A stretch of 64,000 bases of DNA. Source: Burkholderiaceae bacterium (GTDB lineage Bacteria; Pseudomonadota; Gammaproteobacteria; Burkholderiales; Burkholderiaceae_E). The number at the start of each line of letters is the position of its first letter. Position 1 is the stretch's first letter. Shown here one piece after another: positions 1-64,000 of the stretch. The notes beneath the pieces are model-generated. The model had not been told where the DNA came from, searched no databases, and saw nothing but the letters and a program-made list of their open reading frames with translations. Both the position numbers and the translations under genes were made by a program. The stretch is taken from positions 1 through 64,000 of the forward strand of contig JAMLIR010000004.1 in NCBI GenBank assembly GCA_023954045.1, written 5' to 3'.

Positions 1-192
1 TGCGCGCGCCGCCGCCTGCTGCTCGGGTCGCCGCGTCACCGCGACGGCGCCGAGTGTGTCACGCAGCCGCGGCGCGAGCTGGCGCAGCAGCCGCATGCCG
101 ACGTCGCCGCAGCCGACCACCAGCAGTCGCGGCCGGCGAAATCGCCTGGGCAGGGAGCGCGGCACGGCGCGCGAAGCGAAGCGGAATCTCAT
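1..192 (-). CDS. SDR/NAD-dependent epimerase-like oxidoreductase, N-terminal fragment
   Basis: Only the first 64 codons lie in the window; the rest runs off the left edge. After a basic leader the protein has a hydrophobic beta strand followed by a Rossmann nucleotide-binding turn, LLVVGCGDVGMRL at about residues 23-35, matching GxGxxG. This is typical of the YeeZ-like SDR family of nucleotide-sugar epimerase relatives. The ATG at 192 is the first reasonable start. A later start near the Rossmann strand is possible because the first 20 residues are Arg-rich and unconserved-looking. It is divergent from the flavin reductase gene at 262, with only 69 bases between them. The substrate cannot be told. 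Confidence 0.6.
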   Translation of the reverse strand, partial: MRFRFASRAVPRSLPRRFRRPRLLVVGCGDVGMRLLRQLAPRLRDTLGAVAVTRRPEQQAAARA

Positions 193-261
193 TGGCGTCA
201 AGGTCGCGCGATGGCCTGCAGGCCATAATAGCGGCTTTGCGCGATCGCCCTCGGGCCAGCC

Positions 262-1305
262 ATGAGCTTCAAGGTCACCGTCTCTCCCAGCGGCAGGCAG
301 TTCGACGTCGACGACGACGAGTTCATCCTCGAAGCGGCCTTGCGGCAGGGGGTCGTGCTGCCCTACGGCTGCCGCAACGGCGCCTGCGGTTCGTGCAAGG
401 CACGCGTCGTCGACGGCCGGATCGAGCAGGGGCCGCACGCCGACAAGGCGCTCGCGGCCGACGAGGCGGCACGCGGCTACGCGCTGCTGTGCTGCTCGCA
501 CGCGCAATCGGACCTGTCGGTCGAGTGCCGCGTCGTCGCGGCCGCCGGCGACATCCCGATCCGCAAGATGCCTTGCCGGATCGCCTCGATCGAGTTCCTC
601 GCCCCCGACGTGGCGGCGCTGAAGTTGCAGTTGCCGGCCAACGAGCGGCTGCAGTACCTGGCCGGCCAGTACGTCGAGCTGCTGCTGAAGGACGGCTCGC
701 GGCGCAGCTACTCGATGGCCTGCGCGCCGCACCTGGCCGAGCAGCTCGAATTGCACGTGCGGCACATGCCGGGCGGGCGCTTCACCGACGCGCTGTTCGG
801 CGCGACGCAGCCGGCGGTCAAGGTCCGCGACATCCTGCGCTTCGAGGGGCCGATGGGCACCTTCTTCCTGCGCGAGGACAGCGACCGGCCGATCGTGCTG
901 CTCGCCAGCGGCACGGGTTTCGCGCCGATCAAGGCGATCGTCGAGCACGCGCGCCACAAGGGGATCGCGCGCCCGATGGCGCTGTACTGGGGCGGCCGGC
1001 GCCCGCACGATCTCTACATGAACGCGCTCGCCGAGCAGTGGGCGCGCGAGATCGAGGGCTTCCGCTACGTGCCGGTCGTCTCCGACGCGCTGCCCGAGGA
1101 CGACTGGCACGGGCGCACCGGCTTCGTGCATCGCGCGGTCATGGCCGACATCCCCGACCTGTCCGGCTACCAGGTCTATGCCTGCGGCGCGCCGGTGGTC
1201 GTCGATTCCGCGCGCCGCGACTTCACCTCGGTCTGCCGGTTGCCGCAGGCCGAGTTCTTCGCCGACTCGTTCACGTCGGCGGCCGACCTGGCCAATGCCG
1301 GGTAG
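262..1305 (+). CDS. Ferredoxin-domain flavin reductase (CDP-6-deoxy-delta-3,4-glucoseen reductase-like)
   Basis: This 347-residue protein joins an N-terminal plant-type [2Fe-2S] ferredoxin domain (about 1-90) to a ferredoxin-NADP reductase-like FAD and NAD domain. The cluster ligands are visible as Cys37, Cys42, Cys45 and Cys77. The FAD-binding RxYSMA motif is near residue 148 and the NAD-binding GTGFAPIKAI near 216. Proteins of this build are annotated in Burkholderiales as CDP-6-deoxy-3,4-glucoseen reductases (AscD/RfbI). Most of them are not beside deoxysugar genes and probably serve as general NAD(P)H-dependent electron donors. No dehydratase partner is seen here. The stop lies 12 bases before the ATPase gene, so it may lead that operon. 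Confidence 0.8.
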   Translation: MSFKVTVSPSGRQFDVDDDEFILEAALRQGVVLPYGCRNGACGSCKARVVDGRIEQGPHADKALAADEAARGYALLCCSHAQSDLSVECRVVAAAGDIPIRKMPCRIASIEFLAPDVAALKLQLPANERLQYLAGQYVELLLKDGSRRSYSMACAPHLAEQLELHVRHMPGGRFTDALFGATQPAVKVRDILRFEGPMGTFFLREDSDRPIVLLASGTGFAPIKAIVEHARHKGIARPMALYWGGRRPHDLYMNALAEQWAREIEGFRYVPVVSDALPEDDWHGRTGFVHRAVMADIPDLSGYQVYACGAPVVVDSARRDFTSVCRLPQAEFFADSFTSAADLANAG

Positions 1306-1317
1306 ACGGGGGCGCGC

Positions 1318-2024
<707 letters not shown>

Positions 2025-2028
<4 letters not shown>

Positions 2029-4388
2029 GCCCGCTCGTGCGCATCATGCTGCGCGAGCTCTGGCACCTGCGCGGGCAGGTGATCGCGGCCGCGCTGGTCG
2101 TCGCCTGCGGCGTCGCGGCATTCGTCTCGATGCGCGGCACCTATCACTCGCTGGTCGTCGCCCAGGACGACTACTACGCCAGCTACCGCTTCGCCGACGT
2201 GTTCGCGAACCTGAAGCGGGCGCCGGAGGCGCTGGCGCAGCGCATCCGCGCGATTCCCGGCGTCGCGACGGTCGACACGCGCGTCGTGGCCGACGTGACG
2301 CTGGACGTGCCCGGCCTGCCCGAGCCGGCCACCGGGCGGCTGGTGTCGATCCCGCCGCGGCGCGTGCCGATGCTCAACGACCTCGCATTGAGCGCCGGTC
2401 GCTACATCGAGGCCGGCCGCGACGACGAGGCGATCGCGAGCCGCACCTTCGCCGAGGCCAACGGGCTGCGCGTGGGCGACTCGATCGGCGCGGTGCTCAA
2501 CGGCCGCTGGACGAAGCTCACGATCGTCGGGCTCGCGCTGTCGCCCGAGTACGTCTACGAAGTCGGCTCGGGCGTCGTGTTTCCCGACAATCGCCACTTC
2601 GGCGTGCTGTGGATGGGCCGTCCCGCGCTCGCCGCGGCGTTCCAGATGGACGGAGCGTTCAACGACGTGGCGCTGACGCTGGCGGCCGGCGCGGTGGCGC
2701 AGGACGTCGTCGATCGCCTCGACCGCCTGCTCGAGCCGTACGGCGGGCTGAGCGCCTATCCGCGGCGCGACCAGGTCTCGCACCGGTTCCTCTCCGACGA
2801 GTTCGGCGAGATCGAGATCACCTCGACCTGGATCCCGGGGCTGTTCCTGGCGGTGGCGGCCTTCCTGCTCTACACGGTGCTCTCGCGCCTGGTGAGCACG
2901 CAGCGCGCGCAGATCGGGCTGCTCAAGGCCTTCGGCTATTCCGACCTCGCCGTCGGGATGCTCTACCTGTCGTTCGCGGTCGCGACGGTCACGATCGGGA
3001 CGATCGTCGGGATGGCGGCGGGAATCTGGTTCGGCGGGCTGATGACCGGCCTCTACGGGGACTATTTCCACTTTCCGCGCCTGTCGTTCGAGGCGCCCGC
3101 GTCGGTGCTGCTCCAGACGGCGCTGATCGGGTTCGTCGCGGCCGGTGTCGGCGCGCTGGGGGCGGCGCGTCGCGCATCGTCGCTGCCGCCGGCCGAAGCG
3201 ATGCGCGCCGAGCCGCCGGCCAGCTTTCGCGCCGGGCTGATCGAGCGCAGCGGCGCCGCCGCGCTGCTGGCGCCGACGCTGCGGATGATCCTGCGCAACC
3301 TGGCGCGGCGCCCGTGGCGCGCGGCGATGTCGATCCTCGGCGTGGCGCTGGCGATCGGGCTCATGGTGGTGGGGCGCTTCGGGATCGACGCCTCGAGCCA
3401 CCTGATGCACGTGCAGCTCGACGTCATCAAGCGCGACGACGTCACCGTGAACCTGCGCGAGCCGCGCGAAGCGTCGGCGCGCGAGGAGATCGCGCGGCTG
3501 CCCGGCGTGCTGCGCGCCGAGGGTTTCCGCGCGACGGCGGTGTGGCTGCGCCATGGCCACCGTGCGAAGAAGGTCGCGCTGGTGGGCATCGACGCGGACG
3601 ACACCTTGCACAGGCTGGTCGACCGGCACTTGCGGCGCGTCGACCTTCCCCCCGACGGGTTGGCGCTCGGCAGGAAGCTCGCGGAGATCCTCGACGTGAA
3701 GGTCGGAGACACGGTCACCGTCGAGGTCATCGAAGGCGCGCGCCCGGTGCGCGAGGTGCCGGTCTCGGCGGTGGTCGACGAGTACCTGGGCCTGGGCGCG
3801 TACATGGATCGGCGCGCGCTCGCGCGGCTGCTGCGCGAGGACCGGCTCGTGTCGGGCGCGCGGCTCAGGGTCGACCCGGCGCAGGCCCCGCGCCTGTATG
3901 CCGAACTCAAGCAGATCCCCGCGGTGGCCGGCGCCGAGGTCAAGGAGTCGGTGCGCAAGGTGGTGCAGGACTCGCTCGACCGCGCGTTCGAGATGTTCAG
4001 CCGGATCATCGTCGTCTTCGCCGGCGTGATCGTCGCCGGCACGATCTACAACAGCGCGCGCATCGCGCTGTCGGAGCGCGGCAACGAACTGGCCAGCCTG
4101 CGCGTGCTAGGTTTCAGGCAACGCGAGATCGTGGCGATCCTGCTGGGCGAGCAGGCGCTGCTGGTCGCGGCCGCCATCCCGCTCGGCCTGGGCATCGGGT
4201 ACGCGATCGCGGCGGCGCTGGTCCCGGTTTTCGACCGCGAGATGTTCCGCCTGCCGCTGGTGATCACGAAACTGACCTATGCCTGGGCGGCGCTGGCGGC
4301 GATCGTCGCGGCGCTGCTGTCGGGGGCCGTCGTCGCCAGGCGCATCGGGCGCCTCGACCTCGTCGCCGTGCTCAAGACCCGGGAATGA
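2025..4388 (+). CDS. FtsX-like ABC transporter permease
   Basis: A 787-residue permease beginning at a GTG whose last bases overlap the ATPase stop. A transmembrane segment near residues 15-35 is followed by a large periplasmic MacB-type domain. A block of three membrane spans comes at about 265-395, then a second membrane/periplasmic unit, and three final spans near 650-785. Two FtsX domains in one chain is the usual layout of the MacB/DevC-like extrusion permeases. The ATG of the HlyD-like adaptor overlaps the stop. The cargo is unknown; lipid, lipoprotein or small-molecule export are all possible. Confidence 0.82.
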
Positions 4389-5572
4389 CCAGACCGATGA
4401 AGAAACCGTTGCGCACCCTCGGATATGCGGCCGGCGCGCTCGCGATCGCCGCGCTGGTGGCGTGGGCGCTGCGCCCCGAGCCGCTCGACGTCGAGGTCGC
4501 CCGCGTCTCGAGGGGGCCGATGGAGGTCACCGTCGAGGATCGCGGCGAGATGCGCAGCCACGACCGGTTCACGATCGTCGCGCCGGTCGCCGGCCGCCTG
4601 ATGCGGATCGCGATCCGCGACGGCGACCGCGTCGAGGAGGACCAGATCGTGGCGAACATCGCCCCGGCGCCGCTCGGGGCGCGCGAGCGCAGCGAGTGGA
4701 GCGCGCGCGTGGCGGCGGCGCAGGCGCTGCAGCGCGAGGCCGAGGAGCGCGCCGATCGCGCGCAGACGGACCTCGCGCAGGCGCGGCGCGAGCGCCAGCG
4801 CGTCGAACGGCTGGTCGCCGAGGGTTTCGTCTCGGCGCAGGCGGCCGACAAGGCGCGCAGCGACGAGGCGGCCGCCGCCGACGAGGCCGACGCGGCGCGG
4901 TTCCGGGCGCGCTCGGCCGCCGCCGACGTGCGCGTGGCGCGCTCGGCGCTGATCGCGCAGGCGCCGTCGGGCGGCGACGCCGCCGCACTGGTGGCGGTGC
5001 GCGCGCCGGTCGCCGGCCGCGTGCTGCGGGTCCCGGACCAGAGCGAGCGCGTGGTGGAGGCCGGCGCCCCGCTGATGACGATCGGCGACCAGTCGCGGCT
5101 CGAGGCGGTGATCGAATTGCTGTCCTCCGAGGCGGTCAAGGTCGCGCCGGGCATGCCGGTGCGGATCGAGGGCTGGGGCGGGCCCGAGCCGCTGCGGGCG
5201 AAGGTGCGGCTGGTCGAGCCGTTCGCGTTCACGAAGATCTCGGCGCTCGGCGTCGAGGAGAAACGCACCAACGTGATCGCCGACCTCGCCGATCCGCCCG
5301 GGCCGCTCGGGGACGGCTACCGGATCGAGGCTCGCATCGTGGTCTGGAGCGAGCCCGACGTGCTGCGCGCGCCCGCCAGCGCGGTCTACCGCTGCGCCGA
5401 GGGCTGGTGCGCGTTCGTCGTCGACGACGGCAGGGCGAAGCGTCGCGTCGTGAAGATCGGGCAGCGCAATTCGCTCGAGGTGCAGCTGCTGGAGGGCGTC
5501 GCCGAAGGCGACACGCTGGTGCGCCACCCCGGCAACGACCTCGAGGACGGCGCGCGCGTGGCCGCGCGCTGA
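4385..5572 (+). CDS. HlyD/MacA-like periplasmic adaptor of an ABC efflux system
   Basis: A 395-residue membrane fusion protein. It has a single N-terminal membrane anchor (about residues 10-28), a first lipoyl-like half around 45-90, and an Ala/Arg/Glu-rich coiled-coil hairpin about 95-190. A second lipoyl half begins at VRAPVAGRVLRV near 205, followed by beta-barrel and membrane-proximal domains. The ATG at 4385 overlaps the permease stop in an ATGA junction, confirming a three-gene operon. It should connect the FtsX-like permease to an outer-membrane factor. No TolC-type gene is in the window. Confidence 0.82.
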   Translation: MTRPMKKPLRTLGYAAGALAIAALVAWALRPEPLDVEVARVSRGPMEVTVEDRGEMRSHDRFTIVAPVAGRLMRIAIRDGDRVEEDQIVANIAPAPLGARERSEWSARVAAAQALQREAEERADRAQTDLAQARRERQRVERLVAEGFVSAQAADKARSDEAAAADEADAARFRARSAAADVRVARSALIAQAPSGGDAAALVAVRAPVAGRVLRVPDQSERVVEAGAPLMTIGDQSRLEAVIELLSSEAVKVAPGMPVRIEGWGGPEPLRAKVRLVEPFAFTKISALGVEEKRTNVIADLADPPGPLGDGYRIEARIVVWSEPDVLRAPASAVYRCAEGWCAFVVDDGRAKRRVVKIGQRNSLEVQLLEGVAEGDTLVRHPGNDLEDGARVAAR

Positions 5573-5581
5573 GCGCGGCGC

Positions 5582-6310
<729 letters not shown>

Positions 6311-6326
6311 GCGCGCGTCCTCGCGG

Positions 6327-7109
6327 TCAGTGCGCGGCGCTCGCGCCGAGGTAGGCCTCGATCACGGCCGGGTCGCGCTGCACCTGCGCCGGGGTTCCTT
6401 CCGCGATGACCTTGCCGTAGTCGAGCACCGTCACGCGGTCGCACAGGCCCATCACCAGCTTCACGTCGTGCTCGATCAGCAGGATCGTGCGGCCGTCGGC
6501 GCGGATGTGCGACAGCAGGTCGCGCAGCGTCAGCTTCTCGGTCGCGTTCATTCCCGCCGCCGGCTCGTCCAGCGCCAGCAGCTTCGGGTCGGTCGCGAGC
6601 GCGCGCGCGATCTCCAGCCGTCGCTGGTCGCCGTAGGACAGCGTGCGCGCCTGGAAGTCGGCGTAGCGCGCGATGCCGACGTAGTCGAGCAGCTCGAGCG
6701 CGCGGCGGCGGATGTCCGCCTCCTCGCGGCGCTGGCTCGCGGTGCGGAACACCGCGCCGAACACGCCGGCGCGGCTGCGCACGTGGCGGCCGACCATCAC
6801 GTTCTCGAGCGCCGTCATCTCGCCGAACAGGCGGATGTTCTGGAACGTGCGGGCGATGCCGGCCGCGGCGACCCGGTGCACCGCGCTCGGCTCGTAGGGC
6901 GCGCCGTCGAGCACGAAGCGGCCGGCGTCGGGCGTGTACAGGCCGGTGACGACGTTGAAGAACGTGGTCTTGCCGGCGCCGTTGGGCCCGATCAGCCCGT
7001 AGATCTGGCCCTGCAGGATTTCCAGGCTCACGTCCGACAGCGCCTGCAGGCCGCCGAAGCGCTTGTCCACGCCGGACACCGACAGCAGCGTGCGCGCGGG
7101 CTCGGACAT
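6327..7109 (-). CDS. livG: Branched-chain amino acid type ABC transporter ATPase LivG
   Basis: A 260-residue ATPase starting MSEPARTLLSVSGVDKRFGG. Walker A is GPNGAGKTT, the signature is LSYGDQRRLEIARAL, and Walker B is LLALDEPAAGMN. The signature with YGDQRR and the DEPAAGMN Walker B are diagnostic of LivG. The ATG at 7109 is chosen over a long upstream extension in the same frame, which is a shadow of livM. It lies 5 bases after livM and 16 bases before livF and acts as one half of the heterodimeric ATPase. Confidence 0.88.
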   Translation of the reverse strand: MSEPARTLLSVSGVDKRFGGLQALSDVSLEILQGQIYGLIGPNGAGKTTFFNVVTGLYTPDAGRFVLDGAPYEPSAVHRVAAAGIARTFQNIRLFGEMTALENVMVGRHVRSRAGVFGAVFRTASQRREEADIRRRALELLDYVGIARYADFQARTLSYGDQRRLEIARALATDPKLLALDEPAAGMNATEKLTLRDLLSHIRADGRTILLIEHDVKLVMGLCDRVTVLDYGKVIAEGTPAQVQRDPAVIEAYLGASAAH

Positions 7110-7114
7110 CGCGC

Positions 7115-8272
7115 TCAGCCCTCGCGCGCGGCGGCCGCGCCGCGGTCCGGCGCCGGCCCGCGCTGCGCCGGGTTGACGCCGTGCTTCGGCGCCGGCCACA
7201 GGCCGGTGGGCCGGTAGAGCATGATCAGCACCAGCGACAGCCCGAACAGCAGCATCCGCAGCGCCTCGGGCGCGACCAACTCGGTGCCGAAGACCGCGAG
7301 CTGCACCGGCCGCGCGATCTCGCGCAGCGTCTCGGGGATCGCGTAGAGCAGCACCGCGCCGAGCACGACGCCGGGCACGTGTCCCATCCCTCCGAGCACG
7401 ACCATCGCGACGATCACGATCGACTCCATCAGGACGAAGCTCTCGGGCGAGACGAACCCCTGGAACGAAGCGAACATCGCGCCCGACACGCCGCCGAACG
7501 AGGCGCCCATCGCGAACGCGAGCAGCTTGACGTTGCGGGTGTCGATGCCCATCGCCTTGGCGGCGATCTCGTCCTCGCGGATCGCCATCCACGCGCGCCC
7601 GATCCGCGAGTCCTGCAGCCGGATCGTCACGAGGATCACCGCGATCGCCAGCAGCAGGAACAGGTAGTAGTACAGCGTGACCGAAGGGACCTGCAGCGTG
7701 CCCAGCTCGAGCGTCTTCGAGAAGTCGAGTCCGGCGATGCGCACCGGGTCGATGTTGGTGATTCCCTGCGGCCCGTTCGTGATGTTCAGCGGCGCGTTCA
7801 GGTTGTTCAGGAAGATGCGGATGATCTCGCCGAAGCCCAGCGTCACGATCGCCAGGTAGTCGCCGCGCAGCCGCAGCACCGGCGCGCCCAGCAGCACCCC
7901 GAAGAACGCCGCGAGCAGCGCCCCGAGCGGAACGACCAGCCAGATCGAGTTGTGCAGCCCGTCGGGGAACGCGGCCGCGATCCACTCGAAGTTCTCCATC
8001 AGGTGCGGCGAGGCGAGCAGTGCGTACATGTAGGCGCCCACCGCGTAGAACGCGACGTAGCCCAGGTCGAGCAATCCGGCGTAGCCGACGACGATGTTCA
8101 GCCCGAGCGCGAGCATCACGTAGAGCAGCGCGAAGTCGGCGAGCCGCACCCACCGGTTGCCGCCCATGCCGAGCACGAACGGCAGCGCGGCGAGCGCGAT
8201 CGCCACCACGACGGTCGCCGCGAGCGCCGCGCGGGGCCGGTCGCGAAGGGAGGGGAAGAAGGTCGTGATCAT
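7115..8272 (-). CDS. livM: Branched-chain amino acid type ABC transporter permease LivM
   Basis: A 385-residue inner-membrane permease with about ten hydrophobic segments. It has the LivM hallmark GLNIVVGYAGLLDLGYVAF near residues 57-75, and the cytoplasmic loop with ILVTIRLQDSRIGRAWMAIR contacts the ATPases. The C-terminus ends in a Pro/Arg/Ala-rich tail (GLWPAPKHGVNPAQRG and beyond) of unknown use. It sits between livH (20 bases away) and livG (5 bases away) in one operon. Confidence 0.88.
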   Translation of the reverse strand: MITTFFPSLRDRPRAALAATVVVAIALAALPFVLGMGGNRWVRLADFALLYVMLALGLNIVVGYAGLLDLGYVAFYAVGAYMYALLASPHLMENFEWIAAAFPDGLHNSIWLVVPLGALLAAFFGVLLGAPVLRLRGDYLAIVTLGFGEIIRIFLNNLNAPLNITNGPQGITNIDPVRIAGLDFSKTLELGTLQVPSVTLYYYLFLLLAIAVILVTIRLQDSRIGRAWMAIREDEIAAKAMGIDTRNVKLLAFAMGASFGGVSGAMFASFQGFVSPESFVLMESIVIVAMVVLGGMGHVPGVVLGAVLLYAIPETLREIARPVQLAVFGTELVAPEALRMLLFGLSLVLIMLYRPTGLWPAPKHGVNPAQRGPAPDRGAAAAREG

Positions 8273-8291
8273 CCGTGCGCCGCCCGGCGGT

Positions 8292-9224
8292 TCAGGCCCG
8301 GTCCGCGACCCGTTCGCCCATGATTCCCGACGGGCGGAACAGCAGCACCAGGATCAGCACCGCGAACGCGAAGATGTCCTGGTAGTGGCTGCCGAGGAAT
8401 CCGCCGGTCAGGTCGCCGATGTAGCCCGCGCCCAGGCTCTCGATGATGCCCAGCAGCAGGCCGCCGAGCATCGCGCCGGCGATGTTGCCGATCCCGCCGA
8501 GCACCGCGGCGGTGAACGCCTTGAGTCCCGGGATGAAGCCCATCGAAAAGTGCGCGATGTTGTAGTTCAGCGCCACCAGCACGCCGGCCACGGCCGCGAG
8601 CGCGGCGCCGATCGCGAAAGTGGCGGCGATCACGCGGTTCGCGTCGACGCCCATCAGGCTGGCGAGCCGCGGGCTCTCGGCGGTCGCGCGCATCGCGCGC
8701 CCGAGCTTCGTGCGGTTCACCAGCAGCAGCAGGCCCGCCATCATCGCCGCCGCGACGACGAGGATCAGGATCTGCTTGGGCGCCAGGATCGCGCCGAAGA
8801 CCGGCACCGGGTCGGTGGGCAGCAGGTCGGGGAAGACGATCGGATTGGGCTTCCAGATCATCATCGCCACCGTCTGCAGCACGATCGAGATGCCGATCGC
8901 GGTGATCAGCGGAGCGAGGCGCGGCGCGTTGCGCAGCGGCCGGTAGGCGACGCGCTCGATCGCGACCGACAGCACCACGCAGACCGGGATCGCGGCCAGC
9001 ACGCCGACCAGCAGCGCGAGCGGGGCCGGCACGCCCGCAGCCAGCAGTTTCGGCACCAGCCAGGCCGCGACCATCGCGCCCATCATCAGCACTTCGCCGT
9101 GGGCGAAGTTGATCAGCTGCAGGATGCCGTAGACCATCGTGTAGCCGAGCGCGATCAGCGCATAGACCGAGCCGAGCACGAGCCCGTTCAGGATCTGCTG
9201 CAGCAGGATGTCGAAGTCGAACAA
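8292..9224 (-). CDS. livH: Branched-chain amino acid type ABC transporter permease LivH
   Basis: A 310-residue permease with about eight membrane segments. The LivH motif GYTMVYGILQLINFAHGE is at about residues 27-44, and the LGGIGNIAGAMLGGLLLG segment is near the C-terminus. It is the first gene of the minus-strand transporter operon. No livK-type periplasmic binding protein precedes it: the next gene upstream on this strand is a cytochrome c 366 bases away. The binding protein must therefore be encoded elsewhere. Confidence 0.88.
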   Translation of the reverse strand: MFDFDILLQQILNGLVLGSVYALIALGYTMVYGILQLINFAHGEVLMMGAMVAAWLVPKLLAAGVPAPLALLVGVLAAIPVCVVLSVAIERVAYRPLRNAPRLAPLITAIGISIVLQTVAMMIWKPNPIVFPDLLPTDPVPVFGAILAPKQILILVVAAAMMAGLLLLVNRTKLGRAMRATAESPRLASLMGVDANRVIAATFAIGAALAAVAGVLVALNYNIAHFSMGFIPGLKAFTAAVLGGIGNIAGAMLGGLLLGIIESLGAGYIGDLTGGFLGSHYQDIFAFAVLILVLLFRPSGIMGERVADRA

Positions 9225-9329
9225 GCCGGACCCTTCCGCTGGAGCGCGCAGCCGCGAAACCGCGCGAATATAAGCGAATTGGCCCGCGCGCGACGCGGGT
9301 CGCCGGGCGGTCGAGGGTTATCCCCGGTG

Positions 9330-9359
9330 AAAAAAAAGCGCCCCGGGCGAACCGGGGCG
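9330..9359 (-). terminator. Rho-independent terminator, minus strand
   Basis: An 8-bp perfect GC stem (9352-9359 pairing with 9339-9346) with a five-base loop. On the minus strand it is followed by one C and a run of eight T (9337-9330). This is the best intrinsic terminator seen in the window. It would end transcription coming from the cytochrome c gene before it reaches livH. Confidence 0.75.
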
Positions 9360-9536
9360 AACCAGCCAGGGAGGAAAAAATCTTTGCGCGGCTGGGAGAG
9401 GAGGCCTGACGCAAGGCGACGCGGCGCCCTGCGATTCCAATGTAGCGGGAGGTTCGGCCGGGAGTGCTCCGGCGGCGATTGACGGCACGCGCGGGCGGAC
9501 GGACGGGGAGGAGGGTGTTGCAGGGCGCCGGAGCCC

Positions 9537-9566
9537 GAAAACGGCGAGGGGCGCCGTCGGCGCCCC
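9537..9566 (-). terminator. Hairpin terminator just after cytochrome c
   Basis: An 8-bp perfect stem (9548-9555 with 9559-9566) around a three-base loop lies 25 bases past the cytochrome c stop. On the minus strand it is followed by a short TTTT at 9540-9537. The weak T tract makes it a partial terminator, backed up by the stronger one at 9330-9359. Confidence 0.5.
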
Positions 9567-9590
9567 CCGGTCGGACCTGGTGCTTCGGGG

Positions 9591-9902
9591 CTACTTGTGC
9601 GACAGGACCCACTTCACGAGGGTCGTCGCCTCGTCGGCCGAAACCTGCGGGTTGGCCGGCATCGGGATCTGCCCCCAGACGCCCGAACCGCCCTCGCGCA
9701 CCTTCTTCGTCAGCTTCGCCACCGCGTCCTTGTCGTTCGCGTACTTCGCGGCGACGTCCTTGTACGCCGGGCCGATCAGCTTCTTGTCGACGGCGTGGCA
9801 GGCGGTGCAGTTCTTCGCCTTGGCGAGGTCGGCGCTCGCCACGGCGGCGCCCGAGGCGCAGGCGAGGGCGGCGGCGAGGGTCAGGATCGGAAATCGGTTC
9901 AT
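9591..9902 (-). CDS. Periplasmic class I cytochrome c (c551/c552 type)
   Basis: A 103-residue protein with a Sec signal peptide (about residues 1-24, ending ASA). It has a single heme site, CTACH at residues 32-36, and an axial methionine at Met81 within QIPMPANP. The size and the GPAYKDVAAKY segment match the small monoheme cytochromes c551/c552 that shuttle electrons in the periplasm to terminal oxidases or nitrite reductases. The start at 9902 is chosen because the signal peptide begins there; an upstream in-frame ATG adds 15 residues with no signal character. It is monocistronic and has its own terminators downstream. Confidence 0.85.
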   Translation of the reverse strand: MNRFPILTLAAALACASGAAVASADLAKAKNCTACHAVDKKLIGPAYKDVAAKYANDKDAVAKLTKKVREGGSGVWGQIPMPANPQVSADEATTLVKWVLSHK

Positions 9903-10070
9903 GGAGGCTCCGCTGGGGTGGGTGGCAGTCGGGATTGCTGCTTTCATGGGTCGTTAACGCGCCGCGACCCCCGCCGTTGACACCCCGCAGTCCGCCGCCC
10001 GGCCGGGCGCCAAAGACGAGCGTTCCGTAGCGCGGCACATTGGACGCTCCGAGTGCAACCATCGCGTCTC

Positions 10071-10322
10071 ATGCCGTTCGTCTGGATTGGAGCCCTGCTG
10101 ATCGCCCTGAAGTGGCTGGAAATCGGCCCGGTCACCGACTTGTCGTGGTGGTGGGTCCTGCTGCCGATGGCGCTCGCGTTCGCGTGGTTCGAGCTGATCC
10201 AGCCGCTGTTCGGGCTCGACCGGCGCAGCAACGTCGACGACAACTACGCGAAGCTGCGCAGGCAGCGCGTCGAGGCGCAGTTCCGGGGCCGGGTCGGGGG
10301 CAGATCGGGCAAGCGCAGCTGA
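10071..10322 (+). CDS. Small Trp-rich membrane protein (TIGR04438 type)
   Basis: An 83-residue protein starting MPFVWIGALLIALKWLEIG with two hydrophobic segments (about 1-16 and 24-42). The second contains a WWW run, and the tail is hydrophilic and basic (DDNYAKLRRQRVEAQFRGR). This pattern matches the small Trp-rich proteins found almost only in Betaproteobacteria; their function is unknown. The ATG at 10071 is preferred to a GTG six codons upstream because family members begin with MPFVW. No clear ribosome binding site precedes either start. Confidence 0.7.
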   Translation: MPFVWIGALLIALKWLEIGPVTDLSWWWVLLPMALAFAWFELIQPLFGLDRRSNVDDNYAKLRRQRVEAQFRGRVGGRSGKRS

Positions 10323-10394
10323 ACGCGCTCCGCGACAGGCAGCGCGGCGGCGTCCGCCGCGCCCCGTCGCGAACGGCCGGAGCGTCCCGCCGCC

Positions 10395-12074
10395 TCAGAA
10401 ATCGTCGAGCACCGCGCCGCGGCTCGCGCTCGACGCCAGCTTGTAGAACTTGGCGAGCACGCCGCGCGTGTAGCGGGGTGCCGGCTGCTTCCAGGTCGCC
10501 TTGCGGCGCGCGAGTTCGGCGTCGTCGACGTTCAGCTGCAGCACCAGCCGGTGCGCGTCGATGGTGATCGAATCGCCTTCCTTCACCAGCGCGATCGGGC
10601 CGCCGGCCGCCGCTTCCGGCGCGACGTGGCCGACCACCATGCCCCAGGTGCCGCCCGAGAAGCGTCCGTCGGTCACCAGGCCGACCGACTCGCCGAGGCC
10701 CGCACCGATGATCGCCGACGTCGGCGCGAGCATCTCGGGCATTCCCGGCGCGCCGCGCGGGCCGAGGTAGCGCAGCACCATCACGTCGCCGGCGACGATC
10801 CGGCCCTCGAGGATCGCGGCGAGCGCGCTCTGCTCGTCGTCGAAGACCCGCGCCGGCCCGGTGATGACCGGGTTCTTCAGGCCGGTGATCTTCGCCACGC
10901 TGCCTTCGGGTGACAGGTTGCCCTTCAGGATCGCGAGGTGTCCCTGCGCATAGAGCGCCTTGTCGATCGGGAAGATCACGTCCTGGTCGGCGCGCGGCGC
11001 CGCGGGCACGTCCTTCAGCTCTTCGGCCAGCGTGCGCCCGGTGATCGTCATGCAGTCGCCGTGGATCAGTCCCGCCTCGAGCAGGATCTTCAGCACCTGC
11101 GGGATGCCGCCCGCGCGGTGCAGGTCGGTGGCCAGGTACTTGCCGGACGGCTTGAGGTCGCAGAGCACCGGCACGCGCTTGCGTACGCGCTCGAAGTCGT
11201 CGATCGTCCACTCGACGCCGGCGGCGTGCGCGATCGCCAGGTAGTGCAGCACGGCGTTGGTCGAGCCACCGACGGCCATGATCAGCGCCACCGCGTTCTC
11301 GATCGACTTGCGCGTGACGATGTCGCGCGGCTTCAGGTCGTTCTGCACTGCGCGGATCAGCACTCGCGCCGACTCGGCGGTCGACTCGGCCTTCTCGGCG
11401 TCGGGGTTGGCCATCGTCGAAGAGCCCAGCAGGCTCATGCCGAGCGCCTCGAACGACGACGACATCGTGTTGGCGGTGTACATGCCGCCGCACGAGCCGG
11501 TGCCCGGGATCGCGTTCTCCTCGATCCCGCAGAAGTCCTCCTCGCTCATCCGGCCGTGCGAGAACTCGCCGACCGCCTCGAACACCGAGACGATGTTCAG
11601 GTCCTTGCCCTTCCAGTGGCCGGCCTTGATCGTGCCGCCGTAGACGTAGATCGACGGCACGTTCGCGCGCAGCATGCCCATCATCCCGCCGGGCATGTTC
11701 TTGTCGCAGCCGCCGATGACGACGACGCCGTCCATCCACTGGCCCTGCACGGAAGTCTCGACGCAGTCGGAGATCACCTCGCGCGACACCAGCGAGTACT
11801 TCATGCCCTCGGTGCCCATCGCCATGCCGTCGGAGATGGTCGGCGTGCCGAAGACCTGCGGGTTCGCGCCCGCCGCCCTGATCGCCTCGACCGCCGCGTC
11901 TGCCAGCACCTGCAGCCCGGAATTGCACGGGGTGATCGTGCTGTGGCCGTTGGCCACGCCGATCATCGGGTTCGCGAAGTCGCTGCGCTTGTACCCCATC
12001 GCGTAGTACATCGAGCGGTTCGGGGCGCGGGCGACGCCCTCGGTGATGTTGCGGCTGCGGCGATTGGCGGTCAT
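10395..12074 (-). CDS. ilvD: Dihydroxy-acid dehydratase
   Basis: A 559-residue IlvD, which removes water from 2,3-dihydroxyisovalerate and its methyl homologue in valine, isoleucine and leucine synthesis. The iron-sulfur ligand motifs are intact: [21 protein letters not shown] and [16 protein letters not shown]. The C-terminal [16 protein letters not shown] motif is also present. The start at 12074 ([13 protein letters not shown]) agrees with the family. The in-frame extension to 12356 is Pro/Arg-rich and is not conserved-looking. It stands alone, divergent from bfd. Confidence 0.93.
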
Positions 12075-12253
12075 GGCGATCGGGGGCGCGCCAGGGGCGC
12101 GGGAGGCGGGTTGGGGAGGGGCCGAGTGTAGCAAACGGGCCGCCCGGCAGCCCGCAATTCCGCATCGCGATACCGAAATGGGGCACGGGGGCGCGCGGCC
12201 GCCCGGCGGGGGCGGCAATCGCTCCGGCGCGCGGACGGCCAACAACAAAGGAC

Positions 12254-12305
12254 TTGCGCGGCGGACGGGGATCGGGATAACATTAACGAGAACGATTTGT
12301 ATTAA
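12254..12305 (+). promoter_or_regulatory. Putative bfd promoter with overlapping Fur box
   Basis: About 65-115 bases before bfd lies an AT-rich island in otherwise GC-rich DNA. A possible -35 TTGCGC (12254-12259) is followed by a -10-like TAACAT (12278-12283). Bases 12283-12304 contain AACGAGAACGATTTGTATT, which resembles known betaproteobacterial Fur boxes (gagaatgattctc-like, hexamer arrays of the NATAAT type). Bfd is Fur-controlled in enterics and pseudomonads, and fur itself lies at 44453 in this window. The assignment is by eye only. Confidence 0.55.
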
Positions 12306-12367
12306 CCAACCCGAGCCCGATCCCGGCTCCGACCGGACCCGCGGGCGCGAAACCACCGATTGCCGCC

Positions 12368-12574
12368 ATGATCGTCTGCATCTGCCGAGGGGTTTCGGAC
12401 CGCGAAATCCGCGCCGTCGTCAGCCAGGGAGCCAGCTCGTTCGCCGAGGTGCGTGCCGAGCTCGGAACCGGGGAGTGCTGCGGCAAGTGTTCGCGCCAGG
12501 TGCGCGAGCTGATCGACGAGCACGCGCCGGCCCGGCATTCGTGCTCGACGGGCGCCACCTGCGCCTGCGCGTAG
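12368..12574 (+). CDS. bfd: Bacterioferritin-associated ferredoxin
   Basis: A 68-residue [2Fe-2S] protein that reduces bacterioferritin so that stored iron can be released. The cluster ligands expected from E. coli Bfd are all present as Cys4, Cys6, Cys38 and Cys41 ([11 protein letters not shown] and GTGECCGKC). The C-terminus carries three extra cysteines (CSTGATCAC), which is a common variation. It converges with the bacterioferritin gene, its functional partner, 52 bases away. The putative Fur box upstream implies expression when iron is scarce. Confidence 0.9.
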
Positions 12575-12626
12575 CCGCCGCGGGCGGCCCCGGCGCCGTC
12601 CGCTCCCCGCAGCCCTGAAGCCGACG

Positions 12627-13106
12627 CTACGACTGCCCGCACGCCATGTGCGATTGCTGGTAGTTCTGCAGGCCCACCTTGCCGACGAGCTCGAGCTGCG
12701 TCTCGAGGAAGTCGACGTGCTCCTCGGAGTCTTCCAGGATCTTCACCAGCAATTCGCGCGAGACGTAGTCGCCGACGCTCTCGCAGTGCGCGATCCCGTC
12801 CTTCAATACCGGTAGCACCGAGCGCTCGAGCGCGAGGTCGGCGTTGAGGATCTCCTCGGTGTTCTCGCCGACGCTCACCTTGCCGATGTCCTGGAGATTG
12901 GGCAACCCTTCCAGCAGCAGGATGCGCTCGATCAGCGCGTCGGCGTGCTTCATTTCGCCGATCGATTCGTCGTGCTCGATCTTCGCCAGGCCCGGCAATC
13001 CCCAGTGACCGAAGATCCGCGAGTGCAGGAAATACTGGTTGATGGCGGTCAGCTCGTTCTTCAGCTGCCGGTTGAGCCATTCGATGACCTTCTTGTCGCC
13101 CTTCAT
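12627..13106 (-). CDS. bfr: Bacterioferritin
   Basis: A 159-residue heme-containing ferritin that forms the 24-mer iron store. The numbering falls exactly on the family: Glu18, Tyr25, Glu51 and His54 at the dinuclear ferroxidase site, and Met52 as heme ligand. The start [19 protein letters not shown] at 13106 is canonical. The much longer in-frame ORF upstream is antisense to lgt and the synthetase gene and is ignored. It is paired with bfd in convergent orientation. Confidence 0.93.
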
Positions 13107-13196
13107 GGGACCCCCTGCGCCGATCGATCCCGCGATTATGCGGCCAGTCACGGCGGCAGTCATGCAAGAATAGCCGCGACGATCCCGGGCCCGACG

Positions 13197-14006
13197 ATGC
13201 TCATCCATCCGCAGTTCGACCCCATTGCCTTCAGCATCGGCCCGCTCGCCGTTCGCTGGTACGGGCTGATGTACCTGCTGGCGTTCGCCGCCTTCTTCCT
13301 GCTCGGCCGCTCGCGCCTGAAGCGGCCGGCCTTCGCGAAGGCGACCGGCCTCGCGCCGCGCGACCTCGAGGACCTGCTGTTCTGGGGCGCGCTCGGCGTC
13401 GTGCTGGGCGGGCGCCTCGGCTACGTGCTGTTCTACAAGCCCGGCCACTACCTCGCCCATCCGCTCGAGGTGCTCGCGGTCTGGCAGGGCGGGATGTCGT
13501 TCCACGGCGGCCTGCTCGGCGTGATCGTGGCGACCTGGCTGTTCTGCCGGCGCCGCGGGCTCGCGTTCTGGCCGGTGATCGACTTCGCGGCGCCGCTGGT
13601 GCCGATCGGGCTCGCCGCGGGACGCATCGGGAATTTCATCAACGGCGAGCTCTGGGGCCGGCCGACCGACGTGCCGTGGGCGATGGTGTTCCCGCAGGTC
13701 GACGCGCTGCCCAGGCATCCGTCGCAGCTGTACCAGTTCGCCGGCGAGGGGCTGCTGCTGTTCGCGCTGCTGTGGTGGTACTCGTCGCGGCCCCGGCCGG
13801 CCGGCGCGGTCTCCGGCGTGTTCCTGATCGGCTACGCGGTGCTGCGCTTCGCCGCCGAGTTCGCGCGCGAGCCCGACTCGTTCCTCGGCCTGCAGGCGCT
13901 CGGGTTCACGATGGGCCAGTGGCTGTGCGTGCCGATGTTCGCCGCCGGCCTCGCGTTGTTCGCCTGGGCGCAGCGCCGCCCGGGCGCGGCGAATACGGGC
14001 TCGTAG
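13197..14006 (+). CDS. lgt: Prolipoprotein diacylglyceryl transferase
   Basis: A 269-residue inner-membrane enzyme that transfers diacylglycerol from phosphatidylglycerol to the lipobox cysteine of prolipoproteins. Seven or so membrane segments are visible. The Lgt signature [19 protein letters not shown] starts at Arg143, and the catalytic-region His103 sits in SFHGG, both at the E. coli positions. The start [20 protein letters not shown] at 13197 is the usual Lgt N-terminus; the long upstream extension is a shadow of bfr. Confidence 0.93.
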
Positions 14007-14075
14007 CGGGCAGCACCGTCGCCGCGCCGACGCGCCGCGAGACCCACAGCAGGACCGACAGCGAGAGGACCCACG

Positions 14076-15599
14076 ATGCAGCAGCCAGGCCAGCACAATC
14101 TCTATGCCCTGTTGTCGAGCGGCTTCCCGGCCGACCGCGCAAGCTGCTGCATCGACGCGGGCGAGGGCGCCTGGTACAGCTGGGACGACGTCGAGCGCGC
14201 CAGCGCGATGATCGCGAACCTGCTCGGGCGCCTCGCGCTTCCGAAGGGGGCGCGGGTCGCGGTGCAGGTCGACAAGTCGCCCGAGGCGGTGCTGCTCTAC
14301 CTCGCGACGCTGCGCGCCGGCTACGTGTACCTGCCGCTGAACACCGCCTACCAGGCGACCGAGATCGACTACTTCGTCGGCGACGCCGAGCCGTCGGTGG
14401 TCGTCTGCAGCCCGGCGAACCTGCGCTGGGTCGAGCCGATCGCGCGCCGACACCGCGTGCCGCACCTGTTCACGCTGGGCGACGATCGCCGCGGCACGCT
14501 GCTCGAGGCGGCGGCACGCGAGCCCGATCGCTTCGCGACGGTGCGCAGCCGCGCCGACGACCTCGCCTGCATCGTCTACACCTCGGGCACCACCGGGCGC
14601 AGCAAGGGCGCGATGCTCTCGCACGGCAACGTCGGCAGCAACGCGCTGACGCTGCACACCTGCTGGCGCTGGCGCGCCGGCGACGTGCTGCTGCACATGC
14701 TGCCGATCTTCCACGTGCACGGGCTGTTCGTCGCGATCCACGGGGCGCTGCTGTCGGGCAGCCGGATGATCTGGCGCGCGAAGTTCGACGCGAAGGAAGC
14801 GGTGCGGGTGCTGCCGCAGGCGACCGTGTTCATGGGCGTGCCCACGATGTACGTGCGCCTTCTCGACGAGCCCGGCTTCGACGCGAACGCGTGCCGCAAC
14901 GTGCGCCTGTTCGTCTCCGGATCGGCCCCGCTGCTGCCCGACACGTTCCGCCAGTTCGAGGCGCGCACCGGACAGCGGATCCTGGAGCGCTACGGGATGA
15001 GCGAGACGGCGATGCTCACGTCGAACTCGTACGACGGCAATCGAGTGCCCGGCACCGTGGGCCTGCCGCTGCCGGGCGTCGAGGTGCGCGTCGTCGACGA
15101 GTCGGGGCGGCCCTGCGGCACCGGCGAGATCGGCGCGATCCAGGTGCGCGGCCCGAACGTCTTCCGCGGCTACTGGCGGATGCCGCAGAAGACGAAGGAA
15201 GAGTTCACCCGCGACGGCTTCTTTCGCACCGGCGACATGGGGAAGTGGGACGCCAACGGCTACCTGTCGATCGTCGGGCGCAGCAAGGACCTGATCATCA
15301 CGGGTGGCTACAACGTCTATCCGAAGGAGATCGAGTCGTACCTCGACGAGATGGACGGCGTGGCCGAGTCGGCGGTGATCGGCGTGCCGCACCGCGACTT
15401 CGGCGAGGCGGTCACCGCGGTGGTGGTGCGCAAGCCGGGCGCGAGGCTCGACGAGGCCGCGATCGTCGCCGCGCTGAAGGGGCGCATCGCCGCGTTCAAG
15501 GTGCCCAAGCGCGTCCACGTCGTCGACGAGCTGCCGCGCAACCAGATGGGCAAGGTGCAGAAGAACGTCCTGCGCGAGCGTTACGCGAAGCCCGCCTGA
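14076..15599 (+). CDS. Malonyl-CoA synthetase (MatB-like acyl-CoA ligase)
   Basis: A 507-residue AMP-forming acyl-CoA ligase. The adenylation P-loop YTSGTTGRSKGAML starts near residue 167, the A5 motif ERYGMSETAML near 306, and the C-terminal GRSKDLIITGGYNVYPKE near 404. The catalytic lysine motif NQMGKVQKN is near 489. Length and the N-terminal NLYALLSSGFP segment resemble MatB, which makes malonyl-CoA from free malonate. No malonyl-CoA decarboxylase gene adjoins it, so the substrate (malonate or a related dicarboxylate) is an inference from similarity. It follows lgt by 69 bases. Confidence 0.72.
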   Translation: MQQPGQHNLYALLSSGFPADRASCCIDAGEGAWYSWDDVERASAMIANLLGRLALPKGARVAVQVDKSPEAVLLYLATLRAGYVYLPLNTAYQATEIDYFVGDAEPSVVVCSPANLRWVEPIARRHRVPHLFTLGDDRRGTLLEAAAREPDRFATVRSRADDLACIVYTSGTTGRSKGAMLSHGNVGSNALTLHTCWRWRAGDVLLHMLPIFHVHGLFVAIHGALLSGSRMIWRAKFDAKEAVRVLPQATVFMGVPTMYVRLLDEPGFDANACRNVRLFVSGSAPLLPDTFRQFEARTGQRILERYGMSETAMLTSNSYDGNRVPGTVGLPLPGVEVRVVDESGRPCGTGEIGAIQVRGPNVFRGYWRMPQKTKEEFTRDGFFRTGDMGKWDANGYLSIVGRSKDLIITGGYNVYPKEIESYLDEMDGVAESAVIGVPHRDFGEAVTAVVVRKPGARLDEAAIVAALKGRIAAFKVPKRVHVVDELPRNQMGKVQKNVLRERYAKPA

Positions 15600-15899
15600 C
15601 CCCCGCCGCATCGCGGCGCAGGCCCGGCCGCGCGCTGCCGCGCCGGGGCCGTCCTGGCCCGCCGGCGTCGGCGGACGCGTGAATTAGTTCCTGTCGGAAA
15701 CCTCCGGCCGGGCCAATCCTCTGGCACCAATACCCAAAGAGGGACGCGAAGCCGCAATGGCAACGCGCCCGCGCGCATTGCGTGCGGGCCGTGACGGGGG
15801 TCGATCCGGCGAACGGACGATCGTCCGGGGGCGCACAGCCCCGCGCACGAGTGGCTCGAATCCTGGCACGGACGGACACCTGAGGCGAAGAGGACGACG
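15600..15899. other. Intergenic leader region before the RTX gene
   Basis: Exactly 300 bases without a gene. An imperfect GC-rich hairpin lies just after the synthetase stop (about 15619-15644), without a T run. No convincing promoter could be read for the RTX gene, although the segment is less GC-rich near 15684-15740. A purine-rich gaagagga at about 15887-15894 can serve as ribosome binding site for the ATG at 15900. Confidence 0.45.
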
Positions 15900-18800
15900 A
15901 TGAGCGGATCCTGCGGCACGACGAGCGGCGGCCTGAGCGGCAACGACACGATCACGGGCACGAACGGCAACAACAACCTGAACGGGGGCTCGGGCAACGA
16001 CACCCTGTCGGGCCTTGCCGGCAACGACAAGCTGACCGGGGGCAGCGGCAACGACGTGCTGGACGGAGGCGCCGGCAACGACAAGCTCGACGGCGGGTCG
16101 GGCAACGACACGCTGCTCGGCGGCGCGGGCAAGGACGACCTGAACGGCGGGTCGGGCAACGACATCCTCGACGGCGGTTCGGGGAGCGACAAGGTCGACG
16201 GCGGCTCGGGCAACGACACGCTGATCTACCGGCTGGCCGAGAACACCGGCGCGAAGGACAGCTACGACGGTGGGTCGGGCATCGACACGCTGCGCATCAT
16301 GCTCACCGGCGCGGAGTGGTCCAGCGAGGCGGTGCAGACCCAGCTCGCGCGCTACTTCGAGCACCTGGAAGAGGTGAAGCGCAACAAGCACGGCGAGGTC
16401 TCGGACGGCTGCAGGAGCGATTTCACCTTCGACTTCGGCAGCGGCACCAAGCTCACCGTGTCGATGATGGAGAAGCTCGAGGTCTACGTCGACGGCGTGC
16501 CGGTCGACCTCGATACGCCGTTCGTGGATTCGGCCGACGGCGCGGGCGCGGTCGCCGAGGACGGCACGCTGACCGACTCGGGCACGATCCTGTTCTCGGA
16601 CCTGGACTGGTCCGACAGCCACACGGTGGCGGTGACCCCGCCGGCCGGCGCGATCGGCACGCTGACCGCGTCGATCACGAACGTGGCGACCGGCGACGGG
16701 CAGGGCACGGTCACGTGGAACTACGTGCTGGACAATTCGCTGGCGCAGTCTCTGGGCCAGGGCGAGACGAAGATCGAGACGTTCACGGTCAGGATCGCGG
16801 ATGCGGACAATCCGGGGAAGTTTGTTGACCAGACGGTGACGGTGACCATCACGGGCACGAACGACGTGCCGGTGATCGGTGGGGTGAGCACGGGTGGCGT
16901 GACTGAAGATGCGAGCACGCCGGACCTGACGACGAGCGGTGCGCTGACGATCACCGACGTGGATGCGGGCGAAGCCTCGTTCGTGGCGCAGACCGGCACG
17001 GCCGGCAGCAACGGCCACGGCAGCTTCAACGTGGATACGGCGGGCAACTGGACCTACACGGCCAGCAACAGCCAGACGGCGATCCAGGAGCTGGGTGCGG
17101 GCGACACGCTGACCGACAGCTTCACCGTCACCAGCTTGGACGGCAGCAACAGCCAGGTGGTCACGGTGACCATCACGGGCACGAACGACGTGCCGGTGAT
17201 CGGTGGGGTGAGCACGGGTGGCGTGACTGAAGATGCGAGCACGCCGGACCTGACGACGAGCGGTGCGCTGACGATCACCGACGTGGATGCGGGCGAAGCC
17301 TCGTTCGTGGCGCAGACCGGCACGGCCGGCAGCAACGGCCACGGCAGCTTCAACGTGGATACGGCGGGCAACTGGACCTACACGGCCAGCAACAGCCAGA
17401 CGGCGATCCAGGAGCTGGGTGCGGGCGACACGCTGACCGACAGCTTCACCGTCACCAGCTTGGACGGCAGCAACAGCCAGGTGGTCACGGTGACCATCAC
17501 GGGCACGAACGACGTGCCGGTGATCGGTGGGGTGAGCACGGGTGGCGTGACTGAAGATGCGAGCACGCCGGACCTGACGACGAGCGGTGCGCTGACGATC
17601 ACCGACGTGGATGCGGGCGAAGCCTCGTTCGTGGCGCAGACCGGCACGGCCGGCAGCAACGGCCACGGCAGCTTCAACGTGGATACGGCGGGCAACTGGA
17701 CCTACACGGCCAGCAACAGCCAGACGGCGATCCAGGAGCTGGGTGCGGGCGACACGCTGACCGACAGCTTCACCGTCACCAGCTTGGACGGCAGCAACAG
17801 CCAGGTGGTCACGGTGACCATCACGGGCACGAACGACGTGCCGGTGATCGGTGGGGTGAGCACGGGTGGCGTGACTGAAGATGCGAGCACGCCGGACCTG
17901 ACGACGAGCGGTGCGCTGACGATCACCGACGTGGATGCGGGCGAAGCCTCGTTCGTGGCGCAGACCGGCACGGCCGGCAGCAACGGCCACGGCAGCTTCA
18001 ACGTGGATACGGCGGGCAACTGGACCTACACGGCCAGCAACAGCCAGACGGCGATCCAGGAGCTGGGTGCGGGCGACACGCTGACCGACAGCTTCACCGT
18101 CACCAGCTTGGACGGCAGCAACAGCCAGGTGGTCACGGTGACCATCACGGGCACGAACGACGTGCCGGTGATCGGTGGGGTGAGCACGGGTGGCGTGACT
18201 GAAGATGCGAGCACGCCGGACCTGACGACGAGCGGTGCGCTGACGATCACCGACGTGGATGCGGGCGAAGCCTCGTTCGTGGCGCAGACCGGCACGGCCG
18301 GCAGCAACGGCCACGGCAGCTTCAACGTGGATACGGCGGGCAACTGGACCTACACGGCCAGCAACAGCCAGACGGCGATCCAGGAGCTGGGTGCGGGCGA
18401 CACGCTGACCGACAGCTTCACCGTCACCAGCTTGGACGGCAGCAACAGCCAGGTGGTCACGGTGACCATCACGGGCACGAACGACGTGCCGGTGATCGGT
18501 GGGGTGAGCACGGGTGGCGTGACTGAAGATGCGAGCACGCCGGACCTGACGACGAGCGGTGCGCTGACGATCACCGACGTGGATGCGGGCGAAGCCTCGT
18601 TCGTGGCGCAGACCGGCACGGCCGGCAGCAACGGCCACGGCAGCTTCAACGTGGATACGGCGGGCAACTGGACCTACACGGCCAGCAACAGCCAGACGGC
18701 GATCCAGGAGCTGGGTGCGGGCGACACGCTGACCGACAGCTTCACCGTCACCAGCTTGGACGGCAGCAACAGCCAGGTGGTCACGGTGACCATCACGGGC

Positions 18801-21800
18801 ACGAACGACGTGCCGGTGATCGGTGGGGTGAGCACGGGTGGCGTGACTGAAGATGCGAGCACGCCGGACCTGACGACGAGCGGTGCGCTGACGATCACCG
18901 ACGTGGATGCGGGCGAAGCCTCGTTCGTGGCGCAGACCGGCACGGCCGGCAGCAACGGCCACGGCAGCTTCAACGTGGATACGGCGGGCAACTGGACCTA
19001 CACGGCCAGCAACAGCCAGACGGCGATCCAGGAGCTGGGTGCGGGCGACACGCTGACCGACAGCTTCACCGTCACCAGCTTGGACGGCAGCAACAGCCAG
19101 GTGGTCACGGTGACCATCACGGGCACGAACGACGTGCCGGTGATCGGTGGGGTGAGCACGGGTGGCGTGACTGAAGATGCGAGCACGCCGGACCTGACGA
19201 CGAGCGGTGCGCTGACGATCACCGACGTGGATGCGGGCGAAGCCTCGTTCGTGGCGCAGACCGGCACGGCCGGCAGCAACGGCCACGGCAGCTTCAACGT
19301 GGATACGGCGGGCAACTGGACCTACACGGCCAGCAACAGCCAGACGGCGATCCAGGAGCTGGGTGCGGGCGACACGCTGACCGACAGCTTCACCGTCACC
19401 AGCTTGGACGGCAGCAACAGCCAGGTGGTCACGGTGACCATCACGGGCACGAACGACGTGCCGGTGATCGGTGGGGTGAGCACGGGTGGCGTGACTGAAG
19501 ATGCGAGCACGCCGGACCTGACGACGAGCGGTGCGCTGACGATCACCGACGTGGATGCGGGCGAAGCCTCGTTCGTGGCGCAGACCGGCACGGCCGGCAG
19601 CAACGGCCACGGCAGCTTCAACGTGGATACGGCGGGCAACTGGACCTACACGGCCAGCAACAGCCAGACGGCGATCCAGGAGCTGGGTGCGGGCGACACG
19701 CTGACCGACAGCTTCACCGTCACCAGCTTGGACGGCAGCAACAGCCAGGTGGTCACGGTGACCATCACGGGCACGAACGACGTGCCGGTGATCGGTGGGG
19801 TGAGCACGGGTGGCGTGACTGAAGATGCGAGCACGCCGGACCTGACGACGAGCGGTGCGCTGACGATCACCGACGTGGATGCGGGCGAAGCCTCGTTCGT
19901 GGCGCAGACCGGCACGGCCGGCAGCAACGGCCACGGCAGCTTCAACGTGGATACGGCGGGCAACTGGACCTACACGGCCAGCAACAGCCAGACGGCGATC
20001 CAGGAGCTGGGTGCGGGCGACACGCTGACCGACAGCTTCACCGTCACCAGCTTGGACGGCAGCAACAGCCAGGTGGTCACGGTGACCATCACGGGCACGA
20101 ACGACGTGCCGGTGATCGGTGGGGTGAGCACGGGTGGCGTGACTGAAGATGCGAGCACGCCGGACCTGACGACGAGCGGTGCGCTGACGATCACCGACGT
20201 GGATGCGGGCGAAGCCTCGTTCGTGGCGCAGACCGGCACGGCCGGCAGCAACGGCCACGGCAGCTTCAACGTGGATACGGCGGGCAACTGGACCTACACG
20301 GCCAGCAACAGCCAGACGGCGATCCAGGAGCTGGGTGCGGGCGACACGCTGACCGACAGCTTCACCGTCACCAGCTTGGACGGCAGCAACAGCCAGGTGG
20401 TCACGGTGACCATCACGGGCACGAACGACGTGCCGGTGATCGGTGGGGTGAGCACGGGTGGCGTGACTGAAGATGCGAGCACGCCGGACCTGACGACGAG
20501 CGGTGCGCTGACGATCACCGACGTGGATGCGGGCGAAGCCTCGTTCGTGGCGCAGACCGGCACGGCCGGCAGCAACGGCCACGGCAGCTTCAACGTGGAT
20601 ACGGCGGGCAACTGGACCTACACGGCCAGCAACAGCCAGACGGCGATCCAGGAGCTGGGTGCGGGCGACACGCTGACCGACAGCTTCACCGTCACCAGCT
20701 TGGACGGCAGCAACAGCCAGGTGGTCACGGTGACCATCACGGGCACGAACGACGTGCCGGTGATCGGTGGGGTGAGCACGGGTGGCGTGACTGAAGATGC
20801 GAGCACGCCGGACCTGACGACGAGCGGTGCGCTGACGATCACCGACGTGGATGCGGGCGAAGCCTCGTTCGTGGCGCAGACCGGCACGGCCGGCAGCAAC
20901 GGCCACGGCAGCTTCAACGTGGATACGGCGGGCAACTGGACCTACACGGCCAGCAACAGCCAGACGGCGATCCAGGAGCTGGGTGCGGGCGACACGCTGA
21001 CCGACAGCTTCACCGTCACCAGCTTGGACGGCAGCAACAGCCAGGTGGTCACGGTGACCATCACGGGCACGAACGACGTGCCGGTGATCGGTGGGGTGAG
21101 CACGGGTGGCGTGACTGAAGATGCGAGCACGCCGGACCTGACGACGAGCGGTGCGCTGACGATCACCGACGTGGATGCGGGCGAAGCCTCGTTCGTGGCG
21201 CAGACCGGCACGGCCGGCAGCAACGGCCACGGCAGCTTCAACGTGGATACGGCGGGCAACTGGACCTACACGGCCAGCAACAGCCAGACGGCGATCCAGG
21301 AGCTGGGTGCGGGCGACACGCTGACCGACAGCTTCACCGTCACCAGCTTGGACGGCAGCAACAGCCAGGTGGTCACGGTGACCATCACGGGCACGAACGA
21401 CGTGCCGGTGATCTCCGGACCAGTGCCGCTGGCAGCAATCGCCGAAGACAGCGGCGCCCGTCTCATCACTCAGGCCGAACTCCTGGCGAACGCCTCCGAC
21501 GTCGACAACGGCGCCACGTTGACGGCGGCCAACCTGGCCATCTTCTCGGGCCTGGGCGGCCTGGTCGACAACGGCAACGGCACCTGGAGCTACACGCCGG
21601 CGGCTGACGACGACACGTCGGTGACTTTCTCGTATACCGTCAGTGACGGCATCGCCGCGCCGGTCGCGGCCAGCGCGACACTAGACATCACGCCGGTCAA
21701 CGACGCGCCGACCCTGACGGTGAATCCGTTCGCGCCGAGTAACCAAAACGTGCGCGACGAGTTCAACTCCGTCGCGTACAACAACAACAACGGCAGCCAC

Positions 21801-23771
21801 AACTGGGCGACGAACTGGACCGAGTCGCAAGAAAGCGCCGGCGGCACAAGTGCGGCCGCTGGAGACATCCGGGTTGTCAACGAGACGTCCAACCTTCGCT
21901 TGAGCTTCACGGATTTCAACGGTGTCGATACGTCCATCCAGCGGACCGCGAACCTTAGCGGGGCGACGTCCGCCACGCTGAGCTTTGACTACAAGCGGGT
22001 CAGCCTGGAATCATTCGGTGACGAACAGGTCCGGGTGCAAATCTCCAGCGACGGGACGAACTTCACCACCATCGCAACTCTCGACGGCCCAGCAAACGAT
22101 GCAACTTACCTGACTTTCTCGGCCGATATCTCGTCCTATATCTCCACGACTACGGTCGTGCGGATCGTTGCGGACGCGGATCTGGACAACGACGGCGACT
22201 ACGTCTACATCGACAACGTCAACATCGCCTACACAGTCCCGACCAACCCGGTCTTCGTCGAGAACGGCGCCGCCGTGGTGCTGGACAGCACTGCGACCGT
22301 TGCCGACCTCGAGCTCGACGCCGCCAACAACTACGCCGGCGCGACGCTGACGCTCGAGCGGCAGGGTGGCGCCAATGCCGAGGACCAGTTCGGCGGCAGC
22401 GGCCTGCTGTCGTTGAGCGGCGGCGACGTCGTCTACAACGCGGTGAACGTGGGCAGCTTCACGCAGTCGGGCGGCACGCTGGCGATCACCTTCGGCGCCA
22501 GCGCCACCAGCGCGGTCGTCGACGGCGTGCTGCAGGGTATCACCTACGCCAACACGAGCGACGCTCCGCCCGCCTCGGCAACCCTGGACATCGCGTTCAG
22601 CGACGGCAACTCGGGCGCACAGGGAACCGGCGGGGCGCTGTCGGCGACCGGCAGCGTGACGGTGAACATCACGGCGGTCAACGATGCGCCGACGGGTGCG
22701 CCCGACAAGATCTACGTGTCGGACAACACGAACGTGGTGCTGCCGTGGAGCGTGTTCCTGGGCAACGACGTCGACCCCGACAGCGGAAGCATATCGATCG
22801 TGAGCGCGTCCGAGTCGAACAGTGTGATGGGCAGTCTGTCGACGACCGGTGGCAACATCTCGTTCACGACCGGGGACGTCGCTTCGGATCAGACGGTGAG
22901 TTTCACGTACACGCCGTCGGACGGCAGCGCGTCGGGTACGCCGACCACCGTGAGCGTCGTCGTTCTCAATACCGGTAGTTTCGGCGGAGGGATCACGACG
23001 AACTACACGGTCCCAGCCGACTCGTCGGGGTCCTACATCGACGTGTTCAGCCTCGACGACACGCTGAACGGCGCGGATACGCCCAACGTCTTCCTCGGGG
23101 GTGACGGGGCGGACACACTGAACGGCGGCGCGGCGAACGACGCGCTCAGCGGTGGTGCCGGCAACGACACGATGAACGGTGGCGGCGGCGACGACGTGTT
23201 GAACGGCGGGTCGGGCACCAATGTCCTGACCGGGGGCAGCGGAAGCGATACCTTCGTTTTCGACACCACCTCGGGCGTCAGCACGATCACCGACTTCACG
23301 GCCGGTGCGGGCGGCGACGTGATCCAGCTCGACCTCAGCGCGCTCGGCACCATCATTCATGGTGGGGGAACCAGCGTCGGCGAGAACGACGCGATCTCGA
23401 TCGAGTACGTGACCAACGCCGGCTCGCAGGCGCTGGATTCGGGCGACAACATCTTCGTCATCACGAGCGGTACGTACGCCAATACGGGGACTGGGAAGAG
23501 CAGCCTGATCGCGTTCCACGACAGCGGCAGCCCGAACGAAATCCAGTTCGCCGGCAACGGACTGAGCGACGGCGAGGACATCGTGATCCTCTGGAGCGAC
23601 GGCACCGACGCATACCTCGGCGTCTGGAATATCGACGAGGACAGCAACGCCAACGAGATCGAGAACAGTTCCGGAAGCAGCAACTCCATCACGACGATCG
23701 GCGTCATCGAGAACGTGAACCTGGCCGGCTTGTCGACCTTCACCGCGGAGAACTTCGACTTCATTGCCTGA
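15900..23771 (+). CDS. Giant RTX/VCBS-repeat type I secreted protein (adhesin-like)
   Basis: A 2623-residue, Asp/Gly/Thr-rich protein with almost no cysteine. Order of parts: RTX nonapeptides GGxGxDxLx at about residues 8-130; a linker; 14 identical 108-residue VCBS-type repeats at about 314-1838. Then come a cadherin-like unit to about 1940, a beta-sandwich segment at about 1950-2116 and two more cadherin-like units. A second RTX block follows at about 2381-2457, and then a C-terminal type I secretion region ending FTAENFDFIA. It is probably exported by the ATPase and adaptor encoded immediately downstream and folds on calcium binding outside the cell. It resembles large biofilm adhesins but has no visible LapA-type N-terminal retention or LapG cleavage site. 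No enzymatic domain was recognised. Confidence 0.85.
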   Translation: MSGSCGTTSGGLSGNDTITGTNGNNNLNGGSGNDTLSGLAGNDKLTGGSGNDVLDGGAGNDKLDGGSGNDTLLGGAGKDDLNGGSGNDILDGGSGSDKVDGGSGNDTLIYRLAENTGAKDSYDGGSGIDTLRIMLTGAEWSSEAVQTQLARYFEHLEEVKRNKHGEVSDGCRSDFTFDFGSGTKLTVSMMEKLEVYVDGVPVDLDTPFVDSADGAGAVAEDGTLTDSGTILFSDLDWSDSHTVAVTPPAGAIGTLTASITNVATGDGQGTVTWNYVLDNSLAQSLGQGETKIETFTVRIADADNPGKFVDQTVTVTITGTNDVPVIGGVSTGGVTEDASTPDLTTSGALTITDVDAGEASFVAQTGTAGSNGHGSFNVDTAGNWTYTASNSQTAIQELGAGDTLTDSFTVTSLDGSNSQVVTVTITGTNDVPVIGGVSTGGVTEDASTPDLTTSGALTITDVDAGEASFVAQTGTAGSNGHGSFNVDTAGNWTYTASNSQTAIQELGAGDTLTDSFTVTSLDGSNSQVVTVTITGTNDVPVIGGVSTGGVTEDASTPDLTTSGALTITDVDAGEASFVAQTGTAGSNGHGSFNVDTAGNWTYTASNSQTAIQELGAGDTLTDSFTVTSLDGSNSQVVTVTITGTNDVPVIGGVSTGGVTEDASTPDLTTSGALTITDVDAGEASFVAQTGTAGSNGHGSFNVDTAGNWTYTASNSQTAIQELGAGDTLTDSFTVTSLDGSNSQVVTVTITGTNDVPVIGGVSTGGVTEDASTPDLTTSGALTITDVDAGEASFVAQTGTAGSNGHGSFNVDTAGNWTYTASNSQTAIQELGAGDTLTDSFTVTSLDGSNSQVVTVTITGTNDVPVIGGVSTGGVTEDASTPDLTTSGALTITDVDAGEASFVAQTGTAGSNGHGSFNVDTAGNWTYTASNSQTAIQELGAGDTLTDSFTVTSLDGSNSQVVTVTITGTNDVPVIGGVSTGGVTEDASTPDLTTSGALTITDVDAGEASFVAQTGTAGSNGHGSFNVDTAGNWTYTASNSQTAIQELGAGDTLTDSFTVTSLDGSNSQVVTVTITGTNDVPVIGGVSTGGVTEDASTPDLTTSGALTITDVDAGEASFVAQTGTAGSNGHGSFNVDTAGNWTYTASNSQTAIQELGAGDTLTDSFTVTSLDGSNSQVVTVTITGTNDVPVIGGVSTGGVTEDASTPDLTTSGALTITDVDAGEASFVAQTGTAGSNGHGSFNVDTAGNWTYTASNSQTAIQELGAGDTLTDSFTVTSLDGSNSQVVTVTITGTNDVPVIGGVSTGGVTEDASTPDLTTSGALTITDVDAGEASFVAQTGTAGSNGHGSFNVDTAGNWTYTASNSQTAIQELGAGDTLTDSFTVTSLDGSNSQVVTVTITGTNDVPVIGGVSTGGVTEDASTPDLTTSGALTITDVDAGEASFVAQTGTAGSNGHGSFNVDTAGNWTYTASNSQTAIQELGAGDTLTDSFTVTSLDGSNSQVVTVTITGTNDVPVIGGVSTGGVTEDASTPDLTTSGALTITDVDAGEASFVAQTGTAGSNGHGSFNVDTAGNWTYTASNSQTAIQELGAGDTLTDSFTVTSLDGSNSQVVTVTITGTNDVPVIGGVSTGGVTEDASTPDLTTSGALTITDVDAGEASFVAQTGTAGSNGHGSFNVDTAGNWTYTASNSQTAIQELGAGDTLTDSFTVTSLDGSNSQVVTVTITGTNDVPVIGGVSTGGVTEDASTPDLTTSGALTITDVDAGEASFVAQTGTAGSNGHGSFNVDTAGNWTYTASNSQTAIQELGAGDTLTDSFTVTSLDGSNSQVVTVTITGTNDVPVISGPVPLAAIAEDSGARLITQAELLANASDVDNGATLTAANLAIFSGLGGLVDNGNGTWSYTPAADDDTSVTFSYTVSDGIAAPVAASATLDITPVNDAPTLTVNPFAPSNQNVRDEFNSVAYNNNNGSHNWATNWTESQESAGGTSAAAGDIRVVNETSNLRLSFTDFNGVDTSIQRTANLSGATSATLSFDYKRVSLESFGDEQVRVQISSDGTNFTTIATLDGPANDATYLTFSADISSYISTTTVVRIVADADLDNDGDYVYIDNVNIAYTVPTNPVFVENGAAVVLDSTATVADLELDAANNYAGATLTLERQGGANAEDQFGGSGLLSLSGGDVVYNAVNVGSFTQSGGTLAITFGASATSAVVDGVLQGITYANTSDAPPASATLDIAFSDGNSGAQGTGGALSATGSVTVNITAVNDAPTGAPDKIYVSDNTNVVLPWSVFLGNDVDPDSGSISIVSASESNSVMGSLSTTGGNISFTTGDVASDQTVSFTYTPSDGSASGTPTTVSVVVLNTGSFGGGITTNYTVPADSSGSYIDVFSLDDTLNGADTPNVFLGGDGADTLNGGAANDALSGGAGNDTMNGGGGDDVLNGGSGTNVLTGGSGSDTFVFDTTSGVSTITDFTAGAGGDVIQLDLSALGTIIHGGGTSVGENDAISIEYVTNAGSQALDSGDNIFVITSGTYANTGTGKSSLIAFHDSGSPNEIQFAGNGLSDGEDIVILWSDGTDAYLGVWNIDEDSNANEIENSSGSSNSITTIGVIENVNLAGLSTFTAENFDFIA
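16839..21413 (+). repeat. 14 tandem identical 324-bp repeats in the RTX gene
   Basis: A tract of 4575 bases equal to 14 full units of 324 bp plus 39 bases. Every unit I compared is base-for-base the same, silent sites included; for instance, the sequence at 16861 recurs at 18481 and 20101. Each unit encodes 108 residues, beginning at GTNDVPVIGGVSTGGVTED and ending DGSNSQVVTVTIT. The last partial unit diverges after GTNDVPVI. Because 324 is a multiple of three, the opposite strand is also stop-free here, which creates long spurious ORFs. The complete homogeneity implies recent expansion or ongoing gene conversion, and copy number probably varies between strains. Confidence 0.95.
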
Positions 23772-23780
23772 GGTTCGAAA

Positions 23781-23807
23781 GCCGACGCTTGTCGGCGGGC
23801 CGGTTTC
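23781..23807 (+). terminator. Weak terminator-like hairpin after the RTX gene
   Basis: A 6-bp stem (23781-23786 with 23791-23796) around a GCTT loop starts 10 bases past the RTX stop and is followed by a GC stretch and only three T. It could attenuate transcription between the RTX gene and its secretion genes, letting the substrate be made in excess. It is not a strong intrinsic terminator. Confidence 0.3.
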
Positions 23808-23931
23808 CGCGTGCGGGGTTGCGACCCCGCGCCGGGGCCGGCGCCCGTCTGCGTCAAGCGTCTGTGACATGTTGCCGCGCGCGCGGCCGCGGCGGGTCCT
23901 AGCATCGAGGGCCAAATAGCGAGGTGTACCC

Positions 23932-25728
23932 GTGCGTTCCCTCCTGACACTCCTGCGCCGCCCGCTTCTCCACGTGGCCGGGCTGTCGCTGTTCGTCAAC
24001 CTGCTGCTGCTGGTGCCGGCGCTGTTCATGCTGCAGGTCTACGACCGCGTGCTGGCCAGCCAGAGCGCCGACACCCTCATCGTGCTGCTGGTCGGCGTGG
24101 GCGTCGCGATGGCGCTGATGCTGGCGCTCGACTACCTGCGCTCGCGGCTGCAGGGCGTGGCCGGCAACCTGCTGGCCGAGTCGCTGTCGCCGGCGGTCAC
24201 CCGGATCGCGATGGTGGAGGGTGCGCGCCGCGCCGGCCGGCCGATGTCCGAGGGGCTGCGCGATGTCGCCGCGCTGCGGGCGCTGTTCTCGGCGCAGGGC
24301 CTGCTCGCGCTGTTCGACGCGCCGTGGGTGCTGGTGTTCGTGGCGGTGATCTGGGTCGCGCACCCGCTGATGGGCATGGTGGCCGCGGGCGCGGCCGTGC
24401 TGATGCTGGTGCTGGCGCTGGCCAACGACCTGATGACGCGCCGGCAGATCGAGGCGGTGCAGCGCGCCGCCGCCGGCGCCACCCGCTACCTCGAGACCTC
24501 GCTGCAGAACGCCGAGGTCGCGCAGACGATGGGGATGACCGACGCGCTGATCGCGCGTTGGCGCGCGAAGAACGCCGAGGTCGGCGCGATGCAGCGCCCG
24601 GCCGCGAGCCGTTCGGTGGCGATGACCGCGCTCACCCGCACCGTGCGCCAGGGCGTGCAGGTGCTGATGCTGGCGGTGGGCGCCTGGCTGGTGATCACCG
24701 CGCAGGCAACTCCCGGCGTGATGATCGCCGCGACCATCCTTCTGGGCCGCGCGCTCGCCCCGATCGAGCTGGCGGTGGGCAGCTGGCGCGTGCTGGCCGA
24801 GGGCCGCGCGGCGTTCCGGCGCCTGGGCGAGGCGTTCGCCGCGGCGGCGGCCGAGCCCGAGCGCATGGCGCTGCCCGCGCCGGTCGGCAAGCTGACTGCG
24901 ATGGGGCTGGTGTGGCGCGCGCCGAAGGCCGAGCGCGTGATCCTGGCCGGCGTGTCGCTGCACCTGGACCCGGGCGAGTCGCTGGCCGTCGTCGGCCCGA
25001 GCGGGGCCGGCAAGTCCACGCTGGTGCGGCTGCTCACCGGCGTCTGGAAGCCGACCGCGGGCACGGTGCGGCTGGACAACGCCGACCTGTCGCTGTGGCC
25101 GCGCGAGGACCTGGGGCCCTGGATCGGCTACGTGCCGCAGGACGTCGAGCTCTTCCCCGGCACGGTCGCCGAGAACATCGCTCGGCTCGGGCAGGTCGAC
25201 CCGGCGAAGGTCGTCGAGGCGGCGCAGCGCGCCAACGCGCACGAACTGATCCTGTCCTTCCCCGACGGCTACGACACGCAGATCGACCCGACGGGCGCGC
25301 TGCTGTCGCCCGGCCAGCGCCAGCGCATCGCGCTTGCGCGGGCGCTGTACGGCGATCCGCGGCTGCTGGTGCTCGACGAACCGAACTCGAACCTCGACGG
25401 CGCCGGCGAGCTCGCGCTGGGCGAGACGCTGCGCGCGCTGCGCGGCAGGGTGACGGTGATCGTCGTCACCCACCGCACGACGCTGGTGCAGCACGTCGAC
25501 AAGATGCTGGTGATCGAGGGCGGCCGGGCGCAGCACTACGGGCCGACCGCCGACGTGATGCGCGCGCTGCAGCAGGCCGGCGCGCCGGCCGGCGGCGGGC
25601 AGGTGGTCGCGATGCCGCGGCCGGTGCCGTCGGGCGCTGCAGCCGCGGCGGCCGCGGCGGCTGCAGCGACCGCCGCTGCGGCGACCTCAGCGGCCATGGA
25701 AACGATGAGCACCGGAGGTGCGTCTTGA
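23932..25728 (+). CDS. Type I secretion ABC permease/ATPase (PrtD family)
   Basis: A 598-residue fused membrane and ATPase protein. The six-span membrane domain covers about residues 10-290 and opens with FVNLLLLVPALFMLQVYDRV, a PrtD-family hallmark. The ATPase domain has Walker A GPSGAGKST at 355-363, signature LSPGQRQRI from 458 and Walker B LLVLDEPNSNLD near 479. There is no N-terminal C39 peptidase domain. The GTG start at 23932 has a gagg ribosome site seven bases upstream. An unusual Ala-rich tail of about 35 residues follows the ATPase domain. It lies 160 bases after the RTX gene, its presumed substrate, and overlaps the adaptor gene. Confidence 0.9.
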   Translation: MRSLLTLLRRPLLHVAGLSLFVNLLLLVPALFMLQVYDRVLASQSADTLIVLLVGVGVAMALMLALDYLRSRLQGVAGNLLAESLSPAVTRIAMVEGARRAGRPMSEGLRDVAALRALFSAQGLLALFDAPWVLVFVAVIWVAHPLMGMVAAGAAVLMLVLALANDLMTRRQIEAVQRAAAGATRYLETSLQNAEVAQTMGMTDALIARWRAKNAEVGAMQRPAASRSVAMTALTRTVRQGVQVLMLAVGAWLVITAQATPGVMIAATILLGRALAPIELAVGSWRVLAEGRAAFRRLGEAFAAAAAEPERMALPAPVGKLTAMGLVWRAPKAERVILAGVSLHLDPGESLAVVGPSGAGKSTLVRLLTGVWKPTAGTVRLDNADLSLWPREDLGPWIGYVPQDVELFPGTVAENIARLGQVDPAKVVEAAQRANAHELILSFPDGYDTQIDPTGALLSPGQRQRIALARALYGDPRLLVLDEPNSNLDGAGELALGETLRALRGRVTVIVVTHRTTLVQHVDKMLVIEGGRAQHYGPTADVMRALQQAGAPAGGGQVVAMPRPVPSGAAAAAAAAAAATAAAATSAAMETMSTGGAS

Positions 25729-27083
25729 GCGCCGTAGCCGCCGCCCCCTGTTCGCCGCGCGACGCGGCGCTCGACGCGGCGCTCGCGCCGCACCTGGCCG
25801 AATCGCGCCGGCTGGCCCGCTGGGGCTTCGCGGTGCTGGTGCTGGGGCTGGCGCCGATCGGCGCGTGGATGTCCTGGGCGCCGCTCGCCTCGGCGGTGGT
25901 CGCGCAGGCCTTCGTCAAGGTCGACCTCGACCGGCGCCCGGTGCAGCACGCCGAGGGCGGCATCGTGCGCGAGGTGAAGGTGCGCGACGGCCAGCGCGTG
26001 GCGCAGGGCGAGCCGCTGCTGGTGCTGGGCGACGTCTCGGTCGACGCCGACGTCAACCGGCTGAACTACCGGGTGCTGACCGAACGCGCGGGCATCGTGC
26101 GGCTGGAGGCCGAGCAGATCGGCGCGCGCGCGCTGGTCTTCCCGGCAGACCTGCTGGCCGCGGCGAAGGCGGACCCGCGGCTGGCCGAGCAGCTGGGTAA
26201 GGAGCGCGCGCTGTTCGAGGCGCGCCGCGACGCGCTGTACGGGCAGGTGGCGCTGCTGCGCGCGCAGCGCGTGCGCGTGATCGAGGAGCGCGAGGCGATG
26301 AACGCGCAGGTCGCGCAGGCGAGCGAGTCGCTGAAGTTCCAGCGCGACGAGCTGGAGAAGAACCGTGGCCTGCTGAACGAAGGCTACATCTCGGCCACGC
26401 GGATCTCGCAGCTCGAGGCCTCGACCGCCGACTACGCGGTCAAGCTGGAGGAGAAGCGCTCGGAACTCGCGCGCGCCGAGCAGCGGATGGTCGACATCGA
26501 CCTGCGCATCCGCACGCTGGAAGGCGAGTACCGGCAGCAGGCCAGCGACCAGCTGAAGGTGGCCAGCGCGCGGCTGTCCGAGATCCAGCAGGAGTTGCGC
26601 AAGTCCACCGACGCGTCGGCGCGACAGGTGATCGTGGCACCCGCGGCCGGCGACGTGATGAACCTGAAGTTCACCTCGCCCGGCTCGGTCGTGCCGCCGC
26701 GCGAGACGATCGCCGACATCGTGCCGGCGAATCCGCGGCTGGTGATCGAGGCGCACATCCGCACCGAGGACGTGAGCCGCGTGCACCAGGGGCAGGCCGC
26801 CGAGGTGCGCCTGACCGCGTTCAAGTACCGCACCACGAAGCTGGTCGACGGCAAGGTGTTCTACGTGGCGGCCGACCGGCAGGTCGACGAGGCCACGCGC
26901 CAGCCGTACTACGTGGCGATGATCGAGGCCGACCCCGCGTCGCTGGCCGAGGCCGGCGACGACATCCGGATGCAGGCCGGCATGCCCGCCGAGGTCTACA
27001 TCAAGGGCGAGGAGCGCACGCCGCTGCAGTACCTGGTCGAGCCGGTCACGCAGGTGCTCAGGCGTGCGGGGCGCGAACGCTGA
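25725..27083 (+). CDS. HlyD-family type I secretion adaptor
   Basis: A 452-residue periplasmic adaptor with one membrane anchor (about residues 37-57). A lipoyl-like half starts at VQHAEGGIVREVKVRDGQ, followed by a long coiled-coil hairpin at about 120-285. The second lipoyl half is VIVAPAAGDVMNLKF, and the C-terminal beta domain ends QYLVEPVTQVLRRAGRER, as in PrtE/HlyD. I place the start at a TTG (25725) that overlaps the ATPase stop in a TTGA junction. A strong ggaggtg site lies five bases before it and no ATG or GTG fits as well. With the upstream ATPase it should form the inner-membrane part of the secretion machine; the TolC partner is elsewhere. Confidence 0.88.
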   Translation: MSAVAAAPCSPRDAALDAALAPHLAESRRLARWGFAVLVLGLAPIGAWMSWAPLASAVVAQAFVKVDLDRRPVQHAEGGIVREVKVRDGQRVAQGEPLLVLGDVSVDADVNRLNYRVLTERAGIVRLEAEQIGARALVFPADLLAAAKADPRLAEQLGKERALFEARRDALYGQVALLRAQRVRVIEEREAMNAQVAQASESLKFQRDELEKNRGLLNEGYISATRISQLEASTADYAVKLEEKRSELARAEQRMVDIDLRIRTLEGEYRQQASDQLKVASARLSEIQQELRKSTDASARQVIVAPAAGDVMNLKFTSPGSVVPPRETIADIVPANPRLVIEAHIRTEDVSRVHQGQAAEVRLTAFKYRTTKLVDGKVFYVAADRQVDEATRQPYYVAMIEADPASLAEAGDDIRMQAGMPAEVYIKGEERTPLQYLVEPVTQVLRRAGRER

Positions 27084-27090
27084 GCGGGGG

Positions 27091-27120
27091 CGGGCGGCCG
27101 CGCGCGTGCGCGGCCGCCCG
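27091..27120. terminator. Perfect 13-bp GC hairpin between convergent genes
   Basis: Bases 27091-27103 pair perfectly with 27108-27120 around a four-base loop, eight bases after the adaptor stop. The hairpin lies between the plus-strand secretion operon and the minus-strand TSUP gene. It has no T run on either side, so it would act as a transcript-end stabiliser or a bidirectional pause or terminator element. An 11-bp direct repeat (gtgtccgctca, two and a half copies, 27125-27152) follows and overlaps the TSUP stop. Confidence 0.5.
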
Positions 27121-27143
27121 TCCGGTGTCCGCTCAGTGTCCGC

Positions 27144-27950
27144 TCAGTGTCCGTACAGCCCCTTCCACAGCATGTAGGCGGCCAGCGCGTAGAGCAGCAT
27201 CGCGAACAGCGTCCTGAGCCGGCTCACGTCCATCGAGTGCGCGACCCGCGCGCCGAGCGGCGCGGTCAGCACGCTGGTGGCCACGACCGACGCCAGCGCC
27301 GGCAGGTAGATGTAGCCGACGGTGCCGGCCGGCAGGTCCAGCCCCCATCCGGCGTAGACGTAGCCCAGCGTTCCGGCCAGCGCGATCGGGAAGCCGCAGG
27401 CCGCGCTGGTCGCGACCGCCTCGTGGATCCTCACGTTCGAGCGCGTGAGGAACGGCACCGTGATGAAGGCGCCGCCCGCGCCGACGATCGCCGACAGGCC
27501 GCCGATCACGGTGCCCATTCCGAAGCGCCCGAGGTTGCCGGGCAGGGTGCGGTGGGCGCCGCCCTGGCGCTTGAACAGCATCTGCGTCGCCATCAGGCCG
27601 ACGAACACCCCGAAGCCGCTCGCCAGCACGCTGCCGCGCAGCGCGGCGGCGATCTGCGCGCCTGCGGCCGAGCCGACCACGATCCCCGGAGCGAGCGTCT
27701 TCGCGATGTCCCAGCGCACCGCGCCGCGCCGCGCGTGCGCGCGAACGCTCGACAGCGAGGTGAACAGGATCGTCGTGAGCGAGGTCGCGATCGCGACCTT
27801 GACGATCTGCCCGGTCGGGAACCCCTTGCTGGTCAGCAGCATCGTGATGAACGGCACCATCACCATGCCGCCGCCGATTCCGAGCAGCCCGGCGGCGAAA
27901 CCGGTGACGGCGCCCAGCAGCAGGAACCAGGCGATCAGGTCGAGGGCCAT
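27144..27950 (-). CDS. TSUP (TauE/SafE) family membrane permease
   Basis: A 268-residue protein with about eight hydrophobic segments and the two related TSUP halves: GFAAGLLGIGGGMVMVPF at about residues 17-34 and IGGLSAIVGAGGAFITVPF at about 151-169. Family members export sulfite, sulfoacetate or other small organic anions. The substrate cannot be deduced. The ATG at 27950 is the natural start, 20 bases after the aminotransferase stop. Co-transcription with an omega-aminotransferase could hint at taurine-like or beta-amino acid metabolism, but this is only a guess. Confidence 0.85.
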   Translation of the reverse strand: MALDLIAWFLLLGAVTGFAAGLLGIGGGMVMVPFITMLLTSKGFPTGQIVKVAIATSLTTILFTSLSSVRAHARRGAVRWDIAKTLAPGIVVGSAAGAQIAAALRGSVLASGFGVFVGLMATQMLFKRQGGAHRTLPGNLGRFGMGTVIGGLSAIVGAGGAFITVPFLTRSNVRIHEAVATSAACGFPIALAGTLGYVYAGWGLDLPAGTVGYIYLPALASVVATSVLTAPLGARVAHSMDVSRLRTLFAMLLYALAAYMLWKGLYGH

Positions 27951-27970
27951 GAGGTCGGCGGCGGCCGGAC

Positions 27971-29311
27971 TCAGGCCTGGCCTGCGGCGTCGATCTCCAG
28001 CAGCACGCGCCGCAGGGTGTCGAACATCCAGGTCACCTGGTTGGCCTCGACGATCAGCGGCGGCGCGATCGCGATCACGTCGCCGGTGACGCGCACCAGC
28101 AGGCCACGCTCGAAGCAGCGCTGGAACGCCTGCGCCGCGCGCGCGCCGGGGGCGCCCTCGCGCGGCGCGAGCTCGACGCCGGCGACCAGGCCGAAGTTGC
28201 GGACGTCGACGACGTGCGGCGCATCCCGCAGCGAGTGCGCGGCGTCCTCGAACAGCTGCGCGAGGCCGCGGGCGCGATCGAACAGCGCGTCGCGCCGATA
28301 GATCTCGAGCGTGGCCAGGATCGCCGCGCTCGCCAGCGGGTGCCCCGAGTACGTGTAGCCGTGGAAGAACTCGATGCCGTCGCCCGCGCCTTCGACGATC
28401 GCGTCGTGGACCTCTCGCCGCACCGCGACGGCCCCCGCCGGGACGACCCCGTTGCTGATGCCCTTGGCGAGCGTGATCAGGTCGGGCGTGACGCCCAGCG
28501 CGCCGCTCGCGGTTGCCGCGCCGAGCCGGCCGAAGGCGGTGATGACCTCGTCGAAGATCAGCAGGATGCCGTGCCTGCGGGTGATCTCGCGCAGGCGCTC
28601 GAGATAGCCCACCGGGGGCACGAGGACGCCGGTCGAGCCTGCCAGCGGCTCGACGATCACGGCGGCGATCGTCGACGGATCGTGCAGCGCGACCAGGCGC
28701 TCGAGCTCGTCGGCCAGGTGGGCTCCGTGGGCGGGCTGGCCGCGCGAGAACGCGTTGGCCTGGGGCAGGTGCGTGTGCGGCAGGTGGTCGACCGCCGGCA
28801 GCAGCGCGCCGGAGAACGCGCGCCGGTTCGCGACGATTCCTCCGACCGAGATGCCGCCGAAGCCGGCGCCGTGATAGCCGCGCTCGCGGCCGATCAGGCG
28901 CGTGCGCTGTCCTTCGCCGCGCGCGCGGTGGTAGGCCAGCGCGATCTTCAGCGCCGTGTCGACCGACTCGGACCCGGAATTGGTGAAGAAGATCCGGTCG
29001 AGGCCGTCGGGCATCAGCGCGGCGATCGATCCGGCCGCGCGGAACGCGTCCGGGTGGCCGAGCTGGAAGCCCGGCGCGTAGTCGAGCTCGGCCGCCTGCC
29101 GGGCGATCGCCTCGGTGATCCCGGGGCGGCAGTGGCCCGCGTTGACGCACCAGAGCCCGGACGTGCCGTCGAGGATGCGCGTGCCGTCGGTCGCCGTGTA
29201 GTGCATGCCGCTCGCGGAGGCGAGCATCCTCGGCCGCGCCTTGAACGCGCGGTTCGCGGTGAACGGCATCCACAGCTGCGACAGGTCGGGCAGGTCGTTT
29301 CGGGCGTTCAT
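27971..29311 (-). CDS. Class III aminotransferase (omega-amino acid:pyruvate type)
   Basis: A 446-residue PLP enzyme of the beta-alanine:pyruvate transaminase group. The N-terminal LWMPFTANRAFK, NSGSESVDTALKIA at 111-124, the cofactor-ring aspartate in LIFDEVITAFGR (Asp254) and the Schiff-base lysine in TLAKGISNG (Lys283) are all in place. The reaction is transfer of a terminal amino group from beta-alanine or similar amines to pyruvate. It is followed by the TSUP permease gene and preceded by the EVE gene 25 bases away, all on one strand. Confidence 0.85.
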   Translation of the reverse strand: MNARNDLPDLSQLWMPFTANRAFKARPRMLASASGMHYTATDGTRILDGTSGLWCVNAGHCRPGITEAIARQAAELDYAPGFQLGHPDAFRAAGSIAALMPDGLDRIFFTNSGSESVDTALKIALAYHRARGEGQRTRLIGRERGYHGAGFGGISVGGIVANRRAFSGALLPAVDHLPHTHLPQANAFSRGQPAHGAHLADELERLVALHDPSTIAAVIVEPLAGSTGVLVPPVGYLERLREITRRHGILLIFDEVITAFGRLGAATASGALGVTPDLITLAKGISNGVVPAGAVAVRREVHDAIVEGAGDGIEFFHGYTYSGHPLASAAILATLEIYRRDALFDRARGLAQLFEDAAHSLRDAPHVVDVRNFGLVAGVELAPREGAPGARAAQAFQRCFERGLLVRVTGDVIAIAPPLIVEANQVTWMFDTLRRVLLEIDAAGQA

Positions 29312-29336
29312 CGGCGCGCTCGTCGGTAGGGTTCGG

Positions 29337-29816
29337 TCATCGCGACGCGGACCCGAGCAGCGTGCCCAGGTAGCGCCACTCGGCGGGCGTGACCGGCGTG
29401 ATCGAAAGCCGGTTGCCCTTGCGCAGCACCGCCATGTCGGCGAGCGCTTCGTGCCGGCGCAGCTCGGCGAGCGCCAGGTAGCGCGTCTTGCGCAGCACGC
29501 GCACGTCGACGAGCACCCAGCGCGGCGACTCGCGGCTGCTCTTCGCGTCGTGGTAGGGGGACTTCGGGTCGAACTGCGTGGCGTCCGGGTACGGCGTCGA
29601 CGCGACCTCGCCGATCCCGGCGATGCCCGGCTCGGCGCAGCCCGAGTGGTAGAACAGCACGCCGTCGCCGATGCGCATCGCGTCGCGCATGAAATTTCGC
29701 GCCTGGTAGTTGCGCACGCCGAACCACGGCACCGTCTGCCGCGGCATCGCCAGCGCGTCGTCGATCGAGCACTCGTCGGGCTCGGACTTCATCAGCCAGA
29801 AGGATTTCGCGGGCAT
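29337..29816 (-). CDS. EVE domain protein
   Basis: A 159-residue single-domain protein. FWLMKSEPDECSIDDAL at the N-terminus, VPWFGVRNYQARNFMRD around 30-45 and GVLFYHSG near 52 are the EVE signature, a PUA-like fold. EVE domains are thought to bind modified bases in RNA or DNA; stand-alone bacterial members have no defined role. It lies directly downstream of the 6S RNA. In many proteobacteria the gene after 6S RNA is ygfA (5-formyl-THF cyclo-ligase), so here EVE occupies that slot. Confidence 0.88.
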   Translation of the reverse strand: MPAKSFWLMKSEPDECSIDDALAMPRQTVPWFGVRNYQARNFMRDAMRIGDGVLFYHSGCAEPGIAGIGEVASTPYPDATQFDPKSPYHDAKSSRESPRWVLVDVRVLRKTRYLALAELRRHEALADMAVLRKGNRLSITPVTPAEWRYLGTLLGSASR

Positions 29817-29834
29817 CGTCGCGGCGGAAGAGGG

Positions 29835-30013
29835 GACCCCGCCTGTGCCGGCAGGCCGGCATCCTGAACCGTTCAGTTCAGTTCGGCCGCAGCAGGCACC
29901 ACATCAGGTTCGTCCGACGAGGGACGATCACAACAGCAGTGCTCGAAAAGCCGCGACCTGGATGCAATGCATTGGTTCAAGGAATGTATGACCTTGTCGA
30001 ACACTGCAGGGTC
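29835..30013 (-). ncRNA. ssrS: 6S RNA
   Basis: The gap of about 230 bases between zapA and the EVE gene holds a sequence that folds like 6S RNA, the RNA polymerase sigma-70 holoenzyme regulator. The terminal stem is GACCCTGC at 30013-30006 pairing with GCGGGGTC at 29842-29835. Within it are the stem-closing CTTGAACCAATGCATTGC segment and the TCGTCCCTCGTCGGACGA hairpin typical of proteobacterial 6S. The length of about 179 nt is right. The position just downstream of zapA on the same strand is the conserved location. Exact ends are inferred from pairing only. Confidence 0.78.
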
Positions 30014-30044
30014 GCCGTCATTCTAGCGCGGAACGCGCTTCGGT

Positions 30045-30347
30045 TCAGAACAGGCTTTCCTGGCGTTCGAGTTCGGCGTCGAGGTCCTCGCGCATCTTGC
30101 GGATCTTGCCGAGGATCTCGGCCTTCGGCGTGCCCGCGGCCGGGCTCTGCGCGCCGAGCAGCTCGTGCGCGAGCTGCAGCGCCGCCATCACCGCGATGCG
30201 GTCGACGCCCGAGATGCGTCCGGCTTCGCGAATCGCGCGCATCTTCTCGTCGACCATCCGCACCGCTTCGATCAGCTGCGGCTTGGTCTCGCCGCTGACC
30301 GCCAGCCGGTAGTCGCGGTCGAGGATCTTGACGTCGATCTGTTCCAT
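30045..30347 (-). CDS. zapA: Cell division protein ZapA
   Basis: A 100-residue FtsZ-ring stabiliser. An N-terminal beta-hairpin domain (VDVKILDRDYRLAV-like start, then VRMVDEKMRAIREAGRISG) is followed by VDRIAVMAALQLAHELL and a C-terminal coiled coil (ILGKIRKMREDLDAELERQ). The size and pattern are standard for the family. The upstream gene is a ZapB-like coiled coil 26 bases away, and the downstream one is the 6S RNA. Confidence 0.88.
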   Translation of the reverse strand: MEQIDVKILDRDYRLAVSGETKPQLIEAVRMVDEKMRAIREAGRISGVDRIAVMAALQLAHELLGAQSPAAGTPKAEILGKIRKMREDLDAELERQESLF

Positions 30348-30373
30348 CGTCGGGGTCCGTCGGGGTCGCGCCG

Positions 30374-30583
30374 CTACTGGGCGCCTTCGGCAGGCAGCGG
30401 CAACCGCGCGAGCGCCGATTCGACGCGCGCGCGCGCCTCGGCGATGCGCTGCTGCAGCTGCTCGTTGGCGCCGCGGCTCGCGGCCAGCTGGTCGCGCAGG
30501 TTGGCGTTCTCTTCGGCGAGCCGGCGCACGACCTGCAGGATGCGGTCGATCCGTTCGCCGAGCTGGTCCACTTCCTGATCCAT
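30374..30583 (-). CDS. ZapB-like small coiled-coil protein
   Basis: A 69-residue protein that is almost entirely one predicted coiled coil (MDQEVDQLGERIDRILQVV, then LAEENANLRDQLAASRGA). Heptad leucines and isoleucines are visible from about residues 8 to 55. Small proteins of this kind directly before zapA in Betaproteobacteria are annotated as TIGR02449 or ZapB-like. A role as division-ring cross-linker alongside ZapA is inferred from position and structure only. Confidence 0.7.
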   Translation of the reverse strand: MDQEVDQLGERIDRILQVVRRLAEENANLRDQLAASRGANEQLQQRIAEARARVESALARLPLPAEGAQ

Positions 30584-30650
30584 GGGCAGATGTTATCCGA
30601 AGACGCCGCGGCAGGGTGGCGGGCGGTTGGCGCCTGCCGGCGCGATGCGG

Positions 30651-30720
30651 CTGGAGGGGGCTGGAAGGGGCTGGAAGGGGCTGGAAGGGCTTCGCAGAGG
30701 CTCGCAGGGGCTCGATGGGG
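30651..30720. repeat. Decanucleotide tandem repeat
   Basis: Seven consecutive 10-base units in the 186-base gap between the ZapB-like gene and the disulfide reductase gene. The first four are near-identical ctggaagggg variants (30651-30690). The next three are more degenerate (ttcgcagagg, ctcgcagggg, ctcgatgggg). The period matches about one DNA helical turn. Whether it is regulatory or just slipped-strand expansion is unknown. Confidence 0.8.
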
Positions 30721-30769
30721 CCGCGGGCGGCGTTCCGGTAGCATTCGGACGAGGGATGCAGACTTGCCG

Positions 30770-33178
30770 ATGACCGTGCTTTCGTTGCCTGGCTCGCGGC
30801 TGGCAGGCCCGGCGCTGCTCGCGCTGGCGCTGGCCGGCCCAGGTGCGCCGTGGGCGCTGGCCCAGCCGGGCGGTGCGGCCGCCGCTGCGCCGACGCCGTC
30901 GACCGCCGCTGCGCCGGCTGCGACGGCCGCCACCGCCGCGGCCGCGCGCACCGGCCCCGCGCGGGTCGAGGCGGTCGAGGTCGAGCTGGTCGGCGAAGCC
31001 GGGGCGATCGTGCCCGGGCAGCCGATGCGGCTGGGCCTGCGCATCCGGCACGACCCGCAGTGGCACACCTACTGGCGCAACCCCGGCGACTCGGGGCTGG
31101 CGACGCAGATCGCCCTCGAGCTGCCGCCCGGTTTCGCGGCCGGCGCGATCGAGTGGCCGGCGCCGCAGCGCCTGTTCATCCCGCCGCTGGCGAACTACGG
31201 CTACGAGGGCGAGATCGTGCTGCCGGTGCCGGTGCGCGTGCCCGCGGTCGTCGACGGCGAGCGCGTGCGCTTCGCGGGGCGCGCGTCGTGGCTGATGTGC
31301 CGCGAGGTCTGCATCCCGGGCGAGGCCGACGTCGCGCTCGAGCTGCCGGTGCAGCGCTCGGGCGCCGCGCCGAAGTCGCGCTTCGCGGGGCTGTTCGACG
31401 AGGCCGACCGCCGGATGCCGCGGCAGCGGATCGCGGCGCGCGCGTTCGCCGACGGCGAGACGCTGTCGATCGGCCTGCCCGGGCGCGCCTCGGCGGTCGA
31501 GTTCTTCCCCTATCGCGAAGGACTGGTGAGCAACGCCGAGCCGCAGGTGCTCTACGCGAGCGAGGGCGGGCTGCGGCTCGCGGTGCGGCTGAGCGAGGAC
31601 GGCGCGCGACAGGCGCGCGGCGCGGGCGCGGGCGTCGCGGCGGCAGCCGAGGGCATCGTGCTCGTCGACGGCGAGCCGCGCGAGCTCGACGTGTCGGTGT
31701 CGCCGGCAGCGTTGCCGGCCGGCACCGAGATCGCGCGCGTGGCCGGTGCGGCGCAGGCCGTCGCCGAGCCGGCGCGCCGCGGCCTTGACCTGCCGGGCCT
31801 GCAGCCGGGCGGCCCCGGATCTTCCGCGGGCGCCGCGGGGCGCGGGCCCGGCTCGGGTTCGGCCTCGGGTTCGGGCGCCGCGTCGGCCGCGGGCGCGAGC
31901 CTGTGGCTCGCCGCGCTGTTCGGCGCGATCGGCGGGCTGATCCTGAACCTGATGCCGTGCGTGTTCCCGGTGATCGGCCTGAAGGTGCTCGGCTTCGCCC
32001 GCCACGGCAGCGAAGGCAGCGCCGGCTCGCGCGTCGGCGCGCTGGCCTTCGCCGCCGGCGTCGTCGTGTCGTTCTGGGTGCTGGCCGGGCTGCTGCTCGG
32101 CCTGCGCGCGGCCGGGCAGGCCGCAGGCTGGGGGTTCCAGCTGCAGTCGCCGCTGTTCGTCGCGGCGATGGCCCTGCTGTTCGTCGCGATCGCGCTGAAC
32201 TTCTCCGGCGTCTACGAGATCGGCGTCTCGCTCACGCGCCTGGGCCAGCTCGAACAGGGTGCGACGCGACGCGCGCATCCGCTCGCGGGCTCGTTCGGAT
32301 CGGGCGTGCTCGCGGTGCTGGTCGCGACGCCGTGCACCGCGCCGTTCATGGGGTCCGCGCTCGGCTACACGCTCGGCAGCTCCACGCTCGAGGCGCTGGT
32401 GGTGTTCACCGCGATCGGCGTCGGCATGGCCGCGCCCTACCTGCTGCTCGGGCTGTTTCCCGGCTGGCTGCGTTGGCTGCCGCGCCCCGGCCGCTGGATG
32501 GAGACGTTCCGGCAATTGCTCGCGTTTCCGATGTACGCGACCGCGGCCTGGCTCGCATGGGTGCTGGGCCAGCAGGCGGGCATCGACGCGGTGCTCGCGC
32601 TGGCCATCGGCGCGGTGCTGCTCGCGCTGGCGCTCTGGCTGGCCGGCCGTTTCGTGCAGCGCGAGCGCGGAGCGCGCCGCAGCTGGGCCGCGGCGCTCGC
32701 GCTCGCGTCGTTCGCGCTGGCGATCTGGACCGCCTGGCCGTCGAACGCCGGCGGGCCGCCGGCGCAGGTGCGCTCGGGCGCGGGTTCCGGGAAGGCCGAC
32801 GCGATCGCCTGGCAGCCCTGGTCGCGCGCGCGCGTCGACGAGGTGCTCGCGGCCGGCCGACCGGTGTTCGTCGACTTCACCGCAGCCTGGTGCGTGAGCT
32901 GCCAGGCCAACAAGCGGCTGGTGCTCGAGCGCGACGCGATCGTCGCGGCGATGGCGCAGCGCGGCGTCGTGCGGATGAAGGCCGACTGGACCAACCGCGA
33001 TCCCGCGATCACCGCGGAGCTCGCACGCTACGGCCGCAACGGCGTGCCGCTGTACCTGCTCTTCACGCCCGGGCAGGGCGAACCGCAGATCCTTCCCGAG
33101 CTGCTGACCACCGGCATCGTGATGGACGCGCTCGCGGGCATCGCGCCGTCGCCGATCGCGCGTTCGGCCGAACGCTGA
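30770..33178 (+). CDS. Protein-disulfide reductase of the DsbD/ScsB family
   Basis: An 802-residue membrane electron transporter. It has a signal peptide, then an N-terminal periplasmic domain of the ScsB type (HTYWRNPGDSGLATQ and WLMCREVCIPGEADVAL). A membrane domain with eight or so spans carries the redox cysteines in NLMPCVFPVIGLK (Cys397) and ATPCTAPFMG (Cys522). A C-terminal thioredoxin domain holds the active site WCVSCQ (Cys708 and Cys711). It passes electrons from cytoplasmic thioredoxin to periplasmic thiol proteins. I chose the ATG at 30770, where the hydrophobic leader begins. A five-codon ORF (30756-30773) overlaps this start. Confidence 0.85.
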   Translation: MTVLSLPGSRLAGPALLALALAGPGAPWALAQPGGAAAAAPTPSTAAAPAATAATAAAARTGPARVEAVEVELVGEAGAIVPGQPMRLGLRIRHDPQWHTYWRNPGDSGLATQIALELPPGFAAGAIEWPAPQRLFIPPLANYGYEGEIVLPVPVRVPAVVDGERVRFAGRASWLMCREVCIPGEADVALELPVQRSGAAPKSRFAGLFDEADRRMPRQRIAARAFADGETLSIGLPGRASAVEFFPYREGLVSNAEPQVLYASEGGLRLAVRLSEDGARQARGAGAGVAAAAEGIVLVDGEPRELDVSVSPAALPAGTEIARVAGAAQAVAEPARRGLDLPGLQPGGPGSSAGAAGRGPGSGSASGSGAASAAGASLWLAALFGAIGGLILNLMPCVFPVIGLKVLGFARHGSEGSAGSRVGALAFAAGVVVSFWVLAGLLLGLRAAGQAAGWGFQLQSPLFVAAMALLFVAIALNFSGVYEIGVSLTRLGQLEQGATRRAHPLAGSFGSGVLAVLVATPCTAPFMGSALGYTLGSSTLEALVVFTAIGVGMAAPYLLLGLFPGWLRWLPRPGRWMETFRQLLAFPMYATAAWLAWVLGQQAGIDAVLALAIGAVLLALALWLAGRFVQRERGARRSWAAALALASFALAIWTAWPSNAGGPPAQVRSGAGSGKADAIAWQPWSRARVDEVLAAGRPVFVDFTAAWCVSCQANKRLVLERDAIVAAMAQRGVVRMKADWTNRDPAITAELARYGRNGVPLYLLFTPGQGEPQILPELLTTGIVMDALAGIAPSPIARSAER

Positions 33179-33230
33179 ACCTGGATCAAGCCGATCGCGC
33201 GAGGCGCGACGGCGCTTCGCGCGGCGGGCA

Positions 33231-33236
33231 TATAAT
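33231..33236 (+). promoter_or_regulatory. Consensus -10 box of the cobalamin riboswitch transcript
   Basis: A perfect TATAAT sits in GC-rich DNA 50 bases after the disulfide reductase stop and just before the riboswitch. The matching -35 region (about 33208-33213) is poor. A start site near 33243 would place the whole aptamer in the leader RNA. Confidence 0.6.
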
Positions 33237-33244
33237 CCCCGTCG

Positions 33245-33498
33245 CTTCCGGTGCCGCGCGTCGCATGCCGACGTGCGGGTAAACGGGAAACAGGGAGCGC
33301 GGCCCTGCGGGCCGTCGCCAACCTGTGCTGCCCCCGCAACGGTAAGCAGCGGCGTTCGCGTTCGCGCGAACGGTCGAGCACCCATCGCCACTGGGCCACG
33401 CGTCGCCTCGCGCGCGCCGGCCCGGGAAGGCAGTGCCCGTCCGGGCCGGCCCCGCGTCGCGAGGCCCCCGACGCTGCAAGCCCGGATACCGGCCGGAA
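33245..33498 (+). promoter_or_regulatory. Cobalamin riboswitch
   Basis: Typical B12 aptamer features in order are a ggtgccgcgcg start, a gggaaacaggga segment (33287-33298), and a highly conserved core ctgcccccgcaacggtaag around 33328-33346. The closing caagcccggataccggcc comes at 33477-33494. It lies in the 397-base leader of btuB. In this family adenosylcobalamin binding represses expression, here presumably by hiding the btuB ribosome site (aggag at 33566) or by termination. The exact boundaries are approximate. Confidence 0.9.
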
Positions 33499-33575
33499 GG
33501 GAGGGTCGCGGCCTCGCGCCGTCGATCCATTGACGAACCGGCGCCTTGCGGTGGGCAAGGCGTACAGGAGTCCCC

Positions 33576-35450
33576 ATGTCCCTTCTGTTCCCAAGCCCTG
33601 CGGCCGCGCGCGCGTTCGCGGCCGCTGCCCGGTGCGCGAGCGCGCTGGCCGCGGGCCTCGCCCCTCACTACGCGTCTTCCCAGTCGATGAATCCGGTGGT
33701 CGTGACCGCCACGCGAACCGAGACGACGGTCGATCGCTCGCTCGCCGACGTCACCGTGATCGAGGCGCAGGCGATCCGCGATGCCGCCGGCGCGACGCTG
33801 CCCGAGTTGCTGCGCAGCGCCGGCGGCATCGAGATCTCGCAGACCGGCGGCGCCGGCTCGGTCTCGGGGCTGTTCCTGCGCGGCACGCGCAACTCGCAGT
33901 CGATCGTGCTGGTCGACGGCATCCGGATCGAGAGCCCGCTGAGCGGCGGCGGCCTCGTCGAGCACCTGCCGCTGTCGGCGATCGACCGGATCGAGATCGT
34001 GCGCGGCCCGGCTTCGGCGCTCTACGGCTCGGGAGCGATCGGCGGCGTGATCCAGGTGTTCACGCGGCAGGCCGACGCCGACGGCTGGTGGCCCCACGCT
34101 TCCGCCGGATTCGGCACGCAGGGCACCCGGCAACTGCAGGCCGGCTTCCGTGCGGCGCGCGAGGGCACGCGCGTGGCGCTGTCGGTCGCGCACGAGAGCA
34201 CCGACGGCTTCGAGGCGACGCGCCCCGGCAGCCCCGACTTCCAGGCCGACCGCGACGGCAACCGGCAGCGCTCGGTCACCGGGTCGCTGTCGCACCGTTT
34301 CGCGACCGGATGGGAGGCCGGCGCGAGCCTTCTGCTGAACGACGGACGCGTCGAATACGACGACGCGTTCTCGACCGCGGCGACGGCGCGGCAGGACTAC
34401 CGCTCGGGCGCTGCGTCGGCCTGGGTGCGCGGGCGCCCGAGCGACGACTGGCAGACCGAATTGCGCGCCGGCAACAGCTCGATCGACTACGGTTACCAGG
34501 CCTTCACCTTCGCGCCCAGGACCGACTCGCGCACGATCGCGTGGCAGAACACGCTCGCGGCCTGGGGCGGGCGGCTGCTGTTCGGGCTGGAATCGCTGGA
34601 GCAGCGGATCGATGGCGACGGCGTCACCCGCGGCGGCGCGTTCGTCTATGCGCGCGACAGCCGCAGCACCGACTCGGTGTTCGGCGGCTACGAGCGCGCG
34701 TTCGCGGCGCACACGCTGCGCGCGACGTTGCGGCGCGACCGGATCGAGGCGGTCGGGTCCGAGACGACCGGTGCGCTGGCGTGGGGCTGGCGCTTCGCGC
34801 CGCAGTGGCTGCTGCGCGCGAGCTACGGCACCGCGTTTCGCGCGCCGACCTTCGACGACCTCTACAACCCGTTCTCGCCGAACCCGACGCTCAGGCCCGA
34901 GAAGTCGCACGGGTACGAAGTGGCGCTCGAGCAGCGCAGCGGCGCCGACCTGCTGCGCGCGACCGCGTTCGCGAGCCGCATCGACCAGGCGATCGAGCTC
35001 GACTCGTTCTTCACGGCGCGCAACCTCGCGCGCGCGCACGTGCACGGGCTGACGCTCGAGGCGCGGCGCGCGATCGGCGCGTGGACGCTGCGCGGCTCGG
35101 CCACGGTCCAGCACACCGAGGGCGTGAGCGTAGATCCGGTCACCGGCGCGCGCACCGACGGCGAACTGGCACGGCGCGCGCCCCGCTACGGCGTCGTCGG
35201 CGTCGAGCGCGGCGCGGGCGCGTGGCGCTTCGGCGTCGAGGCGATCGCGCAGGCGCGTCGCTTCGACACGCTGGGCCAGCGGATGGCCGGCTACGCGTTC
35301 GTCGACGCGTGGGCGTCGTATCGGCTCGCGCGCGAGTGGGAACTGTTCGCGCGCGCCGGCAACCTGGGCGACCGCGACTACGAGACCGCTGCGGGCTACC
35401 GGTCCGCGCCGCGCTCGGTGTTCGTCGGGCTGCGTTACGCGGCACGCTGA
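33576..35450 (+). CDS. btuB: TonB-dependent cobalamin receptor BtuB
   Basis: A 624-residue outer-membrane receptor. After a signal region it has a TonB-box-like NPVVVTATRTETT. The plug domain (about residues 45-165) contains LFLRGTRNSQSIVLVDGIR and IEIVRGPASALYGSGAIGGV, and the 22-strand barrel ends in GLRYAAR. The cobalamin riboswitch upstream identifies the ligand class. The ATG at 33576 has an aggag site six bases away, and a start 10 codons upstream lacks this. The TonB, ExbB and ExbD proteins that would energise it are encoded at 39.9-42.0 kb. Confidence 0.9.
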   Translation: MSLLFPSPAAARAFAAAARCASALAAGLAPHYASSQSMNPVVVTATRTETTVDRSLADVTVIEAQAIRDAAGATLPELLRSAGGIEISQTGGAGSVSGLFLRGTRNSQSIVLVDGIRIESPLSGGGLVEHLPLSAIDRIEIVRGPASALYGSGAIGGVIQVFTRQADADGWWPHASAGFGTQGTRQLQAGFRAAREGTRVALSVAHESTDGFEATRPGSPDFQADRDGNRQRSVTGSLSHRFATGWEAGASLLLNDGRVEYDDAFSTAATARQDYRSGAASAWVRGRPSDDWQTELRAGNSSIDYGYQAFTFAPRTDSRTIAWQNTLAAWGGRLLFGLESLEQRIDGDGVTRGGAFVYARDSRSTDSVFGGYERAFAAHTLRATLRRDRIEAVGSETTGALAWGWRFAPQWLLRASYGTAFRAPTFDDLYNPFSPNPTLRPEKSHGYEVALEQRSGADLLRATAFASRIDQAIELDSFFTARNLARAHVHGLTLEARRAIGAWTLRGSATVQHTEGVSVDPVTGARTDGELARRAPRYGVVGVERGAGAWRFGVEAIAQARRFDTLGQRMAGYAFVDAWASYRLAREWELFARAGNLGDRDYETAAGYRSAPRSVFVGLRYAAR

Positions 35451-36397
35451 TGCGGCCATCGCGCCGGCGCCCGATCGGCTGCGCGCTCGCCGCCGTGGCC
35501 GTGGCCCTGGCCGTGGCGGCCGCGTCGGCGACGGCCGGCGCGCGCGCGACGCCGGCGACGCCGGCATCGCCGGCCGGGCTTGCGCAGCCGGTGCGCCTCG
35601 AGGACGACTGGGGACGGACGGTGCCGCTGCCCATGGCGCCGCAGCGGATCGTCTCGCTCGCCCCGCACGCCACCGAGTCGCTGTTCGCGAGCGGGGCGGG
35701 CCGGCGCATCGTGGCCGTCGATCGCGACAGCGACTATCCGCCGCGCGCGCGCGCGCTGCCCCGCGTGGCCGCGTATCCGCAGCCCGACGTCGAGCAACTG
35801 CTGGCGCTCGCCCCCGACCTCGTCGTCGTCTGGGGGCCCGGCGTCTCTCGCGCGCTGGTGGCGCGACTCGAAGCGCTGGGGCTCGCGGTCTTCGTCTCCG
35901 AGCCGCGCACGCTCGACGACGTGGGCGCCACGATCGAGCGCTTCGCGCGACTGTCCGACGATCCCGCGGCGGCGCTCGGCGCGGCGCGCGCGTTTCGCGC
36001 GCGGCTCGCGGCGATCCGCTCGCGATACGCGAGCCTGCGCCCGGTGCGCGTGTTCGTGCAGATCTGGTCGTCGCCGCTGATCGGCATCGGAGACGGCGAC
36101 GTGATCTCCGACGCGGTGCGCAGCTGCGGCGCGCGCAACGTGCTCGCAGGCATCGCGGCGGCCGCGCCGCGCGTCGATCCCGAGTCGGTGATCGCGGCGC
36201 GCCCCGAGATGGTGCTCGCGACCGACGGCACGCGCTCGGAGCGCACGTGGCGCGAGCGTGGCGTGCTCGCGCCGCGCGGCCTCGCGCGCTTCGCCGCGTT
36301 CGACGCGACGACGATGGAGCGTCCGGGCCCGCGCGTGCTCGACGCGGTCGAGCGCCTGTGCGCCGCGATCGACACCGCGCGGCGCGCGAGGCCGTGA
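35450..36397 (+). CDS. btuF: Cobalamin ABC transporter substrate-binding protein BtuF-like
   Basis: A 315-residue periplasmic binding protein of the type III (helical linker) class, with a signal peptide at about residues 1-35. It has PQRIVSLAPHATESLFASGA and the QPDVEQLLALAPDLVVVWG segment typical of BtuF and relatives. Its ATG shares one base with the btuB stop, so the two are translationally coupled and both under the B12 riboswitch. The permease and ATPase genes (btuC, btuD) do not follow. Confidence 0.85.
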   Translation: MRPSRRRPIGCALAAVAVALAVAAASATAGARATPATPASPAGLAQPVRLEDDWGRTVPLPMAPQRIVSLAPHATESLFASGAGRRIVAVDRDSDYPPRARALPRVAAYPQPDVEQLLALAPDLVVVWGPGVSRALVARLEALGLAVFVSEPRTLDDVGATIERFARLSDDPAAALGAARAFRARLAAIRSRYASLRPVRVFVQIWSSPLIGIGDGDVISDAVRSCGARNVLAGIAAAAPRVDPESVIAARPEMVLATDGTRSERTWRERGVLAPRGLARFAAFDATTMERPGPRVLDAVERLCAAIDTARRARP

Positions 36398-36458
36398 ATG
36401 CAACCGTGGTGCAAGTTCTTTTGCTAACATCGCGGCTGCACAGCCAAGGAGCCGATCA

Positions 36459-37082
36459 ATGCCCGTCGTAGCCGTCGTGAACCCCAAGGGAGGGGCCGGC
36501 AAGACCACACTGGCGACGAACCTCGCCGGTTATTTCGCGTCGAACGGCAATCGCACGATGCTCGGCGACTTCGATCGGCAGCAATCGGCCAGGCAGTGGC
36601 TCGAGCTGCGTCCCGCAGGCGTCAAGCCGATCGAGACCTGGGCCATGAACGGCGAGATCGCGCGCCCGCCGCGCGGCGTCACGCACGTCGTGCTCGACAC
36701 GCCGGCGCAGATCGCAGGCAAGCGGCTGGCCGACGTCGTCCGCGTGTCCGACCGCATCCTCGTGCCGCTGCAGCCGTCGATGTTCGACGTTCTCGCCACG
36801 CGGCAATTCCTCGAGGAGTTGAAGGCGGCGTTCGCGAACCTGCGCCGCTTCCAGGAAGCCGTGGGCATCGTCGGCATGCGCGTCGACACGCGCACGCGCG
36901 CCGCCGAGGAACTGGCGCGCTTCGTCGGCAGCCTCGGGCTGCCGGTGGCGGGCTACGTGCGCGACACGCAGAACTACGTGCACCTGGCCGCGCACGGGCT
37001 CACCGTGTTCGACGTTCCCTCGCAGCGCGTCGACAAGGATCGCGCGACCTGGGAGCCGTTGCTGCAGTGGCTCGCGCGCTGA
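36459..37082 (+). CDS. ParA/MinD-family ATPase, orphan
   Basis: A 207-residue ATPase with the deviant Walker A of the ParA family, VNPKGGAGKTT, at about residues 7-17. A switch region includes LGDFDRQQSARQW, and a Walker B-like strand is VTHVVLDTPAQ. There is no DNA-binding extension and no parB gene next to it. Such short ParAs position plasmids, chemoreceptor clusters or carboxysomes, but the cargo here is unknown. The start at 36459 has an aggag site eight bases upstream. Confidence 0.82.
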   Translation: MPVVAVVNPKGGAGKTTLATNLAGYFASNGNRTMLGDFDRQQSARQWLELRPAGVKPIETWAMNGEIARPPRGVTHVVLDTPAQIAGKRLADVVRVSDRILVPLQPSMFDVLATRQFLEELKAAFANLRRFQEAVGIVGMRVDTRTRAAEELARFVGSLGLPVAGYVRDTQNYVHLAAHGLTVFDVPSQRVDKDRATWEPLLQWLAR

Positions 37083-37197
37083 GGCGCGCCGCATCGAAAC
37101 GATTTCACCGCCGTCGCGGCCGCAGTTCCCGGCCGTCGCGCATCCCGGCGCAAGGGTAGCGCTGCGGCTGGTCGACGAGCGCCACGAGGCGCTCGCC

Positions 37198-38556
37198 GTG
37201 GTGCGCGGCGTCGTCCAGCCGGCGCAGCTCGCGATCGACCGGGGCGCGATGGTGTCGGTCTGGATCGACGGCGAGATCGGCTACTGCGCGAGCGCCGACC
37301 TGTCCGCGAACGGCCTGCAGGCCGCGGCCGACCGGGCCGCGCGATGGGCGCTCGCCGCGCGCGGACGCGGGATCGGGCTCGCCGCCGCGCCGTGGCCGAT
37401 TGCCGACGCCGCGCTGCGCTACGAAGGGCCGCGCGACGAGCCGTTGCCGGCGCGCGCCGAGCTTCTCGGGTTGCTGCGGGCCGAGGCCGAAGCGATGGCG
37501 CGCGACGCGCGCGTCGTGCACTGGGCGGCGAGCCTGCGCGCGACCGAGTCGACGCAGCGGCTGTGGGTCGACGCGACGCTGGTCGCCGAACAGTCGTTCC
37601 GCTTCGTCGAGCCGAACCTCGAGGCGACCGCCGTCGCCGACGGCCGCTCGCAGACGCGCACGCTCGGCGGCCAGTACAACGGCTTTTGCAGGCAGGGCGG
37701 GCTCGCCGCGTTGCGCGAGTCGGGGATGATCGGCGGCGGGGCGCGCGTCGCCGACGAGGCGCTGCAGTTGCTGCTCGCGCCGAACTGCCCCGACGGTCCG
37801 CGCGACCTGCTGCTCGCGCCGGACCAGATGATGCTGCAGATCCACGAGTCGATCGGCCATCCGCTCGAGCTCGACCGGATCCTCGGCGACGAGCGCAACT
37901 TCGCGGGCACGAGCTTCGTCACGCCCGCGATGTTCGGCAGCTATCGCTACGGCTCGCCGCTGCTGAACGTGAGCTTCGATCCCGGCGTGCCCGGCGAGTT
38001 CGCGAGCTACGCGGCCGACGACGACGGCGCCGAGGCGCGGCCGCAGCGCCTGATCGAGGCCGGCATCCTGCGCCGCGCGCTCGGCGGCGAGACGTCGCAG
38101 GCGCGCGCCCGCGCGCTCGGCTGGGCGATCGACGGCGTCGCGTCGGCGCGCGCCAGCGGCTGGCACCGGCCGCCGATCGACCGGATGGCCAACCTGAACC
38201 TCGAGCCCGGCGACGCGACGCTCGACTCGATGATCGCGTCGGTCGAGCGCGGCATCTGGATGCAGACCAACGCGTCGTGGTCGATCGACGATTCGCGCGA
38301 CAAGTTCCAGTTCGGCTGCGAATGGGGGCGGCTGATCGAGGACGGCCGGCTCACGACGCTGGTGCGCAACCCGAACTACCGCGGCAGGTCGGCGACCTTC
38401 TGGCGCAGCCTCGCGGCGGTCGGCGACCGCGCGACGATGCAGGTGCTCGGTACGCCGTTCTGCGGCAAGGGCGAGCCGGGGCAGATCGCGCGCGTCGGCC
38501 ACGCGTCGCCCGCGTGCCTGTTCCGCGCGATCGACGTCTTCGGAGGCGAGGCGTGA
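37198..38556 (+). CDS. TldD-like metalloprotease subunit
   Basis: A TldD/PmbA-family protein with the zinc-binding HExxxH motif HESIGH inside QIHESIGHPLELDRILGDE at about residues 217-235. The TldD-type GLIGGGARV-like and GEFASYAADDDGAEA segments are also present. TldD works with TldE/PmbA as a heterodimeric protease that trims unfolded peptides and some RiPP precursors. The first ATG/GTG/TTG in frame is the GTG at 37198. However, the frame is open upstream and encodes RLVDERHEALAVVRG, which looks like the missing conserved N-terminus. The true start may therefore be a rare codon further upstream. It overlaps its partner gene by four bases. Confidence 0.8.
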   Translation: MVRGVVQPAQLAIDRGAMVSVWIDGEIGYCASADLSANGLQAAADRAARWALAARGRGIGLAAAPWPIADAALRYEGPRDEPLPARAELLGLLRAEAEAMARDARVVHWAASLRATESTQRLWVDATLVAEQSFRFVEPNLEATAVADGRSQTRTLGGQYNGFCRQGGLAALRESGMIGGGARVADEALQLLLAPNCPDGPRDLLLAPDQMMLQIHESIGHPLELDRILGDERNFAGTSFVTPAMFGSYRYGSPLLNVSFDPGVPGEFASYAADDDGAEARPQRLIEAGILRRALGGETSQARARALGWAIDGVASARASGWHRPPIDRMANLNLEPGDATLDSMIASVERGIWMQTNASWSIDDSRDKFQFGCEWGRLIEDGRLTTLVRNPNYRGRSATFWRSLAAVGDRATMQVLGTPFCGKGEPGQIARVGHASPACLFRAIDVFGGEA

Positions 38557-39890
38557 GCGCCGACCCGGCGTTCGCCGCGCTGTTCGACGCGCTGGCCGGG
38601 TTCGTCGCGTCGTCGGCGCGGCCCGGCGAGGTGATCTTTGGCGCGCTGCGGGCCGAGCGCAGCGACTACGTGCGGATCAACCGCGCGCGCGTGCGGCAGG
38701 CCGGCAGCGTCGAGCGGGCGACTGCGACGCTGCGGCTCGTCGACGCCGGCCGGCAGGCGCGGATCGCCTGTACGCTCGGCGAGCCCGGCGGCGTGGCCGC
38801 GGCGCTCGCGGGCGCGCTCGGCGAGCTTCGCGCCGCGACCGCGCAGCTGTCGCCCGACCCGTACGCGTGCTGGCAGCCGGAGCCGGGTGCGAGCGAGCGC
38901 GTGGAGCGCGCCGGCGTGGCCGAGCCGGGCGCCGCGATCGACGCGATCGTCGAGGCGGCCGGCGGCGACGACCTGGTCGGGCTGTATGCGGGCGGGCCGA
39001 TCGTGCGCGCGCTGGCGAGCAGCCTCGGCCACCGGCACTACCACGAGTCGGTCTCGTCGAGCTTCGACTTCTCGGTGCACGTCGAAGGCCAGCGCGCGGT
39101 CAAGGACACCTGGTTCGCGCAGCGCTGGGACGCGCCGTCGCTGCAGGCGGCGATTCGCGCGGCGCGCGAGCGCGCGCTGATCCTGCGCCGGCCGCCGCGC
39201 AGGCTCGCGCCCGGCGACTACCGGGCGCTGCTCGCCCCGCAGGCGATGGCCGAGCTGCTCGCGCTGCTCGGTTGGGGCGGCTTCTCCGAGCGCGCCTGGC
39301 GCAGCGGCCAGTCGCCGCTGGCGCGCGCGCTGCGCGGCGAGGCCGCGTTCCATCCGGAGTTCACGCTGGTCGACGACGCCGGCGCGTTGGGTGTGCCGCG
39401 GTTCCAGTCCGACGGGTTCGAGCGCCCCGAACGCATCCCGCTGATCGAGGCGGGGCGGCCCGCGCAGCGTCTGGTCTCGCCGCGCAGCGCGCGCGAATTC
39501 GGGGTCGACGGCAACGGCGCCGAGGAGGACGAACGGCCGCTCGCGGCGTGCGTCGCGCCGGGCACGTTGCCTGCAGCGGACGCCACCGCGGCGCTCGAGA
39601 CCGGCGTGTCGATCGCCAACCTCTGGTACCTGAACTACTCGGACCGCGAAGCGGCGCGCGCCACCGGGATGACGCGCTTCGCGACGCTGTGGGTCGAGGG
39701 CGGCGAGGCGATCGCGCCGATCGAGCCGATGCGCTTCGACGACAGCCTGTACCGGATCCTCGGCGCGCAGCTGCTCGCCTTGACCGATCGCGCGCAGCCG
39801 ATGCCCGAGACCGCGACCTGGGACGGGCGCGAGCCCGGCGGCGCCTGCGCGCCCGGCGCGCTTGTCGGCGCGATGCGGTTCACGCTTTGA
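38553..39890 (+). CDS. TldE/PmbA-like protease partner subunit
   Basis: A 445-residue TldD/PmbA-family protein without the HExxxH zinc motif, as expected of the TldE role. The C-terminal ATALETGVSIANLWYLNYSD segment is typical of this subfamily. The GTG start overlaps the stop of the TldD-like gene in a GTGA junction and a ggagg site lies seven bases upstream, so the two subunits are co-translated. The substrate is unknown; no small precursor-peptide gene is obvious nearby. Confidence 0.8.
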   Translation: MSADPAFAALFDALAGFVASSARPGEVIFGALRAERSDYVRINRARVRQAGSVERATATLRLVDAGRQARIACTLGEPGGVAAALAGALGELRAATAQLSPDPYACWQPEPGASERVERAGVAEPGAAIDAIVEAAGGDDLVGLYAGGPIVRALASSLGHRHYHESVSSSFDFSVHVEGQRAVKDTWFAQRWDAPSLQAAIRAARERALILRRPPRRLAPGDYRALLAPQAMAELLALLGWGGFSERAWRSGQSPLARALRGEAAFHPEFTLVDDAGALGVPRFQSDGFERPERIPLIEAGRPAQRLVSPRSAREFGVDGNGAEEDERPLAACVAPGTLPAADATAALETGVSIANLWYLNYSDREAARATGMTRFATLWVEGGEAIAPIEPMRFDDSLYRILGAQLLALTDRAQPMPETATWDGREPGGACAPGALVGAMRFTL

Positions 39891-39927
39891 CGCGCGGCGC
39901 GTCGAAGCGGCGCGCGGCTCGTGCGCG

Positions 39928-40404
39928 CTACTCGGTGCGTTGCCCGGTGCGTTGCTCGGTGCGTTGCTCGGTGCCGCGGCCGCGCCGGTCGTGCGGCTCG
40001 GTCACGAAGCCGATCTTCGCGATTCCCGCCTGCTGCGCGCTCGACATCACTTCGGCGATCCGCTGGTAGCGCGTCTCGCGATCGGCGCGCAGGTGCAACT
40101 CGGGCTGGGGCTGGCGCGACGCGGCCTGCCGGAACCGATCGCCCAGCGCGTCGAGCCCCGCCACCGGCTCGTTGTTCCAGTAGATCGCACCCGACGGGTC
40201 GATCGACAGCGTGATCGTCTCGGGCTTCTCGGCCGACGCGGGCGCCTGCGCGGTGGGCAGGTCGAGCCGGATCGCGTGCGTCAGCAGCGGCGCGGTGATG
40301 ATGAAGATGACCAGCAGCACCAGCATGACGTCGACCAGCGGCGTCGTGTTGATCTCGGCCATCGGCTGCGGGTGGTTGCCGGAATCGAATCCGCCGAACG
40401 GCAT
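39928..40404 (-). CDS. exbD: ExbD/TolR-type proton channel subunit
   Basis: A 158-residue inner-membrane protein with one membrane span holding the key aspartate in TTPLVDVMLVLLVIFIITAP (about residues 22-41), followed by a periplasmic domain. It works with ExbB to use the proton gradient to drive TonB. The last residues are a short repeated tail (TEQRTEQRTGQRTE) produced by a 12-bp tandem DNA repeat. An aggagg site precedes the ATG at 40404. It is third in the minus-strand tonB-exbB-exbD operon. Confidence 0.88.
   Translation of the reverse strand: MPFGGFDSGNHPQPMAEINTTPLVDVMLVLLVIFIITAPLLTHAIRLDLPTAQAPASAEKPETITLSIDPSGAIYWNNEPVAGLDALGDRFRQAASRQPQPELHLRADRETRYQRIAEVMSSAQQAGIAKIGFVTEPHDRRGRGTEQRTEQRTGQRTE
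39932..39974. repeat. 12-bp tandem repeat in the 3-prime end of exbD
   Basis: Three full copies and a partial copy of a tcggtgcgttgc unit, one copy with a single base change. It encodes the repeated Thr-Glu-Gln-Arg tail of ExbD and ends at the stop codon. Repeat number can change without frameshift because the unit is a multiple of three. Confidence 0.85.
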
Positions 40405-40442
40405 CGCGTCGTGCCTCCTGGTTGACGGTGGGTACGCGCGGT

Positions 40443-41183
40443 TCAGCGCACGACCTGGCTGGCCGACAGCGGCGCGACGCCGCTGCGCAGTGCGTCGCCT
40501 TCGTCGTCCTTCAGCCTGCGCCCGGTGATCACCAGCGCGAGCACGTCGTGCGCGAAGCCGTCGAGCTCGGCGAGGACGATGCGGTTGACGCGCACGAACG
40601 CGTTGTAGGCGAGCACCGCGGGAATCGCGACCGCGAGTCCGGCCGCGGTCATCACCAGCGCCTCGCCGACCGGTCCGGCGACCTTGTCGATCATCACCTG
40701 TCCGCTCGACGCGATCGCGAGCAGCGCGTGGTAGATGCCCCAGACGGTGCCGAACAGGCCGACGAAGGGCGCAGTGCTGCCCACCGAGGCCAGGAAGGCG
40801 AGCCCGCTCTCGAGCCGCGCCGAGGCCTGCGTGATCTCGCCGCGCATCGTGCGGGTGATCAGCTCGTCGCGGTCGATCGACGCGGCGAGCGAGCTGTCGG
40901 GCTGCATCGCGGCCGCGGCGCGCGCCTTCTGCACCAGCGGCAGGAACACCCGTTCGGTGTCGGCGCGCTCGAGCGTGGCCACGGCGTCGTCGATCGAATG
41001 CGCGTTCCAGAACTGCTCGAGCGCGGCGCGCGCGCCGCGGCGCAGCCGCCACGCGCTCCAGGCCTTCGACAGGATGAAGTACCAGCTGACGACCGACATC
41101 GCCAGCAGCAGCCAGGCGACCGCGTGCGTCACCGCGTCGCCGGCCTGCCAGAAGTGCATCAATCCGAGTTGCTGTTCCTGCAT
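40443..41183 (-). CDS. exbB: ExbB/TolQ/MotA-family proton channel
   Basis: A 246-residue protein with three membrane spans: about residues 18-38, then a pair around 140-160 (FLASVGSTAPFVGLFGTVWG) and 180-205. The VGSTAPFVGLFGTVWGI motif and the following GPVGEALVMTAAGLAVAIPAV are diagnostic of ExbB/TolQ. The start MQEQQLGLMHFWQAGDAV at 41183 is chosen because it lies after the tonB stop; a longer frame overlaps tonB. It forms the pentameric channel around ExbD. Confidence 0.88.
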   Translation of the reverse strand: MQEQQLGLMHFWQAGDAVTHAVAWLLLAMSVVSWYFILSKAWSAWRLRRGARAALEQFWNAHSIDDAVATLERADTERVFLPLVQKARAAAAMQPDSSLAASIDRDELITRTMRGEITQASARLESGLAFLASVGSTAPFVGLFGTVWGIYHALLAIASSGQVMIDKVAGPVGEALVMTAAGLAVAIPAVLAYNAFVRVNRIVLAELDGFAHDVLALVITGRRLKDDEGDALRSGVAPLSASQVVR

Positions 41184-41193
41184 CGCGTTTCCC

Positions 41194-41970
41194 TCAGCCT
41201 TCGAGTCGGAAGACCCATCGCCAGTCGTGATACCACTCCGCAACAGGCTGGCCGTCGACCGTGGCCGGCTTGAAGCGCCATTTCTTCACCGTCTCGATCG
41301 CGGTGCGATCGAGCAACGTCGATCCGCTAGATTGCCTGAGCCGGACTTCGGTGACGCGACCGTCCACCCCGACGTGCACGTCGAGCCGGACCTCGCCCTG
41401 GTCGCCCATGCGACGCGCCATTCCCGGGTAGGGCGGCGGCGTGTTGCCGCTCCAGGTCGCGTCGACGTGCGGTGCGCTGCGCGCCTGCGGTGCGGTCGAT
41501 GCGCCGGCGCTGCGCGCCGCGATCGAGGGCGCCTGCGCGTGGCCTCGCGCCGGCGCGACGTCTGCGGGGCCGGCAGCCGGCGCAGCGGTGATCGCGGTCG
41601 GCGGCGGGGAAGCCTGGGCGGGCGCGGGCGCCGGCTGGACGACCGGAGCGGCCGGCGCGGCCGGCGCGGGCGCGGCTTCGGGCGGCGGCGCGGGGCGCGG
41701 CCTGGCGCGCGCGGTCTTCGGCGGCGGCTTGACCTCGGTGGGAGGGCTGCGCAGCGGCTCGGCTGCGGGCTGCGCGGCGTCGGGCTCGCGGGCGGGCGGC
41801 GCCGGCTGGCGCGCGACCGGCAACGGCTCGGGCGGCACGAGCAGGACGACCTGCACCGGTTCGAGCGGACGCGTCGCCGGCGGGGCGACGGCAAGCGCGA
41901 GCACGCCGGCGATCACGAGTGCGTGCAGCGCCAGCGCTCCGCCTGCTGCCGACAGTCGCGATGCGTCCAT
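41194..41970 (-). CDS. tonB: Energy transducer TonB
   Basis: A 258-residue protein with an N-terminal membrane anchor (about residues 8-28). A long Pro/Ala-rich spacer includes PPTEVKPPPKTARARPRP and is meant to span the periplasm. The C-terminal TonB domain is YPGMARRMGDQGEVRLDVHV through VKKWRFKPATVDGQPV. It transmits ExbBD energy to outer-membrane receptors, of which BtuB is the only one in the window. The start MDASRLSAAGGALALHAL at 41970 is preferred to an in-frame start 27 codons upstream because the anchor is near the N-terminus. Confidence 0.88.
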   Translation of the reverse strand: MDASRLSAAGGALALHALVIAGVLALAVAPPATRPLEPVQVVLLVPPEPLPVARQPAPPAREPDAAQPAAEPLRSPPTEVKPPPKTARARPRPAPPPEAAPAPAAPAAPVVQPAPAPAQASPPPTAITAAPAAGPADVAPARGHAQAPSIAARSAGASTAPQARSAPHVDATWSGNTPPPYPGMARRMGDQGEVRLDVHVGVDGRVTEVRLRQSSGSTLLDRTAIETVKKWRFKPATVDGQPVAEWYHDWRWVFRLEG

Positions 41971-42083
41971 CGCGAAATTATCGCGACGGACGCCGCGTTG
42001 GCCAAATCCGCGGCGCGCGCCGCCGTTCCGGGTGCGCGGGCTCTGCGACAATGCGCGCTCCGTTTCGGAAGGCAGGGGTGCGA

Positions 42084-43088
42084 ATGGGCGGACACGTGCG
42101 CAGGCGCCGGCGGAGCTCGCGATGGGCCGTGCGACGGACCAGGCGATCGTTCGGCCGCCGGGCCGCGCGATGGGCAGCGGGATGGATCGTCGCGGCCGCA
42201 GCCGCGGCGCTGGCTGCCTGCTCGGCCGTGCCGGGCGCGCCGCCCGAGGTGCCGCGCGCCGACGCGACGCCGGCCGACGCGGTCGCGAACCTGCCCGCCG
42301 CTGCGTTCGACGCCGACCTGCTGCTGATCGGCGAAGTGCACGACAACGCCGCGCAGCACCGGATGCGGCTTCGCTGGCTCGAGGCGCTCACCGCGCGGCG
42401 ACGCGTCGTCATCGCGCTCGAGCAGCTCGACGCCGCGCAGCAGGGCGCGCTCGATCGGGCGCGAAGCGACGATGCCGCCGCCGCGGCGCGCGGCGAGCCG
42501 CTCGGGCAGCGCGCCCGCCGGATCGCCGAGGCCGCGGGCTTCGACTTCCGCGGCTGGCACTGGGACTACTACCGGCCGGTGATCGAGCTCGCGCTGCGCC
42601 GCGACTTGCCGCTGGTGGCTGCGAACCTGTCCCGCGCCGAGACGATGGCCGTCGCGCGCGGCCGCGCGTCGCCCGAGCCGCCGCCGGCGGGCTGGAGCGC
42701 CGACGACCAGCGCGCGCTCGAGGACTCGATCCGCGCCGGCCACTGCGGGATGCTGCCGGAATCGACGATCGCGCCGATGGCGGCCGCGCAACGCAGCCGC
42801 GACGCCCGCCTGGCGCGCTCGATCGTCGACGCTCGCGCTCGCACCGGGCTGCCGGTCGTGCTGCTGGCCGGCAACGGCCACGTCCGCCGCGACATCGGCG
42901 TGCCGCGCTACCTGGCCAGCCTGGCGCCCGGCGCGCGCGTGCTCGGGATCGGCCTGCTCGAAGCCGGGCAGGAAGGGGCGGGGCCGTTCGACGAAGTCGC
43001 GGTCACCGCCGCGGCCGCGCGCGAGGACCCGTGCCGCGGGCTGCGCAAACCGGTGCCGCCGGGGTCTTCGACGCCCGCGGCGCAGTGA
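42084..43088 (+). CDS. ChaN-family (heme-binding-type) lipoprotein
   Basis: A 334-residue protein. A very Arg-rich N-region leads to a hydrophobic segment and a lipobox LAAC at about residues 47-50, so it is a lipoprotein and probably a substrate of Lgt encoded at 13.2 kb. The mature part has the ChaN fold signatures DLLLIGEVHDNAAQHRMRL and a C-terminal VVLLAGNGHVRRDIGVPRYL. Family members include Campylobacter ChaN, an iron-regulated protein that binds heme. It is divergent from tonB, which fits a role in heme or iron use, but this remains an inference. Confidence 0.8.
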   Translation: MGGHVRRRRRSSRWAVRRTRRSFGRRAARWAAGWIVAAAAAALAACSAVPGAPPEVPRADATPADAVANLPAAAFDADLLLIGEVHDNAAQHRMRLRWLEALTARRRVVIALEQLDAAQQGALDRARSDDAAAAARGEPLGQRARRIAEAAGFDFRGWHWDYYRPVIELALRRDLPLVAANLSRAETMAVARGRASPEPPPAGWSADDQRALEDSIRAGHCGMLPESTIAPMAAAQRSRDARLARSIVDARARTGLPVVLLAGNGHVRRDIGVPRYLASLAPGARVLGIGLLEAGQEGAGPFDEVAVTAAAAREDPCRGLRKPVPPGSSTPAAQ

Positions 43089-43096
43089 CGCGGCGC

Positions 43097-43900
43097 TCAG
43101 TCCTTCAGGCCCAGCACGTCCTGCATGTCGTACAGGCCGCTGGCGCGTCCGGCCAGGAACCGGCACGCGCGCAGCGCTCCGTGCGCGTAGGTGACGCGGC
43201 TCGCCGAACGGTGGGTGATCTCGATGCGCTCGCCGATGCCGGCGAACAGCACCGTGTGGTCGCCGACGATGTCGCCGCCGCGCACCGTCGCGAAGCCGAT
43301 CGTCGACGCGTCGCGCTCGCCGGTGACGCCCTCGCGGCCGTAGACCGCGACCTTGCGCAGGTCGCGCCCGAGCGCGGCCGCAACGACCTCGCCCATCTTC
43401 AGCGCCGTGCCCGACGGCGCGTCGACCTTGTGGCGGTGATGCGCCTCGATGATCTCGACGTCGTAGCCGTCCTGCAGCGATTTCGCCGCGAGCTCGAGCA
43501 GCTTCAGCGTCACGTTGACGCCGACGCTCATGTTCGGGGCGAACACGATCGGCACGCGCTCGGCCGCCGCTGCGATCGCGCGCTTGCCCTCGTCGTCGAA
43601 GCCGGTCGTGCCGATCACCATCGCGGCGCCGCGCGCCGCGCAGGCGCGCAGGTGCGCGAGCGTTCCGGCGGGTCGGGTGAAGTCGATCAGGAACTGCGCG
43701 TCGGCGATGCCGGCGTCGACGTCGTCGGTGATCGCGACGCCCGTCGCGCGGCCGAGGAAGTCGCCGGCGTCGCGCCCGATCGAAGCGCTGCCGGCCACGT
43801 CGAGCGCGCCGGCGAGCTGCGCGTCGGGGGCTTCGAGCACCGCCTCGACCAGCATCCTGCCCATCCGGCCCGATGCGCCGGCGATCGCGATCCGCATCAT
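43097..43900 (-). CDS. dapB: 4-hydroxy-tetrahydrodipicolinate reductase
   Basis: A 267-residue enzyme of lysine and diaminopimelate synthesis. The NAD(P)-binding [16 protein letters not shown] is at residues 6-21. The catalytic region is [18 protein letters not shown], with His-His and the Lys/Ser-Gly-Thr substrate contacts. The start ([14 protein letters not shown]) overlaps the bamE stop, so bamE and dapB form an operon. Confidence 0.93.
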
Positions 43901-44376
43901 GGCTGGGCCTTTTGCGTGGAGGCCGGCGGCCGGTAGCCGGGCAGCGCCGGGTCGGTGGGGTCTTCCTTCGCCGGCAGCGACTCGGCCTCGATCGCCGCGA
44001 CGCGGTCGTCGCGGAACACGATCGTCGCGCGCCGCAGCTCGGAGCGCCCGCTCGGGAACTGGTAGCGGAACACGTAGTCCCAGCGATCGGGGTGGAACAC
44101 GTGGCGCAGCAGCGGGGTGCCCAGCAGGAAGCGCACCTGCTCGCGGGTCATGCCCTGCTTGACCTGGTCGAACGTTTCCTGCGTCAGGTAGTTGCCCTGC
44201 GGCAGGTCGGTGCGATACGGCTGCAGCAGGCCGCTGCGATCCGGGTCGCGCTGGGCGCAGCCGCCTGCCAGCAGCGCTGCGGCGAGCGCGACGGGCACCA
44301 GGCAGGCCGCCATCGCGCCTCGGGCGCCGCGCCGAGCCGCGGCTGGCCGGCGGGGCCGGGCAGAAACCTCTTCCAT
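43897..44376 (-). CDS. bamE: Outer membrane assembly lipoprotein BamE
   Basis: A 159-residue small lipoprotein of the SmpA/OmlA family. The signal ends at a lipobox LLAGGC (about residue 42). The BamE domain starts [20 protein letters not shown] and includes [24 protein letters not shown]-type sequence. It stabilises the BamA-BamD outer-membrane protein insertion complex. The ATG at 44376 is chosen; a longer frame would run into fur. It is divergent from fur, as in pseudomonads where omlA and fur share a promoter region. Confidence 0.9.
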
Positions 44377-44452
44377 GGTGCCGAATGCGACTCGTTGCAG
44401 TTGAAAACCGTTATCATACGACGAGACTCCCTCCGCCCCGGGGCCGACCCGC

Positions 44453-44881
44453 ATGTCCGTCACCAGCGAACTGAAGAACATGGGCCTGAAGGCAACGCTG
44501 CCGCGCCTGAAGATCCTCGAGATCTTCCAGAACGGCAAGCAGCGCCACATGAGCGCCGAGGACGTCTATCGCGAGCTGATCGCCGAGAACCAGGAGATCG
44601 GCCTGGCCACCGTCTACCGCGTGCTCACCCAGTTCGAGCAGGCGGGGCTGCTCAAGCGCAGCAACTTCGAGTCCGGCAAGGCGGTGTTCGAGCTCGAGCA
44701 GGGGCAGCACCACGACCACCTGGTCTGCCTGCAGTGCGGTCGCGTCGAGGAGTTCTACGACGCCGAGATCGAGAAGCGCCAGCAGAAGATCGCGAAGGAT
44801 CGCGGGTTCGCGCTCCAGGAACACGCGCTGGCGCTGTACGGAAACTGCACCAAGCCCAACTGCGAGTACCGCCGCGGCTGA
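44453..44881 (+). CDS. fur: Ferric uptake regulator Fur
   Basis: A 142-residue iron-sensing repressor. The DNA-binding winged helix covers about residues 1-80 ([19 protein letters not shown], then [19 protein letters not shown]). The metal site is [20 protein letters not shown], and a CxxxxC pair lies near the C-terminus (NCTKPNC). The 76-base gap to bamE contains an AT-rich stretch (44400-44420) that probably holds both promoters. Likely targets in this window are bfd and possibly the TonB system. Confidence 0.95.
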
Positions 44882-44905
44882 GCGCGGCGCGCGCCGCGCG
44901 GCGGC

Positions 44906-46555
44906 TCAGGCCTGCGCGAGGATCTCGCGCGCGTGCTTGCGCGTGGTCGCGGTGATCTCGGCGCCGCCGAGCATCCTCGCGATCTCCTCGACGCGCTCGG
45001 CGCGATCGAGCGCCTCGATCCGGCTCACCGCGCGCCCGTCGACCGAGTCTTTCGTGACCCGATAGTGGTGATGCGCCTTCGCCGCGACCTGCGGCAGGTG
45101 CGTCACGCACAAGACCTGGCGGTCGCCGCCCAGCCGGCGCATCAGCTCGCCGACCGCGTCGGCGACCGCGCCGCCGACGCCGGCATCGGCTTCGTCGAAG
45201 ATCAGCGTCGGCACCGGGTTCGCCTGCGCGGCCAGCACCGCGATCGCCAGCCCGATCCGCGACAGCTCGCCGCCCGAGGCGACCCTGGCCAGCGCTCGCG
45301 GCGTGGCGCCGGCGTGCGCAGCGACGCGGAACTCGATCGCGTCGGTGCCCGAGGCGGAGGGCTCGCCGGGCTCGAAGGCGACGACGAGCTTGCCGTCGGC
45401 CATCCCGAGCTCGGACATGCGGCGCGAGACGCCGTCGGCGAGCCGCCGTGCGGCCTTGCGCCGCGCCGCCGACAATTGCGCGGCCAGCGCGTCGTAGCGC
45501 GCGCGGGACGCCGTCGCCTTGCCGCGCAGCGCATCGACGTCCTGGGCCGCGTCGAGCTCGCGCAGCCGCCCGTGGATCGTCTCGAGCGTCGACGGAATCG
45601 CTTCGGGCTGCATCCGCAGCCGGCGCGCGACCTCGAAGATCGCCCCGATCCGCTGCTCGGCCTGTTGCAGGCGGGCCGGATCGAGGTCGACGCGCTCCGC
45701 GTAGTCGGCCAGCGCCGACGCGGCCTCGTCGATCTGGATCGCCGCGCTGTCGAGCAGCTCGAGCGCCTCCTGCAGCCGCGCGTCGATCGCCGCGAGCGGG
45801 CGCAGCCGCTGCACCAGCTGATGCAGCCGCCGCGACAGCGCGTCGTCGCTGTCGGCGAGGGCGTCGGCGGCCCCGCGGGTTCCCTCGATCAGCGACGCGG
45901 CGTGCGCGAGCCGCTTCTGCTCGTCGTTCAACGCCTCCCACTCGCCGGGCGCGAGCCGCAGCCGCTCGAGCTCGCCGGCCTGCCACGACAGCCGCTCGCG
46001 CTCGAGCGCGAGCTCGCGCTGCCCCGATTCGGCGGCTTCGAGATCGCGCTGCAGCGCGCGCCACTCCGACCAGGCCCCGGCGACGGCCTGCCGGTCGCCG
46101 TCGAGCCCGGCGTAGCCGTCGAGCAGCTGCCGCTGCCCGTCGGCGCGCAGCAGCGCCTGCGACGCATGCTGGCCGTGGATCTCGACCAGCCGCTCGCCGA
46201 TCTCGCGCAGCAGCGCCGCCGTGGCCGGATGGCCGTTGACCAGCGCACGCGAACGCCCGTCGGCGTCGATCAGGCGGCGCAGCAGCACGGTGCCGGCGTC
46301 GCCCTGCAGCGCCCGCTCGGCCAGCCAGGCGTCGAGCGCCGCGTCGCTGCGGAACTCGGCGGCGATGTCGGCGCGGGCGCGGCCCTCGCGCACGACGCCG
46401 GCATCGGCCCGCCCGCCCATCGCGAGCGTCAGCGCGTCGATGAGGATCGACTTCCCCGCGCCGGTCTCGCCCGAGAGCACGGTGAAGCCGGGCCCGAACT
46501 CCAGCTCGGCCGAGTCGACGATGACGAAGTCTTCGAGGCGAAGGCTGAGCAGCAT
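44906..46555 (-). CDS. recN: DNA repair protein RecN
   Basis: A 549-residue SMC-like ATPase for double-strand break repair. The N-terminal Walker A is LSGETGAGKSILIDAL (about residues 27-42), followed by GQHASQALLRADGQ. A central Ala/Leu/Arg-rich coiled coil covers about 160-380. The C-terminal ATPase half has SGGELSRIGLAIAV, LIFDEADAGVGG and the VTHLPQVAA switch. The start MLLSLRLEDFVIVDSAELEF at 46555 is canonical. It lies 41 bases after nadK on the same strand. A very long in-frame upstream extension is antisense to hrcA and ignored. Confidence 0.94.
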   Translation of the reverse strand: MLLSLRLEDFVIVDSAELEFGPGFTVLSGETGAGKSILIDALTLAMGGRADAGVVREGRARADIAAEFRSDAALDAWLAERALQGDAGTVLLRRLIDADGRSRALVNGHPATAALLREIGERLVEIHGQHASQALLRADGQRQLLDGYAGLDGDRQAVAGAWSEWRALQRDLEAAESGQRELALERERLSWQAGELERLRLAPGEWEALNDEQKRLAHAASLIEGTRGAADALADSDDALSRRLHQLVQRLRPLAAIDARLQEALELLDSAAIQIDEAASALADYAERVDLDPARLQQAEQRIGAIFEVARRLRMQPEAIPSTLETIHGRLRELDAAQDVDALRGKATASRARYDALAAQLSAARRKAARRLADGVSRRMSELGMADGKLVVAFEPGEPSASGTDAIEFRVAAHAGATPRALARVASGGELSRIGLAIAVLAAQANPVPTLIFDEADAGVGGAVADAVGELMRRLGGDRQVLCVTHLPQVAAKAHHHYRVTKDSVDGRAVSRIEALDRAERVEEIARMLGGAEITATTRKHAREILAQA

Positions 46556-46596
46556 CGGGCGCAGCGGGGGATATCGGTCGGTCTCGAGCGCCGCGC

Positions 46597-47490
46597 TCAG
46601 CGCTGGATCGTCTGCAGGTGCGGCAGCTCGTGCCAGTTGAGCTTGCCGCGCAGCGTCGCGAAGTAGCTGTAGCCCGGCGGGTGCAGGAACGTCGTGGTGA
46701 ACGCCGCGCGCTGCACGATGATGTCGTCGCCGACCTGCAGGTCGCTGAACACCTGCATGTCGCCGGCCACGCGCGGCTCGCGCCCCTCGACGACGCGGAT
46801 CGTGACCGTGACGTCGTCGGGCAGCGTGATCGGCCGGTTCGACAGCGACTGCGGCGCGACCGGCACCAGCACGATGCCCTTGATCTGCGGGTGCAGGATC
46901 GGCCCGTTGGCCGACAGCGCGTAGGCGGTCGAGCCGGTGGGCGTCGCGACGATCAGGCCGTCGGCGCGCTGGCTGTACATGTACAGGTCGTCGACGTGCA
47001 CCTGCAGCTCGATCATGCCGGTGCGCGACGAGCGGTTGACGACCACGTCGTTCAGCGCGAGCTCGGTCCAGACGACTTCCTGCCCGCGCACCACCCGCGC
47101 GGTGAGCAGCGTGCGCTCCTCGGACGCGTAGTGGCCCTCGAGGATCGACGACAGCGCCTGGCGCCAGCTGTCCAGGCCGATGTCGGTGATGAACCCGAGC
47201 CGGCCGTGGTTGATGCCCACCAGCGGCACTTCGTGCGGGGCCAGCGCGCGCGCCGCGCCGAGCATCGTGCCGTCGCCGCCGATCGCGATCGCCAGGTCGG
47301 CCTCGTGGCCGATCCGCTCCAGGCTCGCCGTTTCCAGCTCGGACGCCCCCAGCATCGCGGCCGATCGCTCCTCGACCAGCACCGAGACCCCGCGCCGGCG
47401 CAGGAACGTGGCGATCTCGCGCACCGTCCCTCCGACGCTCTCGGTCTGCGGGCGGCTGACCAGCGCCACCTGGTTGAATCGGCTCTTCAT
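46597..47490 (-). CDS. nadK: NAD kinase
   Basis: A 297-residue enzyme that phosphorylates NAD to NADP. The family motif [13 protein letters not shown] is at about residues 64-76, and NE/D-type substrate motifs appear as [19 protein letters not shown] and [20 protein letters not shown]. The start [17 protein letters not shown] at 47490 is standard. It is divergent from hrcA, an arrangement common in Betaproteobacteria. Confidence 0.94.
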
Positions 47491-47619
47491 CGCAGCGATT
47501 AGAGCACAAGCGGCCGCTCGCGAGCCGCACCCCGGCGGCCGAGCCGCGTTCGGCAACCGGGCCGAGGCCGGCGGGCCGGCGCGGCGTGCCGCCCGCGCCG
47601 GACGGACGATCCGGACGGC

Positions 47620-47647
47620 TTGCGTCCGGGCCGACTGCCCATACAAT
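47620..47647 (+). promoter_or_regulatory. hrcA promoter, predicted leaderless
   Basis: A -35 box TTGCGT (47620-47625) and a -10 box TACAAT (47642-47647) are spaced by 16 bases. The hrcA ATG begins at 47654, only six bases after the -10 box. Transcription would therefore start at or next to the start codon, leaving no 5-prime leader and no ribosome binding site. No CIRCE inverted repeat was seen here. Confidence 0.55.
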
Positions 47648-47653
47648 GGACAC

Positions 47654-48673
47654 ATGCTGGATTCGCGCGCGCAGACCCTGCTCAAGACCCTGATCGAGCG
47701 CTACATCGCCGACGGGACGCCGGTGGGCTCGCGCACGCTGTCGCGATATTCCGGGCTCGATCTCTCGCCGGCCACGATCCGCAACGTGATGGCCGACCTC
47801 GAGGAGCTCGGGCTGATCGCCAGCCCGCACACGTCGGCCGGGCGGGTCCCGACCCCCCGCGGCTACCGGCTGTTCGTCGACACGCTGCTCACGGTCGAGC
47901 CGCTGCAGGGCGAGCAGACCAGGGCGATCCAGGGCCGGCTGCAGGCCGACGAGCCGCAGCGGCTGCTTTCGGCCGCGGCTTCGCTGCTGTCGAACCTCTC
48001 GCACTTCGCCGGCGTCGTGATGACGCCGCGCCGCGCGTCGCTGTTCCGCCAGGTCGAGTTCCTGCGGCTCTCCGATCGCCGGATCCTGCTGATCATCGTC
48101 ACCCCCGAGGGCGACGTGCAGAACCGCATCCTGTCGACCGAGCGCGACTACACCCCGTCGCAGCTGGTCGAGGCGGCGAACTACATCAACGCGCACTTCG
48201 CCGGGCTGGACTTCGAGAAGATCCGCGCGCACCTGCAGTCCGAGCTCGCGTCGCTGCGCGACGACATCACCGCGCTGATGCACAAGGCGGTCGAGGCCAG
48301 CAACCGCGCGCTCACCGAGGAAGCCGACCCGGTCGTGATCTCGGGCGAGCGCAACCTGGTCGGCGTGGCCGATCTCTCCGACAACATGGACCGGCTGCGG
48401 CGGCTGTTCGACCTGTTCGACCAGAAGACGAGCCTGGTGCAGCTGCTCGACGCGTCCAGTCGCGCGCAAGGCGTGCAGATCTTCATCGGGGGCGAGTCCG
48501 AGCTGGTTCCGATGGACCAGATCAGCGTCGTCGTCGCTCCGTACGAGTCGGACGGCCGCATCGTCGGCACGCTGGGCGTCATCGGCCCGACGCGGATGGC
48601 CTACGAGCGGGTCATCCCGATCGTCGACATCACCGCCAGGCTGGTCTCGTCGGCGCTCAGCCATCACGGCTGA
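47654..48673 (+). CDS. hrcA: Heat-inducible transcription repressor HrcA
   Basis: A 339-residue repressor of chaperone genes that binds CIRCE elements with help from GroEL. The N-terminal winged helix has [20 protein letters not shown] and [21 protein letters not shown]. The dimerisation domain ends with [23 protein letters not shown]-type sequence. The start [13 protein letters not shown] is the family N-terminus, so the predicted leaderless transcript is not due to a misplaced start. It heads a run towards hemH, grpE, dnaK and dnaJ. Confidence 0.94.
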
Positions 48674-48702
48674 GCCGAGGCGCCGGCCCGATCGATCGCA
48701 TC

Positions 48703-49815
48703 GTGACGCGCTACACCGCGGCGAGCGGATTCGACCACGCGGCGCCCTCGCGAACCGCGGTGCTGCTCCTGCAGCTCGGCACGCCCGACGAGCCGACGCC
48801 GGGGGCGCTGCGTCGCTACCTGGGTGAATTCCTGTCCGACCCGCGCGTGGTCGAGATTCCACGCGTGGCGTGGCTGCCCATCCTGCACGGCATCATCCTG
48901 CGGACCCGCCCGTCGAAGTCGGCGCGCAAGTACGCGAGCGTCTGGACCGACGAGGGTTCGCCGCTGATGGTGCACACGCGTCGCCAGGCGACGCTGTTGC
49001 GCGGCGCGCTGGGCGCGCGCGGACACGACGTCGAGGTGGCGTTCGCGATGCGCTACGGCAATCCGTCGATCGCCGCCGTGCTGCGCGAGCTTCGCGAGCG
49101 CAACGTGACCCGGCTGCTGGCGCTCCCCCTGTATCCGCAGTACGCGGGCTCGACCACGGCCACCGCGTTCGATGCGCTGGCCCGCGAGCTGGCCGGATGG
49201 CGCAACCTGCCCGAACTGCGCACCGTGCGCGGCTTCCACGATCACGACGGCTATCTCGACGCGCTGGTCGCCGGCGTGCGCCGCGCCTGGGAACGCGACG
49301 GCCGCGGCGAGCGCCTGGTCATGAGCTTCCACGGCGTGCCCCGGCGCACGCTGGCGCTGGGCGATCCCTACCACTGCGAGTGCCTGGCGACCGGCCGGCA
49401 GCTCGCCGAGCGTCTCGGCCTGCGGGCCGGCGAATGGGTGGTCACCTTCCAGTCGCGCTTCGGCCGCGCCGAATGGCTGCAGCCGTATACCGAACCGACG
49501 CTGCGCGAGCTCGCGCGCTCGGGCGTGCGCAGCGTCGACGTGATCTGCCCCGGCTTCGTCGCCGACTGCCTGGAAACGCTCGAGGAGATCGCGGTCGAAG
49601 GCCGACAGGCGTTCGTCGAATCCGGCGGCCAGGCGTTTCGCTACATCGAATGCCTGAACGAGTCGCCGTCCTTCATCGGCGCGCTGGCCAGCCTCGCCGA
49701 GCAGCACCTGTCGGGCTGGGCCACGCGTCGCCTCGACGAAGCGGCGGCGGCCGCGCGCGCGCAGGCGCTCGCCGAGAGGAGCCGGTGCGCGAAGGCGCTG
49801 GGCGCCGACCGCTGA
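48703..49815 (+). CDS. hemH: Ferrochelatase
   Basis: A 370-residue enzyme that inserts ferrous iron into protoporphyrin IX, the last heme step. The N-terminal AVLLLQLGTPDEPTPGALRR, the catalytic-histidine segment MSFHGVPRRTL and the FQSRFGRAEWLQPYTEPTL motif are intact, as is VDVICPGFVADCLETLEEI. I place the start at GTG 48703, 30 bases after hrcA; no ATG fits. The tail of about 25 Ala/Arg-rich residues is longer than usual. Confidence 0.92.
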   Translation: MTRYTAASGFDHAAPSRTAVLLLQLGTPDEPTPGALRRYLGEFLSDPRVVEIPRVAWLPILHGIILRTRPSKSARKYASVWTDEGSPLMVHTRRQATLLRGALGARGHDVEVAFAMRYGNPSIAAVLRELRERNVTRLLALPLYPQYAGSTTATAFDALARELAGWRNLPELRTVRGFHDHDGYLDALVAGVRRAWERDGRGERLVMSFHGVPRRTLALGDPYHCECLATGRQLAERLGLRAGEWVVTFQSRFGRAEWLQPYTEPTLRELARSGVRSVDVICPGFVADCLETLEEIAVEGRQAFVESGGQAFRYIECLNESPSFIGALASLAEQHLSGWATRRLDEAAAAARAQALAERSRCAKALGADR

Positions 49816-49944
49816 CGACGACCGGCGCAGCTGGCGCCGCCGCCGGCGCGGCTCGCGAAGGCCGGCTGCAACTCGTCGCATCGACGTCGACCGGGCTGGC
49901 GGCGTCGGCCACCATCGGGCCCTTTCCAAACGAAGGAGCCCGCC

Positions 49945-50478
49945 ATGCCGTCGAACCTGCCCCTGGATGTCGTCATCGTCGAGGTCGTACGCCACACGCC
50001 TGTCTGGGCGTGGGGAATTCTGGCCGCGATCGTGGTGCTCGGCGCGCTGCAGATGCGCGACCATGCGACGAGCCGGCTGCGCCTGTTGGCGATGCCGCTC
50101 GGAATGGGAGGCTACTCGCTCTGGGCGGCGGCTGCGGCCTTCGGCGTGCAGGCGCCGGTGCTGCTCGCCTGGACAGCCGGACTCTCGATCGCGCTGGCGT
50201 CGAACGCCCGGGCCGGCCGGCCCGGACCGGCGCGCGCGGACGGCGACGGCGGTTTCGCGTTGCCGGGCAGTCCGCTGCCACTGCTGCTGATGCTCGCCGT
50301 GTTCGTGCTTCGCTACGCGGTCGCGGTGTCGCTCGTGCTGCACCCGCAATGGCGCGTCGAAGCCGGCTTTGCGCTGCCGGCGAGCGTTGCAGGAGGATTC
50401 CTGTCGGGGCTGTTCGCCGCACGTGCGCGGCGGATCCTGGGCACGCCGATCGCCGGGCCGCGGGCGGCCAGCGCGTGA
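49945..50478 (+). CDS. Membrane protein of unknown function (DUF6622-like)
   Basis: A 177-residue protein with five or six hydrophobic segments (about residues 20-38, 48-66, 68-86, 108-130, 141-160) and no catalytic motif. The N-terminal VVRHTPVWAWGILAAIVVLG with a following ALQMRDH suggests the DUF6622 family of uncharacterised membrane proteins. A ggag site precedes the ATG. It lies 129 bases after hemH and converges with the LysM protein gene. Confidence 0.6.
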   Translation: MPSNLPLDVVIVEVVRHTPVWAWGILAAIVVLGALQMRDHATSRLRLLAMPLGMGGYSLWAAAAAFGVQAPVLLAWTAGLSIALASNARAGRPGPARADGDGGFALPGSPLPLLLMLAVFVLRYAVAVSLVLHPQWRVEAGFALPASVAGGFLSGLFAARARRILGTPIAGPRAASA

Positions 50479-50524
50479 GCGCACGCCGGGCGGGCCCGGC
50501 CTGCGCTCATGCGCGGCCGGGGCT

Positions 50525-50992
50525 TCAGGCCTTGGGCGGAATCCGCAGCACCTGCCCCGGATAGATCTTGTCCGGGTGCGTCAGCATCGGCCTGTTCGCC
50601 TCGAAGATCGTCATGTAGGCGTTCGCGTTGCCGTAGTATTCCTTGGCGATCTTCGACAGGGTGTCTCCGCGAACGACCGTGTAGAACTTCGCCTCGGGGA
50701 GCGGATTCTTCACGGTCATGTTGTCGACGACCTTGTCGACCTGGGCGACGTTTCCGCAACACAGGACGATCTTCTCGCGGGTCTCCTGGTCGTTGGCCTG
50801 GCCCGAAACGGTCACCGTGCCGGTGCTTCCGTCGAAAGCCACCTCCAGATTGTCGGCGCCCAGTTTCATGGCGCCGATGTAGTCCTTGATCGCCTTGGCG
50901 GCAGCCGCGTTGGCGTCCGCGGTTCCCGCCTTCGCTTCGCCGCTTCCGAACAGCTTTTCGCCGGCTTCCTTGATGAATGACAGCAGTCCCAT
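50525..50992 (-). CDS. kbp: BON-LysM potassium-binding protein Kbp/YgaU-like
   Basis: A 155-residue protein with the same layout as E. coli Kbp: start MGLLSFIKEAGEKLFGSG, BON domain about 28-95 and LysM domain about 103-152. The LysM part contains FYTVVRGDTLSKIAKEYYG, FEANRPML and PDKIYPGQVLRIP. E. coli Kbp is a cytoplasmic K+ sensor. An adjacent pair of cysteines (LCCGN) lies in the BON domain. No signal peptide is present. It faces grpE head-to-head, with the heat-shock promoter between them. Confidence 0.85.
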   Translation of the reverse strand: MGLLSFIKEAGEKLFGSGEAKAGTADANAAAAKAIKDYIGAMKLGADNLEVAFDGSTGTVTVSGQANDQETREKIVLCCGNVAQVDKVVDNMTVKNPLPEAKFYTVVRGDTLSKIAKEYYGNANAYMTIFEANRPMLTHPDKIYPGQVLRIPPKA

Positions 50993-51076
50993 GCTCGTTC
51001 TCCTTGTTGCGAGGGCAGTCCCGTCCCGATGTCAGGGGCCCACCCAAGGGTAACCCGCTTTCACTGACGGAGGCGG

Positions 51077-51104
51077 TTTGAAATCCGGGACATCGCCCCG
51101 ACAT
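51077..51104 (+). promoter_or_regulatory. Sigma-32-like heat-shock promoter of grpE
   Basis: TTTGAA (51077-51082) and CCCCGACAT (51096-51104) are separated by 13 bases. This is close to the RpoH consensus CTTGAA - 13 to 15 - CCCCATNT. It lies about 72 bases before grpE, so the leader is about 60 nt. No CIRCE repeat was found between it and grpE, which suggests that HrcA acts on other targets such as groES-groEL. Confidence 0.55.
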
Positions 51105-51175
51105 AATGGGCGCCGGGCGCGGGTCGACGCCGGATGGTGTACGCAAGTGTCTGATTCGAAAAGGAGATCGAGGGG

Positions 51176-51754
51176 ATGAACCCAGAAAGGCCGGATCGGC
51201 CGGAAGACCGGATTCCCGCCGCCGATGCCCCGGGGCCGTTTGCGCCCGAAGGCAGCCGGCAAACCGCCGCGCCGGACGATGCCGGCGCCGATCCGGCGCA
51301 GCGACTGTCCGAGGCCGAGGCGAAGCTGGCCGACATGCAGGACCAGTACCTGCGTGCCGTCGCGGAGGTCGAAAACGTTCGCCGCCGGGCGCAGGAAGAA
51401 GTCGCCAAGGCCCACAAGTACGGCATCGAGGCCTTCGCGGAGAGCCTGCTGCCGGTCAAGGACAGCCTCGAGATGGCGCTCAAGGCCGACGCGCCGAGCG
51501 TGGACAACCTGAAAGAGGGGGTCGAGGCGACGCTGCGGCTGCTGGCCTCGGCGTTCGAGAAGAACCGGCTGCTCGAGATCGACCCGAAGGGCGAAAAGTT
51601 CGACCCCAACCGGCACCAGGCGATCTCCATGGTGCCTGCCGCCGCGACGCAGCCGCCGATCGCCCCGAACCACGTCGCGCACGTGCTGCAGAAGGGCTAT
51701 CTGATCGGCGACCGGGTGCTGCGGCCCGCCCTCGTCACGGTGGTGCAGGGCTGA
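51176..51754 (+). CDS. grpE: Nucleotide exchange factor GrpE
   Basis: A 192-residue DnaK co-chaperone that releases ADP from DnaK. A disordered acidic N-terminus (about 1-45) is followed by the long dimerising helix ([20 protein letters not shown], then [15 protein letters not shown]). The beta domain has [20 protein letters not shown] and [18 protein letters not shown]. It is 74 bases before dnaK on the same strand. Confidence 0.94.
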
Positions 51755-51828
51755 GCCGGCCGCTTGAATTCCATTCATCACGACATATCTGCAAGCCAGA
51801 CAATCTCCGTCACCGAGGAAGAAGGAAC

Positions 51829-53790
51829 ATGGGCAAGATCATCGGCATCGACCTGGGCACGACGAACTCGTGCGTCGCCATCATGGAGGGCGGCCAGCCC
51901 AAGGTGATCGAGAACTCCGAGGGCGCGCGCACGACGCCGTCGATCGTCGCCTACATGGACGACGGCGAGATCCTGGTCGGCGCACCGGCCAAGCGGCAGG
52001 CGGTCACCAACCCGAAGAACACGCTGTACGCGGTGAAGCGGCTGATCGGGCGCAAGTTCGAGGAGAAGGAGGTCCAGAAGGACATCCACCTGATGCCCTA
52101 CGGGATCGTCAAGGCCGACAACGGCGACGCCTGGGTCGAGGTCCGCGGCAAGAAGCTCGCGCCGCCGCAGGTGTCGGCCGAAGTGCTGCGCAAGATGAAG
52201 AAGACCGCCGAGGACTACCTCGGCGAGGAAGTGACCGAGGCCGTCATCACCGTGCCGGCCTACTTCAACGACAGCCAGCGCCAGGCGACCAAGGACGCGG
52301 GCCGCATCGCGGGCCTGGAGGTCAAGCGGATCATCAACGAGCCGACCGCGGCCGCGCTCGCGTTCGGCCTGGACAAGGGCGGCGGCAAGGACCGCAAGGT
52401 CGCGGTCTACGACCTGGGCGGCGGCACCTTCGACATCTCGATCATCGAGATGGCCGACGTCGACGGCGAGAAGCAGTTCGAGGTGCTGTCGACCAACGGC
52501 GACACGTTCCTCGGCGGCGAGGACTTCGACCAGCGGATCATCGACTACGTGATCGGCGAGTTCAGGAAGGAGCAGGGCGTCGACCTCTCGAAGGACGTGC
52601 TCGCGCTGCAGCGGCTGAAGGAAACCGCCGAGAAGGCGAAGATCGAGCTGTCGTCCTCCCAGCAGACCGAGTTCAACCTGCCCTACATCACGGCCGACGC
52701 ATCGGGTCCGAAGCACCTGAACATGAAGATCACGCGCGCGAAGCTCGAGGCGCTGGTCGAGGAGCTGGTCGAGCGCACGATCGAGCCGTGCCGGATCGCG
52801 CTGAAGGACGCGGGCCTGAAGGCGAGCGACATCGACGACGTGATCCTGGTGGGCGGCATGACGCGGATGCCCAAGGTCCAGGAGAAGGTCAAGGAGTTCT
52901 TCGGCAAGGAGCCGCGCAAGGACGTCAACCCCGACGAGGCGGTGGCGGTGGGCGCGGCGATCCAGGGCGCGGTGCTGTCGGGCGACCGCAAGGACGTGCT
53001 GCTGCTCGACGTCACGCCGCTGTCGCTGGGCATCGAGACGCTGGGCGGCGTCATGACCAAGATGATCCAGAAGAACACGACGATCCCGACCAAGTTCTCG
53101 CAGACCTTCTCCACCGCCGACGACAACCAGCCGGCGGTCACGATCAAGGTGTTCCAGGGCGAGCGCGAGGTCGCGGTCGGCAACAAGCTGCTCGGCGAGT
53201 TCAACCTCGAGGGCATTCCGCCGGCGCCGCGCGGCACGCCGCAGATCGAGGTCACTTTCGACATCGACGCGAACGGCATCCTGCACGTGTCGGCGAAGGA
53301 CAAGGCGACCGGCAAGGAGAACAAGATCACGATCAAGGCGAACTCGGGGCTCTCCGAGGCCGAGATCCAGAAGATGGTCAAGGACGCCGAGACGAACGCG
53401 GCCGAGGATCACAAGCGGGTCGAGCTGGCGCAGGCGCGCAACCACGCCGACGCGCTGGTGCACTCGGTGAAGAAGTCGCTCGCCGAGTACGGCGACAAGA
53501 TCGAAGCCGACGAGAAATCGAAGATCGAGGACGCGCTGAAGGCGGCCGAGGAGTCGCTGAAGTCCGACGACAAGGACGAGATCGAGGCGAAGACCAACGC
53601 GCTGATGACCGCGTCGCAGAAGCTCGGCGAGATGATGTACGCGAAGGCGCAGGCCGAGGGCGGCGCGCAGGCGGCGGCAGGCGCGGGCGCCGAGGGCCAC
53701 GCGGGCCCCGAGGGTGCCGCGGAAGCCAGGCGCCCGAAGGAGGACGACGTGGTCGACGCCGACTTCAAGGAAGTGAAACGCGACGCTTGA
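51829..53790 (+). CDS. dnaK: Molecular chaperone DnaK (Hsp70)
   Basis: A 653-residue Hsp70. The ATPase domain starts [20 protein letters not shown] and contains [16 protein letters not shown] and [17 protein letters not shown]. The linker is [19 protein letters not shown], then the substrate domain with [15 protein letters not shown] helical lid and an Ala/Gly-rich tail end [12 protein letters not shown] gaaggaac site lies before the ATG at 51829. The downstream dnaJ is displaced by an inserted cassette. Confidence 0.96.
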
Positions 53791-53797
53791 GGGACGA

Positions 53798-54228
53798 GAA
53801 GGGAGAAGGGGGAAGGGACCGGGCAAGAATGGGACGGCGTGCGACGCAAGCACCGGGACCTGCTCGTCTGGCAGCGCGCGATCGTGCCGGTCGAGATGGT
53901 GTACGGTGCGACCGACGCGTTCCCGCCGTCCGAGAGGTACGGGCTCAGTGGCCAGCTTCGCCGCGCCGCCGTCTCGGTGCCTGCGAACATCGCGGAGGGG
54001 TATGCCAGGAGCGGAACTCGCGAGCTCCTGCACTACCTGAGCATATCCGCCGGGTCGCTGTCTGAACTCGATACGCTGATCGAGCTCGGACAGCGACTCG
54101 GCTATTTCGATCAGACAGAGGAGTTGCGGAAGACACTGGACGACGTGAGCGGAATGCTGATGGGTCTGCAGGCGTCGGTGCGTCGGCGCGCTGGCTCCTG
54201 ACCCTTCTCCCTTCCCCCTTCTCCCTTC
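53798..54228. repeat. 21-bp inverted repeat bounding the four-helix-bundle gene
   Basis: A purine-only arm at 53798-53818, built of gaaggga/agggg blocks, has its exact reverse complement (pyrimidine-only) at 54208-54228. All 21 positions match. The arms enclose 389 bases containing a single small gene and sit 7 bases after the dnaK stop and 10 bases before the dnaJ start. In a dnaK-dnaJ transcript they would pair into a long stem, much like rRNA intervening sequences removed by RNase III. No target-site duplication could be recognised. Confidence 0.85.
53839..54201 (+). CDS. Four-helix-bundle protein, S23/rRNA intervening-sequence family
   Basis: A 120-residue all-helical protein. It has the family hallmarks [19 protein letters not shown] near the N-terminus, then [20 protein letters not shown] and [20 protein letters not shown], and ends with a helix of the [15 protein letters not shown] kind. 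Relatives were first seen in intervening sequences of 23S rRNA genes, and a cousin (Avd) assists diversity-generating retroelements. No reverse transcriptase or template repeat is here. The start is a GTG, 20 bases inside a purine-rich inverted repeat arm that may supply its ribosome site. It lies between dnaK and dnaJ, where no gene is normally found. Its biochemical role is unknown. Confidence 0.85.
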
Positions 54229-54238
54229 CCTCGAACAA

Positions 54239-55363
54239 ATGGCAAAGCGTGACTACTACGAAGTCCTCGGCGTCGCGAAGAACTCGACCGACGACGACCT
54301 GAAGAAGGCCTATCGCAGGCTCGCGATGAAGTACCACCCGGACCGCAATCCGGGCAACAAGGACGCCGAGGAGAAGTTCAAGGAGGTCAAGGAAGCCTAC
54401 GAGATGCTGACCGACCCGGCCAAGCGCGAGGCCTACGACCGCTTCGGCCACGCCGGCGTCGATCCGAACGCCGGCTTTCCGGGCGGGGCGGGCGGCCAGG
54501 GCTTCGGCGGCTTCGCCGACGTGTTCGGCGACATCTTCGGCGACATCTTCGGCGGCCAGCGCGCCGGCGGCGGGCGAAGCAACGTCTATCGCGGCGCCGA
54601 CCTGCGCTACGCGATGGAGATCACGCTCGAGCAGGCGGCCAACGGCTACACGTCCGAGATCCGCGTTCCCAGCTGGGACACCTGCGGCACCTGCAGCGGC
54701 ACCGGCGCGAAGCCGGGCACCAAGCCGAAGGTCTGCCACACCTGCGGCGGTCAGGGCGCGGTGCGCGTCCAGCAGGGGTTCTTCTCGATCCAGCAGACCT
54801 GCCCGACCTGCCGCGGCAGCGGCAAGGTGATCCCCGATCCGTGCACCGCCTGCGAAGGCGTCGGCCGCGTGAAGAAGAACAAGACGCTCGAGGTCAAGAT
54901 CCCGGCCGGCATCGACGACGGGATGCGGATCCGCTCGGCCGGCAACGGCGAGCCGGGGATCAACGGCGGGCCGCCGGGCGACCTCTACGTCGAGATCCAC
55001 GTGAAGGAGCACCCGGTGTTCCAGCGCGACGGCGACGACCTGCATTGCGAGGTGCCGATCGGCATCACGACGGCGGCGCTCGGCGGCACGGTGCAGATCC
55101 CGACGCTGGCGGGGCGCGCCGAGATCGAGCTGCCCGAGGGCACCCAGCCGGGCAAGCAGTTCCGGCTGCGCGGCAAGGGGATCAAGGGGATCCGCTCGAG
55201 CTATCCCGGCGACCTCTACGCGCACGTGGTCGTCGAGACGCCGGTGAGGTTGACCGACAAGCAGAAGCAGCTGCTGCGCGAGCTCGAGGCGTCGCTGAAG
55301 GACCCGAAGCACAGCCCGCAGACCAAGGGCTGGATGGACCGCGTGAAGGACTTCTTCCAGTGA
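54239..55363 (+). CDS. dnaJ: Chaperone DnaJ (Hsp40)
   Basis: A 374-residue DnaK co-chaperone. The J domain (about 1-70) contains the HPD tripeptide in [18 protein letters not shown] Gly/Phe-rich region (about 75-110) follows, then four zinc-binding CxxCxGxG motifs ([32 protein letters not shown]) and the C-terminal client domains. The 30 bases before its ATG are C/T-rich and contain no Shine-Dalgarno sequence, because the inverted-repeat arm of the inserted cassette occupies that place. Confidence 0.95.
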
Positions 55364-56721
55364 AGCTCACGTTCGCCGGCGCCGCCGACACCGTCACCGG
55401 CTCGCGCTACCTGCTCGACTCCGGCGGCCGGCAGATCCTGCTCGACTGCGGGCTGTTCCAGGGCTTCAAGAAGCTGCGCGACCGCAACTGGGCCGCGTTT
55501 CCGCTGCCGCCGCGCGAGATCGATCGCGTCGTGCTCAGCCACGCGCACCTCGACCACAGCGGCTACCTGCCGGCGCTGGTGCGCGACGGCTTCCGCGGCC
55601 AGATCATCGCGACCGAGGCGACGCGCGAGCTCTGCGAGATCCTGCTGCGCGACAGCGCGCGGCTGCAGGAAGAGGAGGCCGAGTTCGCGAATCGGCACGG
55701 CTACTCGAAGCACACGCCCGCGCGGCCGCTGTACACGAGCGAGGACGCGGAACGCGCGATCTCGCGCATCGTCACCGTCGACTTCGACGAGGACTTCGAT
55801 CTCGGCGACGGGTTGGTCGCCCGCTTCCTGCGCGCCGGGCACCTGCTGGGCGCGGCGATCGTGCGCGTGCAAAGGGGCCACCGCACGCTGGTCTTCAGCG
55901 GCGACCTCGGACGCCCGCACGATCTCGTGATGCAGGCGCCGCAGCGGGTAGAGGCCGCCGACACGCTGATCGTCGAGTCGACCTACGGCGACCGCACGCA
56001 CGCCGACGACGACCCCGAAGCGGTGCTCGGCCGCGTGATCCGCGAGACCGCGGCGCGCGGCGGCACGATCCTGATTCCTTCGTTCGCGGTCGGCCGCGCG
56101 CAGACGCTGCTCTACGCGCTGTACCGCCTGAAGGAGCGCGGCGAGATCCCCGAGATCCCGGTCTTCCTCGACAGCCCGATGGCGGTCGACGCGACGCGCC
56201 TGTATCGGCGGTTCCAGAGCGACCACCGGCTCACGCCCGAGCAGTGCGCGGGAATGTACCGGGCAGCGAAGCTGGTCACGACGCCGGCCGAATCGAAGAG
56301 CCTGGCCACGCTGCACGGGCCGGTCGTCATCATCTCGGCCAGCGGGATGGCGACGGGGGGCCGCGTGCTGCACCACCTCAAGCGCATCCTCCCCGATCCG
56401 GCGAACCACGTCGTGTTCGCGGGCTTCCAGGCGCCCGGAACGCGCGGCGCGCACCTCGTGGCCGGCGCGCGCGAGGTCAAGATCCACGGCGAGTGGCATC
56501 CGGTGCGCGCCGGCGTCACCCAGCTCGACGGCTTCTCGGCGCACGCCGACGGCGACGAGCTGATCGAATGGATGCGCGGGTTCCGCAGCGCGCCGAAGCA
56601 GGTCTACGTCACGCACGGCGAGCCCGAGGCGGCCGACCGGCTGCGCGTGCGCATCGAGACCGAGCTCGGGTGGCGGGCGCGGGTTCCCGAGCACCTCGAG
56701 AGCGTCGACCTGGCGCTCTGA
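55360..56721 (+). CDS. Beta-CASP metallo-beta-lactamase-fold ribonuclease-like protein
   Basis: A 453-residue protein. The metallo-beta-lactamase motif [11 protein letters not shown] is near residues 59-69. Further metal ligands appear in [11 protein letters not shown] and [12 protein letters not shown] beta-CASP insert follows with [23 protein letters not shown] and [16 protein letters not shown], then the RNA-specificity end [11 protein letters not shown]. It belongs to the YSH1/RNase-type mRNA 3-end-processing-like exonuclease group. The GTG start overlaps the dnaJ stop (GTGA), so it is probably translated with dnaJ. Its natural RNA targets are not known. Confidence 0.85.
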
Positions 56722-56791
56722 GCGCGCCAATTCCCGGGCGCCGGCCTGCGGCACCGCGAGGCTGCGGCGCCGGGCTGGTACAGTCGGTGCC

Positions 56792-58489
56792 ATGGACGCG
56801 GGCACATTCCGGCGGCCGGTTGGGTCGCTCAAGGGCCGGCAGGTCGACGCTGCGGCGCGCGCGCGCCTGCGCGGCCTGCTCGAGGGTTTGCCGCTGCGTC
56901 GCGACCTGCTGATCGAGCACCTGCACCGGATCCAGGACGCCGAAGGCTGCCTGCCGGCGCCGCTGCTGGCCGCGCTCGCCGAATCGCTGCGGCTGTCGCA
57001 GACCGAGGTGTTCGAGGTCGCCACCTTCTACCACCACTTCGACGTCGTCCGCGAGGGCGATCCGCGTCCTGCGGCGCTGACGGTGCGGGTCTGCGACTCG
57101 CTGCCGTGTCGCCTCGCCGGCGCGGAGGCGCTTGCCGCCGAGCTGCCGCGGCGCCTGGGCGCCGGCGTGCGGATCCGGCGCGTGCCGTGCGTCGGGCGCT
57201 GCGCCGACGCGCCGGTTGCGGTCGTCGGCCGCCTTCCGGTGGCCGCGGCCGATGCCGCCTCGATCGAGGCGTGCGTCGCGCGCGGCGCGCGCGAGTGCCC
57301 GGTGCCGGACGCACAGGACTACGCGAGCTACCGCGCGGCCGGAGGCTACCGGCAGCTCGCGCGGCTGCTCGAAGGCTCGCTCGGCCGCGACACGGTGCTC
57401 GACGAGCTCGACGCGTCGGCGCTGCGCGGGCTGGGCGGCGCCGGCTTCCCGATCGCGCGCAAGTGGCGCATCGTCGCGCAGCAGCCCGCACCGCGGCTGA
57501 TGGTCGTGAACGCCGACGAGGGCGAGCCGGGCACCTTCAAGGACCGGCACTACCTCGAGCGCACGCCGCACCGGATGATCGAGGGGATGCTGATCGCGGC
57601 GGCGGCGACCGGCTGCGAAGCCTGCTACATCTACCTGCGCGACGAGTACGCGGGCGTGCGCGCGCTGCTCGAGCGCGAACTGGCTGCGCTGCGCGCCGAC
57701 CCGCCGGTGCGGGGTCACGCGCTGCCGCAACTGCAGCTGCGGCGCGGGGCGGGCGCCTACGTCTGCGGCGAGGAGAGCGCGCTGATCGAGTCGGTCGAGG
57801 GCAAGCGCGGGATGCCGCGGCTGCGCCCGCCGTACGTGGCCGAGGTGGGCCTGTTCGGGCGCCCGACGCTGGCCCACAACGTCGAGACTCTGCACTGGGT
57901 GCCCGAGATCCTCGAGCGCGGCGCCGCGTGGTTTGCCGTGCACGGACGGCGCGGCCGGCGCGGCCTGCGCTCGTTCTCGGTGTCGGGGCGTGTGCGCGAG
58001 CCGGGCGTCAAGCTCGCGCCGGCAGGCATCAGCGCGCGCGAGCTGATCGACGAGTTCTGCGGCGGCATGCTGCCGGGGCACGAACTGTACGCATACCTGC
58101 CCGGCGGCGCGTCGGGCGGGATCCTGCCGGCGGCGCTGGCCGACGAGCCGCTCGACTTCGACACGCTGCAGCCGCACGGCGCGTTCATCGGGTCGGCGGC
58201 CGTGATCGTCCTCTCGCAGCACGACCGCGCGGTGGACGCCGCGCGCAACCTGATGGCGTTCTTTCGCGACGAGTCCTGCGGGCAGTGCACGCCGTGCCGG
58301 GCCGGCACCGCGAAGGCCTCGCGCGAGATCGCCGGCGCCGGATGGAACGTCGCGCTGCTGCGCGAGCTGTCGGCGACGATGATCGACGCCTCGATCTGCG
58401 GGCTGGGCCAGGCGGCGCCGAACCCGGTCCTCTCGGTGCTGCGGCACTTTCCGCACGAACTCGACTCCGGCGGCGGGGACGGAAGATGA
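56792..58489 (+). CDS. NAD-linked formate dehydrogenase beta subunit (NuoE-NuoF-type fusion)
   Basis: A 565-residue fusion. Residues about 20-165 are NuoE-like with a [2Fe-2S] site (VCDSLPCRLAG and VPCVGRCADAPV). Residues about 190-560 are NuoF-like with NADH/FMN binding (GLGGAGFPIARKW, NADEGEPGTFKDRHYLE, GAGAYVCGEESALIESVEG) and a [4Fe-4S] site ESCGQCTPCRAGT. In the FdsGBACD enzymes these halves are separate genes. One fused chain next to a NuoG/FdhF-like alpha subunit matches the two-subunit tungsten formate dehydrogenase FDH1 of Methylorubrum. It passes electrons from formate to NAD+. Its ATGA stop overlaps the alpha gene. Confidence 0.87.
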   Translation: MDAGTFRRPVGSLKGRQVDAAARARLRGLLEGLPLRRDLLIEHLHRIQDAEGCLPAPLLAALAESLRLSQTEVFEVATFYHHFDVVREGDPRPAALTVRVCDSLPCRLAGAEALAAELPRRLGAGVRIRRVPCVGRCADAPVAVVGRLPVAAADAASIEACVARGARECPVPDAQDYASYRAAGGYRQLARLLEGSLGRDTVLDELDASALRGLGGAGFPIARKWRIVAQQPAPRLMVVNADEGEPGTFKDRHYLERTPHRMIEGMLIAAAATGCEACYIYLRDEYAGVRALLERELAALRADPPVRGHALPQLQLRRGAGAYVCGEESALIESVEGKRGMPRLRPPYVAEVGLFGRPTLAHNVETLHWVPEILERGAAWFAVHGRRGRRGLRSFSVSGRVREPGVKLAPAGISARELIDEFCGGMLPGHELYAYLPGGASGGILPAALADEPLDFDTLQPHGAFIGSAAVIVLSQHDRAVDAARNLMAFFRDESCGQCTPCRAGTAKASREIAGAGWNVALLRELSATMIDASICGLGQAAPNPVLSVLRHFPHELDSGGGDGR

Positions 58490-61308
58490 GCGCGGCAGGC
58501 CGGTCGACGGACCCCGCGGGCGCGCCCGCGAGCGCAGCGGCGGCAATCGCGTTCGAGATCGACGGCCGACGCATCGAGGCGCGCGCCGGCGAATCGATCC
58601 TCGGCGCCGCGCGCCGGCACGGCGTCGAGATTCCGCACCTGTGCCACCGCGACGGCTACCGGCCGGACGGCAACTGCCGCGCCTGCGTGGTCGAGATCGA
58701 GGGCGAGCGCGTGCTCGCGCCCTCTTGCTGCCGCGCCCCCGCGCCCGGGATGAAGGTGCGCGCGGCAGGCGAGCGCGCGCGCGCGGCGCAGCGGATGGTG
58801 ATCGAGCTGCTGCTCGCCGACGCCCCCGAGGCCGATCGCCGCGAGGACTCGGAGCTGCGCCACTGGGCGCAGGCGCTCGGCGTCGCGGCGCCGCGGTTCG
58901 CGCCGCGCGAGCAGCCGGCGCCCGACTTCAGCCACCCGGCGATCGCGGTGCAGCTCGACGCGTGCATCCAGTGCGGACGCTGCGTGCGCGCGTGCCGCGA
59001 GGAGCAGGTCAACGACGTCATCGGTTACGCGTGGCGCGGCGAGCACGCGAAGATCGTCTTCGATTGCGACGACCCGATGGGGGCGTCCAGCTGCGTCGGC
59101 TGCGGCGAATGCGTGCAGGCGTGCCCGACCGGCGCGCTGATGCCGCGCCTGCTCGGCGTCGCCGTGCAGGCCGGCGACGCGGCGCGCGTCGCCCCGCGCG
59201 CGTCGCAGCGGCAGGTCGACTCGGTGTGCCCGTTCTGCGGCGTCGGCTGCCAGCTCACCTGGCACGTCTCGGACAACCGCATCGTCTACGTCGAGGGCCG
59301 CGACGGCCCGTCGAACCACGGACGCCTGTGCGTGAAAGGGCGCTTCGGCTTCGACTACGTCGCCAGCCCCGACCGCCTCGTCGTGCCGCTGATCCGCAAG
59401 CCCGGCGCGGCGAAGAACCCCGACTTCGGCCGCGTGCCGCCCGATTGGCGCGAGCAGTTCCGCGAGGCGACATGGGACGAGGCGCTCGACGCGGCGGCAT
59501 CGGGGCTCGCGCGGATCCGCGACCGGCACGGCCCGTCCGCGCTCGCCGGTTTCGGCTCGGCCAAGGGCAGCAACGAGGAGGCGTACCTGTTCCAGAAACT
59601 GGTGCGCACCGGCTTCGGCACCAACAACGTCGATCACTGCACGCGGCTGTGCCACGCGTCGTCGGTCGCCGCGCTGCTCGAGGGCATCGGCTCGGGCTCG
59701 GTCTCGAACCAGGTCTCGGACGTGATGAAGGCCGACCTGGTCTTCGTGATCGGCGCGAACCCGACGGTCAACCATCCGGTCGCGGCGACCTGGATCAAGA
59801 ACGCGGTGCGCCGCGGCACGCGGCTCGTCGTCGCCGACCCGCGCCGCACCGAGCTCGCCCGGCACGCGACGCACGTGCTGCAGTTCCGCTCCGACACCGA
59901 CGTCGCGCTGCTCGACGCGATGCTGCACACGATCATCGCCGAGGGCCTCGTCGACCGCGACTTCGTCGCGGCGCGCACCGCCGGGTTCGAAGCGCTGCGC
60001 GAGTCGGTCGCGCCGTACAGCCCGGAGGCGATGGCGCCGGTCTGCGGGATCGACGCCGCGACGATCCGCGAGGTCGCGCGCCTGTACGCGCGCAGCAGGG
60101 CCTCGATGATCTTCTGGGGAATGGGGGTCTCGCAGCACGTGCACGGCACCGACAACGCGCGCTGCCTGATCGCGCTCGCGCTCGTCACCGGACAGATCGG
60201 TCGGCCGGGCACCGGCCTGCACCCGCTGCGCGGTCAGAACAACGTGCAGGGCGCCTCCGACGCCGGACTGATCCCGATGATGCTGCCCGACTACCACCGC
60301 GTCGGCGACGACGCGGCGGCGGCCGGGTTCGAGCGCCTGTGGGAAGCGAAGCTCGACCGCCGCCCGGGCCTGACCGTGGTCGAGATCCTGCGCGCGGCGA
60401 ACGCGCGACAGGTCCGCGGCATGTACATCATGGGCGAGAACCCGGCGATGTCGGACCCGGACCTGCAGCACGCGCGCGAGGGGCTCGCGAAGCTCGACCT
60501 GCTGGTGGTGCAGGACATCTTCCCGACCGAGACCGCGGTGCTCGCCGACGTCATCCTCCCGGCGTCGGCCTTCCCGGAGAAGACCGGCAGCTTCACGAAC
60601 ACCGACCGGATGGTCCAGCTCGCGCGCCAGGCGCTCGACCCGCCCGGCCAGGCGCGGCAGGACCTCTGGATCATCGTGCAGATCGCGCGGCGCCTCGGGC
60701 TCGACTGGCGCTACGCGGGTCCCGGCGAAGTGTTCGAGGAGATGCGCCAGGGCATGGCGTCGATCGCCGGCATCGGCTGGGCGCGGCTCGAGCGCGAGGG
60801 CAGCGTCACCTATCCCTGCCCGAGCGAGGACGACCCCGGCCACCCGGTCGTGTTCGGCGACCGCTTTCCGACCGACGACGGCCGCGGCCGGCTGGTCCAC
60901 GCGCGCCCCGAGCCGGCCGACGAGCAGCCCGATGGCGACTGGCCGTTCGTGCTGATCACCGGGCGCCAGCTCGAGCACTGGCACACCGGCGCGATGACGC
61001 GACGCGCGCGGGCGCTCGACGCGATCGAGCCCGAAGCCACCGCGTCGCTGAATTCGGGCGACCTCGCCCGGCTCGGGATCCGGGCCGGCGACTACGCCGC
61101 GATCGCCTCGCGCCGCGGCGAGATCGTGCTGCGCGTGCGCAGCGACGACGGCGTCGCGCCCGGCAGCGTGTTCGTCCCGTTCGCCTACGCCGAGGCGGCG
61201 GCGAACCTGCTCACCAAGCCGACGCTCGACCCGTTCGGAAAGATCCCCGGCTTCAAGTACTGCGCGGTGCGCGTCAGTCCCGCGCCTGCGGCGGCTCGTA
61301 CTGCCTGA
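58486..61308 (+). CDS. fdhF: Formate dehydrogenase alpha subunit, NAD-linked molybdenum/tungsten type
   Basis: A 940-residue catalytic subunit. The N-terminal NuoG-like part has a [2Fe-2S] domain ([18 protein letters not shown], residues 53-70) and two ferredoxin [4Fe-4S] sites ([11 protein letters not shown] at 160-170, [11 protein letters not shown] at 203-213). The cofactor-proximal cluster is CPFCGVGC (248-255). The metal-ligand Cys389 is followed by His390 in [10 protein letters not shown], where E. coli FdhF has selenocysteine. The pterin-binding domains are complete to the end. The fdsC/fdhD sulfuration gene and fdsD do not follow, so maturation depends on genes elsewhere. Its 3-prime end overlaps the convergent acyl-CoA dehydrogenase gene by 35 bases. 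Confidence 0.9.
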
Positions 61309-62461
61309 GCAGCTCGCGGCCGATGATCAGCTTCTGCACCTCGGTCGCGCCCTCGTAGATCCGCAGCGGGCGGATCTCGCGGTACAGCAGCTCGACGGCC
61401 ATCCCCGACTTCACGCCGAGGCCGCCGAAGATCTGCATCGCCTTGTCGATCACCTGCTGCGCGGTCTCGGTGGCGACCATCTTCGCCATCGCGACCTCGC
61501 GGGTGCCGCGCTCGCCGAGCCGGTCGCGCACCCAGGCCGCCCGGTAGGTGAGCAGCGCGGCGGCGTCGATGCCGGTGGCCATCTCGGCCAGGGCGGCCTG
61601 GGTGAGCTGGAAGTCGGCCAGCATCTGCCCGAGCATCCGGCGCCGCGTCGCGCGCCCGAGCGCCTCGTCGAGCGCGCGCCGCGCGAAGCCCAGTGCCGCA
61701 GCCGCGACGCTGGTGCGGAAGATGTCGAGGTTGCGCATCGCGATCTTGAAGCCCTCGCCGGGCGCGCCCAGCAGTGCGTCGGCCGGGATCCGGCAATCCG
61801 AGAAGCGCAGCGTGCCCAGCGGGTGCGGTGCCATTACCGGGATCCGCTCGGACACGTCGAGCCCCGGCGTACCGGCGTCGACGACGAACGCCGAGATGCC
61901 GCGGCTTCCCGGCGCCTCGCCGGTGCGCGCGAACACGCAGTAGAAGTCGGCGATGCCGGCGTTCGAGATCCAGGTCTTGCAGCCGTCGAGCACCCAGTGC
62001 GCGCCGTCGCGCGTCGCGGTCGTCGCGATCGCCGCGACGTCCGAGCCGGCGTCGGGCTCGGAGAGCGCGAACGCCGCGAGCTTGCGCCCGGCCACCACGT
62101 CGGGGAGGTAGCGGCGCTGCTGCGCCTCGGTGCCCGCGAGGGTGATCGAGCCGCTGCCCAGCCCCTGCATCGCGAACGCGAAATCGGCCAGGCCCGAATG
62201 CCAGGCGAGCGTCTCGCGCGCGACGCACAGCGAGCGCGTGTCGATCGAGTCGAAGGCTCCGCCCCACGCCTTGCCGGCGCAGTAGCGCAGCCAGCCGTCG
62301 CGGCCCAGGTCGGCCACCAGCCGCCTGCAGGTCGCGTCGACGTCGGTTTCGTGCTCGTGCCCGTGCGCGAGCCGGGCGGCGGCCCACTGCTCGAGCGCGC
62401 GCGCCTGCTCGCGGTGGGCGTCGTCGAGGAAGGGCCAGGTGAAGTGACTGCGGTCGGGCAT
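61274..62461 (-). CDS. Acyl-CoA dehydrogenase
   Basis: A 395-residue FAD enzyme. It has the family signatures [37 protein letters not shown] and the C-terminal [20 protein letters not shown] with [16 protein letters not shown]. It removes two hydrogens from an acyl-CoA. The substrate is not evident, but the divergent enoyl-CoA hydratase and TetR genes indicate a small regulated catabolic cluster, possibly for an aromatic or branched acyl-CoA. The ATG at 62461 faces the promoter with the TetR operator. Confidence 0.88.
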
Positions 62462-62531
62462 CGGTTTCTCCGGGGCAGGGCGGGGCGTCGGTCGCGATCC
62501 GCGCCGGGACCGGATTCCCCGATCGCCGCGC

Positions 62532-62585
62532 TTGATTTCTCCAGGCGATGCGCCTACGATACTGAATGAGCGTTCATTCAGTCAA
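62532..62585. promoter_or_regulatory. Divergent overlapping promoters with a TetR-type operator
   Basis: Plus strand: TTGATT (62532-62537), 17 bases, TACGAT (62555-62560). Minus strand: TTGACT (62585-62580), 18 bases, TATCGT (62561-62556). Between and over them, at 62561-62582, lies an inverted repeat with 9-bp arms ACTGAATGA and TCATTCAGT and a four-base centre. The operator fills the minus-strand spacer and abuts the plus-strand -10 box, so one bound dimer would shut off both. It resembles the TGAATGAACGTTCATTCA type sites used by TetR repressors. The TetR gene at 63510 is the natural candidate. Confidence 0.75.
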
Positions 62586-62677
62586 GTGAACGCGCAAGTC
62601 AAGTGAACCCGTAACCGAGCCCCGCCCCCGCAGGCCGGTCCGCGACCCCGGCGGGGCGACATCCCGGAGATCATCGC

Positions 62678-63496
62678 ATGTACAAGCTCAAGGCCGCAGA
62701 GTGGCGTCCCCAGCACTTCAAGTGGCAGGTGCAGGACAACGTCGCGATCGTCACCCTGAACCGTCCCGACCGGAAGAATCCGCTCACCTTCGAAAGCTAC
62801 GCCGAATTGCGCGACACGTTCCACCGGCTGCAGTACGCCGAGGACGTCCGCGCGGTGGTGATCACCGGCGAGGGCGGCAACTTCTGCTCCGGCGGCGACG
62901 TGCACGAGATCATCGGGCCGCTCACGAAGATGGACATGAACGGGCTGCTGACCTTCACGCGGATGACCGGCAACCTGGTGAAGGAGATGCGCACCTGCCC
63001 GCAGCCGATCGTCGCCGCGGTCGACGGCGTCTGCGCGGGCGCCGGGGCGATCCTGTCGATGGCTTCGGACCTGCGCTACGCGACGCCGGAGACGAAGACC
63101 GCGTTCCTGTTCGTCCGCGTCGGACTCGCGGGTTGCGACATGGGCGCGTGCGCGATCCTGCCGCGGATCATCGGCCACGGCCGCGCGAGCGAGCTGCTCT
63201 ACACCGGGCGCGCGATGAGCGCCGACGAGGGCAAGGCCTGGGGCTACTTCAACGACGTGGTCCCGCAGGCGCAGGTGCTGCAGAAGGCGATCGACATGGC
63301 AAGATCGCTCGCGACCGGGCCGGCGTTCGCGCACTTCATGACGAAGAAGTGCCTGCACCAGGAGTGGAACCAGACGATCGAGCAGGCGCTGGAGACCGAG
63401 GCCGAGGCGCAGGCGATCTGCATGCAGACGCAGGACTTCACGCGCGCGTACAACGCCTTCGTCGCGAAGGAGAAGCCGAAGTTCGAGGGCAACTGA
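62678..63496 (+). CDS. Enoyl-CoA hydratase/isomerase family protein
   Basis: A 272-residue crotonase. The family motifs are [18 protein letters not shown], the oxyanion-hole segments [19 protein letters not shown] and [20 protein letters not shown], and the helix GDM-type region [19 protein letters not shown]. Glutamates in the usual hydratase positions are not clear, so the exact reaction is open. It is the first gene of the plus-strand transcript from the TetR-controlled promoter, followed after 13 bases by the TetR gene. Confidence 0.85.
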
Positions 63497-63509
63497 GGAA
63501 GGCGCCGCG

Positions 63510-64000
63510 GTGAAGTCACCCGAGCACGTCGCCAGCGTCGTCACCGACCCGAAGCTGGTCGGGGAGCGGCGCGCCGGCATCCTCGACGCGGCGGTGCGGC
63601 TGTTCGCCGAGAACGGCTACTACGTGACGACGATCCAGCAGATCGCCAAGGCGAGCGGCGTCAGCATCGGGCTGATCTACCAGTACTTCGGCGACAAGGA
63701 CGACATCCTGTTCCTGTCGCTGAAGCGCGTCCTCGATCGGTACGAGACCGAGATCCCGGCGCGGCTCGAAGGCGTCTCGCACCCGGTCGACCGGCTGTGC
63801 ACCGCGGTCTGGGCCTACTGCTCGATCGTCGACGAACTGCGCCAGGCGGCGGTGCTCACCTACCGGTCCACCGGCTCGCTGCGCCCCGATCGAAGGGCGC
63901 TGATCCAGCAGGCCGAATTGCGGACCAACCGCCTGCTCGAGCGCTGCGTGCGCGACTGCGTCGACGGCGGCTACATGCGCGAGGTCGACGAATTCCTGCT
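63510..64000 (+). CDS. TetR/AcrR-family transcriptional regulator, C-terminus cut off
   Basis: At least 163 residues lie in the window; the gene continues past the right edge. The GTG start has an aggaagg site nine bases upstream. The N-terminal helix-turn-helix reads ILDAAVRLFAENGYYVTTIQ, then QIAKASGVSIGLIYQYFGDK, the standard TetR DNA-binding domain. The ligand domain begins about residue 75. Its place behind the hydratase gene and the palindrome at 62561-62582 suggest it represses both itself and the divergent acyl-CoA dehydrogenase, released by an acyl-CoA. Confidence 0.88.
   Translation, partial: MKSPEHVASVVTDPKLVGERRAGILDAAVRLFAENGYYVTTIQQIAKASGVSIGLIYQYFGDKDDILFLSLKRVLDRYETEIPARLEGVSHPVDRLCTAVWAYCSIVDELRQAAVLTYRSTGSLRPDRRALIQQAELRTNRLLERCVRDCVDGGYMREVDEFL

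Follow-up and report, generated by a model that had tools for sequence, protein, structure and literature searches.

The closest described counterparts of the locus analysed here are the intervening sequences (IVSs) of rRNA genes, in which a PF05635 (S23p) gene lies in a loop and complementary ends form a stem around the open reading frame (ORF). In Coxiella the ORF of the IVS is preceded by three GACAGAT heptamers, and RNase III excises the insert (PMC4990558); PF05635 genes are also described from CPR rRNA insertions (PMC11270868), and a figure legend dealing with CRISPR neighbours uses the family name as a label (PMC10910872). A second group of counterparts consists of short tandem repeats. 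The G-rich heptameric repeats of Xanthomonas (GGGAATC) and Nostoc (GGGGAYT) have a unit length of 7, are mostly intergenic, occur as convergent pairs (70 in one Xanthomonas genome and 75 in another) and were reported as generally not associated with mobile elements; the main text of that study makes no mention of S23, 23S or four helix (PMC4692102). The TAACTGA repeats of Beggiatoaceae and cyanobacteria have been reported as direct repeats that may play a part in translation (PMC4679880). In the accessible open-access literature, a scope outside which most subscription papers and all preprints fall, we found nothing linking PF05635 to heptad arrays in general, and novelty is to that extent provisional.

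We analysed 64,000 nucleotides from a Burkholderiaceae bacterium (GCA_023954045.1, contig JAMLIR010000004.1, positions 1 to 64,000; hereafter the window) containing an insert between dnaK and dnaJ. We think it likely that the insert belongs, as a single copy, to a widespread class of small mobile elements that also takes in the rRNA IVSs and folds out of the RNA with no splicing. Below, G, L and C numbers denote genomes, loci and contigs.

The dnaK–dnaJ cassette and the arms of the PF05635 family

The dnaK stop codon (53788–53790) and the dnaJ ATG (54239) are separated by 448 nt. The original prediction placed in this gap an S23/IVS-type gene and a perfect 21-bp inverted repeat, and both were confirmed (Table 1). 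Profile searches matched the gene to PF05635 (23S_rRNA_IVP; E = 9.3e-31) and TIGR02436 (E = 1.6e-29), and the arms, 21 nt each and spaced 389 nt apart, are 100% complementary. The best solved relative of the window protein, by phmmer, was PDB 2gsc, XCC0516 of Xanthomonas (E = 1.3e-28). The arms scored 21, and none of 435 displaced controls reached 16 with the same scoring. Predicted RNA folding of the region gave −257.8 kcal/mol versus a mean of −210.0 in 100 shuffles (z = −6.6), with 53800–53818 paired in register with 54208–54226 in the minimum-energy structure (19 of the 21 arm positions). The sole gene between the arms is the PF05635 gene; the transposase that an insertion sequence would encode is absent. 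The window's genome yielded no second PF05635 match.

Table 1. Positions of the cassette and its host genes in the window
Feature	Position	Strand	Remarks
dnaK, upstream host gene	51829..53790	+	Stop codon ends 7 nt ahead of left arm
Left arm, heptads GAAGGGA GAAGGGG GAAGGGA	53798..53818	+	Perfect inverted repeat, period 7; G-rich strand inward
IVS-type four-helix-bundle gene, PF05635 / TIGR02436, 120 aa	53839..54201	+	GTG start as listed; profile matches
Right arm, reverse complement of left	54208..54228	+	10 nt from arm end to dnaJ start codon
dnaJ, downstream host gene	54239..55363	+	

Like the rRNA IVSs, the insert holds its gene between complementary ends, but it lies between two genes of an mRNA operon, outside any rRNA gene. 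Like the bacterial heptameric repeats, its arms are tandem 7-nt units in intergenic DNA: we rejected the idea of a unique 21-bp terminal sequence, each arm being three units of the tandem heptad GAAGGGR.

A contig scan returned at least 520 candidates encoding relatives, and the best 80, drawn from multiple phyla, were scored for arms. We counted an inverted match when its score was at least 14 within 250 nt of the PF05635 match, with stretches displaced inside the same loci as controls. Matched inverted arms were present at 60 of the 80 loci versus 2 of 435 displaced controls (Fisher p = 4e-58), with 20 loci below threshold in these wider flanks; a direct-orientation match was present at five of 80. 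G exceeded C on the sense strand of the upstream arm in 57 of the 60 armed loci, with the opposite in three. Tandem periodicity with a score of at least 14 was detected upstream in 43/80 (30 with period 7, eight with period 8) and downstream in 40/80 (28 with period 7), as against 18 of 585 control stretches. At L086 (Moorena) the upstream arm is C-rich, not G-rich; the C-rich stretch may belong to an adjacent array, or the rule of inward G-richness may truly fail here.

The set was then enlarged to 154 rows: besides the 80 loci it took in five multi-copy genomes (40 copies), 30 loci from Burkholderiales, and the window together with three orthologues. Four duplicate rows were dropped by identical protein core and three more elements proved to be present twice (L043/L225, L048/L216, L080/L188), leaving 147, among which related species sharing a site (e.g., L084, L092) were retained. 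Matched arms were found in 97 and a measurable unit in 86, with a length of 7 nt in 71, 8 nt in 11, 10 nt in two, and 6 and 9 nt in one each; the median arm had 4.0 units. Scoring in narrower flanks found arms at 52 of the 80 loci (28 misses) and 17 of the 30 Burkholderiales loci (13 misses) and, among the copies examined per genome, in 10/10 for G111, 10/10 for G109, 4/4 for G089 and 5/9 for G092. None of seven copies (L208–L214) from a Bacteroidetes genome with 25 matches (G119) reached the threshold; this branch may lack arms, or its arms may be of a different kind. At L232, on a Riemerella plasmid, an iron-sulfur assembly gene and sufB flank a PF05635-like gene that shows no clear heptad arms by eye. 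Arms were present in most but not all samples and are therefore frequent, not universal.

The repeat unit is nearly private to each copy. Ten copies examined from an Anaerolineales genome (G111; 23 copies) had ten different units, two of them differing by one mismatch, and across G089, G092, G109 and G111 just two of 54 same-genome pairs of 7-nt units agreed within one mismatch. Such agreement varied with protein identity: 11/15 pairs at ≥70%, 14/44 at 60%–70%, 17/205 at 50%–60%, 49/1194 at 40%–50% and 29/1027 below 40%. A Mantel test of protein versus heptad similarity, run before two duplicates were removed, gave a weak correlation (r = −0.20; 2/2000 permutations). Agreement of this kind is also expected from physical linkage alone and so does not prove recognition. 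The predicted stand-alone, IVS-type cassette with matched ends holds up; a single fixed G/A-rich end does not, the ends being short tandem-repeat arrays whose unit varies by element.

Several units coincide with published heptamers. GGGAATC is the arm unit of L042 and GGGGATT that of L251, matches that may be fortuitous, and the reverse complement of TAACTGA, TCAGTTA, is the arm unit of L192. The Coxiella heptamer GACAGAT was absent among the arm units of this set. Two Burkholderiales genomes (G266, G162) carry two PF05635 copies each inside 23S rRNA genes. One copy from each, aligned to E. coli 23S, replaces the helix tip near 1163–1186, a helix we take to be H45, and has CAGG-type heptad arms. 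The G266 23S gene (L275) also holds a gene-less hairpin with CAGG-type heptads at E. coli 540–553, presumably H25. A BLAST comparison of the 80 best loci with E. coli 23S at E = 1e-8 returned no matches.

Gene-less copies and dispersed arrays

In REP/RAYT and MITE systems, gene-less hairpin copies stand beside a single gene-bearing copy. The PF05635 element differs from both in that it encodes no transposase and in that its repeat unit is a tandem heptad. A Mesorhizobium genome with one PF05635 gene (G116) has perfect GTGAATG arms at nuoC–nuoD and the same heptads at five further places: three clear gene-less inverted pairs (L235, L236, L243), a pair with a degenerate left arm (L241) and a short one-sided array (L244). 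The pairs appear to lie 3′ of stop codons. A genus search around G116 returned that genome alone. Another genome with one PF05635 gene (G333) gave 90 overlapping pattern hits for GTGAGGT arrays and none for the reversed control; the 20 array loci examined comprise eight inverted pairs at threshold, most around a short core, and 12 one-direction arrays. Five gene-less copies in this genome (L363, L366, L368, L370, L372) have a second, inner inverted repeat, CCCCATCCCC...CTTGAAGGGG, forming a nested hairpin core.

An HUH enzyme (IS200/IS605 or REP/RAYT-like) could transpose single-stranded DNA hairpins of this kind in trans, with the four-helix protein as accessory or passenger. Hairpin ends, gene-less relatives and insertion into gaps are all reminiscent of REP/RAYT, and we consider this reading unlikely, with a real chance nonetheless of being correct.

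Dispersed arrays of the window's own unit were mapped as well. The window's genome has three other places with GAAGGGA arrays, which by reading lie just 3′ of an acetolactate-synthase-like ORF (C34:187155–187189), just 5′ of a start codon (C8:38813–38847) and just 3′ of a stop codon (C15:20383–20417). At the first, outside the window, a separate long palindrome lies between the left-type GAAGGGA array and an ilvC-like gene (L006:1494–1735; gene names by reading). GAAGGGR arrays were found in 16 of 74 family genomes, namely 15 of the 18 in the window's genus and one of the 56 others (G032), which is also the only genome among those 56 found with a dnaK–dnaJ element. Reversing GAAGGGG gives a rotation of the same heptad, so the reversed-pattern control also matches most array genomes; in the 55 remaining genomes outside the genus it has no matches. 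Within the genus, array counts did not differ significantly between element carriers and non-carriers (p = 0.17), a result that counts against the mobile-element reading but is compatible with arrays left behind by a copy since lost.

Such arrays might also be hitch-hiking minisatellites, born by replication slippage at any tolerant site and copied between arms by hairpin-templated repair with the gene uninvolved. The existence of gene-less arrays, the variation in unit number and the long pure arrays in G333 agree with this. The specificity of matched inverted arrays for PF05635 flanks (60/80 vs. 2/435) speaks against it, as does the distribution of GTGAGGT arrays: they occur in 18 of 399 Burkholderiales genomes, and PF05635 is found in 12 of these 18 compared with 72 of the 381 others (p = 2e-5). 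In the remaining six no PF05635 hit was found, and two array-rich genomes are exceptions of another sort, the gene of G293 having GAAGGG arms and that listed for G209 (L260) having only weak arms of another kind and no GTGAGG. We judge the minisatellite explanation improbable.

Occupied, empty and shortened sites

The mobile-element reading gains further ground from where copies lie. We surveyed the neighbours of 94 elements with usable flanks (two duplicates still among them), calling the longest ORF on each side, a procedure that is error-prone in GC-rich DNA. The upstream neighbour was on the same strand in 81/92; the median distance between its stop codon and the start of the arm was 4 nt, with 61 of the 81 within 25 nt. 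The downstream neighbour was in sense orientation in 69/89, at a median of 11 nt to the first possible start and within 25 nt in 44 of the 69. Three downstream neighbours were miscalled as antisense: NCBIfam identified a sense acyltransferase at L258 and DnaJ at L270, and the dnaJ start is visible at L100. NCBIfam-checked junctions include nuoC–nuoD, ruvA–ruvB, pyruvate dehydrogenase (PDH) E1 beta/dihydrolipoamide acyltransferase, glyA–nrdR, gltB–gltD, thyA/DHFR and a second dnaK–dnaJ, with some of the matches below the curated cut-off and several from cut ORFs. At an nrdA–nrdB junction, public annotation shows the PF05635 gene antiparallel to the operon. In a type I-D CRISPR operon on plasmid pANA02 of Anabaena sp. 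90 (L455), cas6 and cas4 are separated by a PF05635 gene that is flanked by GGTGACA-like arrays, a position that may account for the reported CRISPR association of the family; PF05635 genes adjoining other systems, such as this cas operon, may be passengers. Equal-scoring PF05635 genes on two Calothrix plasmids share their annotated neighbours and hence reveal no element ends, and none of the phage records matched.

A DnaJ match was obtained in 69 family genomes; 50 of their dnaK–dnaJ loci were examined, and 48 yielded a gap. An open element was found in the window's genome (G000), in G073 and G067 of the same genus, and in G032 of another genus. Shortened remnants were found in five genomes (G061, G058, G062, G070, G064), and the element was not seen at the remaining loci surveyed. 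The gap is 2 bp in G072, G060, G063 and G068 and 7 bp in G069. In G066, the sister of the window's genome in the DnaJ tree (support 99/91), it is filled by an unrelated insert. Unrelated G+C-rich inserts at this junction measure 182 nt in G066, 168 nt in G057 and 94 nt in G059 (L108, L123, L156); those of G066 and G057 have a partly palindromic stretch in common, perhaps another repeat family at the same junction.

Empty sites were also found at other operons. Among eight genomes of one genus, ruvA–ruvB is occupied in G321 and G350 and empty in G289 and G461, with 3 nt from stop to start; G252 has a short gap, the gap of G379 is partly N, and G407 and G435 have a different insert of 1.1–1.2 kb. 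The nrdA–nrdB junction is occupied in Nostoc edaphicum and empty in Calothrix NIES-4105, with flanks ∼85% identical. No clear target-site duplication was visible at empty sites compared at 81%–88% identity. A mobile origin had been expected to leave empty sites and recurring arms around homologues at unrelated loci, and both were found; conversely, it would have been in doubt had all relatives shared the dnaK–dnaJ position with arms confined to it, and here relatives do share that position, yet many other family members are armed.

Two heptad types occur at dnaK–dnaJ: GAAGGG in the window's genus, G032 and G293, and GTGAGG in G333, G323, G352 and G409. The DnaJ N-termini of G293 and G352 are 96% identical and their element proteins just 52%, which implies that the dnaK–dnaJ copies were gained or replaced separately. 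The PF05635 protein itself is under purifying selection. Between the window protein and that of G073, dN was 0.147 and dS 1.21 (dN/dS ∼0.12), and over eight pairs with measurable divergence dN/dS ranged from about 0.06 to 0.33 (e.g., G352/G409, 0.06; G321/G350, 0.08; G000/G032, 0.33), with G366/G476 too close to tell.

Purifying selection, the strong stem and the sharing of one junction by several species of the genus are what would be seen if gene and stem were an immobile module of the dnaK–dnaJ operon, kept by the host as an attenuator or RNase III processing site. Set against such a host regulator are the shortening or absence of the element in most genus members examined, the homologues of the same anatomy in unrelated operons and rRNA, and the two heptad types at dnaK–dnaJ in species with nearly identical DnaJ N-termini, and we hold it to be highly unlikely.

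Proposed mechanism and significance

A full copy of the mobile element has a PF05635 gene between two complementary arrays, in inverted orientation, of a short tandem repeat that is nearly private to the copy and mostly has a 7-nt unit. For such a copy we propose the following course. In the transcript the two arms would base-pair, and the insert would be pushed out as a hairpin. Because the stem would fold the insert out of the RNA, rRNA hairpin tips and stop-to-start gaps could tolerate it without splicing. The stem would be a substrate for RNase III, whose cleavage of one rRNA IVS has been published. With less assurance, we suggest that the protein, whose solved Xanthomonas relative is a pentamer, may recognise its own heptads and may help host enzymes to copy or insert the element, gene-less copies included.

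One benefit proposed for the stem, that the upstream gene's ribosome-binding site is held close to the following start codon, failed its test: the strict motif was found in 18 of 71 cases versus 18.9 in shuffles, and a looser motif, counted without a shuffle control, in 28 of 71. A retro-element, in which the protein would partner a reverse transcriptase in the manner of Avd, its relative from diversity-generating retroelements, is very improbable: PF05635 resembles Avd (PMC10053308) and the sites are mostly sense-strand and beside stop codons, but RVT_1 was found in 11 of 24 genomes tested and in none of the window's genome (0 matches in a 50-contig draft), G333, G109 (30 copies), G092 (17) or G089 (8), drafts in which genes may be missed. 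A host reverse transcriptase was rejected as a requirement, RVT_1 being absent from the window's genome and G333.

Returning to the fold-out element, the operon form extends the IVS kind, and the class-wide picture is a larger claim, made provisionally. We advance only tentatively, as something that could prove right or wrong, that the pentamer reads about one heptad unit per subunit, an idea suggested by the median of 4.0 units per arm, and that a bacteria-wide fold-out class, in copies with a gene, copies without one and decayed arms, explains the rRNA IVSs with and without ORFs together with much of the unexplained heptamer repeat content of bacterial genomes.

This reading joins two puzzles, the intervening sequences of rRNA genes and the unexplained heptamer repeats of bacteria. 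If it is true, the heptamer repeats of Xanthomonas, cyanobacteria and Beggiatoa would have a candidate partner protein, and matched protein–repeat pairs would be available for recognition tests. The rRNA IVSs would belong to a larger element family that also occupies operon junctions, and there would be a reason for the existence of IVSs that lack an ORF.
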